NCBI RefSeq assembly: GCF_000621445.1
Contig: NZ_KK211283.1
Location: forward strand, 34,429-78,841
DNA: 44,413 nt
Direction of reading: 5' to 3'
Source of the DNA: Alkalihalobacillus bogoriensis ATCC BAA-922
GTDB lineage: Bacteria; Bacillota; Bacilli; Bacillales; Bacillaceae_F
A model generated the notes under the pieces. It was given only the letters and a program-made list of their open reading frames with translations. It was not told the origin of the DNA and searched no databases. Positions 1-44,413 of the stretch are shown here, piece after piece. The position numbers and the translations under genes are program-made. How positions within the stretch are numbered: the stretch's first letter is position 1; each line of letters opens with the position of its first letter.

Positions 1-1
1 G

Positions 2-43
2 ATGAAGGACAAAACGAGTGCAAAACCGGAGAGAAGTGTCCAA
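2..43 (+). repeat. Diverged single copy of the 52-bp hairpin repeat
   Basis: The first bases of the window match the left arm and purine-rich loop of the 52-bp tandem repeat found at 12131-12390, including ATGAAGGACAAAACGAG and a following AGTGTCC. The right arm decays after that point. More units may lie upstream, outside the window. Confidence 0.6.
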
Positions 44-90
44 AAGCTTCTATCAGCTATGTTTGTTTAGTGTAAACTTGTGGAGGAGAT

Positions 91-168
91 ATGTTTTCTG
101 AGTATTATAAAGGCGTACATGGAGTAGAGTACAGGCTTTCAGATTTGCAGGAAACAAAAAAGGACTGA
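91..168 (+). CDS. Possible 25-residue peptide, unrecognised
   Basis: An ATG preceded by GGAGGAG opens a 25-codon frame beginning MFSEYYKGVHGVEYRL and ending KKD, with an in-frame stop shortly upstream. The ribosome-binding site sits only a few bases from the ATG, which is tight. The stop codon lies in the left arm of a strong terminator hairpin, so this is the end of a transcript. The peptide is charged with no membrane segment, and I do not recognise it. It may be a real short gene or a remnant of a gene tail. Confidence 0.35.
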   Translation: MFSEYYKGVHGVEYRLSDLQETKKD

Positions 169-197
169 GTGAGGTGGGTTTCCTCACTCAGTTTTTC
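164..197 (+). terminator. Rho-independent terminator
   Basis: A perfect 11-bp stem ACTGAGTGAGG / CCTCACTCAGT with a 7-nt loop is followed directly by a T run. It ends the transcript carrying the short frame at 91-168. Confidence 0.85.
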
Positions 198-220
198 TTA
201 AAAGAGGGAGTATAAAAATC

Positions 221-310
221 TTGGTGTAGCAGTGAAGCTTTGAAAGCTTAACCTAGAAGAGCGAAGGCTACGCTCTTCGCTTGAAACGAAAAGACGCTCC
301 CGCATTTTTC
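221..310 (+). repeat. Dispersed intergenic repeat, copy A (long form)
   Basis: Begins TTGGTGTAGCAGTGAAGC and continues through a hairpin (GAAGAGCG...CGCTCTTC) to a tail ending GACGCTCCCGCATTTTTC. Head and tail recur at 12394, 20604, 23371 and 32667. About 38 bases of tail, starting CTTCGCTTGAAACG, are identical to copy B at 12394-12541. It is non-coding and lies between a terminator and the pspA promoter. Confidence 0.75.
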
Positions 311-455
311 TTAATTAACGGGTCTGCTTATACAAAACCTGATAAAAACTCAAAAGTTTCTACAAAATTCATGTAAATGTTATTGTATTTTTAGTAATGA
401 ACTGGTAAGTTTTACATAGGATAATGATGGTACTCCTTCAAAAAAATTAAAAAAA

Positions 456-482
456 TGAAACGAGAAAGTAACATAATACGTA
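456..482 (+). promoter_or_regulatory. ECF (sigma W-type) promoter for pspA-yuaF-floT
   Basis: TGAAAC at 456-461 and CGTA at 479-482 are separated by 17 bases, the classical B. subtilis sigma W pattern. It lies about 50 bases before the first gene. Sigma W control of flotillin/NfeD and PspA operons is established in B. subtilis, so motif and gene content agree. Confidence 0.8.
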
Positions 483-528
483 TTACATAATAAGCAAACA
501 AAAATATGAATGGGTAGAGGTGGTTGTA

Positions 529-1215
529 ATGTTCCAATTTTTTCGAAGAATGAAAACGTTAGTAAGCTCTGAAGTCAACAATATGATTGATAAAGCAGAA
601 GACCCGGTAAAAATGGTCGATGAGTATTTACGTGAAATGGAAAGTGAAATTGCAGAAATGGAAAGTACAACAGCAAAAATAATTGCAGAACAAAAATTAC
701 TTGCTCGAAAAAAAGAAGATACAGCTAAGTTAGTTGACACTCGAGAAGAGCAAGCATTAAAAGCGTTAGAAGAAAGCAATGAGGATTTAGCTAGACGGAT
801 TTTACTAGAAAAAAAGAGAGCAGAAACAGAGTATGCTGAAATCGCACAGTTGCATGAAAACTCATTGCAACAAGTTGAGGATTTAAAAACAAAGCTAAAC
901 GAAATGAAACATGAATACAGTGAAATGAAGCATAAGCGTGTCACATTAGTTGCACGTGCTGAAGCTGCGAAGGCAAAAGCACAAGCAAATCGTTTAATGT
1001 CTTCAGTGGAGTCTGGAAGTGCAAAACGAGGTTTTAACCGAATGGAAGAAAAAATAATGAGACAAGAAGCAGAAGCTGATGCAAGTGAAGAGCTTCGCGA
1101 AACGAACCAAAGCTTGGACAACGAAATTAAAGAACTCGATAAAAGGACAGAGGTTGATGCTGAATTAGCCCGTTTACGAGAGAAACTTACTCAAAAGGAT
1201 GAGACGAAAGGTTAG
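529..1215 (+). CDS. pspA: PspA/IM30 family membrane-stress protein
   Basis: A 228-residue protein that is almost entirely helical coiled coil rich in Glu, Lys and Ala, beginning MFQFFRRMKTLV, as expected of PspA/Vipp1/IM30 proteins. These bind the inner face of stressed membranes and form large oligomers. A GTG three codons upstream (520) is in frame but overlaps the ribosome-binding site GAGGTGG, so the ATG at 529 is preferred. It is the first gene of an operon with yuaF (5-base gap) and floT, behind a sigma W-type promoter. The family is sure. Which Bacillus paralogue (PspA, LiaH or YvqH-like) it corresponds to is not. Confidence 0.88.
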   Translation: MFQFFRRMKTLVSSEVNNMIDKAEDPVKMVDEYLREMESEIAEMESTTAKIIAEQKLLARKKEDTAKLVDTREEQALKALEESNEDLARRILLEKKRAETEYAEIAQLHENSLQQVEDLKTKLNEMKHEYSEMKHKRVTLVARAEAAKAKAQANRLMSSVESGSAKRGFNRMEEKIMRQEAEADASEELRETNQSLDNEIKELDKRTEVDAELARLREKLTQKDETKG

Positions 1216-1220
1216 ATAAT

Positions 1221-1754
1221 ATGGAGATACTTGGATATTCCTTACAGTTTATATATTTAGTAGGACTTATTATAGGTGGAGTCCTTACACTTCTTTATAT
1301 TTTACTTGGAGATATAATCGAAGGAATATTCGAGTTTATCCCAGATGGTATTTTTAACCCAAGTCTAGTTCTATCGTTCATTTCAATCTTAAGTGCAACA
1401 GGTTATTTACTTGAGCGCTTCACAGTAATGAATAGCTTTCTTATTTTGTTTATTTCAGGAGGTGGGGCGCTTTTATTTGTTACGTTACTTAATATTTTTA
1501 TTTTTATCCCATTATCGAATGCGGAAGAATCGCTTGCCTACTCTGATGAAGACTTAAAAGGAAGAATTGGCAAAGTCATTTTGACGATTCCGAAAGATGG
1601 AGTTGGAGAAGTGTTAATTGAAAGCAAGACTCAACGCATTTCTAAATCAGCTAGAAGTTTTGACAATATAGACATTCCTTTTGAAACTGATGTACTCGTT
1701 ATTGATGTAAAAGAAGGTGTCTTATATGTAACTGTTCATGAACAAATTGTGTAA
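1221..1754 (+). CDS. yuaF: NfeD-like membrane protein (YuaF family)
   Basis: A 177-residue protein with three or four hydrophobic segments in about the first 100 residues, followed by a soluble C-terminal domain (from about residue 112, GRIGKVILTIPKDG) typical of the OB-fold of NfeD proteins. B. subtilis YuaF is of similar length and is encoded directly before floT, as here. NfeD proteins are partners of flotillins and affect membrane fluidity and raft organisation. This is the short form without the ClpP-like protease domain. It sits between pspA and floT with gaps of 5 and 20 bases. Confidence 0.88.
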   Translation: MEILGYSLQFIYLVGLIIGGVLTLLYILLGDIIEGIFEFIPDGIFNPSLVLSFISILSATGYLLERFTVMNSFLILFISGGGALLFVTLLNIFIFIPLSNAEESLAYSDEDLKGRIGKVILTIPKDGVGEVLIESKTQRISKSARSFDNIDIPFETDVLVIDVKEGVLYVTVHEQIV

Positions 1755-1774
1755 TTGAATCGAGGAGGAAGAGT

Positions 1775-3310
1775 ATGGAAGTGATTATGATTGTTGTTGG
1801 TGTTGTCGTCGTCATTTTAATTGCATTAATAGGTGTATTTGTATCGAAGTATCGTACTGCAGGACCTGACGAAGCACTTATCGTAACAGGAAGTTATTTA
1901 GGAAAGAAAAATGTCAACGTGGACGAAGCGGGGAACCGCATCAAAATCGTTCGTGGGGGCGGTACTTTTATTTTACCCGTGTTCCAACAAGCAAAACCAT
2001 TAAGCTTGTTATCTAGCAAACTCGATGTTCAAACTCCTGAAGTGTATACGGAACAAGGGGTACCTGTTATGGCTGATGGAACAGCTATTATTAAAATTGG
2101 TAGTTCTATCGGTGAAATTGCAACTGCAGCTGAACAATTTTTAGGGAAAACAAAAGCAGATAGAGAGCAAGAAGCAAAAGAAGTACTAGAAGGACATTTA
2201 CGCTCTATTTTAGGTTCGATGACGGTTGAAGAAATTTACCGAAACCGAGAGAAATTTTCACAAGAAGTACAAAAGGTAGCATCATATGATTTAGCCAAAA
2301 TGGGGTTAGTCATTGTCTCGTTTACAATCAAAGATGTACGCGATTCAAATGGATATCTTGATTCTTTAGGAAAACCGAGAATTGCGCAAGTCAAACGTGA
2401 TGCTGATATTGCGACAGCCGAGGCAGTAAAAGAAACGAGAATTAAGCAAGCCGAAGCCGAAAAAGAAGCGAAAAAGTCAGAATTAGAACGAGCAACAGAA
2501 ATTGCAGAGGCAGAAAAAAGCAATCAGTTAAAAATTGCAGAGTATCGCCAAGAGCAAGACCGAGCAAGAGCTCGTGCTGACCAAGCGTATCATTTAGAAG
2601 AAGCTCGTTCAAAACAAGAAGTAACAGAACAACAAATGCAAATTCAAATTATTGAACGTCAGAAGCAAATTGAGTTAGAAGAAAAAGAGATTCTACGTCG
2701 TGAAAAGCAATATGACTCGGAAGTGAAGAAAAAAGCAGATGCTGACCGTTATGCGGTTGAGCAAAGTGCAGAAGCTGAAAAACGCAAGCAACTTGCAGAG
2801 GCAGATGCAAACAAATATCGAATTGAAGCAATGGCCAAAGCCGAAGCAGAAAAAATTCGCATTGACGGGTTAGCGAAAGCGGAAGCAGAGAAAGCACAAG
2901 GGGAATCTGAAGCTGAAGTTATTCGTTTAAAAGGTTTGGCAGAAGCCGAAGCAAAAGAGAAAATTGCAGAAGCATACGAGCAATATGGAGAAGCTGCAAT
3001 GCTCGATATGATTTTACAAATGTTACCTTCTTATGCGAAAGAAATTGCAAGTCCATTAGCGAATATTGATAAAATTACAGTTGTTGACACAGGTGGAAGC
3101 GGCAGCAACAGTGGGGCAAATAAAGTAACAGGTTATGCGACGGATTTAATGAGCACGTTACAAGAGTCGTTAAAAGCCTCTTCAGGTATTGATGTAAAAG
3201 GCCTGATTGAAAACTTATCTGGAAAAGGCAATGTGAGACATAGCATTGAGGAATTAACAGAAGAAATTAAAAGTCAAAAGAAAGTCGAACAACCGGATAC
3301 AGAAGAATAA
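1775..3310 (+). CDS. floT: Flotillin FloT
   Basis: A 511-residue flotillin, close to the B. subtilis FloT (YuaG) length. An N-terminal hydrophobic hairpin (about residues 3-25) anchors it to the membrane. It is followed by the SPFH/PHB domain (about 30-210) and a long Glu/Ala-rich coiled coil with repeated EAEK-type motifs (about 215-420). The C-terminal tail is Gly/Ser-rich. Flotillins scaffold functional membrane microdomains that gather signalling and transport proteins. The start is supported by AGGAGGAA just upstream. It is the last gene of the stress operon and is closed by a hairpin terminator. Confidence 0.95.
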   Translation: MEVIMIVVGVVVVILIALIGVFVSKYRTAGPDEALIVTGSYLGKKNVNVDEAGNRIKIVRGGGTFILPVFQQAKPLSLLSSKLDVQTPEVYTEQGVPVMADGTAIIKIGSSIGEIATAAEQFLGKTKADREQEAKEVLEGHLRSILGSMTVEEIYRNREKFSQEVQKVASYDLAKMGLVIVSFTIKDVRDSNGYLDSLGKPRIAQVKRDADIATAEAVKETRIKQAEAEKEAKKSELERATEIAEAEKSNQLKIAEYRQEQDRARARADQAYHLEEARSKQEVTEQQMQIQIIERQKQIELEEKEILRREKQYDSEVKKKADADRYAVEQSAEAEKRKQLAEADANKYRIEAMAKAEAEKIRIDGLAKAEAEKAQGESEAEVIRLKGLAEAEAKEKIAEAYEQYGEAAMLDMILQMLPSYAKEIASPLANIDKITVVDTGGSGSNSGANKVTGYATDLMSTLQESLKASSGIDVKGLIENLSGKGNVRHSIEELTEEIKSQKKVEQPDTEE

Positions 3311-3317
3311 TGAGAAG

Positions 3318-3353
3318 AGTGGAGGGGATTAGTCCTTTCCACTTCTTTTTTTG
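3318..3353 (+). terminator. Terminator after floT
   Basis: A ten-base stem (AGTGGAGGGG with CCTTTCCACT, two G-U pairs) with a 6-nt loop is followed shortly by a run of seven T. Confidence 0.85.
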
Positions 3354-3371
3354 TTAAAGACTAAAATAAAC

Positions 3372-3397
3372 TGAAACTATTGCTTCCTTATGGCGTC
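3372..3397 (+). promoter_or_regulatory. ECF-type promoter (sigma M/W-like) for the lipoprotein gene
   Basis: TGAAAC at 3372-3377 and CGTC at 3394-3397 are separated by 16 bases. The CGTC -10 element is the form favoured by sigma M and related ECF factors. A transcript would start just before the ribosome-binding site at 3411. Confidence 0.6.
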
Positions 3398-3423
3398 TTA
3401 GTATTCAAAAGGAGGTAATGAAA

Positions 3424-3762
3424 ATGAAAAAGGGTATCGTTATTGCACTTTCTCTTGTTTTTACATTCATTGTTGTTGGGTGTCAATCTGAGGTTGAGGA
3501 ACAAGGTCAAATCGAACAAGAAGAGACAGATTTAGCGGCAGGAGGAATTGAGTTAACTCAACAAATCCAAGGTGTGTTTAAACAAAAGCTTGACGGCGAC
3601 CAAGTTATCATTGAACACAATGGCACCGAGGAAACATACTCAACAAAAGATGGAGTCGTTGGAGACCTTGACACTGTCCAAGAGGGAGAAGCGGTTTATT
3701 TTTCATATGGAACGAAAGAAGATGGAACACTTGTGTTAGAAACATTACGATTAGGTGAATAA
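3424..3762 (+). CDS. Small secreted lipoprotein, unknown function
   Basis: A 112-residue protein beginning MKKGIVIALSLVF with a hydrophobic signal segment and a lipobox ending VVGC, so it should be lipidated on Cys and anchored outside the membrane. An acidic Glu/Gln linker is followed by a compact, probably beta-rich domain of about 70 residues. An ATG two codons upstream (3418) is only one base from GGAGGT; the ATG at 3424 has better spacing and is preferred. It stands alone behind an ECF-type promoter. I do not recognise the family. Confidence 0.8.
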   Translation: MKKGIVIALSLVFTFIVVGCQSEVEEQGQIEQEETDLAAGGIELTQQIQGVFKQKLDGDQVIIEHNGTEETYSTKDGVVGDLDTVQEGEAVYFSYGTKEDGTLVLETLRLGE

Positions 3763-3794
3763 CCAAGGTAGTGATTTGTCTGTGGTTGGTTGGT

Positions 3795-3827
3795 GAGCCT
3801 CTCCAAGCTTATGCATTTGAGAGGCTC
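3795..3827 (+). terminator. Hairpin downstream of the lipoprotein gene
   Basis: A nine-base perfect stem GAGCCTCTC / GAGAGGCTC with a 15-base loop lies shortly after the lipoprotein gene. It lacks a T run, so it may protect a 3' end or be a weak terminator. Confidence 0.45.
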
Positions 3828-3845
3828 AAGACCATATCGTGAGGC

Positions 3846-4030
3846 TTACGGACATGTGTTCCGTTATTTTAATGAAAAGTCATGTATTTCAAATGTTAAC
3901 GGACATACGTTCCGTTATAGTAGTAAAACAGCGAGTTTTTATCGCTCTTTTAGCTAGTTAGCGGAACGTATGTCCGTAAGAAATATAAAAAGAGATGTTT
4001 TGCATGAAATAGCGGAATAGAGGTCCGTTA
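3846..4030. repeat. Cluster of four palindromic CGGACATACGTTCCG repeats
   Basis: Four copies of a 20-22 bp imperfect palindrome lie at 3846-3866, 3896-3917, 3958-3979 and 4010-4030. The core is CGGACATACGTTCCGTTA; the last two copies read in the opposite orientation. Three more copies lie at 22497-22630. The stretch between the lipoprotein gene and nagZ holds nothing else I recognise. Confidence 0.75.
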
Positions 4031-4109
4031 CGTTTAAACACAAGAAAAAAATGCGTCTTTAAGGACATTTTACCTACCGTTCATCTTCCCTACTGCTGAA
4101 TTCCTTTTC

Positions 4110-5684
4110 TTAAACCGAATGTCCGACTGCAAAATAACCTGGAATGGAAACAGGGAGTGTACCGGATGCTGCTACTTCCCCGGTAAGTACTTTGCATAAT
4201 GCGGTTTTCGCACCGGTTTCGATTTCATACGTACAAATATACGTACTAATCGTCGGGAAACATAAATAGTCATACGGGTTTCTCATCGCACACACAATTG
4301 TTTTTTGTTCATTGCCTTTCACTAGAGATTGTAAGAATTCTTTTTGAGCCTGACTAGAACTAGCATTATAGGTGACGAGGACAATTTGGTCGGCGTCTTT
4401 ACACTTTTGCCGGAGTATATCTTCGTTCATCGTTGAATATTGGATTTCTTCTATATTCGTTAAGGAAGATAAATATGGCTGCAATGTCATTTGGTTATCG
4501 TAAATTTCATCTGCAACAGATGTCGCCTTAATTTCAGGTAAGAGGACAAGCGTTTTGTCGTTTCTCTTAAGAGGAAGTAAGTGATTCTCATCCTTTACAA
4601 CGGTAATGCTTTTCTCGCTTAACCGCATAGATAGAGCTTGATTTCCAGCCTGTTGAAGTTGTTCTTCTGAGTAAGATGTCGGCTCGTTGAAAAGGCGTTT
4701 TTGTTTTAATGAGAGAATCCGTTTTACTGATTCATCAATCCGCTTTTCTGAAATGCGGCCTGAGTGGACGGCTTCTACTAAAGCATGTTTTGCTCGTTTT
4801 TGGAATTCATACGTATGGCTAAATAACACTAAATCAATGCCCGCTTCTACAGCACGAATGGTCGATTCTTCTACACCATACGTATCAAGAACAGCTTTCA
4901 TTTCCATGCAATCGGTGACAATAACCCCTGTATATTTCATTTCCTCTCGTAACACATGAGTGACCATTTTTTTCGATAATGTAGAAGGGATATCTTCTAC
5001 CGCCGGAAAGCAGACATGTGACACCATAATCGAGTCAACACCAGTTGCAACAGCCTCTTTAAATGGGACGAGCTCAAGCTCTTTAAGTTGTTCGTAGCTT
5101 TTTTCTACAATCGGGAGACCAAGATGTGAATCAACGGCAGTGTCGCCATGACCAGGAAAATGCTTTGGAACGGCAGAGACATTTGCTGCTTGATATCCTT
5201 CTACAGCTTTTGTTCCAAGCAGCGCTACGTGGTCAGGATCCTCTCCGTAGGAACGGACACCAATAACGGGGTTGTCAGGGTTATTGTTCACATCAATACA
5301 AGGAGCAAAGTTCATATTGATCCCGATTTGCTTTAATTGGTTTCCTACAACTTCACATAATTGCTTCACACCATCTGGATCATTGGCTGCACCTAACGCC
5401 ATATTACCTGGACTTATTGTTACGCCTTTTGTGAGTCTTGTGACCATTCCGCCTTCTTGGTCAATCGTTAAAAATAACGGAATATCACTTTTTTCTTGTA
5501 GAGCTTTTGAGAGGCGGAATACTTGTTCAGGATTATTTGTGTTTCGCTTAAAATAACAAACACCACCGATTTTATCTGTTTCGATTAAGTCCATGATTTG
5601 TTCATTTGGTGTTAACCCGTCAAAACCAAACATAAACATTTGCCCAATTTTTTCATCCAATGACATCGTTTTTCGCAAATTCAT
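4110..5684 (-). CDS. nagZ: Beta-N-acetylhexosaminidase (glycoside hydrolase family 3)
   Basis: A 524-residue GH3 enzyme that releases terminal GlcNAc from peptidoglycan fragments during wall recycling. The NagZ signature KHFPGHGDT starts at residue 174, followed by VDSH at 184-187, which supplies the His/Asp acid-base pair of this family. The likely nucleophile is Asp258 in VIVTDCMEM. A smaller C-terminal domain follows (about 370-524). Unlike B. subtilis NagZ there is no signal peptide, so the enzyme should be cytoplasmic and act on imported muropeptides. The start has AGGGGAT upstream. It follows the acetyltransferase gene by 15 bases and is probably co-transcribed with it. Confidence 0.9.
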   Translation of the reverse strand: MNLRKTMSLDEKIGQMFMFGFDGLTPNEQIMDLIETDKIGGVCYFKRNTNNPEQVFRLSKALQEKSDIPLFLTIDQEGGMVTRLTKGVTISPGNMALGAANDPDGVKQLCEVVGNQLKQIGINMNFAPCIDVNNNPDNPVIGVRSYGEDPDHVALLGTKAVEGYQAANVSAVPKHFPGHGDTAVDSHLGLPIVEKSYEQLKELELVPFKEAVATGVDSIMVSHVCFPAVEDIPSTLSKKMVTHVLREEMKYTGVIVTDCMEMKAVLDTYGVEESTIRAVEAGIDLVLFSHTYEFQKRAKHALVEAVHSGRISEKRIDESVKRILSLKQKRLFNEPTSYSEEQLQQAGNQALSMRLSEKSITVVKDENHLLPLKRNDKTLVLLPEIKATSVADEIYDNQMTLQPYLSSLTNIEEIQYSTMNEDILRQKCKDADQIVLVTYNASSSQAQKEFLQSLVKGNEQKTIVCAMRNPYDYLCFPTISTYICTYEIETGAKTALCKVLTGEVAASGTLPVSIPGYFAVGHSV

Positions 5685-5699
5685 CGCAATCCCCTACCT

Positions 5700-6623
5700 T
5701 TATTCATTTATTTTTTTATATGGAATATAGCTTTTCCACACGTCATAGCCAAACTTTTTATAAAAATCAACAAGATGAGTCCAGTCAATAAGCATCGTTG
5801 TTATTCCACTTTTTTGAAGAGCTACAATCGCAGCATTTACAATGACTTCTCCTAACCCTTGTTTTCGATAAGCAGGATCAATCCCTAAAGGTCCAATGCC
5901 TCCAACATGAGGAGTATGGAACAAAGGAGCCCAATTTAAATTCGAACCAATGAGAGGAGAATCTAGTTGATTGTGCCGGACAAAGCCGATGATGCTCCCT
6001 TTATCTTTCAGTAATGAAAATTCTTTTCCTGTTCCTCCTGCTTGAAAATAGTCAACTGCTTCATCATGCCAGCGGGAGCCGAAATGCTGTTGTAAAAAAG
6101 ATAAAAAAGGCTCCTTGTCTTCCAGGCTGGCGAACTGAATCGTGTATGGACTTTGAATGGAAGGCGATGGCTCTGTCGGGGAATATTCGTTTTTCATATC
6201 AAAAACAGGCTCATCTTTTGTATAGCCTCTTTTTTCAAACCATTCATGAACATCTTTCCACTCAAGCGGGATTCCTGGGAAATAATGATACATATCTGTC
6301 CCAACAAAAATCGGGAATTGAGAAAAGTCATTTTCTGCTTTTTTAAGCAAAGCTGTTCCAATTCCTTTGTTTCGAAACGCTTTTTTTACAAAAAGAAGAT
6401 GGATGTAGTGGTTGTTGTTTTGTACTTTGACTAATATGAATCCGACCATTTCGCCATGTTCATTAAAGGCGAAAGAGGAGCTTTGTTTACACAAAGCAGA
6501 AAAAGGACTATTTTGAATAAATAACCGATCAGATATTGGGTAGCTTTTTGAATACTCTTCATTCCAGAGCGACTGACAAATTTTTAAGTCTTTTTCATGA
6601 ATTGCGGTATATGTAATATGCAT
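5700..6623 (-). CDS. Tandem-GNAT acetyltransferase
   Basis: A 307-residue protein with two GCN5-type N-acetyltransferase domains. The first (about 1-135) carries the acetyl-CoA binding motif RNKGIGT (residues 84-90). The second (about 155-307) has a matching YRKQGLG segment. The substrate cannot be read from the sequence. It is the upstream partner of nagZ (15-base gap), which suggests an amino-sugar or wall-fragment substrate, but that is only inference. It diverges from the beta-propeller gene on the other strand. Confidence 0.85.
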   Translation of the reverse strand: MHITYTAIHEKDLKICQSLWNEEYSKSYPISDRLFIQNSPFSALCKQSSSFAFNEHGEMVGFILVKVQNNNHYIHLLFVKKAFRNKGIGTALLKKAENDFSQFPIFVGTDMYHYFPGIPLEWKDVHEWFEKRGYTKDEPVFDMKNEYSPTEPSPSIQSPYTIQFASLEDKEPFLSFLQQHFGSRWHDEAVDYFQAGGTGKEFSLLKDKGSIIGFVRHNQLDSPLIGSNLNWAPLFHTPHVGGIGPLGIDPAYRKQGLGEVIVNAAIVALQKSGITTMLIDWTHLVDFYKKFGYDVWKSYIPYKKINE

Positions 6624-6715
6624 AAGTCACCTCAAAGTGATATAGTGGTAAAGTTGTCTAGATAGGTTATCTATATTTAGATTGTATCATGACTTGTATA
6701 GATTGTGTTAAGTTT

Positions 6716-6744
6716 TTGTTTTTCATGAAAAAAACAAGTATAGT
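6716..6744 (+). promoter_or_regulatory. Possible sigma A promoter for the beta-propeller gene
   Basis: TTGTTT, 17 bases, TATAGT, about 30 bases before the start codon. The -35 region lies in an A/T palindrome (TTGTTTTT...AAAAACAA). The match is modest. Confidence 0.4.
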
Positions 6745-6770
6745 AGGAAGCAAGAAAAGGAGGAGTAGAT

Positions 6771-7688
6771 ATGAATAGCTACTTAGTTGTATTACATAAA
6801 GATGAAGATACAGTATCCTTTATTGATGTTAAAACAAGAGATACCGTGAAAACGATTGAAACAGATTATAATCCTCATGAAGTCGTTATTACGCCTGATG
6901 GGAAGAAAACGTATATTGCATGCTCACTAGGAAACAAATTAAATGTCATTGATAACGAGACATTTGAAGTTACGGATGTGATTGAACATCCCGATTTTGA
7001 TTTTCCACATGGGTTAGGAATCACATCAGATGGCAAAAAATTATATGTGGCATCTACATATAGTGAGAAAGTGTTTGTCATTAACGTGGCGACGGAGGAA
7101 GTAGAAAAGGTCATTCCGACAAATCAAACATATTCACATATGATTGCGTTTTCTCCAGATGAAAAGGTCGCATATATTCCGAATATCGGAAGTAATAATA
7201 TTACGGTTCTGAACACGGAAACAGATGAAATCATCACTCATTTTCCGGTTGGCAAAGGACCTGAAGGAATTGCGGTTCATCCAAATGGAAAACATTTGTA
7301 TGTCGCAAACCAAGATGATAATAATTTACTCGTTATCGACCGAGAAACGTTAAAAGTAGATTATAAAAGAAGAATAGGAGCGGTTCCTGTTCGTCTTGTG
7401 TTTTCGCCTGACGGTAAATATGCACTCATACCGAACCGTGAGTCTGGAGATTTATCTATCATTGAAACAGAGCACGAGTTAAAAGGTGAAAAAAGACCGT
7501 GGGAAATTAAACGGATTCAGGTAGGGGTCTGGCCTGGTGGAACAGTTTTTAACCGTGAAGGCACGTATGCATACGTTGCCAATAATAAAACAAATGATAT
7601 CTCGATTATCAATATGAGTACGTTAAAAGTAGAAGAAACGATTGATGTTGGAATCCATCCAGACGGGATTGCCTTTTTAACAAAATAA
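6771..7688 (+). CDS. YVTN-repeat beta-propeller protein (YncE-like)
   Basis: A 305-residue protein made of about seven repeats of some 40 residues, each with a motif such as PDGKKTYIA, PNGKHLYVA or REGTYAYVA. This is the YVTN beta-propeller fold seen in YncE and surface-layer proteins. No signal peptide is visible, so it is probably cytoplasmic. The fold suggests binding or scaffolding rather than a defined reaction. AAAGGAGG precedes the ATG. It is monocistronic, ending in a terminator shared with the convergent MBL gene. Confidence 0.85.
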   Translation: MNSYLVVLHKDEDTVSFIDVKTRDTVKTIETDYNPHEVVITPDGKKTYIACSLGNKLNVIDNETFEVTDVIEHPDFDFPHGLGITSDGKKLYVASTYSEKVFVINVATEEVEKVIPTNQTYSHMIAFSPDEKVAYIPNIGSNNITVLNTETDEIITHFPVGKGPEGIAVHPNGKHLYVANQDDNNLLVIDRETLKVDYKRRIGAVPVRLVFSPDGKYALIPNRESGDLSIIETEHELKGEKRPWEIKRIQVGVWPGGTVFNREGTYAYVANNKTNDISIINMSTLKVEETIDVGIHPDGIAFLTK

Positions 7689-7691
7689 GAA

Positions 7692-7728
7692 AAAATACGA
7701 TAACAGGCTTCTGTTATCGTATTTTTAT
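7692..7728. terminator. Bidirectional terminator, overlapping a stop codon
   Basis: A perfect 15-bp stem AAAATACGATAACAG / CTGTTATCGTATTTT with a 4-nt loop has T runs on both strands. It ends the propeller gene on the plus strand. The stop codon of the convergent MBL gene (7714-7716) lies inside the right arm. Confidence 0.9.
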
Positions 7729-8538
7729 GGAATGCTCATTAATAATAGAAGTAATTAAATGAAGAGGTGACATTTCTCCTTTAGAAAACCATGAAACTAA
7801 TTTTTGTTGAGGTAAAAGAAGTTTCGCTATCATTTCTGCGGAGTAGCCTTTCGCTTGAAGCGATAATGTGCTTGCTGTTAACCGTTCTAAATATTCCTTT
7901 TTCGCAATAAAACTTTCTTTTCCGTTTTCAACAATACCAGCATGTCCACAAAAAACGGTTGAGAAATCATGTTTAAGTACGGTTTTTATTGACCGAAGCA
8001 AAATCGGGACAGATTCATTTGCCATACCATATAATAATCGCTTTGATAAAAATAAATCACCTGAAAACAGCCATTTTTCCTGTGGTTCCAACAACGCAAT
8101 ATGACCATCACAATGACCCGGTGTAGGAATAACAGTAAAGTGGTAATGATTTGTTTTTATTTCTGTTTCTAATACAAGACCGTTTGTGTGTTGTACCTTT
8201 CCCCATATGAGCCGGCGATAAAAAGGAATTACAACATCTTGTTCGAGTTGCTTTTTTGTAAGCGAACTCATATAAACGGGTATATTGTATTTGTCGGCAA
8301 GCCATTGCGCATTACCAATATGGTCTTCATGTGAATGGGTAAGAACAATGGCGGTAATTTTTTTATTTTTTACAAACGCTTCCACTGCTTTTCTAGCTGC
8401 TGGCGGCCCTGTATCAATTAAAAGACCATCCACATAATACACACAATATGTAAACGTTCGGCCCAATTTTTTAATAAGTCCTCTAAGGCAAGAAACTGGG
8501 CCGAATTGTTGAATTTTTGATACGGAAGACATCGTCAT
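7714..8538 (-). CDS. MBL-fold metallo-hydrolase
   Basis: A 274-residue metallo-beta-lactamase-fold enzyme. The metal-binding motif HSHEDH is at residues 68-73, with further ligands at His142 (PGHCDGH) and Asp161 (FSGD). Domain layout fits the glyoxalase II/YflN-like hydrolase group. The true substrate (thioester, lactone or phosphodiester) cannot be told. AAGGAG lies close to the first ATG and a second ATG two codons later (8532) is an equally good start. It faces the propeller gene and shares its terminator. Confidence 0.85.
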   Translation of the reverse strand: MTMSSVSKIQQFGPVSCLRGLIKKLGRTFTYCVYYVDGLLIDTGPPAARKAVEAFVKNKKITAIVLTHSHEDHIGNAQWLADKYNIPVYMSSLTKKQLEQDVVIPFYRRLIWGKVQHTNGLVLETEIKTNHYHFTVIPTPGHCDGHIALLEPQEKWLFSGDLFLSKRLLYGMANESVPILLRSIKTVLKHDFSTVFCGHAGIVENGKESFIAKKEYLERLTASTLSLQAKGYSAEMIAKLLLPQQKLVSWFSKGEMSPLHLITSIINEHSIKIR

Positions 8539-8601
8539 TATCTCCTTTTTCCTGTTAAACTAGATGTATTTTACCATATTGTAAGCTAGAAAGGGAATTT
8601 G

Positions 8602-8898
8602 TTAATTGGTCCGACTGTCTTCAATAATTTGAAATAAATCACCAATGGATAGTCCGCGAACTTCATCAAGTAAGCTATCAAGATTGTTATTTGGAGAAAG
8701 GGTACCACGTAGTAGAATTTGTATCGTTTGGTCTTTATCAAATAAAATGGATTGAACGTGTAAAGCATTTGTTAAAATTGCGGCGACGACGGCTAATTGT
8801 TGTGGGGTTAACTTGATTTGTTCTTCTTTTGCAAACCTTTGAAAATCTTTAAAATGATTTTTTTTATTTGAATTTTGATGGGACAATGGATTCACCAT
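8602..8898 (-). CDS. Conserved-looking small protein, unknown function
   Basis: A protein of about 98 residues beginning MVNPLSHQ, with a basic N-terminal part, a helical segment (LTPQQLAVVAAILTNAL) and an acidic C-terminus. A TTG three codons upstream (8907) is the alternative start; neither has a clear ribosome-binding site. It begins 12 bases after the small membrane-protein gene at 8911-9033, so the two form an operon. No signal peptide or known motif is visible. Confidence 0.65.
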   Translation of the reverse strand: MVNPLSHQNSNKKNHFKDFQRFAKEEQIKLTPQQLAVVAAILTNALHVQSILFDKDQTIQILLRGTLSPNNNLDSLLDEVRGLSIGDLFQIIEDSRTN

Positions 8899-8910
8899 CC
8901 TAAGCAAGTT

Positions 8911-9033
8911 TTAAAAGAATAGAAACCATCTTGGTCTAGTCGTTGGTGGTTCTCTTAAGGTAGCTCCACTCATAAAGGAAATCGCAAGAAAAATACTAAC
9001 AACTAGTAGAACCGTTCGTGATATTGGATTCAT
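8911..9033 (-). CDS. 40-residue membrane peptide gene with possible mother-cell promoter
   Basis: ATG preceded by GGAGG with good spacing opens a 40-codon frame. It has a hydrophobic segment (VLLVVSIFLAISFM) after a short basic N-terminus, and then a Pro/Arg-rich tail ending RWFLFF. It is too short for routine gene calling, but start signal, composition and tight linkage to the next gene support it. A sigma K/E-like promoter lies upstream. I do not recognise the family; one membrane segment is the only clear feature. Confidence 0.65.
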   Translation of the reverse strand: MNPISRTVLLVVSIFLAISFMSGATLREPPTTRPRWFLFF

Positions 9034-9069
9034 GTCCAGCCTCCGTTCCGAGCGTAAATCTCTTCTCAT

Positions 9070-9098
9070 TACTGTATGCTTACATTGATTGTTAAGTG
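9070..9098 (-). promoter_or_regulatory. Sigma K/E-like sporulation promoter
   Basis: Reading the minus strand, CATACAGTA (9070-9078) fits the sigma K -10 pattern CATAnnnTA and also the sigma E form CATACAnT. An AC dinucleotide lies 17 bases upstream as in sigma K promoters; no good sigma E -35 is present. The start site would be about 20 bases before the ribosome-binding site. Confidence 0.4.
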
Positions 9099-9120
9099 AT
9101 TGGTTAGGTGACTTTAAATT

Positions 9121-9148
9121 AGAAAAAGCACCCTAAAAAGGCTGCTTT
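9121..9148 (-). terminator. Terminator overlapping the hydrolase stop codon
   Basis: On the minus strand AAAGCAGCC pairs with GGGTGCTTT (one bulge) and is followed by a T run. The stop codon of the alpha/beta hydrolase (9133-9135) is in the loop region. Confidence 0.7.
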
Positions 9149-9957
9149 AATAGTTGCACTTCATTTTTTTGTAAAACTTCCTCTAACCAATTCGAACTTT
9201 TTTCAAAAAGTTGATGTTCAAATGAATAACTTGAAAATGTATGATCGGCCTTTGCAATGTAAAACACATCCGTTTTTGTCTGTCTGTTTTTTAAGCTGTC
9301 AAAATATAATTGGGCATTTCCTTTCGGTACATCTTCATCCATTTCTGCATGTGCGATAAGGACTGGCTGTTTATAGGAGGCTACAGATAAAAGTGGTTCG
9401 TGTCGCTTTAAGTCTTGAAAGAATTGCTCACTAATATAAAATCCCTGATAATCATAAACGCCTTCTTTTGCGGCTTTTTTTACGGCAAGTAAGCCTGTAA
9501 TTCTTGTAATGTCTTGGAAAGGGTTTGCAACTGGAGACCATAATAGTAATTGTTTTACTCGATTGTCTATAGATGCAGTAAGAGAGGCAACAGCGCCACC
9601 TAAACTATGACCAATGACAGTAATCTGTTCTTTGTTCACTTCAGGAATCTCTTCAATATAGTCAAGTGTGCTTTGAAGTTCGTGGATTTGATTCGTTAAT
9701 GTGACATCGCTATAATCGCCTTCACTTTCGCCACAACCGCGAAAATCAAATCGAAACACAATAAAACCTTTTTCCGAAAAATATCTCGCTGCTTTCACAA
9801 ACAAACGATGTTCTCCTACTTTGCTTCCGACAAAACCGTGAACAAGAACAATGGCAGGGTATTGCTTATTTTGTTCAAGCTTTGGATAGTGAATCGCACC
9901 AGATAGTAGGGAACTGTTTGAATAAAAAGAAACCAAATTCATCGTCATAGTAGACAC
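9133..9957 (-). CDS. Alpha/beta hydrolase (serine esterase family)
   Basis: A 274-residue alpha/beta-hydrolase fold enzyme. The nucleophile elbow is GHSLGG with Ser118; the oxyanion region is HGFVGS (40-45). The acid is probably Asp207 or Asp209, and the catalytic His is His239 in KADHTF. The arrangement resembles acetyl-xylan/feruloyl-esterase-like and YtmA-type hydrolases. No signal peptide, so it is cytoplasmic. A second ATG lies three codons in. It is a single-gene unit with its own terminator. Confidence 0.85.
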   Translation of the reverse strand: MSTMTMNLVSFYSNSSLLSGAIHYPKLEQNKQYPAIVLVHGFVGSKVGEHRLFVKAARYFSEKGFIVFRFDFRGCGESEGDYSDVTLTNQIHELQSTLDYIEEIPEVNKEQITVIGHSLGGAVASLTASIDNRVKQLLLWSPVANPFQDITRITGLLAVKKAAKEGVYDYQGFYISEQFFQDLKRHEPLLSVASYKQPVLIAHAEMDEDVPKGNAQLYFDSLKNRQTKTDVFYIAKADHTFSSYSFEHQLFEKSSNWLEEVLQKNEVQLLKQPF

Positions 9958-10050
9958 CTGCCTATATTATTTTTATTATTCCTATTTGTTTACTTGGTTT
10001 TAATTATAGTGAGAAATAAATAAACTGTCAACAGAAAATAAAACAGGGAC

Positions 10051-10080
10051 TTGACGGTCAATTACGGTTGCGACTACGAT
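10051..10080 (+). promoter_or_regulatory. Probable sigma A promoter for mtnE-mtnU
   Basis: TTGACG, 18 bases, TACGAT, ending about 35 bases before the mtnE start. The leader is too short for a riboswitch. Confidence 0.5.
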
Positions 10081-10115
10081 GAAAAGAGTGAACATATAAA
10101 TGGGGGCGTAAATGG

Positions 10116-11285
10116 ATGGAATTTAAAATGAACCGCATGATGGAGCAGTTGCCTGAACAATATTTTGCGAAGCTTGTTGGGAAAGTAAATCAGCTTAAAC
10201 AACAAGGAGCAGACTTAATTAATTTAGGACAAGGCAATCCTGATCAGCCAACACCTGAACATATTGTAAAGAGCTTACAAGAGGGGGCAAACAATCCTAA
10301 CTTTCATAAATACTCGCCTTTTCGAGGTTACGGTTTTTTAAAAGAAGCGGTTGCCACCTATTATAAGCGGGAATTTAATGTCGATATTGACCCAGAGCAA
10401 GAAGTGTGTATTTTATTCGGCGGGAAAGGCGGCTTAATTGAAATTAGCCAATGTTTGCTTAATCCCGGCGATGTTGCGTTAGTGCCAGACCCAGGATATC
10501 CAGATTATTGGTCTGGTGTGGCGTTAGCAGGTGGAAAGATGGAAATGATGCCATTGAAAGCAGAACATGATTTTTTACCTAACTATGAAGAGATTCCACA
10601 AGAAAAATTGAACCAAGCTAAACTATTATTTTTAAATTATCCGAACAATCCAACAGGGGCAACAGCACCTTTGGCGTTTTATGATCAGACCGTTTCATTT
10701 GCTAGAAAAAACAAACTTTGCGTAGTTTCAGATTTTGCTTATGGTGCCATTGGATTTGATGGGAAAAAGCCAGTTAGTTTTTTACAAGCAGAAGGAGCAA
10801 AAGACATCGGAATTGAAATTTATACATTATCAAAAACTTTTAATATGGCAGGCTGGCGTGTTGGGTTTGCAGTAGGGAATCGTTCTGTCATTGAGATGCT
10901 AAATGTCTTACAAGATCATCTTTACGTAAGTTTATTCGGTGCGATCCAACAAGCAGCAGCTACGGCTTTATTAGAATCTCAGGATTGTGTGGAACAGCTC
11001 GTCACTTTATATGAAAAACGTAGAAACCACCTCATCTCCGGTTTGCAATCGATTGGTTGGGATGTAAAGGCGCCACAAGGATCTTTCTTTTCATGGCTCC
11101 CTTGCCCCAATGGCATGACATCAGACGAGTTTGCCGATTTATTATTGCAAAAATCTCATATTGCGGTTGCACCAGGGCGTGGATTTGGTCAGTGGGGAGA
11201 AGGATATGTGCGTGTCGCATTACTTGAGGATCTTGAAAGGCTAGAAGAAGTGGTGGCAAGAATTGATAAATTAAAACTTTTCTAA
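10116..11285 (+). CDS. mtnE: PLP-dependent aminotransferase of methionine salvage
   Basis: A 389-residue class I/II aminotransferase. The cofactor lysine is Lys240 in SKTFNMAGWRVGF, and the family motif NYPNNPTG is at 174-181. MtnE transaminates 4-methylthio-2-oxobutanoate, the last step that regenerates methionine. The assignment rests on the family and on its place next to mtnU and mtnKA/mtnWXBD, the same set as ykrV in B. subtilis. GGGGG lies 8 bases before the ATG. Related transaminases such as DapL or PatA have the same fold, so substrate is inferred from context. Confidence 0.85.
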   Translation: MEFKMNRMMEQLPEQYFAKLVGKVNQLKQQGADLINLGQGNPDQPTPEHIVKSLQEGANNPNFHKYSPFRGYGFLKEAVATYYKREFNVDIDPEQEVCILFGGKGGLIEISQCLLNPGDVALVPDPGYPDYWSGVALAGGKMEMMPLKAEHDFLPNYEEIPQEKLNQAKLLFLNYPNNPTGATAPLAFYDQTVSFARKNKLCVVSDFAYGAIGFDGKKPVSFLQAEGAKDIGIEIYTLSKTFNMAGWRVGFAVGNRSVIEMLNVLQDHLYVSLFGAIQQAAATALLESQDCVEQLVTLYEKRRNHLISGLQSIGWDVKAPQGSFFSWLPCPNGMTSDEFADLLLQKSHIAVAPGRGFGQWGEGYVRVALLEDLERLEEVVARIDKLKLF

Positions 11286-11302
11286 CGAGGAGGTAGGGTT
11301 TT

Positions 11303-12091
11303 ATGAAAATAGCGATTTATCAAATGGATATCGTCCCAGCAGACCCAGTGGCAAACCGCGAAAAAGTGAAGAATTGGGTGGAAGAAGTGATGGCAGCTGA
11401 AAGCCCAGATATGCTTGTTTTACCAGAAATGTGGACAACAGCGTATACATTACCGGATTTGCATACATTAGCAGAAACAGAAAAAAAAGAAACCGCACAA
11501 TGGTTAGCATCATTAGCAAAAACCTATGATGTCAATATTATCGGTGGCTCGATAGCGACGATGGAAAATGAGAAAATATATAACAGAGCGCTCGTGTTTG
11601 ACCGCGTGGGAAATTGTATTCATCAATACGATAAAATGCACTTAGTCCCTATGCTTGACGAACATCTTTATTTAGCAGGAGGAAAAGAAAAAGCAGCGAT
11701 TTTTACGGTAGATGGCATTAAGATTGGTGTTATTATTTGTTATGACTTGAGATTCCCTGAACTATCCAGACAATTAGCGTTAGCTGGAGCTGAAATTATT
11801 GTAATTGTAGCGGAGTGGCCAGAAGCAAGAAAGGATCATTGGCGAATTCTTCAAAGAGCGAGAGCAATTGAAAATCAATGTTTTATCGTCGCTGCCAACC
11901 GAGTGGGAACGTATAACGATGTTCAATTTTGCGGGCGGTCAACGGTCGTCTCACCGTGGGGAGAAGAAATAGCAGAAGGGTCTATGGAAAAGGAAGAAAC
12001 GATTATCGTAACGATTGATTCCACTCAAGTACGCTCAGTACGGAATCAAGTACCCGTGTTTCAAAGCCGGCGCCCGAATTTATATGAATAA
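11303..12091 (+). CDS. mtnU: Carbon-nitrogen hydrolase (omega-amidase)
   Basis: A 262-residue nitrilase-superfamily hydrolase with the full triad: Glu42 (LVLPEMWT), Lys111 (YDKMHLVPM) and Cys146 (VIICYDLRFPE). B. subtilis MtnU (YkrU) has nearly the same length and neighbours mtnE. It is thought to hydrolyse the 2-oxo amide left after glutamine-dependent transamination in methionine salvage. The start follows GAGGAGG. The gene begins 17 bases after mtnE and is co-transcribed with it. The array of 52-bp repeats starts 40 bases after its stop. Confidence 0.88.
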   Translation: MKIAIYQMDIVPADPVANREKVKNWVEEVMAAESPDMLVLPEMWTTAYTLPDLHTLAETEKKETAQWLASLAKTYDVNIIGGSIATMENEKIYNRALVFDRVGNCIHQYDKMHLVPMLDEHLYLAGGKEKAAIFTVDGIKIGVIICYDLRFPELSRQLALAGAEIIVIVAEWPEARKDHWRILQRARAIENQCFIVAANRVGTYNDVQFCGRSTVVSPWGEEIAEGSMEKEETIIVTIDSTQVRSVRNQVPVFQSRRPNLYE

Positions 12092-12130
12092 AGAGTCGCG
12101 TCTGTGAGTGTTCTTCTTTTATGGAAGGCA

Positions 12131-12390
12131 ATGGAGGACAAAACAAGAGGAAAAGTGAGAGAAAGTGTCCTTCATAAAGGGTATGAAGGACAAAACGAGA
12201 GGAAAAACGAGAGAAAGTGTCCTTCATAAAGGAGATGAAGGACAGAACGAGAGGGAAAACTTGAGAAAGTGTCCTTCATAAAGGCGATGAAGGACAAAAC
12301 GAGAGGGAAAACTTGAGAAAGTGTCCTTCATAAAGGCGATGAAGGACAAAACGAAGGAAAAAATGAAAGAAAGTGTCCTTCATAATTTAG
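12131..12390 (+). repeat. Tandem array: five 52-bp hairpin-forming units
   Basis: Five head-to-tail units begin at 12131, 12183, 12235, 12287 and 12339, each exactly 52 bp. Every unit carries 10-base inverted arms ATGAAGGACA and TGTCCTTCAT around a 25-base purine-rich loop, so each can fold into a hairpin. Arms are the best conserved part; units 3 and 4 are nearly identical, and units 1 and 5 are the most diverged. The period is not a multiple of three, so it is not a coding repeat. There are no unique spacers, so it is not a CRISPR array. Confidence 0.92.
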
Positions 12391-12393
12391 AAA

Positions 12394-12541
12394 TTGCAGT
12401 GAAGCGCCAAAGCACATTCTAGAAGAGCGAAGGTTGCGCACCTACGCATTTCATCTCAAAAAGAGCACTTGGAGTTCACTGTCAAAAGCGGGCAGCGCTC
12501 CGCACTTCGCTTGAAACGAAAAGACGCTCCCGCATTTTTCT
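12394..12541 (+). repeat. Dispersed intergenic repeat, copy B (longest form)
   Basis: Head TTGCAGTGAAGC, centre ATTCTAGAAGAGCGAAGG and tail CTTCGCTTGAAACG...CCCGCATTTTTC match copy A at 221-310, with about 50 extra bases in the middle. It directly follows the 52-bp array. The 12092-12580 intergenic region is essentially filled by these two repeats. Confidence 0.75.
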
Positions 12542-12580
12542 AATCAAAGGCTTCTCCTCTTCTAATTTCCACAAGTCATC

Positions 12581-13612
12581 TTACGTAAACAAAGCTTGTA
12601 GTGCTTCTTCGTAATTTCCTTTGACTACCCCTTTTTCAGTAATAATCCCGGTTATAAGGTGTGACGGTGTCACATCAAATGCAGGATTAAACACTGGAAT
12701 ATTAGTAGGGGCAATTAGTTCGTTTTGAATCCGGCGAATTTCATCTGGGTGCCGTTCTTCAATTTTGATGTCATCGCCGGTTTTCGTTGATAAGTCAATG
12801 GTCGATAACGGAGCAGCGACGTAAAACGGAACGCCCAATGCTTGAGCAATGATGGCAATACCAAACGTACCAATTTTATTGGCCGTATCGCCGTTCGCTG
12901 CCACTCGGTCAGCCCCAACAATGACGGCATTGATCGAATTTGTTTTCATCGTATGAGCCACCATATTATCAGTAATTAAAGTCACATCAACTCCTAGATT
13001 TTGAAGCTCCCATGCAGTTAGTCGAGCCCCTTGCAAAACAGGGCGAGTCTCGGTCGCGAATGCGCGTAACGATAAGCCGCGTTCTTTTCCGAGATAAAAA
13101 GGAGAAAGCGCAGTTCCGTATTTCGCTGTTGCAATTCCACCTGCATTGCAATGAGTTAAGACTGTATCTCCATCTTTAAGCAAGGTCCATGCATGTTCTC
13201 CGATTTGTCGACAAACTTCTTCGTCTTCTAGGTCAATCCGAATTGCTTCCTCAACAAGTTGCGCTTGTGCTTGCTCGATAGAATCCGTGTTTCTAATTGA
13301 TGAAACAAGTCGCTCTAACGCCCAAAAAAGATTAACGGCAGTAGGACGAGCAGAGCATAAATAGTCTTTTTTTACGCTGAGCTCCTTTTTAAACTTATCA
13401 ACACTGTCAAACGTCGCTTGAGACGCCCATAACGCTAAACCGTAACTAGCTGTAATCCCAATAGCAGGGGCGCCACGCACTTTTAATTCAAAAATACTTT
13501 CCCATACATCTTCAATTGTGCGAAGAGTAATAAATTCTGTTTTCTTTGGGAGCAACCGTTGATCAAGTAAAATGATGGAATCGGTATTCCATTCAACTGC
13601 ACGTATTGTCAT
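12581..13612 (-). CDS. mtnA: Methylthioribose-1-phosphate isomerase
   Basis: A 343-residue enzyme of the eIF2B-like aldose isomerase family that converts 5-methylthioribose-1-phosphate to methylthioribulose-1-phosphate. The active-site Cys155 ([10 protein letters not shown]) and Asp235 ([18 protein letters not shown]) are both present, as is RGAPAIG at 47-53. Its ATG overlaps the mtnK stop codon (ATGA), so the two are translationally coupled in one SAM-riboswitch-controlled operon. Confidence 0.96.
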
Positions 13613-14820
13613 GCTTCTTTCACAACCTTTATAACGTTTTTAATCGAAACTATAGTATGACGAGTTAAAATAAGTTGTTTTCCAAGCAATAATGCTTCTT
13701 TCTTGACTTGTTCTTTGACTTTTTCGTCTTGTATGCTTTCGATATCTTCAACCTGGGCAAGTCCAATGGTTCTTCTGATGATTTTACAACCGGCAAAGCC
13801 GATAGCATCAGCAAAAACATGAGCTAAGAAAGTTTCACGGAATTCCCTTTCTTGAAACAAGGGATCTGTACCATTTGTTTCCCATAAAGACTGAAACGTA
13901 CTTTCAAATGTGTTCCATACATCTTCCAATAAAGATAATAAATAGTGTTGGTAGGAAGATAATGTTTCATCATTAGGTGCGTGCCCGATTTGAGCTACAT
14001 AATTTAAGATAATGTTAGCAATAAAAGCACCAAGGTCAAAACCGATCGGGCCAACAAAAGCAAACTCAGGATCAATGACTTTTGTTTCTTCTGTACTAGA
14101 AAAAATACTTCCTGTATGCAAATCCCCATGAATTAAAGCTTCACTATGAGTTAGAAAGGTATGCTTTAATAAAGCCACTTCTTTTAATAAATCACGGTCA
14201 CTCCAAATGACATCAGCAATAAAAGGACGGAGCGACTCTGGGAAGTCATTTGTATCATGGTCAAAAAATGGATCTGTAAAAACGAGATCCTCTGTAATTT
14301 TACATAACTCAGGGTTTGCAAATGTCGCTTGGAGTTGTTTCTTTTTTTGCTGGTCCATGCCAAAATCCGATGTGAAAAATAAAGTGTGAGCCAAATACAG
14401 ACCAATATCCTTTGCGACATTTGGATAGTGATTCCCTTGGATTAGACCTTTTCTCATAATAACAAGATGAGATAAGTCATCCATCACGGTTACCGCTTGT
14501 TCGATATCAGAATAATGAACTTTTGGGACAAATTGCGGTAATAAGGAATACGCTTTTTGTAGAGCTTCACTTTCAATTCGCGCCCGATCTAATGTGAGCG
14601 GCCAGCTTGTACCCACGACTTTCGCGTATGGTAGTGCTTGTTTAATAATATAAGAATGATTTGAATCTTGATGAGAGACTCGAAAAACAAGATTTAAGTT
14701 GCCATCCCCAATTTCTTGGCAAAAGACAGAATCAGATTCGGCAAATAGTCCAATCGACTGAAGTAGTGAGACCGCCGTCTTTTCAGTAAGTGGTAGATAT
14801 TCCTTATATTCACGTTTCAT
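13609..14820 (-). CDS. mtnK: 5-Methylthioribose kinase
   Basis: A 403-residue kinase that phosphorylates methylthioribose at O1, the entry step of the salvage pathway. It has the choline-kinase/APH-like fold: nucleotide-loop motif [11 protein letters not shown] near the N-terminus, catalytic [10 protein letters not shown] loop and [13 protein letters not shown] metal motif. The frame stays open 24 codons further up to 14892, but that extension runs through the riboswitch terminator. The ATG at 14820, beginning [10 protein letters not shown] and preceded by GGGGAGG, is the true start and gives the usual family length. Confidence 0.95.
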
Positions 14821-14837
14821 TGACTTCCTCCCCATCC

Positions 14838-14876
14838 GATAAGAAAAACCCTCTTGTCCATACGACAAAGAGGGTT
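14838..14876 (-). terminator. Riboswitch-controlled terminator of mtnKA
   Basis: On the minus strand AACCCTCTTTGTC pairs with GACAAGAGGGTT (one bulged base) around a short loop and is followed by TTTTTCTTATC. It lies between the SAM aptamer and the mtnK ribosome-binding site, as the off-state expression platform. Confidence 0.88.
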
Positions 14877-14894
14877 GAATAATAGACTTCATCC

Positions 14895-15000
14895 CTCTTA
14901 TCTTTCAGAGCCGTTTGCTCTGTTGGAAGTAGCACCATAGCGTTATAGCCGGTTGCCGGGCGTCATCGGTCCAAATCCCTCAGCCTTCTCTTGATAAGAG
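14895..15000 (-). promoter_or_regulatory. SAM-I (S-box) riboswitch upstream of mtnKA
   Basis: On the minus strand the P1 arms CTCTTATC and GATAAGAG enclose the conserved S-box core: AGAAGGCTGAGGGA, GGACCGATGACGCCCGGCAA and GGTGCTACTTCC. Binding of S-adenosylmethionine should favour the downstream terminator and lower mtnKA expression when methionine is plentiful. S-box control of mtnKA is known in B. subtilis. Confidence 0.96.
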
Positions 15001-15017
15001 TTATACATATGATTGAA

Positions 15018-15046
15018 ATCATAACTGGCAAAAGTCAAATTGTCAA
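15018..15046 (-). promoter_or_regulatory. Sigma A promoter for mtnKA
   Basis: On the minus strand TTGACA (15041-15046), 17 bases, TATGAT (15018-15023). Transcription would begin just before the riboswitch. Confidence 0.8.
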
Positions 15047-15128
15047 TTAGATTCAGAAAAATTCGTCAATAATTATGCTTTCATGACGAAATGTATGGAT
15101 AGAGTGGAAACGGTGAGGATAATTAGTA

Positions 15129-15157
15129 TTGACATAACTGAAAAAACAATAGATAAT
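15129..15157 (+). promoter_or_regulatory. Sigma A promoter for mtnWXBD
   Basis: TTGACA, 17 bases, GATAAT, only about 50 bases before the mtnW start. The predicted leader of roughly 45 bases is too short for an S-box. Confidence 0.8.
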
Positions 15158-15207
15158 CATCACAAAATCAAAGAGCGTGAGAAAGCAAAGCGAAAGGTGG
15201 ATAAATT

Positions 15208-16404
15208 GTGGGACAAGTTATCGCTACATATCGAGTTGATGACCCGAAAAATTTAGAAAAAAAAGCTCAATCCATTGCCATTGGTCTGACTGTAGGTTCT
15301 TGGACAGACTTGCCGCTTGTACTTCAGGAGCAAATGAAAAAGCATAAGGGAACGGTTGTCTCGACTAGTGAAACTTCGGATGGTTATGGAGCAATTAAAA
15401 TTTCATACCCTAGTGTAAATTACACAAATGATTTGCCTGCCATTCTGACAACAACGTTTGGAAAGCTTTCTCTTGATGGGAAGATTAAGCTCCTCGACTT
15501 GGAGCTGTCAGAGGATTTAAAATCAGCATACCCTGGACCGCAGTTTGGCATCGAAGGCATCCGTTCTATGCTTGACAGTCATGAAAGACCGTTATTAATG
15601 AGCATTTTTAAAGGGGTTATCGGACGCGATTTATCGTATTTACAAGAGCAAATGAAAGAACAGGGCTTAGGCGGGGTAGATGTTGTTAAAGATGATGAGA
15701 TTTTGTTTGAAAATGAATTAACCCCTCTAACGGACAGAGTAAAGGTTTGTAAAGAAGCATTAAGACAAAGTTATGAGCAAACAGGCAAAAGGACTTTATA
15801 CGCCGTTAATATTACAGGTCGCACATTTTCCATTATCGACCAAGCAAAACGCGCAGTGGAAGCAGGGGCAGATGCTTTATTATTTAATGTGTTTTCCTAC
15901 GGGCTCGATGTACTCCAAGCTTTGGCAGAAGAAAAAGAAATTCACGTTCCGATTATGGCACATCCGGCTATGTCAGGGGCTTTTATTTCTTCTCCTGAGT
16001 ATGGATTTTCGCCAGCATTGCTTTTAGGAAAATTGTTGCGGGTCGTAGGGGCTGACTTTGTTCTATTTCCATCACCATATGGCTCGGTTGCGATGGAGAA
16101 AGAAGCCACTCTTGGTATTGCGAAAAATTTAACAAGTGCGGATGGGCATTTTAAAACCGCATTTCCTGTTCCGTCAGCAGGTATTCATCCAGGGTTAGTT
16201 CCTCAGCTTTTTGCTGACTTTGGAGTGGATAGTATTATTAATGCTGGTGGAGGAATACACGGCCATCCAAATGGAACAGCGGCAGGAGCTAGAGCATTTG
16301 TAGCAGCCATTGAAGGAACATTAAGAAATGAGTCACTAGAAGAAATCGCTAAAGGAAGTGAAGAGCTTGCCAAAGCACTTAATATATGGGGAGATGCAAA
16401 GTAA
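15208..16404 (+). CDS. mtnW: 2,3-Diketo-5-methylthiopentyl-1-phosphate enolase (RuBisCO-like)
   Basis: A 398-residue RuBisCO-like protein (form IV) that enolises diketo-methylthiopentyl-1-phosphate. The [10 protein letters not shown] motif (residues 155-164) holds the Lys and acidic metal ligands of the family. The start is GTG with AAAGGTGG seven bases upstream. It is the first gene of mtnWXBD, transcribed away from mtnKA, and it overlaps mtnX by 11 bases. Real RuBisCO is excluded by the altered active-site loops and the salvage context. Confidence 0.95.
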
Positions 16405-17050
16405 AGACATTGTTATTTTTTGTGATTTCGATGGGACAATTACAAACAATGATAACATAATTGAAATTATGAAAAAGTTTGCTCCACCCGAGTGGTTATT
16501 GATCGTTGATGAAATATTAGCAAAAAAGAAATCACTTCAAGATGGAGTAGGAGAAATGTTTGCCTTATTGCCAACATCCAAAAAAAACGCAATCATAGAC
16601 TTTACACTAGAACAAGCTGAAATACGCCAAGGGTTTGATGACTTTGTCCAATTTACGAGTGAGCAAGGCATTGAATTGAATGTCGTAAGTGGAGGAATAG
16701 ACTTTTTCGTTGAGCCTTTGCTACATAAGTATCCATTACCCATTTATTGTAACGAGGCTAATTTTTCTGGTGATACGATAAAAATTGAATGGCCACATCC
16801 ATGTGATGAGAATTGTCAAAAGGAATGTGGGTGCTGTAAGCCATCGATTATTCGAAAATTGAGCAAAGGTAGATTCCGCATCGTTATTGGGGATTCCATT
16901 AGTGATTTGCAAGCTGCGAAACAAGCGGATTTAGTTATTGCAAGAGACTACTTACTTGCAGAGTGCAAACAATTACAACTACCTTATCAACCATTTGAAA
17001 GCTTCTTTGATGTCATTGATATCTTAAAGCAAATCGAGGTGACGTCGTGA
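16394..17050 (+). CDS. mtnX: 2-Hydroxy-3-keto-5-methylthiopentenyl-1-phosphate phosphatase
   Basis: A 218-residue HAD-superfamily phosphatase with the catalytic motif FCDFDGTIT (residues about 9-17), a later [10 protein letters not shown] motif, and a Cys-rich insertion [11 protein letters not shown] found in MtnX. It removes the phosphate to give the acireductone precursor. The frame is open further upstream to 16358, but the ATG at 16394 behind TGGGGAG aligns with the usual N-terminus. It overlaps mtnW by 11 bases and mtnB by 4, so translation is coupled. Confidence 0.93.
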
Positions 17051-17658
17051 AACAACAATGGAAAGAAATTGCTGACATAAAGAGAGAGCTCGGTCAACGA
17101 CAATGGTTTCCCGGTACAAGTGGAAACTTGTCGATTAAAGTGAGTGATGACCCTTTAACTTGTCTTGTATCTGTTAGTGGGAAAGATAAATATAAAGAAA
17201 CGGATGAAGACTTTGTACTTGTTGATGAAGAAGGGAAACCTATCGACTCTACATTAAAACCTTCAGCTGAAACGGACATTCACCTAGAAGTGTATAAGAA
17301 AACAACGGCTTCTTGTAGCTTGCATGTTCACACGGTTGAAAACAATGTTATTTCTGAACTATATGCTTCAAAAGGAGCAGTGACATTTAATAGTCAAGAA
17401 TTAATTAAAGCATTTGGGATTTGGGATGAAAATGGAGAAATTGTCATTCCTATTGTTGAAAACATTCACGATTTACCAAAGCTAGCAAACGAAATAAAAG
17501 AAGTCATTACACCTGAAACAAGAGCCGTTTTAATACGCAATCATGGGATAACCGTATGGGGAGATAGCGCCTTTGAGGCAAAACGTCATTTAGAGGCTTG
17601 TGAGTTTTTGTTTTCGTATCATTTAACATTAATGCAAGCAAAAGCAAATTTTAATTAG
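17047..17658 (+). CDS. mtnB: Methylthioribulose-1-phosphate dehydratase
   Basis: A 203-residue class II aldolase-fold enzyme that dehydrates methylthioribulose-1-phosphate. Zinc-binding histidines are visible at 93 and 95 (LHVHT) and 166 (RNHGITVWG), with the GTSGNLS motif at 23-29. The start is GTG overlapping the mtnX stop, behind GAGGTGA. It acts one step before MtnW although it is encoded after it. Related fuculose-phosphate aldolases share the fold, but the operon fixes the function. Confidence 0.94.
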   Translation: MKQQWKEIADIKRELGQRQWFPGTSGNLSIKVSDDPLTCLVSVSGKDKYKETDEDFVLVDEEGKPIDSTLKPSAETDIHLEVYKKTTASCSLHVHTVENNVISELYASKGAVTFNSQELIKAFGIWDENGEIVIPIVENIHDLPKLANEIKEVITPETRAVLIRNHGITVWGDSAFEAKRHLEACEFLFSYHLTLMQAKANFN

Positions 17659-17670
17659 GGGGAAGATGAA

Positions 17671-18210
17671 ATGGCAGTAATTAAAGTTAGAAATAGTGGA
17701 GAAGTGATTGAAGGTGTTGAAAACGTAGGTGCTTTTCTAGAATCACAAGGTGTATTATATGAGCATTGGGATATGGATAAATTACCTGATCCATTAAAAG
17801 AGAAATTTACGTTATCCGATGCGGAAAAACAAGAGATTTTAAAGGCGTTTGATACGGAAATCCGCTCGCTTGCGGAAAGAAGAAATTATGGCAATTGGGA
17901 TATCGTTGCTCTTTCTGATGCGACACCGAACTTAGAAGACCTATTAAAGAAATTTGAACAAGTGCATACTCATACGGATGATGAAGTCCGAGCGATTACA
18001 GCTGGACATGGTATTTTTATTGTAAAAGGAAATGATAACTTAGGATATTTTGATATTGAATTAGAAGCGGGTGACGTTATTTCCGTACCTGAACATACCC
18101 CGCATTTCTTTACGCTAATGGATGACCGACAGGTTGTTGCTGTCCGGTTATTTATTGATACGGATGGATGGGTAGCACATCCATATGAAGAAAAAGAACA
18201 CCAAGTGTAA
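17671..18210 (+). CDS. mtnD: Acireductone dioxygenase
   Basis: A 179-residue cupin enzyme that oxidises acireductone to the methionine keto-acid and formate (Fe form) or to an off-pathway product (Ni form). Metal ligands are His99, His101, Glu105 (HTHTDDEV) and His145 (HTPHFF). GGGGGAAG precedes the ATG. It lies 12 bases after mtnB. No terminator separates it from the next small gene, so the operon continues. Confidence 0.95.
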   Translation: MAVIKVRNSGEVIEGVENVGAFLESQGVLYEHWDMDKLPDPLKEKFTLSDAEKQEILKAFDTEIRSLAERRNYGNWDIVALSDATPNLEDLLKKFEQVHTHTDDEVRAITAGHGIFIVKGNDNLGYFDIELEAGDVISVPEHTPHFFTLMDDRQVVAVRLFIDTDGWVAHPYEEKEHQV

Positions 18211-18226
18211 AACAAGAGGAAACGAG

Positions 18227-18538
18227 ATGAGACATAAAGTTTGTGTACTTCTGATTATTGGACTACTTTTATTAGTAATACTGCCAACTCACGGACAAGC
18301 TTCTCAACAACAAGATGATATTATTATTACGACTGAGCAAGTGGCAGAAACCGTTTCAAGTTTATTGCAATTTGATGAAAATCCAAAGATACTCGTTTTT
18401 TTGACGGCGATAGTGTTTTTACCACAACTCCCGTCGTTTCAACGATTTATAGATTCTTTTATTCCACTCTTACTTATACAAAAAAGGCTAATGCCAATTA
18501 AACGGCAAAGCACCGCGTTCACTCCTTTCTTTTCTTAG
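18227..18538 (+). CDS. Small exported or membrane protein at the end of the mtn operon
   Basis: A 103-residue protein beginning MRHKVCVLLI with a strong signal-type hydrophobic stretch to about residue 20 and a possible cleavage site near HGQAS. A second hydrophobic region (FLTAIVFLPQLP) lies near residue 65. The frame extends upstream to 18185 inside mtnD, but AAGAGGA six bases before the ATG at 18227 marks the start. It begins 16 bases after mtnD with no terminator between them. I do not recognise the family. Confidence 0.7.
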   Translation: MRHKVCVLLIIGLLLLVILPTHGQASQQQDDIIITTEQVAETVSSLLQFDENPKILVFLTAIVFLPQLPSFQRFIDSFIPLLLIQKRLMPIKRQSTAFTPFFS

Positions 18539-18566
18539 CAAAAGATTAGGAAAGGAGAGACGAAGG

Positions 18567-18698
18567 ATGGAAAAGGAAAAAAAGGAACAGGAAATCATCG
18601 TAAAAGAAGCCATAAATGGTGTTGTTGTAGGTATACTGATGATGACAGTTGTCTTTTTACTTGCTCATTTCGTTTTTGATATGCCGTTTTTCCCATAA
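18567..18698 (+). CDS. 43-residue single-span membrane protein
   Basis: ATG behind AAAGGAGAG opens 43 codons: a highly charged Glu/Lys N-terminus (about 15 residues), then one hydrophobic span (VVVGILMMTVVFLLAHFVF) and the tail DMPFFP. It follows the 18227 gene by 28 bases and is closed by a strong terminator, so it is the last gene of the mtnWXBD transcript. I do not recognise it. The layout suggests a small membrane-anchored protein with a cytoplasmic charged head. Confidence 0.72.
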   Translation: MEKEKKEQEIIVKEAINGVVVGILMMTVVFLLAHFVFDMPFFP

Positions 18699-18707
18699 TA
18701 CAAATAG

Positions 18708-18749
18708 AGGTTGGGACACCGTTAAATGACGTATGTCCCAACCTTTTTT
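18708..18749 (+). terminator. Terminator of the mtnWXBD operon
   Basis: An 11-bp stem AGGTTGGGACA / TGTCCCAACCT with a 15-base loop is followed by TTTTTTC. Confidence 0.9.
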
Positions 18750-18940
18750 CTGACAGTCGCTGTAACTGAAAGAGAGTAAAAATGAAGTCATGAAATACTA
18801 GTCTTTTTACATAGTTTTTTTTTCAACATTATGGTATATTAATAGTAAATTCCCCACAAAAAACCCCTCAGTTCATCAAATTTAGCCACAACAAACAAAA
18901 ATCCATTGATAGAGAGATAGACAAGGAAAGGAGAATACGC

Positions 18941-19117
18941 TTGGAAAAGCTCAAGTATTTAAATGATCGTGAGCTAGAACAGGTAAAACAATTGCAAGAA
19001 AAAATGAATGAGGCTGATACTTATAACGAGTCGAAAAAGTACATTACGGAGATTACTCTCATTATTGAAAAAGCAAGAATTCGTTATATGGAAAACAGAA
19101 AAAAAGAAATTCAATAA
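18941..19117 (+). CDS. 58-residue helical protein, TTG start, unknown
   Basis: A TTG start seven bases after AAAGGAG opens 58 codons encoding a highly charged, helical, soluble protein (MEKLKYLNDRELEQVKQLQE...). Heptad-like spacing of Leu and Ile suggests a coiled-coil hairpin similar in size to small Bacillus regulators such as the Spo0E group, but the SQxLD signature of Spo0E is missing. It stands alone between the mtn terminator and dedA (opposite strand). Routine gene calling may miss it because of its size and TTG start. Confidence 0.65.
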   Translation: MEKLKYLNDRELEQVKQLQEKMNEADTYNESKKYITEITLIIEKARIRYMENRKKEIQ

Positions 19118-19187
19118 CCGTTATTGAAATGCCACAATCCATTAGGGGGAACAGGCATATAAGATTACCGTTTTCCCCTAGCGGATA

Positions 19188-19781
19188 CTAGTATTTTGGC
19201 TTTTTCCATTTTAAATACCACCAAAACCCTATTAAAAATATACATAACAAAATAACCCCATACAAACTATACTTTATAAGATATTCTTTAATAATATACC
19301 ATCTGTACCCTAACTCATGACCTAAAATAAGGAAGATGATCACCCATAAAAGGGCACCTGAGTAAGAATACAGAGCAAAACGTTTAAAATTATATCTAGA
19401 AATCCCCGCAACATAACCTGTGACTTGACGAATGCCAGGAATAAAAAAACCAATAAATAAAAGGATTGGCCCGTATTTTTGAAATTTTTCTTGGACAAAA
19501 GTTATTCTTTTATATGTGATTTTAATTTTGGGACCATATTTAAGTAAAAATGGAAACCCAAGCCGAACCCCTAAATAGTAACTCAATGAGATGCCTCCGA
19601 TTGCCCCGATAGAAGCAGATAAAAAAGAGAGCAAAAATGTCAATTTCCCTTTATAAATGTAAAAACCGATAAACGTTAATAGCACTTCGTCAGGAATAGG
19701 TAATCCGACGATACCCCCTAATAAAATAAGAATAATAGCAAGATAGCCATAATTCGATAAAAAATATTCAAAAAGTTCCAT
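19188..19781 (-). CDS. DedA family membrane protein
   Basis: A 197-residue protein of the DedA/VTT family with about five hydrophobic segments. The family region includes GLPIPDEVLLTFIG near the N-terminus, FIPGIRQVTGYVAG in the centre, and GALLWVIIFLILGHELG. Members flip or help recycle lipid carriers such as undecaprenyl phosphate. An in-frame ATG at 19793 is part of the ribosome-binding site ATGGGGT; the ATG at 19781 is the better start. Confidence 0.9.
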   Translation of the reverse strand: MELFEYFLSNYGYLAIILILLGGIVGLPIPDEVLLTFIGFYIYKGKLTFLLSFLSASIGAIGGISLSYYLGVRLGFPFLLKYGPKIKITYKRITFVQEKFQKYGPILLFIGFFIPGIRQVTGYVAGISRYNFKRFALYSYSGALLWVIIFLILGHELGYRWYIIKEYLIKYSLYGVILLCIFLIGFWWYLKWKKPKY

Positions 19782-19965
19782 ATGATACCCCATTTACTAT
19801 GAAAGCCACTCTTAAATAAAGCGATAGTTCTTCTTATCCATTTTAAACATTTGGTGAACAAATAACCATGATTATTCAAAGAACTTTCGAGAAATTTTTA
19901 TAACCGTTGACAATTTTCTCCCCTATCGGTACGTTTGATATAAAGGGAAAAAGGGGGAGGTTTGT

Positions 19966-20385
19966 ATGTTTAATAAAATTTTACTTGCTGCTGATGGTTC
20001 TGAACATTCTATAAAAGCGGCTGAGAAAGCAATTTCCATTGCTAAAGGGAATGAACAAGCCAAAATAACTGTATTATATGTGGTTGATGGACAGACGTCA
20101 AAAGCGGATGTTCTTAGAAATTGGGATGCGTTAGGGATAAAAGAAAACAGAAAGGCAAAGCTTAAAAAAATAGAGGTTCAAGCAAACAAGGAGAACGTGC
20201 CATTTGAAGTGAAAATTATTCGAGGGGAGCCAGGACCTGCGATTGTTAAATATGCAAATGAAAATCAGTTTGACCTCGTCGTCATAGGAAGTCGTGGTTT
20301 AAACGCCCTACAGGAAATGGTCTTAGGTAGCGTTAGTCATAAAGTTGCAAAAAGAGTATCATGTCCGGTTTTGATCGTTAAATAA
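19966..20385 (+). CDS. Universal stress protein (UspA family)
   Basis: A 139-residue UspA-fold protein. The N-terminal strand KILLAADGSEHS and the C-terminal nucleotide-binding motif GSRGLNALQEMVLGSVS (G-2X-G-9X-GS) mark the ATP-binding subgroup. AAAGGGGGAGG precedes the ATG. The upstream region has TTGACA and TGATATAAA elements that are too far apart for a standard promoter, so its sigma factor is unclear. A small membrane-peptide gene follows after 27 bases. Confidence 0.93.
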   Translation: MFNKILLAADGSEHSIKAAEKAISIAKGNEQAKITVLYVVDGQTSKADVLRNWDALGIKENRKAKLKKIEVQANKENVPFEVKIIRGEPGPAIVKYANENQFDLVVIGSRGLNALQEMVLGSVSHKVAKRVSCPVLIVK

Positions 20386-20412
20386 TGGGGGATGAAAGAA
20401 AGGTGGTTCCAT

Positions 20413-20511
20413 GTGGAATTCTCAAATAAAGCTTTATTTATTATTATTTTAGGAATTGGTTTACTTTATGGTTTATTGTATTGGATAATCGGGAGTCGTC
20501 TCATTTCTTAA
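20413..20511 (+). CDS. 32-residue membrane peptide downstream of uspA
   Basis: A GTG start six bases after AAAGGTGG opens 32 codons encoding a single membrane span (ALFIIILGIGLLYGLLYWII) with tail GSRLIS. An overlapping ATG at 20411 in another frame gives only a short peptide and is less likely. The gene lies between uspA and a strong terminator, so it is probably co-transcribed with uspA. Function unknown. Confidence 0.55.
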   Translation: MEFSNKALFIIILGIGLLYGLLYWIIGSRLIS

Positions 20512-20560
20512 AAAACGGTTCAAAGTACAGAAGGAATATTAGAGGAGAAAGTGGAATTAG

Positions 20561-20589
20561 CTCATCAACGTGAATTGATGAGTTTTTTT
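20561..20589 (+). terminator. Terminator after uspA and the membrane peptide
   Basis: A perfect 8-bp stem CTCATCAA / TTGATGAG, 6-nt loop, followed by seven T. Confidence 0.88.
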
Positions 20590-20603
20590 ATATTAGAAAA
20601 GTT

Positions 20604-20656
20604 TTGGTATAGCAGTGAAGCTTTGAAAGTTTAATCTAGCTCCCGCGTTTTTCTTT
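20604..20656 (+). repeat. Dispersed intergenic repeat, copy C (internally deleted)
   Basis: TTGGTATAGCAGTGAAGC and the following bases up to CTAG match copy A, then jump straight to the tail CTCCCGCGTTTTTC. Compared with copy A about 40 bases, including the hairpin and the CGCTTGAAACG segment, are missing. It ends just before the sigX promoter. Confidence 0.7.
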
Positions 20657-20659
20657 ATT

Positions 20660-20685
20660 TGTAACTATTTTTGAAATACAGCGTC
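20660..20685 (+). promoter_or_regulatory. ECF promoter for sigX-rsiX (autoregulatory type)
   Basis: TGTAAC at 20660-20665 and CGTC at 20682-20685, 16 bases apart, 26 bases before the sigX start. TGTAAC is the -35 element typical of sigma X itself, so the operon is probably autoregulated. Confidence 0.72.
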
Positions 20686-20711
20686 TATTATTTGTGAGGA
20701 GGTGTAATCGG

Positions 20712-21245
20712 TTGGAGAGTCAGTTTGATTATTTATATGAAACCTATCACCAGTCATTATTTCAATTTATATTTTATATGGTTCGAAACCGGGAAACGGC
20801 GGAAGAACTTGTTCAAGAGGTATATATTAAAGTATTGCAGTCGTATGAGAAATTTGAAGGGAAAAGTTCCGAAAAAACATGGCTATATTCGATCGCTCGA
20901 CATGTTGCCATTGATTGGATCCGAATGCAAAATCGCCAAAAGCGAAAGTGGTTAGGATTACTTTCCCCGATTGAAAATGAAGTGGTAAAAGATTCTGCGC
21001 CTCTTCCAGAAGAAATTGTAACCCAACGAGAAGAAATACGACAAATGTATCAAGGCTTACAGCAGTGTACCATTGATCAACAACAAGTGATTGTTCTTCG
21101 TTATATTCAATCTTTATCAATAACAGAAACAGCGACCATATTAGGATGGACAGAAAGTAAAGTGAAAACAACACAGCATCGTGCTGTCAAAGCATTAAAA
21201 GGCTTTGTAGAACACCCTAATTTAGCAAAGGTGAAGGAGGGGTAA
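20712..21245 (+). CDS. sigX: ECF RNA polymerase sigma factor SigX
   Basis: A 177-residue group 4 sigma factor with region 2 (LFQFIFYMV...ELVQEVYIKV...KTWLYSIARHVAIDW) and region 4 (TIDQQQVIVLRYIQSLSITETA...SESKVKTTQHR-like helix-turn-helix). The sequence closely resembles B. subtilis SigX, which controls cell-surface charge and envelope modification. The frame opens at a GTG (20694), but AGGAGGTG at 20697-20704 places the start at the TTG at 20712 (MESQFDYLYETYH). One base separates it from its anti-sigma gene. Confidence 0.92.
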   Translation: MESQFDYLYETYHQSLFQFIFYMVRNRETAEELVQEVYIKVLQSYEKFEGKSSEKTWLYSIARHVAIDWIRMQNRQKRKWLGLLSPIENEVVKDSAPLPEEIVTQREEIRQMYQGLQQCTIDQQQVIVLRYIQSLSITETATILGWTESKVKTTQHRAVKALKGFVEHPNLAKVKEG

Positions 21246-21246
21246 G

Positions 21247-22431
21247 ATGAACGAGCATAATGTAAAAGAGATGGAAGGACCGTTTGAACAACAATTACGA
21301 CAAATGCCATTAATTGAAGATAAACGTTCTAAAGACGTCGTTTTCCAACAACTTCAGCAGCGAATGAACAACACCCCGACTGTAAAAAGAAAAAACGTCA
21401 AATGGGTAATCCCTAGTATTGCGAGTGTCGCCGCTTTGTTTCTACTCGTCATTTTAGTGCCGCAGTTTTTAAATGGCGGAGAAGGTGAAGCAGACTTTGT
21501 CACGATGGAGCAAATACAAGAAGATTATGACCAAGGAAATATGCAAAATGAAATTTATTCTGCAGGGATGGCTGAAAGTGCAGTAGAGCTTGAGCAATCT
21601 AGCGGAGTGGAGTATCTTGAGGTCATACGTCAAGAAGAGCTTGCAGCAGATGAGCGAGTGTACGGGATTGCCCTAACAGTAGTAACAGAGCTGGGAACGT
21701 ATAGTATCCCTGTTAGCATTGTTGGAAGTGTAGATAATCGACTAGAACAAGTAAGAGACTTAATTGATCAGTTTGAACCAAAGGCTGTTGGGCTAGATGA
21801 AAGTAAATTAAAAGGCATGACCTTTGAGGAAGTAAATAAAAACACAGTACGCTTAATGATTCCTGATGACATGTTATTAGGTGGTTCATCGGGACAAGAA
21901 GAAGCGATTATTCAAGCAGCAGAGCATACGTTTTCCAACTTAGGTTATGGAACATTGATTGTGGAAACTGTTTCAGGAGAAGATTTAGGGAATTATGCGA
22001 ATGGAGTGACACTGTCGTTACTCGATAAAAAATATGGGTATCAAGTGTTTACGACTGAACAAAATTATATGGTTTTAGTACCGATGTTCTATGAGGAGTT
22101 TGAAGTGGGATCGTTTGAACAAGCGTTACAACAAATGGACATTAGTTGGGAAGAAGACATTAAAAGCGTATTTCAAGTAGCCGAAGTGGAGGTCCCGGAA
22201 GTACAAGTAACTGAAAAGGGGCCGGCTATTGTTAAATTTCAAGAAGGAACAGTCCTTTCTGATGTAAATGAACATATAGCGTTAGTGGATGCGATTTTAT
22301 TAACGGCACGCTACTACGATATTGCTGAAGTTCAATTTGAAAATGCTGGTATAGATGTTGTTGGAGATTACGACATGACGTCACCGATTTCCACAGAACT
22401 TTATAGTAATGGTTTTATTGAAGGAAGTTAG
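21247..22431 (+). CDS. rsiX: Anti-sigma-X factor RsiX
   Basis: A 394-residue single-pass membrane protein. A cytoplasmic N-terminus of about 50 residues precedes one membrane span (about 52-72, WVIPSIASVAALFLLVILVP) and a large outside domain of about 320 residues. This matches the layout of RsiX, which binds SigX at the membrane until a signal releases it. It follows sigX by one base. The long extracytoplasmic part is the presumed sensor. Confidence 0.9.
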   Translation: MNEHNVKEMEGPFEQQLRQMPLIEDKRSKDVVFQQLQQRMNNTPTVKRKNVKWVIPSIASVAALFLLVILVPQFLNGGEGEADFVTMEQIQEDYDQGNMQNEIYSAGMAESAVELEQSSGVEYLEVIRQEELAADERVYGIALTVVTELGTYSIPVSIVGSVDNRLEQVRDLIDQFEPKAVGLDESKLKGMTFEEVNKNTVRLMIPDDMLLGGSSGQEEAIIQAAEHTFSNLGYGTLIVETVSGEDLGNYANGVTLSLLDKKYGYQVFTTEQNYMVLVPMFYEEFEVGSFEQALQQMDISWEEDIKSVFQVAEVEVPEVQVTEKGPAIVKFQEGTVLSDVNEHIALVDAILLTARYYDIAEVQFENAGIDVVGDYDMTSPISTELYSNGFIEGS

Positions 22432-22435
22432 AATG

Positions 22436-22472
22436 AAAAGGCCGTATGAATTAGATTTCATACGGCCTTTTT
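22436..22472 (+). terminator. Terminator of sigX-rsiX
   Basis: A 14-15 bp stem AAAAGGCCGTATGAA / TTTCATACGGCCTTTT with a 5-nt loop; T run directly after. Confidence 0.92.
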
Positions 22473-22496
22473 GGGAGGTTGACTCCATCTTAACGT

Positions 22497-22630
22497 TTCG
22501 GACATTCGTTCCGGTATTTCTTGTTTTTTTAAGGAGAGCGGCTTCCCTATGAGAAAAATAGCGGTATATAAGTCCGATAGCTTCCACTAGTGAGCCAGAT
22601 TCGATACTATAGCGGAACAGATGTCCGTTA
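22497..22630. repeat. Second cluster of palindromic CGGACATNCGTTCCG repeats (three copies)
   Basis: Copies at 22497-22516, 22558-22580 and 22609-22630 match the four at 3846-4030, for example GCGGAACAGATGTCCGTTA. The first reads in one orientation and the other two in the opposite one, as in the first cluster. They fill the space between the rsiX terminator and the YitT-family gene. Confidence 0.7.
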
Positions 22631-22663
22631 AAGTTGTCACAAGAACCCATTTCGTTCACAACC

Positions 22664-23254
22664 TTATGCATGTGTATGACGTGTCGAGTGAACAGAGCCT
22701 GTTAATAACGTGGTTGAAAAGGCGGTTGCAGTAACGGCAATTGTCGATAACAGTAATTCTGTCGGTGAAATCACATAAAGGCCAGCAACAACGACGAGAA
22801 TATCAACGACAAAAATAACGATTCCGACGTTCACTTTTGTAGCATCAGCAACCATTTGAGCGAGTAAATCTAATCCACCTGTACTAATATCATAGCGAAA
22901 CATATACCCTACACCGACTCCAAGAAGCAAACCGCCGACAACAGCACTTGTTAGTGGACCAAAGGTATATTGATTAAAGGGGAAAAGTGAGCAAAGATCG
23001 ATAAAAAGAGCAGAAACGACTAACCCGGGAATACTTTTATAAAAAAAGAGGCGATAGGATTTCCACGCCATGATGTAAATAGGAACACTGATGACAACAA
23101 TGGTTATTCCTACTTCCACATTCCATAAATAATGAAAAATTAATCCTAATCCGATTATACCCCCATCCAAAATGTGATAAGGAATAAAGAAAAGGTTAAT
23201 CCCTATACCGATAATTAGACTTCCTAGTATGACTGCTTGAGCTTCTTTCCACAT
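22664..23254 (-). CDS. YitT-family (DUF161) membrane protein, short form
   Basis: A protein of about 196 residues with five or six hydrophobic segments and the family motifs GIGINLFFIPYHILDGGIIG and YDISTGGLDLLAQ. Most YitT proteins are near 280 residues and end in a soluble DUF2179 domain. This one stops after the membrane part (TGSVHSTRHTHA), about 35 bases before a palindromic repeat, so it may be truncated or a natural short type. ATG at 23254 is used; another at 23269 overlaps the purine-rich binding site. Confidence 0.8.
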   Translation of the reverse strand: MWKEAQAVILGSLIIGIGINLFFIPYHILDGGIIGLGLIFHYLWNVEVGITIVVISVPIYIMAWKSYRLFFYKSIPGLVVSALFIDLCSLFPFNQYTFGPLTSAVVGGLLLGVGVGYMFRYDISTGGLDLLAQMVADATKVNVGIVIFVVDILVVVAGLYVISPTELLLSTIAVTATAFSTTLLTGSVHSTRHTHA

Positions 23255-23323
23255 GACGATGAACCCCATTCCTTCCTAAGGCTTGTATCATCATATGCAA
23301 CAAAACCAGAGGGAAGAACAAGG

Positions 23324-23356
23324 AAAAACGACCAAGCTTCTCGCTTCGTCGTTTTT
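23324..23356. terminator. Bidirectional terminator downstream of mgtE
   Basis: AAAAACGAC pairs with GTCGTTTTT, continued by AAGC/GCTT after one mismatch, with a 5-nt loop. Both sides carry T-rich ends. On the minus strand it closes the mgtE transcript. Confidence 0.8.
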
Positions 23357-23370
23357 ATCTTTTGTACATA

Positions 23371-23406
23371 TTGGTATTGCAGTGAAGCTTTGAAAGGTTA
23401 TTCTAT
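23371..23406 (+). repeat. Dispersed intergenic repeat, copy D (head only)
   Basis: TTGGTATTGCAGTGAAGC and AAAGGTTATTCTA match the head of copies A, C and E. Its last bases contain the mgtE stop codon (CTA at 23403-23405), so the repeat touches the gene end. Confidence 0.65.
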
Positions 23407-24764
23407 AAGACATTTAGAAAGGCTGTAGCAATCCCAAAATAAATCATTAACGAAAAAATGTCATTTAGTGTTGTAATGAGTGGTCCCGAAGCAACGGCTG
23501 GGTCAACACCCAACCGATAAAGGAGTAGTGGTATAACGGTTCCAGCTAGTGTACCGATAATGAGAGTTAGTAATAAAGACAACCCAACGACAAAACCAAG
23601 GACCATGTTTTGCTCCTGCCAAAAATAAGCAATAATTGAAATCAATAAACCACACGTGATACCAATGATAATTCCGACACGCAATTCACGGAAAATAAGT
23701 CGGATCGTTGTTTTTCGGTCAACATCGGTTGTTACGATTCCTCGAACGACAACAGCTAATGATTGGGTTCCTGTGTTCCCTGTCATTCCAGCAATCATTG
23801 GCATAAAGAAAATAAGTGCAACCACTTGTTCAAGTGTTGCTTCAAAGCGACTGATGATTCCACCGGAAACGAGCCCAATAAATAATAAAAGAATAAGCCA
23901 TGGCAACCGTCTCGTCGAAGCAACGGTTGCTTTCGTATTAAAGTCAATGTCTTTCCCTGTTGCAGAAATCTTATGAATGTCTTCATTTGCTTCTTCAATT
24001 AACACATCCATCGCATCATCGACCGTAATAATTCCAAGAAGTGTATTCTCATTATCGATAACAGGAACTGAAATAAAGTCATAACGCTCGATAATTTGAG
24101 CCACTTCTTCTTGGTCTGCATCAACAGGAACAGAGACTACGCGACTAAACATAAGGTCGCTAATTTTATCTTCAAGATTGGCAATAAGTAAATCACGGTA
24201 AGAAATAACGCCGACTAGTTTTTTATTGTCGTTAATGACATAAAGATAATAAATATTTTCAGAAAAACTAGCGTAATGCTTCAGCTTGTCTACTGCTTCT
24301 CTTACAGTGTGATATTCTTTAATCCAAATAAACTGATTTGTCATTAATCCACCTGCAGTATCAGGAGGATAGCTCATTAAATCACGAACGGTTTGAGATT
24401 CTTCTTGTTTCATTCCTTCAAGGAACTCTTGGATTCGGTCCACAGATAACTCGCTAAGTAAATCGGCAAGATCATCGTTATCCATTAAGTTCATAATGTT
24501 TGAGGAACGTTCAATTCCTAATTTATGTAAAATTTCGATTTGCATGTCACTTTCTAATTCTTGAATTAAATCAGCAATTTGTTGAGGGGTTAAAAATAGT
24601 AAAAATTTATGATGGTGCTTTTCAGGAAGACCGCGATAAAGCTGAGCAAAATCATAGGGGTGAAGCTCGTCTAATATTTCTTGTATCGCAGCTTTTTTTG
24701 ATTCTTTTAAATATTTTATTACTAATACGAGCATTTGATTTTCCGTCATGTTTTTAACCATCAT
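23403..24764 (-). CDS. mgtE: Magnesium transporter MgtE
   Basis: A 453-residue magnesium channel/transporter of the usual family length. It has the N-terminal superhelical domain (about 1-130), two CBS domains that sense cytoplasmic Mg (about 135-260), a connecting helix, and five membrane segments (about 285-450) with the pore motif region PMIAGMTGNTGTQS. Several ATG codons cluster at the start (24764, 24761); the first is kept. It is monocistronic. No M-box Mg riboswitch is visible in the short upstream region. Confidence 0.95.
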   Translation of the reverse strand: MMVKNMTENQMLVLVIKYLKESKKAAIQEILDELHPYDFAQLYRGLPEKHHHKFLLFLTPQQIADLIQELESDMQIEILHKLGIERSSNIMNLMDNDDLADLLSELSVDRIQEFLEGMKQEESQTVRDLMSYPPDTAGGLMTNQFIWIKEYHTVREAVDKLKHYASFSENIYYLYVINDNKKLVGVISYRDLLIANLEDKISDLMFSRVVSVPVDADQEEVAQIIERYDFISVPVIDNENTLLGIITVDDAMDVLIEEANEDIHKISATGKDIDFNTKATVASTRRLPWLILLLFIGLVSGGIISRFEATLEQVVALIFFMPMIAGMTGNTGTQSLAVVVRGIVTTDVDRKTTIRLIFRELRVGIIIGITCGLLISIIAYFWQEQNMVLGFVVGLSLLLTLIIGTLAGTVIPLLLYRLGVDPAVASGPLITTLNDIFSLMIYFGIATAFLNVL

Positions 24765-24864
24765 CTCACCTCAAAACTCAGTTATCGTTTTACTGTTCCA
24801 CATTTACTGTACTAAATCCACATCGATTAGTAAATGTAAAAAAAATCATGAATTAAATTACCAA

Positions 24865-24894
24865 TGCATAGCAATTGTTTTCCATAACATACTA
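24865..24894 (+). promoter_or_regulatory. Sigma G-type forespore promoter of the ger operon
   Basis: TGCATA (24865-24870), 17 bases, CATACTA (24888-24894), closely matching the B. subtilis sigma G consensus TGAATA-N17-CATACTA. It lies 34 bases before the first ger gene. Germination receptor operons are known sigma G targets. Confidence 0.75.
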
Positions 24895-24928
24895 AAAAAA
24901 GAGTACCACAATGTTAGGTGGGATAGCT

Positions 24929-26482
24929 ATGCTTCGTCAAAAAAAGAAACAGCAGAGGAAAATAACTGATAAAAAACAATTTGAAACACCTGATTATCAA
25001 GATTTTCTCCATAATAAAATTGGAATTTCTGAACTTGATGAAGTTCCTTTTTGTGAAGAAGAAGTATCCCGAAATTTAAATATAATTTTTGAACATAGTT
25101 CAGATTTTGAACAACGAACGGTAACATTGCCATCAAACCAAACACTAACGGTATATTATTTTGATGGCATTATCCATCACGAGCGCTTGCAAGAAGGAGT
25201 CATTCAGCCGTTTGTTCTTAGAGTCGAAAAACAAATCGAAGAGCCACTAAAAGAATTAGGAGAGGTTATTTATAACGTAAAATATTCGACACCGGCAAAT
25301 TGGAGGGAGCTTCTAGATAACTGTTTAAAAGGCGATGTTATTTGTCACTTAAGTGGGGTAAAGCCGATTACGGTGGCTCTTCCTAATTTTGAAACTAGAA
25401 ATTTATCAGAGCCGTCAACAGAACAGCAAGTATACGGGCCGAAAGTAGGGTTTGTGGAAGATGCTGTTAAAAATTTATCATTATTACGAAAATATTTTAA
25501 AGACCCACGTTTAAAGGCTCGGAAATATAAGTTGGGAAGTTTAACTCAAACAAAAACACTAGTTGTTTATTTAGACGAGTACGTTGACAGTGATTTGCTT
25601 TACGATGTCTTAGAAAGGATAAGTAGTGTAAAAGCAGATAATGTTACAACAACAGCGATTTTAGCACAGCATATTACAGAGTTTCCAAAGTCATTGTTTC
25701 CCCAAGTAAAAAAGACAGAAAGACCGGATCAAGCAGCTTTTGCTCTAACGCAAGGGAAAATTGTGATTTTGTTAGATAACTCTACATTTGGAATTATTTT
25801 ACCGAGTACATTAGCGTCCTTTTATGAAACTGGAGACGATAATGATGAAGGTTCTGTTTGGAGTGTAACCTTTATAAGACTAGTACGGATGATGAGTATG
25901 TTTGTAGCGACACTCTTACCTGCTTTATATGTTGCCTTAGTCGCTTTTCATCCCGAACTTATCCCAACAACGCTAGCATTAACAATTGCTGAATCACGTA
26001 ATAACATTCCATTTCCAGCAGCGATTGAAGCATTTTTAATGATGTTTGCGTTAGATACATTAGTCGAGTCAAGTATAAGATTACCGAGTTTTATCGGTCA
26101 AACAATCGGGATTGTTGGTGGGCTTGTTATTGGACAAGCAGCTGTAGAAGCAGGAATCGTGAGTAGTGTTATGGTCATTGTGATCGCATTTACAGCGATT
26201 TCAGCTTTTACCGCGCCTTCGTGGGAGCTTGCATCATCATGGCGAATTGTTCGATATATTTTATTGTTCTTTGCTTCCATTTTAGGTTTGTTTGGGGTTG
26301 TATTAGGTGTTTGTTTACTAACGATTCATGTATGTGCTTTGACCTCATTTAAGAAACCATATATGTCACCACTCAGCCCATTGAATCCAAAAGAGCTTCT
26401 CAATATTTTTGCTAGAACTTACTTGCGAGAAAAGGACGTCGGGGGGGCAAGTCAACATGAAAACCGTAAAGAAAACACTTAA
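24929..26482 (+). CDS. Spore germination receptor subunit A (GerAA/GerKA family)
   Basis: A 517-residue GerA-family protein. A soluble N-terminal domain of about 270 residues with two subdomains precedes four or five membrane segments (about 300-460, including MMSMFVATLLPALYVALVAFHPELIP) and a short cytoplasmic tail. With the B and C subunits it forms a nutrient receptor in the spore inner membrane. An ATG six codons upstream (24911) overlaps the binding site; the start at 24929 follows AGGTGGG. The ligand, and so the exact ger letter, cannot be inferred. Confidence 0.93.
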   Translation: MLRQKKKQQRKITDKKQFETPDYQDFLHNKIGISELDEVPFCEEEVSRNLNIIFEHSSDFEQRTVTLPSNQTLTVYYFDGIIHHERLQEGVIQPFVLRVEKQIEEPLKELGEVIYNVKYSTPANWRELLDNCLKGDVICHLSGVKPITVALPNFETRNLSEPSTEQQVYGPKVGFVEDAVKNLSLLRKYFKDPRLKARKYKLGSLTQTKTLVVYLDEYVDSDLLYDVLERISSVKADNVTTTAILAQHITEFPKSLFPQVKKTERPDQAAFALTQGKIVILLDNSTFGIILPSTLASFYETGDDNDEGSVWSVTFIRLVRMMSMFVATLLPALYVALVAFHPELIPTTLALTIAESRNNIPFPAAIEAFLMMFALDTLVESSIRLPSFIGQTIGIVGGLVIGQAAVEAGIVSSVMVIVIAFTAISAFTAPSWELASSWRIVRYILLFFASILGLFGVVLGVCLLTIHVCALTSFKKPYMSPLSPLNPKELLNIFARTYLREKDVGGASQHENRKENT

Positions 26483-27548
26483 GTCATTTGATTTGTTTTC
26501 ATATACGATCGCTTCCACGATTAGTATTGGAATTGCTTTTCTTCCTTATGTCGCTGGAGAGGAAATCCGGAGTGCATGGTTAAAGCTCATCATCACAGCG
26601 ATTCCATACTTCGGGTTTCTCTTTTTAATTCATTTGTTTATTAAAACGTATCACGACGGAGACTTTTTTGGAGAACTGCAGCAAGCGGTGTGGAAGCCTG
26701 TGTATTATTTTATCGTCATTTACCTTTTTTGTAGTATCATCTATGCGGGTGGTGTAGCCCTTACAGGGATGTCGATTGTAGTCGGTTCGTTTTTATTACC
26801 GAATATTGAAAAGTGGATCTATATTTTATTATTTTTAGTTGTCGTTGCGGTTGGTGTGTATTATGGATTAGCAGCGATAAGTCGCTTTTTAGTGATGACA
26901 GTCACTATCGAAGCGCTCATATTATTTGTGATTTTTATTTTAGGGTTTAATGAGAATTTTCGTTGGTTATATATACCACCTGTAACCGCATTCGATATTA
27001 CCGTATTATTAAAAAGTTCGATATCAGATATGGCTCGTTACGGAGGATTGGTCACGTTACTTGGTATTATCGGGTTTGTTCATAAACCAGAAAACGTGTT
27101 GAAAGCGACTAGTGCTGGATTAGTTTTTGTAGTAGTCACCTATGTCGCTTTAGCTATCGTCGTGTTAGGCACATTCGGGTATGAAGAAAGCTTACATTTA
27201 ACTTCGCCATTTATTTCGCTTGTACAATCGTTTGGAACCGATACAGGTGTATTTGAACGATTAGATTTATTGTTTTTAAGTTTTTGGATTATCGTGTTTT
27301 ATAAAATTGTCATTGTTCATGTTTGGTTTCTTCTTTATATGACAAAAGTAAGTATCCCAAAATTAAATGGCAAAATTGCAATATTTATTATATGTAGCTT
27401 GCTGTTTATTTTAACGATGTCTTCACCGCCGATTATTGATGAGTATTGGAGAGCACATCATATGAACACGATCATATACTCTTTACTCCTTCCTTCTGTT
27501 TGTTTGCTTTATTTAATCGTTAGAAAGAAAAGGAATGAATCGGCATGA
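26457..27548 (+). CDS. Spore germination receptor subunit B (GerAB family permease-like)
   Basis: A 363-residue membrane protein with about ten transmembrane segments, related to the APC amino-acid permease superfamily; this subunit carries the ligand pocket in known Ger receptors. The start MKTVKKTLKSFDLFSY at 26457 is preferred over an upstream ATG at 26409 that would add a hydrophilic tail. It overlaps the A gene by 26 bases and the C gene by 4, indicating coupled translation. Confidence 0.92.
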   Translation: MKTVKKTLKSFDLFSYTIASTISIGIAFLPYVAGEEIRSAWLKLIITAIPYFGFLFLIHLFIKTYHDGDFFGELQQAVWKPVYYFIVIYLFCSIIYAGGVALTGMSIVVGSFLLPNIEKWIYILLFLVVVAVGVYYGLAAISRFLVMTVTIEALILFVIFILGFNENFRWLYIPPVTAFDITVLLKSSISDMARYGGLVTLLGIIGFVHKPENVLKATSAGLVFVVVTYVALAIVVLGTFGYEESLHLTSPFISLVQSFGTDTGVFERLDLLFLSFWIIVFYKIVIVHVWFLLYMTKVSIPKLNGKIAIFIICSLLFILTMSSPPIIDEYWRAHHMNTIIYSLLLPSVCLLYLIVRKKRNESA

Positions 27549-28687
27549 AAAAAATCGTTATGATCCTGCTCATTATATGTGTCATGATGGGAGCATGTGT
27601 ACCTGATTCAAGAGAACTCGACCAGCGTTCAATGATTATCGGTATGGGCATCGATAAAGGGGAAGACCATTTATATAAAATTACGATTCAATTACCAATC
27701 TTAACGGATGCTAGTAACGGACCCTCTGGCTTAGGAGGGAGACAATATGAATCCTTTACAGTTGAAAGTGATACGATTTGGGATGCTTTTGTTAAATTAG
27801 AAACGTATACACCTTCAGTTTTGTTTTTTGGGCATTTAAAGGCAGTTGTTATTTCAGAGGAAATAGCTAGAGATGGTTTAAAAGAAGTTGTGGATTTGCT
27901 TGATCGTGAATCGACTGTGGCAAACCAAGTGTACTTAGTTGTTGTTGAAGGAGAGGCATCGGAGTTCACAAGGCAAGAATCTCCTCTAGTCACATTGCCT
28001 GCTTTATATTTAGATCGATTTTTTCAAGCAGAACAAAAAGTAGCACGCACAAATGGAATTCGTTTGTTTAAGTTTCTTCGAGATACTAATATGGTTTCAG
28101 GGGCGTCTTCGATTCCATTGGCTTATTTAGAAGGTGAACAAATTATTGTGGAAGGCATGGGTGTGTTTCAAGACTATCAATTAAAAACAAAAATTCGAGA
28201 AAAAGAAGTCGGCTTAAGTACGTTGTTAAAGGATGACTTTGTAACTGATATGAATTGTACAGTTGTGATTGAACATGAAGATGTAAAAGTAACAACGTCA
28301 TTAGCAAGGTCAAAGTTAAAACAATCGATTCACTTTGAGGAGACGGATCCTGTTACCTTTCATATTGATATAAAAGGGAGTGGTGAAATCGTAAGTCTTG
28401 CTGATGTCACTGTAAAAGATACAGATTCTTTTATAAAAGAAGTAGAAAAAGAAACGGAGCAATATTTTAAAGATAAAATTCATGCTTTAATTAAAAGAAT
28501 GCAAGAAGAAAATATTGAACCATGGTTAATGGGGCATCGCATTTGGGCGATGAATCCAGGGTATTTTGAACAGCTAAACTGGTTAGAAAGTGGCTGGAAG
28601 GAAGCACAATTTCAAATTAATGTTGAGTTTGAAATCGACGATACAGGACAAAGAGGATATTACCATAAAGAGAAAATTGGTCGGTAA
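27545..28687 (+). CDS. Spore germination receptor subunit C (GerAC family lipoprotein)
   Basis: A 380-residue Ger(x)C protein with a signal peptide and lipobox MGAC, so it is lipid-anchored on the outer face of the spore inner membrane. Family motif SRELDQRSMIIGMGIDK follows the Cys, and the three-domain soluble part fills the rest. Its ATG overlaps the B-subunit stop (ATGA). A hairpin terminator ends the operon. Confidence 0.93.
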   Translation: MKKIVMILLIICVMMGACVPDSRELDQRSMIIGMGIDKGEDHLYKITIQLPILTDASNGPSGLGGRQYESFTVESDTIWDAFVKLETYTPSVLFFGHLKAVVISEEIARDGLKEVVDLLDRESTVANQVYLVVVEGEASEFTRQESPLVTLPALYLDRFFQAEQKVARTNGIRLFKFLRDTNMVSGASSIPLAYLEGEQIIVEGMGVFQDYQLKTKIREKEVGLSTLLKDDFVTDMNCTVVIEHEDVKVTTSLARSKLKQSIHFEETDPVTFHIDIKGSGEIVSLADVTVKDTDSFIKEVEKETEQYFKDKIHALIKRMQEENIEPWLMGHRIWAMNPGYFEQLNWLESGWKEAQFQINVEFEIDDTGQRGYYHKEKIGR

Positions 28688-28701
28688 AGGCTCGTAGTGA
28701 T

Positions 28702-28753
28702 AAAGGTTGGCTAATAGAAAGGATGATTATTTTCTTTACAGCCAACCTTTTCA
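28702..28753 (+). terminator. Terminator of the ger operon
   Basis: An 11-bp stem AAAGGTTGGCT / AGCCAACCTTT with a 27-base loop, followed by a short T stretch. Confidence 0.75.
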
Positions 28754-28787
28754 ATTGTATCAATTTTGTAAACATATCAAAATAGAT

Positions 28788-28817
28788 TTGACATTGATAA
28801 TCAATATCAATTACAAT
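28788..28817 (+). promoter_or_regulatory. Sigma A promoter overlapped by a Fur box
   Basis: TTGACA, 18 bases, TACAAT. The spacer between the two elements contains the first Fur box (28795-28809), so a bound repressor would block RNA polymerase. Confidence 0.72.
28795..28809 (+). promoter_or_regulatory. Fur box 1
   Basis: TGATAATCAATATCA differs at one position from the Bacillus 7-1-7 Fur box TGATAATnATTATCA. Position in the promoter spacer suggests iron-dependent repression. Confidence 0.75.
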
Positions 28818-28829
28818 AGGTGTAACAAA

Positions 28830-28844
28830 TGATAACGATTATCA
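28830..28844 (+). promoter_or_regulatory. Fur box 2
   Basis: TGATAACGATTATCA differs at one position from the Fur 7-1-7 consensus. It lies just after the predicted start of transcription, 20 bases before the DUF2325 gene. Confidence 0.75.
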
Positions 28845-28866
28845 ATCGTGGAGGAGTGTTTGCAAA

Positions 28867-29193
28867 GTGTCATCACTTTTAATCGTAGGAGCAGATCACT
28901 TAGGAAAAATCCCAAGTAAGCTTGAGGGGATTGGGTTTCGTGAAGTGTTACATATAAGCGGTAGAAAAGTACAACAAGTAAAGAAAGAAATTCCAACTCA
29001 TGTCGATTTAGTCTTGGTTCTGACAGATTATATTAACCACAACTTATCAACGGTATTAAAAAAACGAGCAAATGAACAAGGTATACCGATTTGCTACGCG
29101 AAACGGTCATGGTGCTCCATTTATCAGGCAATCGGAAAATGTCAGATGGAACAATGCGGTCAAAAAGATTCATGTCGCTATTTTCAAAACTAA
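28867..29193 (+). CDS. DUF2325-family protein, Fur-controlled
   Basis: A 108-residue protein of the DUF2325 type: N-terminal LIVGADHLGKIP, then IGFREVLHISGRKV, then a DLVLVLTDYINH segment giving a Rossmann-like fold. The C-terminus holds five Cys residues (76, 83, 92, 97, 103) that could bind a metal or Fe-S cluster; that is inference. The start is GTG about ten bases after GGAGGAG. Two Fur boxes sit in front, and the unknown Cys-rich gene follows, so the pair probably responds to low iron. The family has no settled function that I know of. Confidence 0.78.
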   Translation: MSSLLIVGADHLGKIPSKLEGIGFREVLHISGRKVQQVKKEIPTHVDLVLVLTDYINHNLSTVLKKRANEQGIPICYAKRSWCSIYQAIGKCQMEQCGQKDSCRYFQN

Positions 29194-29211
29194 TATGAGG
29201 TGTCAAAAACG

Positions 29212-29757
29212 GTGAAACTAGAATGTCTTACATCAGAACATAGTAATTATATTAAATGCCCGTATGGAGCCTATGACATAAATTCAGACTGTTTGTATAA
29301 AGACTGGAGAGGGCCAGCTCAACTTGCGTTAAATGACATCGTCTCATGTTATTTACAGCTTTCTACAACGGAACGAACGTTTACGCAATTATTAACGATT
29401 ATTGAGGAAAAGTGGACGGCTTGGTGTAGACATGCATTTGATTCAGTGGCACAGTATGTTTTAACGTTAGCAAAGATAACTAATTATCTATTAACATATT
29501 TAACAAAAGAGGCAATAGTGGACAATAATCAGTTCGTTGAGGAAGCAACCATTTATTATCCTAATACGAAGTGTGTCACCAAATATTTAGTAGAAACGAA
29601 CTCACAAATGGTACAAGAGTATTGTGATGTTCTTTCGAAAACAATGGGTGGACGGGCACGATTATCATCGATTGAAGTCATTGATGTGACGTCAGGGAAA
29701 ACATATCTTTATCAATGTGAAGCCTATAAACAACTTTATACTGTAGTGAGCATATAA
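29212..29757 (+). CDS. Unknown Cys-containing protein, second gene of the Fur operon
   Basis: A 181-residue soluble, mostly helical protein beginning MKLECLTSEHSNYIKC, with eight Cys residues, two of them in the N-terminal KCPYGAYDINSDC. A short C-terminal beta segment ends the protein. The start at GTG 29212 has GAGGTG nine bases upstream; a GTG at 29200 lies in that site and is less likely. It follows the DUF2325 gene by 18 bases and ends at a strong terminator, so both are iron-regulated together. I do not recognise the family. Confidence 0.7.
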   Translation: MKLECLTSEHSNYIKCPYGAYDINSDCLYKDWRGPAQLALNDIVSCYLQLSTTERTFTQLLTIIEEKWTAWCRHAFDSVAQYVLTLAKITNYLLTYLTKEAIVDNNQFVEEATIYYPNTKCVTKYLVETNSQMVQEYCDVLSKTMGGRARLSSIEVIDVTSGKTYLYQCEAYKQLYTVVSI

Positions 29758-29795
29758 AAAGTCATCATTGCCATTATCGCAATGATGACTTTTAT
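29757..29795. terminator. Bidirectional terminator between the Fur operon and the rhomboid gene
   Basis: A 14-bp perfect stem AAAAGTCATCATTG / CAATGATGACTTTT with a 9-nt loop; T-rich on both strands, serving the two convergent units. Confidence 0.9.
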
Positions 29796-29825
29796 ATTTA
29801 TTTTGAAAACAAATGGCTTTTTCGT

Positions 29826-30578
29826 TTAAAGGAAACGTACGAGTAACCCAACAAGGACAAGAACCCCAAATATGAGCCAAAACAATTTTCCGATTGTTTT
29901 TTGATTAAATCGTCTACGCTTCCAACGGTTAGGGTTAAATGTTACTTCCCCTTGGTCATGTACATGACGAGTTGGAGTGTAGTAGTATGGCTTTGCCCCA
30001 ATTAAAAACAATGGTGCTAAAGCTGCCCCAGCAATTAATCCGAAAAGGTGAGCGAAAATATTAATATTTGGGTTAAGAAACGTCATAATGAGCCCAATAA
30101 TTAAAATCGTAATGACAATTTGAGAATTCGCTTGGTCAATTAAATCTTTACGATTAATGGTCATGTATAAATACAAACCGAACAAACCAAATATGGCGCC
30201 AGATGCTCCTAAATGGGGAGGGTATTGTAAGCCGCCGATATAAAATGTTGCAATGTTTGCGATAATCCCAAATAAAACGTATCCAACAAAAAATTTAACA
30301 GGTCCTAACATTTTCTCAAGTGCTGGTCCAAATAACACGAGTGAAAAAGAATTAAATAGGACGTGCTGGAGAGTGACATGCATAAAAATCGGTGTAACAA
30401 GTCGCCATAGCTCACCTTCAGCAATGAGCGGGTTAAACCCAATGCCATAAAAACGAATGTAATTGCCACCAGGGAAAAAGTTCATCCATAAGAATAATAG
30501 AAGATGTATGACGATAAGGGCGGTAACGACTTTATAGTTGTTTCGAAAAGAATAAAAGCTTTCATTACGAATAAACAT
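29826..30578 (-). CDS. Rhomboid-family intramembrane serine protease
   Basis: A 250-residue membrane protein with six or seven hydrophobic segments. The catalytic motif GASGAIFG holds Ser126 and the partner His177 is in AHLFGL; the WRL motif of the L1 loop (residues 58-60) is present. It corresponds in position to B. subtilis ydcA, next to acpS, but is about 50 residues longer, with an Arg/Lys-rich tail. AAGGTGG places the start at ATG 30578, one codon after a TTG. It is divergent from acpS. Confidence 0.92.
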   Translation of the reverse strand: MFIRNESFYSFRNNYKVVTALIVIHLLLFLWMNFFPGGNYIRFYGIGFNPLIAEGELWRLVTPIFMHVTLQHVLFNSFSLVLFGPALEKMLGPVKFFVGYVLFGIIANIATFYIGGLQYPPHLGASGAIFGLFGLYLYMTINRKDLIDQANSQIVITILIIGLIMTFLNPNINIFAHLFGLIAGAALAPLFLIGAKPYYYTPTRHVHDQGEVTFNPNRWKRRRFNQKTIGKLFWLIFGVLVLVGLLVRFL

Positions 30579-30685
30579 CAAAATCCACCTTTTTATTAAA
30601 GTCTATATCGTTTATACTACCATGGATATAAGATTATTGGTAAGTTTATGATGCCTAAAAGATATTATGCTAAGCAGGTGATTCC

Positions 30686-31045
30686 ATGATCCAAGGTGTA
30701 GGAATTGATATTATTGAATTAGAACGAATAAAAGAAGCCCAAGACTCAAATGAACGGTTCGTTGAAAAAATTTTAACCCTAGAAGAACGAACGAGATATG
30801 ATATGTTATCGGCAAAAAGGAAAGTAGAATATTTGGCCGGAAGATTTGCAGCCAAAGAAGCCTTTGTGAAAGCTGTCGGGACAGGAATATCGAAACAATA
30901 CGGTTGGCAAGATATTCAAATCTTATCTGATGAAAGAGGGAAACCTTATATTCCACTGCTAGATAGGAAAGTTCATGTTTCAATTTCCCATAGTAAGGAA
31001 TTTGCCGTAGCTCAAGTCATTATTGAGTATATGGAGGATTCTTAA
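30686..31045 (+). CDS. acpS: Holo-acyl carrier protein synthase
   Basis: A 119-residue AcpS-type phosphopantetheinyl transferase that loads the 4'-phosphopantetheine arm onto apo-ACP for fatty-acid synthesis. The Mg ligands Asp8 (GIDIIE) and Glu58 (FAAKEAF) are both present, and length is standard for the trimeric AcpS form. GCAGGTGATTCC precedes the ATG. The following 529 bases contain no recognisable gene before ydcC. Confidence 0.96.
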   Translation: MIQGVGIDIIELERIKEAQDSNERFVEKILTLEERTRYDMLSAKRKVEYLAGRFAAKEAFVKAVGTGISKQYGWQDIQILSDERGKPYIPLLDRKVHVSISHSKEFAVAQVIIEYMEDS

Positions 31046-31074
31046 AAAAAATATTAAGCTTGTCAAGCTAGTCT

Positions 31075-31103
31075 GCATATTGTTCTAGTTTGTCTCATAT
31101 AGT
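31075..31103 (+). promoter_or_regulatory. Sigma E-like mother-cell promoter
   Basis: GCATATT (31075-31081), 14 bases, CATATAGT (31096-31103), close to the sigma E consensus with the right spacing. It points toward ydcC but lies about 470 bases upstream of it. Confidence 0.55.
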
Positions 31104-31536
31104 GTAATGCGGTAGGAGGGATCAAGGCATTTGATCGTTATCATCATCGCTTTGAGGTATTTTTTTTGAGTTAGGCAGTCTGTTATGCAAGATGACAATC
31201 ACAATGGACTTAAAATGTGCGGGTGTTGAGTACGGCGTTAGTAGTCATATGTGGAAGCCGTTTTTCGTTTTTTGTTTACAGTCATCATTGATTTATCTTC
31301 TAGATAAGACGAAAACCTCTGCCGGCTATCAAAGCTGACCGATCTGTTACACTACGAAATGGGATAGTCAAGCTTGCCGTTCATTTCATACGTGAGCATA
31401 GGAAGTGAAAAGTGTGACATGAACCATTGTTGCTTTGCGATTAAATGGGTTTAACCATAAGAAGCAAGGAACCTCAATGAGAAATACCTCAATGTATGAA
31501 CCGATATGATCCAAATGCAATGCAAAATGATGGTCC

Positions 31537-31565
31537 CTTCTTTGTCGTTAATTGAGACAAAGGGG
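31537..31565 (+). promoter_or_regulatory. Hairpin covering the ydcC ribosome-binding site
   Basis: CTTCTTTGTC pairs with GACAAAGGGG (two G-U pairs) around a 9-base loop. The right arm contains AAAGGGG, the ydcC ribosome-binding site, so folding would hide it. Confidence 0.55.
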
Positions 31566-31574
31566 TGAACAGAC

Positions 31575-32600
31575 GTGAGAAAAAGGTTATGGACAATAGC
31601 TATCAGTATGGTTCTCACAATGGTATTTTTAGCAGGGTGCGGAGAAAAAACGCAGGAGGACATTCTTGAAGACTTAGATACCACGTTAAGTGAAATGACA
31701 GGGTACAAAGCCAATGCAACGATGACGCTACAAACCGGTACGGAAGCACAAAAGTATGATGTGGAGATTTGGCATCAAAGTGATACGTATTATCGTGTAG
31801 CACTACACAACGAAAATAAAGATCAAAATCAAATTATTCTAAGAAATGATGATGGGGTTTTCGTACTTACACCAGCATTAAACAAAAGCTTCCGCTTCCA
31901 AAGTGATTGGCCAAAAAACAATAGTCAAGTATATTTGTACGAATCATTAGTTTCCGACATTTTACTTGATGGTGACCGTTCGTTTACTGCGAGTGAGGAT
32001 CATTATGTCTTCCAAACAACAACGAACTATCAAAATAAAAACTTGCACAGTCAAGAAATCATGCTCAACAAAAAAGACTTAACACCAGCATCTGTGAAAA
32101 TTATGAATACAGATTTTGAAGTGTTAGTCGAAGTAGAATTCACATCATTTGAAATGAATGCAAGCTTTGGCGAAGGAGACTTTGAAACAGAGCGAAACAT
32201 GACAGGAGCTTCTTTAGAAGAAATTCCAACAATGGCTGAAGGAGAAGAAGCAACTGAACAGCCATTAACCGTTCTATATCCAATGTATGAGCCTGATGGA
32301 ACATCGCTAACAGGTTCTCAAACGGTTCAAACAGAGGAAGGCGAAAAAGTTGTGTTGTCATACACAGGAGAACGTAACTTTACGATTGTCCAACAAAGAA
32401 GTAAATATGTTCCGGCAAGCACACCGATGAATATTAGTGAAGGTGAGCCTGTAGATTTAGGATTTACGGTTGGAATCTTAACGAATGATTCGATTCTTTG
32501 GTCTTATGAAGGTGTCGACTTCATTCTTGCATCAAGTGAGTTAGAATCAGAAGAAATGATTTCGATTGCTCGTTCCGTGTATGGAACATTAGAGAAATAA
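31575..32600 (+). CDS. ydcC: LolA-like lipoprotein YdcC
   Basis: A 341-residue lipoprotein. The signal peptide ends in lipobox LAGC and the soluble part has the LolA/LolB-like half-barrel fold typical of YdcC (N-terminal repeat TGYKANATMTLQT...). It sits between acpS and alr as in B. subtilis, where ydcC is, to my knowledge, linked to sporulation. GTG start. A sigma E-like promoter lies far upstream and a hairpin covers the binding site. Confidence 0.9.
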   Translation: MRKRLWTIAISMVLTMVFLAGCGEKTQEDILEDLDTTLSEMTGYKANATMTLQTGTEAQKYDVEIWHQSDTYYRVALHNENKDQNQIILRNDDGVFVLTPALNKSFRFQSDWPKNNSQVYLYESLVSDILLDGDRSFTASEDHYVFQTTTNYQNKNLHSQEIMLNKKDLTPASVKIMNTDFEVLVEVEFTSFEMNASFGEGDFETERNMTGASLEEIPTMAEGEEATEQPLTVLYPMYEPDGTSLTGSQTVQTEEGEKVVLSYTGERNFTIVQQRSKYVPASTPMNISEGEPVDLGFTVGILTNDSILWSYEGVDFILASSELESEEMISIARSVYGTLEK

Positions 32601-32610
32601 GAGGAAGTAG

Positions 32611-32641
32611 GTAGGCCTGGCTAATACTGGGCCTACTTTTT
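32611..32641 (+). terminator. Terminator after ydcC
   Basis: GTAGGCC / GGCCTAC perfect 7-bp stem with a 12-base loop followed by five T. Confidence 0.85.
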
Positions 32642-32666
32642 CAACATATAAGAAAATATAAAAAAT

Positions 32667-32704
32667 TTGGTATAGCAGTGAAGCTTCGAAAGCTTATTCT
32701 AGAA
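32667..32704 (+). repeat. Dispersed intergenic repeat, copy E (head only)
   Basis: TTGGTATAGCAGTGAAGC followed by AAAGCTTATTCTAGAA, the best match to the common head of copies A, C and D. It ends just before the alr promoter. Confidence 0.7.
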
Positions 32705-32709
32705 ATTAT

Positions 32710-32738
32710 TTGACATCTCCTTCTCTACAAATGATAAT
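32710..32738 (+). promoter_or_regulatory. Sigma A promoter for alr
   Basis: TTGACA (32710-32715), 17 bases, GATAAT (32733-32738), about 40 bases before the start codon. A nearby TGATAATCAT resembles half a Fur box, but the second half does not match. Confidence 0.75.
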
Positions 32739-32776
32739 CATGATTAAATCATGAATAAGTAGAGGTGTCCCTCGAA

Positions 32777-33952
32777 GTGGAAAACGTTCCAAAGTATTAT
32801 CGTGATACATGGGTTGAAGTGAATCTAGATTGTATTGAAGAAAATATAAAAAATATAAAGTCTATTTTTAAACAAGATATGAATGTAATGGCAGTTGTGA
32901 AAGCAGATGGTTATGGGCATGGTGCTGTAGAAGTAGCGAAAACGGCATTACATGCAGGGGCAGCTTATTTAGCTGTCGCGATTTTAGATGAAGCAATCAT
33001 GTTACGAAAAGCGGGCATTGACGCACCGATTCTTGTATTAGGATATATAAGACCAGAAGATGTTAGCATCGCCGTTCAATATAAGATTACGGTCACCGCG
33101 ATGAGTCGAGCATGGGTTGAAAACGTCCAGTCTATTTATAAGGGAAAAGAGCAAATCTTCGTTCATTTGAAATTCGATACAGGCATGGGCAGAATTGGTA
33201 TAACAACCGAAGAAGAAGGAAATGATGTAATTGAAATCATTAAACGAAGCGATCATTTTTCAATTGAAGGGGTTTTTACCCATTTTGCAACTGCAGATGA
33301 GTTAACATTTGACTATTTTGAAAAACAATATGTTAGGTTTTTACGAGTATTGGCCTTATTTAACAAGCACGAAATTTCAATTCCTTATATTCATTGTGGA
33401 AACAGCGCAACAGGACTAAGATTTCCAGACAGGGCCTTTAATATGTTTCGTCTTGGAATATCGATGTATGGACTAACCCCATCAATAGAGATTAAAGATC
33501 TACTTCCAGTCCGATTAAAAGAAGCATTTTCTTTGCATAGCCGATTCACACAAGTGAAACATGTCCCTCCAGGAGAAGGAATAAGTTACGGGGCGACCTA
33601 TCAAACGAAAGACTGGGAATGGATTGGAACGATTCCGATTGGATATGCCGATGGTTGGTATCGTTACCACTCTACAAATGGAGGGCATGTCATTGTTGAC
33701 GGTAAAAAAGCTCCATTTGTCGGAAGGATTTGTATGGATCAATGTATGGTGCGTCTCCCTTATGAAGTGAAGGAAGGAACAAAAGTCACATTAATTGGAC
33801 AGCAACAAGCTGAATCTATTTCCATTGATGATATTGCGATGCGTTTTGCGACCATTAATTATGAAGTGCCTTGTATGATCGGTCAACGAGTACCACGTGT
33901 TTATATTCGAAATAATCAAATTGTTTCGATTAAAAATAAAATAATCTTATAA
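32777..33952 (+). CDS. alr: Alanine racemase
   Basis: A 391-residue PLP enzyme that makes D-alanine for peptidoglycan. The cofactor Lys42 is in VVKADGYGHGA, and the opposite catalytic Tyr lies in GEGISYGATYQT. A GTG at 32765 is part of AGAGGTG, the binding site; the GTG at 32777, nine bases after it, gives the normal N-terminus (MENVPKYYRDTWVEV). It is followed by the ndoAI-ndoA pair as in B. subtilis. Confidence 0.96.
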   Translation: MENVPKYYRDTWVEVNLDCIEENIKNIKSIFKQDMNVMAVVKADGYGHGAVEVAKTALHAGAAYLAVAILDEAIMLRKAGIDAPILVLGYIRPEDVSIAVQYKITVTAMSRAWVENVQSIYKGKEQIFVHLKFDTGMGRIGITTEEEGNDVIEIIKRSDHFSIEGVFTHFATADELTFDYFEKQYVRFLRVLALFNKHEISIPYIHCGNSATGLRFPDRAFNMFRLGISMYGLTPSIEIKDLLPVRLKEAFSLHSRFTQVKHVPPGEGISYGATYQTKDWEWIGTIPIGYADGWYRYHSTNGGHVIVDGKKAPFVGRICMDQCMVRLPYEVKEGTKVTLIGQQQAESISIDDIAMRFATINYEVPCMIGQRVPRVYIRNNQIVSIKNKIIL

Positions 33953-33986
33953 AACATTGAACAGTTGTAAAAGGAGTAAGAACGTT

Positions 33987-34015
33987 TTGCAATTCTTTCC
34001 CTATAGTGCTATTAT
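33987..34015 (+). promoter_or_regulatory. Sigma A promoter for ndoAI-ndoA
   Basis: TTGCAA, 17 bases, TATTAT, about 50 bases before the antitoxin start. Antitoxin-toxin complexes usually repress their own promoter. Confidence 0.6.
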
Positions 34016-34066
34016 TGTTATTGGAAGAAAAAAAGGTCGTTAGTCGTATGTTGGGGGGGGTTTTTT

Positions 34067-34345
34067 GTGTCTGAAAACAGCACAAAACGGATCATGGTTA
34101 ATTTACCACAGCACATTTTAAATGAGGTGGATGGTGTTATTAAGCAAGAGAACGTAAACCGCAGTGAATTTATTTACCAAGCTACGAAAATGTATCTTCG
34201 TGAACGGAAAAAACGTAAGATACGCGAAACGATGCAGCAGGGATATATGGAAATGGCTAAAATTAATTTAAACATCGCATCGGAAGCCTTTCTTGCTGAG
34301 GAGGAAGCAGAGCATACCCTAGATCGCTTAGTTAGTGGGGTGTAG
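34067..34345 (+). CDS. ndoAI: Antitoxin EndoAI (MazE-type)
   Basis: A 92-residue antitoxin with an N-terminal ribbon-helix-helix DNA-binding region (RIMVNLPQHILNEVDG) and a conserved C-terminal segment GYMEMAKINLNIASEA that blocks the toxin. The start is GTG after a run of eight G. It is encoded directly before its toxin, as in B. subtilis. Confidence 0.95.
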   Translation: MSENSTKRIMVNLPQHILNEVDGVIKQENVNRSEFIYQATKMYLRERKKRKIRETMQQGYMEMAKINLNIASEAFLAEEEAEHTLDRLVSGV

Positions 34346-34348
34346 CTT

Positions 34349-34699
34349 TTGATTGTAAAACGAGGCGATGTCTATTTCGCTGACCTTTCACCTGTTGTAG
34401 GCTCTGAACAAGGTGGAGTCAGGCCCGTTCTTATCATTCAAAATGATATTGGAAATCGATTTAGTCCAACTGTCATTGTAGCTGCTATTACAGCACAAAT
34501 TCAAAAAGCAAAATTACCGACACATGTTGAGATTAATGCAAAACGTTATGGTTTTGACCGAGATTCAGTGATTTTATTGGAACAAATTCGGACCATTGAC
34601 AAGCAGCGTTTAACAGATAAGATTACACATCTTGACGATGATATGATGAGTCGTGTAAATGATGCGCTGCAAATATCATTAGGCTTAATTGATTTTTAA
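34349..34699 (+). CDS. ndoA: mRNA interferase EndoA (MazF-type)
   Basis: A 116-residue endoribonuclease that cuts RNA at specific short sequences. It is nearly identical in motif to B. subtilis Endo[21 protein letters not shown] and the core [18 protein letters not shown]. The start is TTG, three bases after the antitoxin stop. Toxin and antitoxin are both full length, so the module looks functional. Confidence 0.97.
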
Positions 34700-34710
34700 T
34701 TGGATAGGTG

Positions 34711-34752
34711 AAAAAGGTTGCTCCACTAGTACAAGAGGATGCAACTTTTTTG
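34711..34752 (+). terminator. Terminator after ndoA
   Basis: AAAAAGGTTGC pairs with GCAACTTTTTT (one G-U) around a 19-base loop, with a T run on the right. Confidence 0.8.
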
Positions 34753-34795
34753 TTTATAAATCCTTTTACTACTTCATATGCAATGGGCGCAGGTT

Positions 34796-34824
34796 TTGCA
34801 ACTTCTTTATAGAAATGAAATAAT
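34796..34824 (+). promoter_or_regulatory. Probable sigma A promoter of the rsb operon
   Basis: TTGCAA, 17 bases, AATAAT, 21 bases before rsbR. It would drive the constitutive rsbRSTU-VW-sigB-rsbX transcript. Confidence 0.5.
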
Positions 34825-34845
34825 AACAAATGTGGGGGTGGGATA

Positions 34846-35664
34846 ATGGAACCTTTTATTATTGATCTCATTATTCAAAACAAACAGCAATTAATTGAAC
34901 GATGGCTAAAAGAAGTTGAAAATGTGAAAGACGATTTATATGTCCAAAGTGTCTCAGAACAAGCCTTTCATACTATGAATCTTGAATTTGGGCATGTAAT
35001 TTTAGATACATTGGAGCTCTCATTATCAGAAGCAAATGAAAAGTTAAGCCAATATACAGATCGATTAATTCGGGCTGGGTGGCCACTTGCTTATTTTACT
35101 CAAGGGCTTCAAGCGTTTCGCCGTGTTATTTTTGAATTACTATCAGACTATGAAAAAGATGTGAAAAAGTTAATTAGTATTTTTTATAATACAGAAGCAT
35201 GGATAGATGGCATTATTAATCAACTTGTTCACGATTATACGGGGTCTTGGGAAAATACATTTAAATTACAAAAAATGTCACTTCTAGAATTGTCAGCACC
35301 GCTCATTCCGGTGTTTGAAAGTATAAGTGTCATGCCGTTAGTTGGAACCATTGACACGGCAAGGGCAAAATTAATAATGGAAAATCTATTAGAAGGGGTT
35401 ATTAAACATCGTTCCCAAGTGGTGCTAATTGACATTACTGGGGTCCCAGTTGTCGATACGATGGTTGCTCACCATATCATTCAAGCAGCTGAAGCTGTAC
35501 GATTAGTTGGTGCCAAGTGTATCCTCGTCGGAATTCGCCCTGAGATTGCTCAAACGATTGTAAATTTAGGTATTGATTTAAGTAATTTCCCTACAAAAAG
35601 TTCATTAAGAAAAGGGATTGAATCTGCACTTGAGTTTACGAATAAACAAATTATTGATGTATAG
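34846..35664 (+). CDS. rsbR: Stressosome protein RsbR
   Basis: A 272-residue RsbRA-type co-antagonist. The N-terminal half is a globin-like sensor fold and the C-terminal half a STAS domain. The two threonines that RsbT phosphorylates are found at the same numbers as in B. subtilis: Thr171 (GTIDT) and Thr205 (PVVDT). RsbR and RsbS form the stressosome, a large icosahedral complex that holds RsbT until stress releases it. It heads the eight-gene sigma B operon. Confidence 0.96.
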   Translation: MEPFIIDLIIQNKQQLIERWLKEVENVKDDLYVQSVSEQAFHTMNLEFGHVILDTLELSLSEANEKLSQYTDRLIRAGWPLAYFTQGLQAFRRVIFELLSDYEKDVKKLISIFYNTEAWIDGIINQLVHDYTGSWENTFKLQKMSLLELSAPLIPVFESISVMPLVGTIDTARAKLIMENLLEGVIKHRSQVVLIDITGVPVVDTMVAHHIIQAAEAVRLVGAKCILVGIRPEIAQTIVNLGIDLSNFPTKSSLRKGIESALEFTNKQIIDV

Positions 35665-35679
35665 GCAGGGGATGTAATT

Positions 35680-36036
35680 ATGAGAATACCGATTTTAAAA
35701 CTACATCATTACTTGCTCGTTAGTGTTCAAATTGAGTTGGATGATCAAACCGCATTACAATTCCAAGAAGATTTATTAAATAAAATTCACAAAGAAGGTT
35801 CATTGGGAGTTGTTATTGATTTAACTTCTGTTGAAATGATTGATTCATTTATAGCAAAGGTGTTAGGTGATGTAGTAGATATGTCTAATTTAATGGGGGC
35901 TAAAGTAGTGTTGACCGGCATTCAGCCTGCTGTTGCGATTACTCTTATCGATATGGGCATTACATTAAATAATGTAAAGACAGCACTAGATTTAGAACAA
36001 GGGTTGGAGAAGTTGCAACAGGAATTGGAGGGATGA
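35680..36036 (+). CDS. rsbS: Stressosome scaffold RsbS
   Basis: A 118-residue single STAS-domain protein. The phosphorylated serine is Ser56 in [14 protein letters not shown] (equivalent to Ser59 in B. subtilis). Unphosphorylated RsbS traps RsbT; phosphorylation frees it. It lies 15 bases after rsbR. Confidence 0.96.
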
Positions 36037-36040
36037 AAAG

Positions 36041-36451
36041 ATGGCATTCCATTCCAAAGTAGAAGTGAAGAGTGAGTGGGAGATTGTTGCTGCTAGACAA
36101 GCGGGGCGAACAATAGCGAAAGAGATTGGGTTTGGTAGTGTAGATCAAGCAAGAATTACTACAGCAATTTCAGAATTAGCTCGTAACATATACTTATACG
36201 CAAATGAAGGAATTATTGTCATTGAGCTCATTTCTTCAGATTCTCCAATGGCTCAAAAAGGAATCAAAATTACGGCGAAAGATGAAGGGCCTGGGATCGA
36301 TGATGTTCGTCAAGTGATGGAAGATGGGTTTACAACTTCAGGTGGTCTTGGAGCAGGGTTACCAGGAGTGAAAAGATTGATGGATGATTTCACAATCGAA
36401 TCGTCACGTGGAAATGGGACTGTAATTACCGCTATTAAGTGGCTCCGCTAA
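36041..36451 (+). CDS. rsbT: Switch kinase RsbT
   Basis: A 136-residue serine/threonine kinase of the GHKL fold. ATP-lid and nucleotide motifs are present: SELARNIYLYA (N box), DEGPGIDD and GGLGAGLPGVKR. It phosphorylates RsbS and RsbR and then activates RsbU. It begins 4 bases after rsbS. Confidence 0.96.
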   Translation: MAFHSKVEVKSEWEIVAARQAGRTIAKEIGFGSVDQARITTAISELARNIYLYANEGIIVIELISSDSPMAQKGIKITAKDEGPGIDDVRQVMEDGFTTSGGLGAGLPGVKRLMDDFTIESSRGNGTVITAIKWLR

Positions 36452-36462
36452 AAGGAGGTAAG

Positions 36463-37488
36463 ATGGTGATTGAATATAAAGAGATTGATGTGACACTACC
36501 TACCAAATATAAAGAAATTCTAAAAAGCTATTTGGAGAATAAAAGCGAGCAAGGACTTTATAAAGCCCAACAGTACAGTAAAAAGCTATTAGAAAATCAA
36601 ACATCGCCAGAAGAATTAATTAGTTTACATTTTTCAGTGCTTGAAGAAGTATACCCTCATGTAGCAGAAGAAATGAGAGACTCTTTTGAATTTTTGTTAG
36701 AAGTGATGATTGGTTACGGGTTAGCCTATCGTGAACACCAAATTTTACGTGATCGGCAACGAGAATTGGAATTACAAATTGATGTTGCTGCTAATATGCA
36801 ACAAACACTTTTACCAAAAGAAATCCCAGTCGTCGATTCGTTAGATATAGGAATCATTAGTGTGCCAGCAAGTAAAATGAGTGGGGATTATTATTATTGT
36901 GTAAAAGATGAAAACGAGTGTGTGGGAGTAGCGATTGCAGATATCATCGGAAAAGGAGTACCTGCTGCTTTATGTATGTCGATGATTAAATATGCGATGG
37001 ACAGTTTACCAGAACAAAGAATGCAGCCAGGTGCATTATTAGAAAACCTAAACCGAGTTGTTGAACAAAATGTTGATGAAAGTATGTTTATAACAATGAT
37101 GTACGGCTCTTATGACCCACGTGCGCATGAGTTTTTCTATTCAGGTGCTGGTCATGAACCCGGCTTTTTTTACAATTATGAACAAGATACGTTTGAAGAA
37201 CTGTACGCAAAAGGTTTAGTGTTAGGTGTATCTCGTAAAACGAAATTTAGAGAGTATGAGAAGAAAGTGAATGAAGGCGATTTTATCGTGTTACTATCTG
37301 ATGGTGTTACAGAATGTCGAGTAGATGAACGTTTTATTGAAAGAGAGGAAGTAACAAATCTTATTCGTAAATATATGCATCTTAGTGCACAAGAAATTGT
37401 TGACAACGTTTACCATGAATTGGCCCAGCTTCAAGGGTTTGCGTTAAAAGATGATTTTACGTTAATGATTTTACGCAGACAGGTTTAA
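36463..37488 (+). CDS. rsbU: PP2C-type phosphatase RsbU
   Basis: A 341-residue phosphatase. The N-terminal domain of about 110 residues receives RsbT; a linker helix (REHQILRDRQRELELQ) leads to the PP2C/SpoIIE domain with metal ligands in KMSGDYYY and VAIADIIGKGVPA and LSDGVTE. It dephosphorylates RsbV. The frame extends into rsbT to 36439, but AAAGGAGGT at 36451-36459 supports ATG 36463 or GTG 36466. Its last codons (GTT TAA) double as the -35 of the sigma B promoter. Confidence 0.94.
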   Translation: MVIEYKEIDVTLPTKYKEILKSYLENKSEQGLYKAQQYSKKLLENQTSPEELISLHFSVLEEVYPHVAEEMRDSFEFLLEVMIGYGLAYREHQILRDRQRELELQIDVAANMQQTLLPKEIPVVDSLDIGIISVPASKMSGDYYYCVKDENECVGVAIADIIGKGVPAALCMSMIKYAMDSLPEQRMQPGALLENLNRVVEQNVDESMFITMMYGSYDPRAHEFFYSGAGHEPGFFYNYEQDTFEELYAKGLVLGVSRKTKFREYEKKVNEGDFIVLLSDGVTECRVDERFIEREEVTNLIRKYMHLSAQEIVDNVYHELAQLQGFALKDDFTLMILRRQV

Positions 37489-37508
37489 GTATGGACGAAG
37501 CGTGGTAT
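37483..37508 (+). promoter_or_regulatory. Sigma B promoter for rsbV-rsbW-sigB-rsbX
   Basis: GTTTAA (37483-37488), 14 bases, TGGTAT (37503-37508), one mismatch from the sigma B consensus GTTTAA-N12..15-GGGTAT. The -35 is formed by the last codon and stop of rsbU. B. subtilis has a sigma B promoter at the same place, giving positive autoregulation. Confidence 0.82.
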
Positions 37509-37542
37509 GTAAAGAATATGGAAAACACGAGGAGGAGCAAGA

Positions 37543-37884
37543 ATGAATTTAGAAATCAATCAGGTGAATAAAGGCGCTAATGAAGTTATCGTATACTTAT
37601 CTGGTGAAGTTGATGCATACACTGCACCCAACCTCCGAGAGGCGTTATTACCATTAACTGAGCAGTCAGGGGCAGAAGTGATTATCGACTTATCAGAGGT
37701 TAATTATATAGATAGTACTGGGTTAGGAATCTTTATCGGAGCGCTAAAATCTTCACATGCACATAATAGTAAAATCAAGCTTAAAGGATTATCAAGCCGA
37801 GTAGAGCGTCTCTTTAAAATAACTGGCCTTGATGAAGTATTAGACTTAGACATCGATGAAAACAGGAGGGAAGAAGCAAAATGA
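37543..37884 (+). CDS. rsbV: Anti-anti-sigma factor RsbV
   Basis: A 113-residue STAS protein with the phosphorylated Ser58 in NYIDSTGLGIFIGAL. Dephosphorylated RsbV binds RsbW and releases sigma B. GAGGAGG precedes the ATG. It is the first gene behind the sigma B promoter, and its stop overlaps rsbW. Confidence 0.96.
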   Translation: MNLEINQVNKGANEVIVYLSGEVDAYTAPNLREALLPLTEQSGAEVIIDLSEVNYIDSTGLGIFIGALKSSHAHNSKIKLKGLSSRVERLFKITGLDEVLDLDIDENRREEAK

Positions 37885-38363
37885 TTCAAGAACGTGACCT
37901 CATTGAAATGACCGTTCCAGCCAAACCTGAATATGTCGGAGTGATTCGACTAACCGTTTCTGGAATTGCAAATCGGGTAGGCTATTCTTATGATGAAATT
38001 GAAGATATTAAAATAGCGGTTGCGGAAGCATGCACTAATGTAGTAGATCATGCGTATACGCAAGAAGGACTAATTTCAGTTTCTTTTCAAATCTATGAAG
38101 ACCGACTTGAAGTGATTGTAGCGGATAGGGGAAGAAGTTTTAATGTAGAGCAAATTCGCGAAACGATGGGACCGATAAATGGGGATCGTTCCGTCTCAGA
38201 GTTAAAAGAGGGGGGGCTTGGCCTCTTTTTAATCAACACATTAATGGATAAAGTCGAAATCAGCGAGGAAAACGGAGTTGTGTTAGTGATGACGAAGTTT
38301 CTTCAAAGAGATGGGGTGGAACGATATGTCGATGAAACCTCAGCAACAAAACAAGAGCAGTGA
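37881..38363 (+). CDS. rsbW: Anti-sigma factor and kinase RsbW
   Basis: A 160-residue GHKL kinase that either binds sigma B or phosphorylates RsbV. The N box (IAVAEACTNVVDHAY) and G box (GGLGLFLIN) are visible. It overlaps rsbV by 4 bases and sigB by 38, so partner levels are coupled through translation. Confidence 0.96.
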   Translation: MIQERDLIEMTVPAKPEYVGVIRLTVSGIANRVGYSYDEIEDIKIAVAEACTNVVDHAYTQEGLISVSFQIYEDRLEVIVADRGRSFNVEQIRETMGPINGDRSVSELKEGGLGLFLINTLMDKVEISEENGVVLVMTKFLQRDGVERYVDETSATKQEQ

Positions 38364-39111
38364 AGACATCGAAAAGTGGATAAGAGAGTTTCAAAAAAAT
38401 CAAAATGAAGAGATTCAAACTAAATTAGTAACGCATTATGATCCGCTCGTTCAAACTCTTTCAAAAAAGTTCGCTAAAGGTAGGGAACATGAGGAGGACT
38501 TATATCAAGTCGGTATGGTTGGTCTTCTTGGCGCCCTCAAACGATTTGATTTGGAGTTCGGAAAGTCGTTTGAATCCTTTGCCGTACCAACGATTATTGG
38601 AGAAATTAAAAGGTTTATTCGTGACAAAACATGGAGTGTTCACGTGCCGCGAAGAATTAAAGAGTTAGGGCCAAAGATCAAAAAAGCGGTGGAAGCATTA
38701 ACAACGGAGCTGCAACGTTCACCAAAGGTGGAAGAAATTGCGGATTACCTGGATGTTTCGATGGAAGAAGTATTGGAAGCAATGGAGATGGGCAAAAGCT
38801 ACCAAGCTTTATCTGTTGACCGATCGTTGGAGGCTGATCAAGAAGGTGGGGAAGTAACCCTTTTAGACTTAGTTGGACAACAAGATCAAGGGTTTGACCG
38901 AACGGATCAACAAATGGTGATAGAAAAAGCATTTGATGTGCTAAATGAACGGGAAAGGCAAATTTTATTGTATACGTATTATGAAAATTTAAGTCAAAAA
39001 GAAACCGGTGAAAAATTAGGAATATCACAAATGCATGTTTCCCGCTTGCAGCGAAAAGCATTAGAAAAGTTACGAAAGTCAATTCGTGTAGAGCCATCGG
39101 AGTGTCTATAA
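38326..39111 (+). CDS. sigB: RNA polymerase sigma factor SigB
   Basis: A 261-residue group 3 sigma factor with region 2 (EEDLYQVGMVGLLGALKRFD), the block TIIGEIKRFIRDKTWSVHVP, region 3 and the region 4 helix-turn-helix (SQKETGEKLGISQMHVSR). It directs the general stress regulon. ATG 38326 lies six bases after GGGGTGG; the frame is open five codons further up, but that start lacks a site. The stop is directly followed by rsbX. Confidence 0.97.
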   Translation: MSMKPQQQNKSSEDIEKWIREFQKNQNEEIQTKLVTHYDPLVQTLSKKFAKGREHEEDLYQVGMVGLLGALKRFDLEFGKSFESFAVPTIIGEIKRFIRDKTWSVHVPRRIKELGPKIKKAVEALTTELQRSPKVEEIADYLDVSMEEVLEAMEMGKSYQALSVDRSLEADQEGGEVTLLDLVGQQDQGFDRTDQQMVIEKAFDVLNERERQILLYTYYENLSQKETGEKLGISQMHVSRLQRKALEKLRKSIRVEPSECL

Positions 39112-39717
39112 TTGGTTGTCGAGTATAAAATTCATGACCATGTGAAAGTCGCAGTGTACCAGCAAGCAAAAGCGGGAAATTATTGTTGCGGTGACTCTTA
39201 CGTCATGATAGAAACAAAACAATATTTTTTATGTGCCATTGCCGACGGATTAGGAAGCGGAGAAGGAGCATTAATATCTTCAGATGAAGTAATGAAAATG
39301 ATAAAAGAATTTCATTATGAACCTCTTGAAGTATTAATGAAGCGGTGCAATGATGCGTTAGTAGGAAAACGGGGAGCTGTGTTGACGGTTCTTAAAGTTG
39401 ATTATGAGGAAAATCTACTACATTACAGTAATGTGGGGAATATCGGGTTTATCTATTACTTACCAAATGGAGAAGTAATCAGGCCAATTCCAACAAGAGG
39501 ATTTTTATCAGGTCGGAAAAATACAATTAAAGTAGAGCGGTACCCTTACAAGTCAGGAAGTGCATTTTTACTGTACTCGGACGGAATGAAATTAAGTTCA
39601 AGTAAGCAATTAAATACAACGATGTTGCAATCACCAGATGAGGCTGCTGAGTTTATCCAGGAAAACATTAAAAACAAGGCCGATGATTTAACGGTACTCA
39701 TTGGCAAAATTCGTTAA
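39112..39717 (+). CDS. rsbX: Feedback phosphatase RsbX
   Basis: A 201-residue PP2C-type phosphatase that removes phosphate from RsbS and RsbR and resets the stressosome. The metal-ligand motifs CGDSY and IADGLGSGEGA near the N-terminus and LYSDGMK near residue 160 fit the family. The start is TTG immediately after the sigB stop, nine bases after GGAG. It ends the operon. Confidence 0.93.
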   Translation: MVVEYKIHDHVKVAVYQQAKAGNYCCGDSYVMIETKQYFLCAIADGLGSGEGALISSDEVMKMIKEFHYEPLEVLMKRCNDALVGKRGAVLTVLKVDYEENLLHYSNVGNIGFIYYLPNGEVIRPIPTRGFLSGRKNTIKVERYPYKSGSAFLLYSDGMKLSSSKQLNTTMLQSPDEAAEFIQENIKNKADDLTVLIGKIR

Positions 39718-39721
39718 CAGA

Positions 39722-39748
39722 AAAACCTTAGTGTAACTAAGGTTTTTT
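39722..39748 (+). terminator. Terminator of the sigB operon
   Basis: AAAACCTTAG / CTAAGGTTTT, 10-bp stem, 5-nt loop, T run. Confidence 0.92.
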
Positions 39749-39800
39749 GTTTTTACACAACGGTCTTCACATACAGTCTGAAGTATTCGTGGTTTATTTG

Positions 39801-39829
39801 TTTTGTCTTAAAGAAAAACTAGCTATAAT
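39801..39829 (+). promoter_or_regulatory. Possible sigma A promoter for tex
   Basis: A perfect TATAAT at 39824-39829 lies 17 bases after a weak TTTTGT. It is 41 bases before the tex start. Confidence 0.45.
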
Positions 39830-39870
39830 AGAACTATTGTATGGAAAGCTGAGAAAAAAGGAGAGGTATA

Positions 39871-42051
39871 ATGACAAATCATAATCACGAAGATATGGTT
39901 GGAGTTATTGCAAAAGAATTATCATTATCTTCGAAAGTTATAAAAACGGTTATTTCATTAATTGAGGAAGGGAACACAGTCCCGTTTATTGCTAGATATC
40001 GTAAAGAGATGACAGGTGGCATCGATGAAGTGCAGATTCGCACGATTACAGAAAAATGGCAATATGCCGTAAATTTAAGAGACCGAAAAGAAGAAGTATT
40101 ACGGTTAATTGAGGAACAAGGAAAGTTGACAGATGAATTGGCTGCAGCGATTACAAAGGCACAAAAGCTACAAGAGGTTGAGGATTTATATCGTCCATAT
40201 AAACAAAAGCGCAGAACGAAAGCAACTGTCGCAAAAGAAAAAGGATTAGAGCCATTAGCAGAATGGATAGTATCGCAGCCGAAAGAAGGTCATGTAGAGG
40301 AAGAAGCAGCGACATATTTATCAGAAGAAAAAGAAGTACATACGATTGAGGACGCATTACAAGGAGCAAAAGATATTATTGCTGAGTGGGTTTCGGATGA
40401 TGCCGACATTCGAAAAGAGATTCGGGAATTGGCGAGAAGAGATGGCAAGATTACGACTAAAGTGAAAAATGCGGAAGCGGATGAAAAAGCGGTATTTGAA
40501 ATGTATTATGAATATGAAGAACCAGTGAAAAAGATTGTCCCGCATCGTGTGTTAGCGATGAACCGTGGGGAAAAGGAAGATATTATTAAAGTTTCTGTCA
40601 GCTTCCCAGCAGAACGCATGATCAAGTTAATTGAGAAAAGGTACATTAAGCGTTATGGGTCACCGACTGTTCCTTTTATAATGGAGGCAATTGAAGATGG
40701 GTATAAGCGGCTAATCGAACCGTCTATTGAAAGAGAAATTCGAAATGAACTTTCAACAAAGGCGGAAGAACAGGCTATTCATATTTTTTCTGAAAATCTA
40801 CGGAATCTATTATTGCAGCCGCCGATTAAAGATACGGTTGTATTAGGAGTTGACCCTGCCTATCGGACAGGCTGTAAATTAGCAGTCGTTGATGAAACAG
40901 GAAAAGTATTAGCCATTGATGTTGTTTACCCTACTCCGCCTAGAAATGAAACGGAAAAAGCAAAGAGTGTCGTATTGTCATTAATTAAAAAACATAATGT
41001 AAATGTTGTTGCCATTGGGAATGGAACGGCGTCGCGTGAAACAGAACAGTTTATTGCGGATGTCATTCAAGCGGAGAAATTAGATATCTCGTATGTTATT
41101 GTTAATGAAGCGGGAGCAAGTGTGTACTCTGCTTCAGATTTAGGTCGAGAAGAATTTCCGGAGTTTCAAGTTGAAGAACGAAGTGCGGTGTCGATTGCAA
41201 GACGGTTACAGGATCCGCTAGCAGAGTTAGTAAAAATCGACCCGAAATCAGTAGGTGTAGGTCAGTACCAACATGATGTCTCGCAAAAGCATTTAAATGA
41301 CCAGCTTACATTTGTCGTTGAACTCGTTGTAAACCGAGTTGGTGTTAATGTGAATACAGCCTCTGCGTCTCTTTTGCAATATGTAGCTGGGTTATCAAAA
41401 GCGGTAGCAACAAATGTTGTGAAAAAAAGAGAGGAGGAAGGTCGGTTTACAGATCGAAGTCAATTAAAGAAAATTCCGCGCTTAGGAGCAAAAACATATG
41501 AACAGTGTATTGGGTTTTTACGAATCCAAGGTGGGAAAAATCCTTTAGACCGAACGGGTATTCACCCTGAGAGTTATAAAGAAACGAAGATGCTGCTAGA
41601 AAAAGTAGGAGCTTCATTAGAAGAATTAGGGACAGAGGAATTAAAAGAAAAGGTAACAAAAACCCCGTTACCTGAATTGGCTAGTGAGTTAGGAGTTGGG
41701 GAGTTAACGCTAAAGGATATTATCGATGCATTAGTTCGTCCTGGTAGAGACCCCCGTGATGATATTGCAAAGCCGATTTTAAAGAAGGGTGTATTGCAAC
41801 TTGAAGATTTAACACCAGGAATGGAGTTGCAAGGAACAATTCGAAATGTAGTTGACTTTGGAGCGTTTGTTGATATCGGTGTGAAGCAAGATGGGCTTGT
41901 TCATATTTCTAAACTAACAAATCGCTTTGTGAAGCATCCATTAGAAGTCGTTGCAGTAGGTGATGTGGTGACGGTTTGGGTGGATAGTGTTGACCATAAA
42001 AAACATCGTGTCGCATTAACGATGCTCCAACCTGAAAAGCAAACTGTATAA
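39871..42051 (+). CDS. tex: Tex, RNA-binding transcription accessory protein
   Basis: A 726-residue Tex/YdcI protein, near the 719 of B. subtilis. It has the helical N-terminal domain (about 1-320), the YqgF/RNase H-like domain (LGVDPAYRTGCKLAVVDE, about 325-450), helix-hairpin-helix motifs (about 490-560) and a C-terminal S1 RNA-binding domain (LQGTIRNVVDFGAFVDIGVKQ split across about 645-715). It helps transcription and RNA turnover under stress. AAAGGAGAGG precedes the ATG. Confidence 0.96.
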   Translation: MTNHNHEDMVGVIAKELSLSSKVIKTVISLIEEGNTVPFIARYRKEMTGGIDEVQIRTITEKWQYAVNLRDRKEEVLRLIEEQGKLTDELAAAITKAQKLQEVEDLYRPYKQKRRTKATVAKEKGLEPLAEWIVSQPKEGHVEEEAATYLSEEKEVHTIEDALQGAKDIIAEWVSDDADIRKEIRELARRDGKITTKVKNAEADEKAVFEMYYEYEEPVKKIVPHRVLAMNRGEKEDIIKVSVSFPAERMIKLIEKRYIKRYGSPTVPFIMEAIEDGYKRLIEPSIEREIRNELSTKAEEQAIHIFSENLRNLLLQPPIKDTVVLGVDPAYRTGCKLAVVDETGKVLAIDVVYPTPPRNETEKAKSVVLSLIKKHNVNVVAIGNGTASRETEQFIADVIQAEKLDISYVIVNEAGASVYSASDLGREEFPEFQVEERSAVSIARRLQDPLAELVKIDPKSVGVGQYQHDVSQKHLNDQLTFVVELVVNRVGVNVNTASASLLQYVAGLSKAVATNVVKKREEEGRFTDRSQLKKIPRLGAKTYEQCIGFLRIQGGKNPLDRTGIHPESYKETKMLLEKVGASLEELGTEELKEKVTKTPLPELASELGVGELTLKDIIDALVRPGRDPRDDIAKPILKKGVLQLEDLTPGMELQGTIRNVVDFGAFVDIGVKQDGLVHISKLTNRFVKHPLEVVAVGDVVTVWVDSVDHKKHRVALTMLQPEKQTV

Positions 42052-42052
42052 G

Positions 42053-42096
42053 GAAAAAAGAGAAATGGCGGACTTTTGTAGTCCGTCATTTCTCTT
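42053..42096. terminator. Bidirectional terminator between tex and cmpA
   Basis: AGAGAAATGGCGGACT pairs with AGTCCGTCATTTCTCT (one G-U) around a 5-nt loop. T-rich tails on both strands end tex on the plus strand and cmpA on the minus strand. Confidence 0.9.
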
Positions 42097-42109
42097 CTTA
42101 TTGTAGCGA

Positions 42110-42244
42110 TTATTTGCAACGTCTCTCCATTTCATCAAATTGTGTTTTCCTGTAATAAAACCAACATTGGTTTAAAAGCAAAATCTGATAACGGTCTTTT
42201 TGCATATAAGCTTGTTTTAATTGGCTTTTTAACCAGTAAGGCAT
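42110..42244 (-). CDS. cmpA: Cortex morphogenetic protein CmpA
   Basis: A 44-residue basic peptide: MPYWLKSQLKQAYMQKDRY followed by QILLLNQCWFYYRKT and a charged tail. The motifs LNQCWFYYRK and the PxWL N-terminus mark it as CmpA, which in B. subtilis is encoded between ydcI (tex) and ydcK and controls spore cortex assembly by helping degrade SpoIVA. It is a little longer than the 37-residue B. subtilis form. AAGGAG lies about ten bases upstream, and a sigma E-type promoter precedes it. It is often missed because of its size. Confidence 0.9.
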   Translation of the reverse strand: MPYWLKSQLKQAYMQKDRYQILLLNQCWFYYRKTQFDEMERRCK

Positions 42245-42260
42245 GGATACCCATCTCCTT

Positions 42261-42290
42261 ATTGTATGTGTTACTATTATCATTATATGA
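42261..42290 (-). promoter_or_regulatory. Sigma E promoter for cmpA
   Basis: On the minus strand a perfect CATACAAT (42261-42268) lies 15 bases after TCATATA (42284-42290), matching the sigma E consensus. B. subtilis cmpA is known to be made under sigma E. Confidence 0.78.
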
Positions 42291-42348
42291 AGGGGAGTTT
42301 GTCAAAGTTGAATGATTTTCATTGGATTAAGATAAAAAGGAGAAGAAA

Positions 42349-42807
42349 ATGATGGACCAAATGGCTTTGCAAAAACTTGTGGAAGAAATTTCGCTTTCTT
42401 TTTTTGGAAGAGCTTTTATACACGAAGCACGCTTTAACTCACGGTTGAAGACGACGGGCGGGCGTTATTTACTTCGGACACACGATATTGAAATTAATCC
42501 AAAACAATATGAGGTTCATGGATATGACGAACTTGTCGGTATTATTAAACATGAATTATGCCATTATCATCTTCACATTCAAAGGAAAGGTTATAAACAT
42601 CGAGATACGGATTTTAAAACGCTCTTAAAAGAGGTAGGAGGAAGTCGCTATTGTCAGGTCCTGCCTAATACAAGACGAGTTAGCACGTCAGTTCATTTAT
42701 ACGAGTGTACAAGCTGCAAGACTAAGTATACAAGGAAAAGAAGAATTAACGTTACAAAGTATGTCTGTGGGAAATGTGCAGGTAAATTATTGAAGGTTAC
42801 AGAATGA
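42349..42807 (+). CDS. sprT: SprT-like zinc metalloprotein (YdcK)
   Basis: A 152-residue SprT-family protein. The zinc-protease motif HELCH is at residues 68-72, and the C-terminus holds a zinc ribbon (CTSC...CGKC). It corresponds to B. subtilis YdcK, with tex and cmpA as neighbours. AAAGGAGAAG precedes two consecutive ATG codons. Proteolytic activity is not demonstrated for this branch that I know of. Confidence 0.93.
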
Positions 42808-42808
42808 G

Positions 42809-42837
42809 TTGACCTCATTTTTTATTTGTGCTATATT
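42809..42837 (+). promoter_or_regulatory. Upstream promoter (P1) of the tRNA-rRNA operon
   Basis: TTGACC, 17 bases, TATATT, beginning right after the sprT stop codon. The distal member of a tandem pair. Confidence 0.7.
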
Positions 42838-42893
42838 ATAGAAGTCGCTGTTGAAGACAAGTCAACAACGACAAAAAAATATTTCGAAAGTTG

Positions 42894-42922
42894 TTGACAT
42901 ATAATTTCGTCTTATGTATAAT
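42894..42922 (+). promoter_or_regulatory. Strong proximal promoter (P2) of the tRNA-rRNA operon
   Basis: A perfect consensus TTGACA, 17 bases, TATAAT, 38 bases before the first tRNA. Typical of stable-RNA operons. Confidence 0.92.
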
Positions 42923-42960
42923 AGTTTAAGTCGAAACAAGAAATTTCACGATATTATTAT

Positions 42961-43035
42961 TCCACAGTAGCTCAGTGGTAGAGCTATCGGCTGTTAACCG
43001 ATCGGTCGTAGGTTCGAGTCCTACCTGTGGAGCCA
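42961..43035 (+). tRNA. tRNA-Asn (GTT)
   Basis: Full cloverleaf with acceptor TCCACAG / CTGTGGA, anticodon loop CTGTTAAC, T loop GGTTCGAGTCC and encoded CCA. Confidence 0.97.
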
Positions 43036-43036
43036 C

Positions 43037-43127
43037 GGAGAAGTACCCAAGTGGCTGAAGGGGCGCCCCTGCTAAGGGTGTAGGTCGCGCGAGCGGCGCG
43101 AGGGTTCAAATCCCTCCTTCTCCGCCA
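43037..43127 (+). tRNA. tRNA-Ser (GCT)
   Basis: Class II tRNA with long variable arm; acceptor GGAGAAG / CTTCTCC, anticodon GCT in CTGCTAA, encoded CCA. Confidence 0.97.
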
Positions 43128-43133
43128 TTTTAT

Positions 43134-43208
43134 GGCCCGTTGGTCAAGCGGTTAAGACACCGCCCTTTCACGGCGGTAACACGGGTTCGAATCCCGTACG
43201 GGTCACCA
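43134..43208 (+). tRNA. tRNA-Glu (TTC)
   Basis: Acceptor GGCCCGT / ACGGGTC, anticodon loop CTTTCAC, encoded CCA. Confidence 0.97.
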
Positions 43209-43248
43209 ACTATTTAATGAAGATTCATAGATTGATTATTAATCTAAC

Positions 43249-43324
43249 GGAGGATTAGCTCAGCTGGGAGAGCACCTGCCTTACAAGCAGGGGGTCGGCG
43301 GTTCGATCCCGTCATCCTCCACCA
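43249..43324 (+). tRNA. tRNA-Val (TAC)
   Basis: Acceptor GGAGGAT / ATCCTCC, anticodon loop CTTACAA, encoded CCA. Confidence 0.97.
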
Positions 43325-43346
43325 TATATAACAAATTTAAAGGAAT

Positions 43347-43422
43347 GGTCCCGTGGTGTAGCGGTTAACATGCCTGCCTGTCACGCAGGAGATCGCCGGT
43401 TCGATCCCGGTCGGGACCGCCA
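43347..43422 (+). tRNA. tRNA-Asp (GTC)
   Basis: Acceptor GGTCCCG / CGGGACC, anticodon loop CTGTCAC, encoded CCA. Confidence 0.97.
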
Positions 43423-43439
43423 TTTTTTTGTCTTTATTT

Positions 43440-43524
43440 GCGGGTGTGGCGGAATTGGCAGACGCGCTAGACTTAGGATCTAGTGTCTTATGACGTGGGG
43501 GTTCGACTCCCTTCACCCGCACCA
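43440..43524 (+). tRNA. tRNA-Leu (TAG)
   Basis: Class II tRNA; acceptor GCGGGTG / CACCCGC, anticodon loop CTTAGGA, long variable arm, encoded CCA. Confidence 0.97.
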
Positions 43525-43576
43525 TTTGATTGTCACAATTATAAACGAAAAACATACGATAATGTGTGTCATAGAT

Positions 43577-43662
<86 letters not shown>

Positions 43663-43707
43663 AACTCTCATAAAATAATATGTATGTTTTTTTCTAAATG
43701 GTATCAT

Positions 43708-43784
43708 GCGCCCTTAGCTCAGCTGGATAGAGTGTTTGACTACGAATCAAAAGGTCGGGAGTTCGAATCTCTCAGGGCGCGCCA
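43708..43784 (+). tRNA. tRNA-Arg (ACG)
   Basis: Acceptor GCGCCCT / AGGGCGC, anticodon loop CTACGAA, encoded CCA. Confidence 0.97.
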
Positions 43785-43791
43785 TTATATT

Positions 43792-43868
43792 CGGGAAGTG
43801 GCTCAGCTTGGTAGAGCACCTGGTTTGGGACCAGGGGGTCGCAGGTTCAAATCCTGTCTTCCCGACCA
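43792..43868 (+). tRNA. tRNA-Pro (TGG)
   Basis: Acceptor CGGGAAG / CTTCCCG, anticodon loop TTTGGGA, encoded CCA. Confidence 0.97.
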
Positions 43869-43877
43869 TTTAAATAA

Positions 43878-43951
43878 GCGGGTGTAGTTTAGTGGTAAAA
43901 CCTCAGCCTTCCAAGCTGATGTCGTGAGTTCGATTCTCATCACCCGCTCCA
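43878..43951 (+). tRNA. tRNA-Gly (TCC)
   Basis: Acceptor GCGGGTG / CACCCGC, anticodon loop CTTCCAA, encoded CCA. Confidence 0.97.
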
Positions 43952-43958
43952 AATTTAT

Positions 43959-44035
<77 letters not shown>

Positions 44036-44046
44036 TAAATTACCTT

Positions 44047-44075
44047 TTGACAATATGAATTAAATTTGTTAAGAT
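44047..44075 (+). promoter_or_regulatory. Internal promoter directly before 16S rRNA
   Basis: TTGACA (44047-44052), 17 bases, TAAGAT (44070-44075), about 120 bases before the 16S gene. It can boost rRNA over the upstream tRNAs. Confidence 0.8.
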
Positions 44076-44104
44076 GGTTAAGCTGTCCTAACAGGGCAAC
44101 AAAA

Positions 44105-44118
44105 TAGCTCTTTGAAAA
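44105..44118 (+). promoter_or_regulatory. boxA-like antitermination element in the rRNA leader
   Basis: TAGCTCTTTGAAAA resembles the boxA element that recruits NusB/S10 in Bacillus rRNA leaders; the following AACTGAAC is also typical of these leaders. Confidence 0.6.
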
Positions 44119-44197
44119 CTGAACAAGAAAAAGCCAAGCGAATTAAAGAGATAGTAATATCTCGTCAATGAATTATTTTTGAGCTATATCAAACACT

Positions 44198-44413
44198 TTT
44201 ATGGAGAGTTTGATCCTGGCTCAGGACGAACGCTGGCGGCGTGCCTAATACATGCAAGTCGAGCGGACTGATGGGAGCTTGCTCCCTGATGTTAGCGGCG
44301 GACGGGTGAGTAACACGTGGGCAACCTGCCCTGTAGACTGGGATAACATCGAGAAATCGGTGCTAATACCGGATAATAGATGGAATTGCATAATTCCATT
44401 TTAAAAGATGGCT
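44198..44413 (+). rRNA. 16S ribosomal RNA, 5' part (cut by window edge)
   Basis: Begins TTTATGGAGAGTTTGATCCT and continues with the universal GACGAACGCTGGCGGCGTGC and the V1 and V2 regions. About the first 216 bases are present. The sequence is of Bacillus type. Confidence 0.98.

Follow-up and report, generated by a model that had tools for sequence, protein, structure and literature searches.

A conserved, Fur-box-linked pair of genes in Bacillus relatives joins DUF2325 to a degenerate member of the iron-staple PD-(D/E)XK superfamily

The DUF2325 gene of an alkali-loving Bacillus relative and the gene that follows it (hereafter PART) represent a conserved gene pair linked to Fur boxes, and PART is, by way of its relatives and as judged from alignments and a structural model, a degenerate PD-(D/E)XK protein of the iron-staple branch. 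It is tentatively proposed that the pair constitutes a Fur-repressed accessory of flavodoxin-type iron sparing, possibly a docking or redox module linked to flavodoxin. The pair is located in a stretch of 44,413 nucleotides (the window) with the following features:

28788 to 28817, plus strand: putative sigma-A type promoter, TTGACA-18-TACAAT, agreeing with 11 of 12 consensus positions
28788 to 28793 and 28812 to 28817, plus strand: the -35 and -10 hexamers of this promoter, ahead of DUF2325
28795 to 28809, plus strand: predicted Fur box 1, TGATAATCAATATCA, one mismatch to TGATAATNATTATCA, between -35 and -10
28830 to 28844, plus strand: predicted Fur box 2, TGATAACGATTATCA, one mismatch to TGATAATNATTATCA, starting after a 12-base gap downstream of -10
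28850 to 28856, plus strand: Shine-Dalgarno sequence GGAGGAG
28867 to 29193, plus strand: DUF2325 protein (PF10087, E value 1.6e-14), 108 amino acids, GTG start, predicted pI 9.2
29212 to 29757, plus strand: PART, 181 amino acids (listed open reading frame 29200 to 29757, with a possible alternative GTG start at 29200)
29757 to 29793, plus strand: intrinsic terminator with a 15-pair stem and a 7-base loop, between PART and a convergent rhomboid gene

This order, from the promoter and Fur boxes through DUF2325 and PART to a terminator beyond which lies the rhomboid gene (PF01694), agrees with an earlier note on this DNA, which had described a two-gene operon preceded by two near-consensus Fur boxes, one within the promoter and one just after it, and encoding a DUF2325 protein with five C-terminal cysteines and a partner with eight; the box positions, the family assignment, and both cysteine counts are borne out. 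The GTG at 29212 is favored as the start of PART because GAGGTG occurs nine bases ahead of it. As the promoter scan of the window returned 7 candidates against 5.6 expected from shuffles, and thus did not exceed them, the promoter call rests on its position and on the conserved operators. Boxes 1 and 2 are the only two matches to TGATAATNATTATCA with one mismatch in the whole window, while matches with up to three mismatches (10, against 6.49 expected) are jointly not above chance. The 19-base form of the Fur box (three or fewer mismatches) is matched once in the window, at 28790 to 28808, at box 1, with 0.05 matches expected, and the equivalent of box 2 is perfect in the sister genome (G006, locus L039). 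The Fur box at the promoter, an operator predicted from sequence, makes the pair a candidate member of the Fur regulon. Weaker Fur-like matches at 31132 to 31146 (three mismatches), 31781 to 31795 (three), and 32732 to 32746 (two), around genes which by eye resemble acpS, a lipoprotein gene, and alr, are likely due to chance. Elsewhere, the window carries a SAM riboswitch (14895 to 15000, minus strand) and, from 42961 to 44413, 11 clustered tRNA genes, after which a 16S rRNA gene begins whose 5′ end reaches the window edge.

Of the 397 genomes of the order, 110 encode an ortholog of the DUF2325 protein, in most cases with a single match; 100 loci were fetched, 11 genomes with DUF2325 being left out, and 98 of these loci contain a DUF2325 open reading frame (ORF). 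A box with no more than two mismatches is present within 200 bp upstream of DUF2325 in 73 of the 98, compared to 0.8 per set of dinucleotide shuffles and 43 of 530 (8%) other ORFs of the same loci, and two boxes (three or fewer mismatches) spaced 20 to 45 bp apart are present in 63. Among the DUF2325 loci of named genomes, several of which represent the same strains, 62 of 79 possess a box. Fur-type operators are retained across genera, and the previously suggested iron link of the gene pair is supported. Co-occurrence of the two genes, whose absence had been named beforehand as evidence against the proposal, was observed: both are encoded by 62 of the 397 genomes and neither by 266, with DUF2325 alone in 48 and PART alone in 21 (Fisher P = 1.3e-24, uncorrected for kinship). 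PART (E value below 1e-3) is adjacent in 47 of the 98 DUF2325 loci, with a weaker match at that position in five more. By eye, the DUF2325 locus is situated between nrdEF-like (ribonucleotide reductase) and cydAB-like (cytochrome bd) genes, both linked to iron or oxygen, in L119 to L122, L124 to L126, L129, and L130.

From 37 PART loci taken away from DUF2325, two without a PART ORF were removed; a box is located within 1.5 kb in 28 of the remaining 35 and absent from 7, and a flavodoxin gene lies directly upstream of PART in 7. In 8 loci of the order in which DUF2325 and PART are paired, a flavodoxin gene is likewise a neighbor. Outside the order, 32 genomes of the class possess PART, and in the 18 loci fetched PART directly follows flavodoxin in 15 and is preceded within 700 bp by a box with no more than two mismatches in all 18. 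In L279, a pyridine-nucleotide oxidoreductase gene is located just ahead of PART. The PART-like protein of L294 to L300, which is encoded without Fur-like boxes and adjoins an MgtE-like gene (by eye), possibly has a different function.

Flavodoxin stands in for the iron-containing ferredoxin when iron is short. The combination of Fur-like boxes with a flavodoxin neighbor recalls an operon with an ORF between two flavodoxin genes, which we take to be ykuNOP of Bacillus, although its intervening ORF (approximately 295 to 330 amino acids) lacks PART homology among the loci listed. Equating PART with YkuO was rejected, as the PART profile gave no match to a YkuO-like ORF below an E value of 1 among those loci. 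The window genome itself harbors flavodoxin genes at L322 (G000:C18) and L321 (G000:C15), each near Fur-like boxes; one flavodoxin gene precedes a YkuO-like ORF, and the second is upstream of a siderophore-type binding protein gene, all named by eye. No literature linking flavodoxin either with PDDEXK proteins and Fur or with RecB-like proteins and iron limitation in Bacillus was found in a search that excluded most subscription papers.

The window DUF2325 protein scores 54.3 bits against PF10087 (gathering cutoff, 33.6 bits), and its predicted structure (pLDDT 77.7) is generically Rossmann/CheY-like. Residues invariant in 58 DUF2325 sequences include G8, D10, H29, GRK32-34, P43, D54, NHN57-59, P74, and SW81-82, and not one is a cysteine. 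The five cysteines of the window protein are located in its last third, and those of the tail are lineage specific, C92, C97, and C103 being present in 37, 42, and 36 of 98 orthologs, respectively, and the whole tail motif, under a loose pattern, in 29. Cj1384c, a DUF2325 protein of Campylobacter jejuni, is reported to be likewise repressed by Fur and iron (PMC4491227, PMC3815106), and control of Cj1384 by PerR and RacRS is also reported (PMC9426514). The two proteins are likened through their family and the published description; Cj1384 differs in adjoining katA and in possessing seven cysteines (PMC9426514). Nothing on DUF2325 in Bacillus was found in a literature search from which most subscription papers were missing.

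PART of the window returned nothing over a curated cutoff from Pfam or NCBIfam, nothing below an E value of 0.014 from PHROGs, and no match to PDDEXK_1 (PF12705). The partner, which the earlier note could not place, is placeable through its relatives. The full-length relative encoded by L167 exceeds the PDDEXK_1 cutoff (24.4 against 22 bits), and its model has the PD-(D/E)XK superfamily fold and resembles the Cas4, Dna2, and AddB nucleases; L121, at 18.7 bits, falls under the cutoff, and 7 of 25 PART members match at E values of 0.1 or less, the best being 9.8e-6. Among 85 PARTs, the conserved lysine is present in 68, and the position two before it, in the presumed register, is occupied by V, I, L, or F in 78, A in 4, Y in 1, and a gap in 2. 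None of the 85 has an acidic residue at the catalytic acid position of the (D/E)-x-K motif of active nucleases, and nuclease activity has presumably been lost. Staple-bearing relatives display a four-cysteine Fe-S pattern, composed of an N-terminal CPY and a C-terminal C-x2-C-x5-C, whose N-terminal cysteine is retained in 45 and whose C-terminal cysteines are retained in 40, 35, and 35 of the 85. PART resembles the iron-staple nucleases (the AddB C-terminal domain, Cas4, Dna2, and ACE1) in the modeled fold and PDDEXK_1 score of L167 and, in staple-bearing relatives, in these cysteines; it differs in the missing catalytic acid, in being a stand-alone protein (150 to 275 amino acids in 81 of 85), and in its link to a Fur box and flavodoxin.

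The window copy departs further from the iron-staple nucleases, in that it keeps the cysteine of the N-terminal CPY (C16), whereas the three staple cysteines of the C-terminal C-x2-C-x5-C have been lost, and a portion of the beta-1 region is also missing. Fe-S handling, one of the functions raised earlier, fits the staple-bearing relatives better than it fits this copy. In an alignment of 25 PARTs, C16 is shared by 15 sequences, among them the 10 that bear the staple, C138 by 6, and C5 by 4, while C46, C72, C121, and C169 occur in no sequence other than the window's and its sister's, and C27 in the window alone. One row was omitted from alignment A4. The argument from cysteine richness is not supported, given this pattern and the patchy DUF2325 tail. 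Non-conservation of the cysteines, named beforehand as evidence against the proposal, was largely what was observed, with the widely recurring C16 as the exception.

The iron-sparing accessory is regarded as the best reading because of the Fur and iron repression of Cj1384c and the flavodoxin linkage. With iron available, Fur would occupy both operators and block the promoter; without it, DUF2325 and PART would be made. PART would descend from an Fe-S-stapled nuclease domain of the RecB/Cas4/AddB type whose catalytic acid was lost, probably now serving as a binding or scaffold module, whose gene is linked to that of flavodoxin throughout the class; as three of four Fe-S ligands have disappeared, PART of the window lineage is most likely metal free. 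The DUF2325 protein, a small, basic, and predicted Rossmann/CheY-like protein often paired with PART in the window's order, would bind it physically, and the pair would serve flavodoxin-based, iron-free electron transfer in starvation through docking, redox partnering, or iron-status switching.

Bacillus subtilis FsrA/Fbp likewise represents iron-sparing genes under Fur, Fbp having a role in the silencing of mRNAs for iron-rich proteins, and a rather unlikely alternative is that basic DUF2325 and a pseudo-nuclease PART bind RNA and assist such silencing in place of FsrA/Fbp. The DUF2325 proteins are uniformly basic (median pI 9.5, range 8.5 to 10.2, 98 loci), the modeled PART fold is nuclease-like, and the 10 genomes, of 387, in which FsrA exceeded its cutoff all belong to genus g44 and lack this DUF2325, a comparison made for FsrA. 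However, the restricted FsrA matches may reflect only the reach of the Rfam model, 16 of 25 PART members have a pI under 7 (that of the window copy being 5.2), and the flavodoxin linkage would be left unexplained.

Less probable is a metal-uptake accessory, in which the pair would assist the neighboring FbpABC-like Fe(III) importer or ZnuA-like system of relatives. In each of the 6 further genomes that make up the window's family (L039, L042 to L046), FbpABC-like genes immediately precede DUF2325, with Pfam assigning components of an ABC importer to L039 and ZnuA to L042, but an FbpB-like gene is present in only 10 of the 100 fetched DUF2325 loci. Furthermore, the window genome contains no close FbpB (best match, 30% identity), and both genes are still under purifying selection there (dN/dS against the sister G006, 0.065 for DUF2325 and 0.21 for PART). 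At 28688 to 28787 of the window, gerAC takes the place of FbpABC, homology with the sister resuming near 28755 (by eye), for which in-place loss of the FbpABC-like genes in the window lineage is probably the simplest reading.

The notion that PART is a decaying remnant and that DUF2325 alone matters is more doubtful still. PART is fast diverging, has lost motifs, and is undetectable in many DUF2325 genomes; its ORF in the window is intact under the constraint given above, and ORFs of 150 to 161 amino acids occupy the PART position in L065, L068, L070, L071, and L080, loci in which the profile gives little or no match. Lower again ranks an oxidative-stress or redox-buffering role of DUF2325 through its cysteines, with PART as a passenger, modeled on Cj1384, which is reported to be PerR regulated and to show the strongest induction of any gene under violet-blue light, with ROS quenching raised by the authors (PMC9426514); the tail cysteines are missing from more than half of the orthologs and none is invariant. 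A split iron gauge, in which one Fe-S cluster would be held between PART (one cysteine) and the DUF2325 tail (three cysteines) in a complex that forms and falls apart with iron status, is highly improbable, as is the corollary that the tail C-x3/4-C-x5-C replaces the lost C-x2-C-x5-C of PART in the window's relatives: among PARTs scored with an N-terminal cysteine, those whose DUF2325 has a Cys tail lack a staple of their own in 11 of 15 cases, and those whose DUF2325 has no such tail, or for which none was looked up, in 5 of 32, a pattern which is weak because the patterns are loose (false N-terminal cysteine calls being likely), three strains were counted twice, and the 11 belong mostly to one clade.

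The association of PART with Fur boxes and flavodoxin suggests a Gram-positive iron-sparing component for which no published description was found in the literature covered, and DUF2325 gains a testable partner. The fast-evolving and previously unannotated PART family is now placed in the iron-staple nuclease superfamily, with its catalytic acid gone, and would represent a case in which an Fe-S nuclease fold has been reused, its cluster ligands stripped in several lineages, within genes that are expected to be switched on under iron scarcity.
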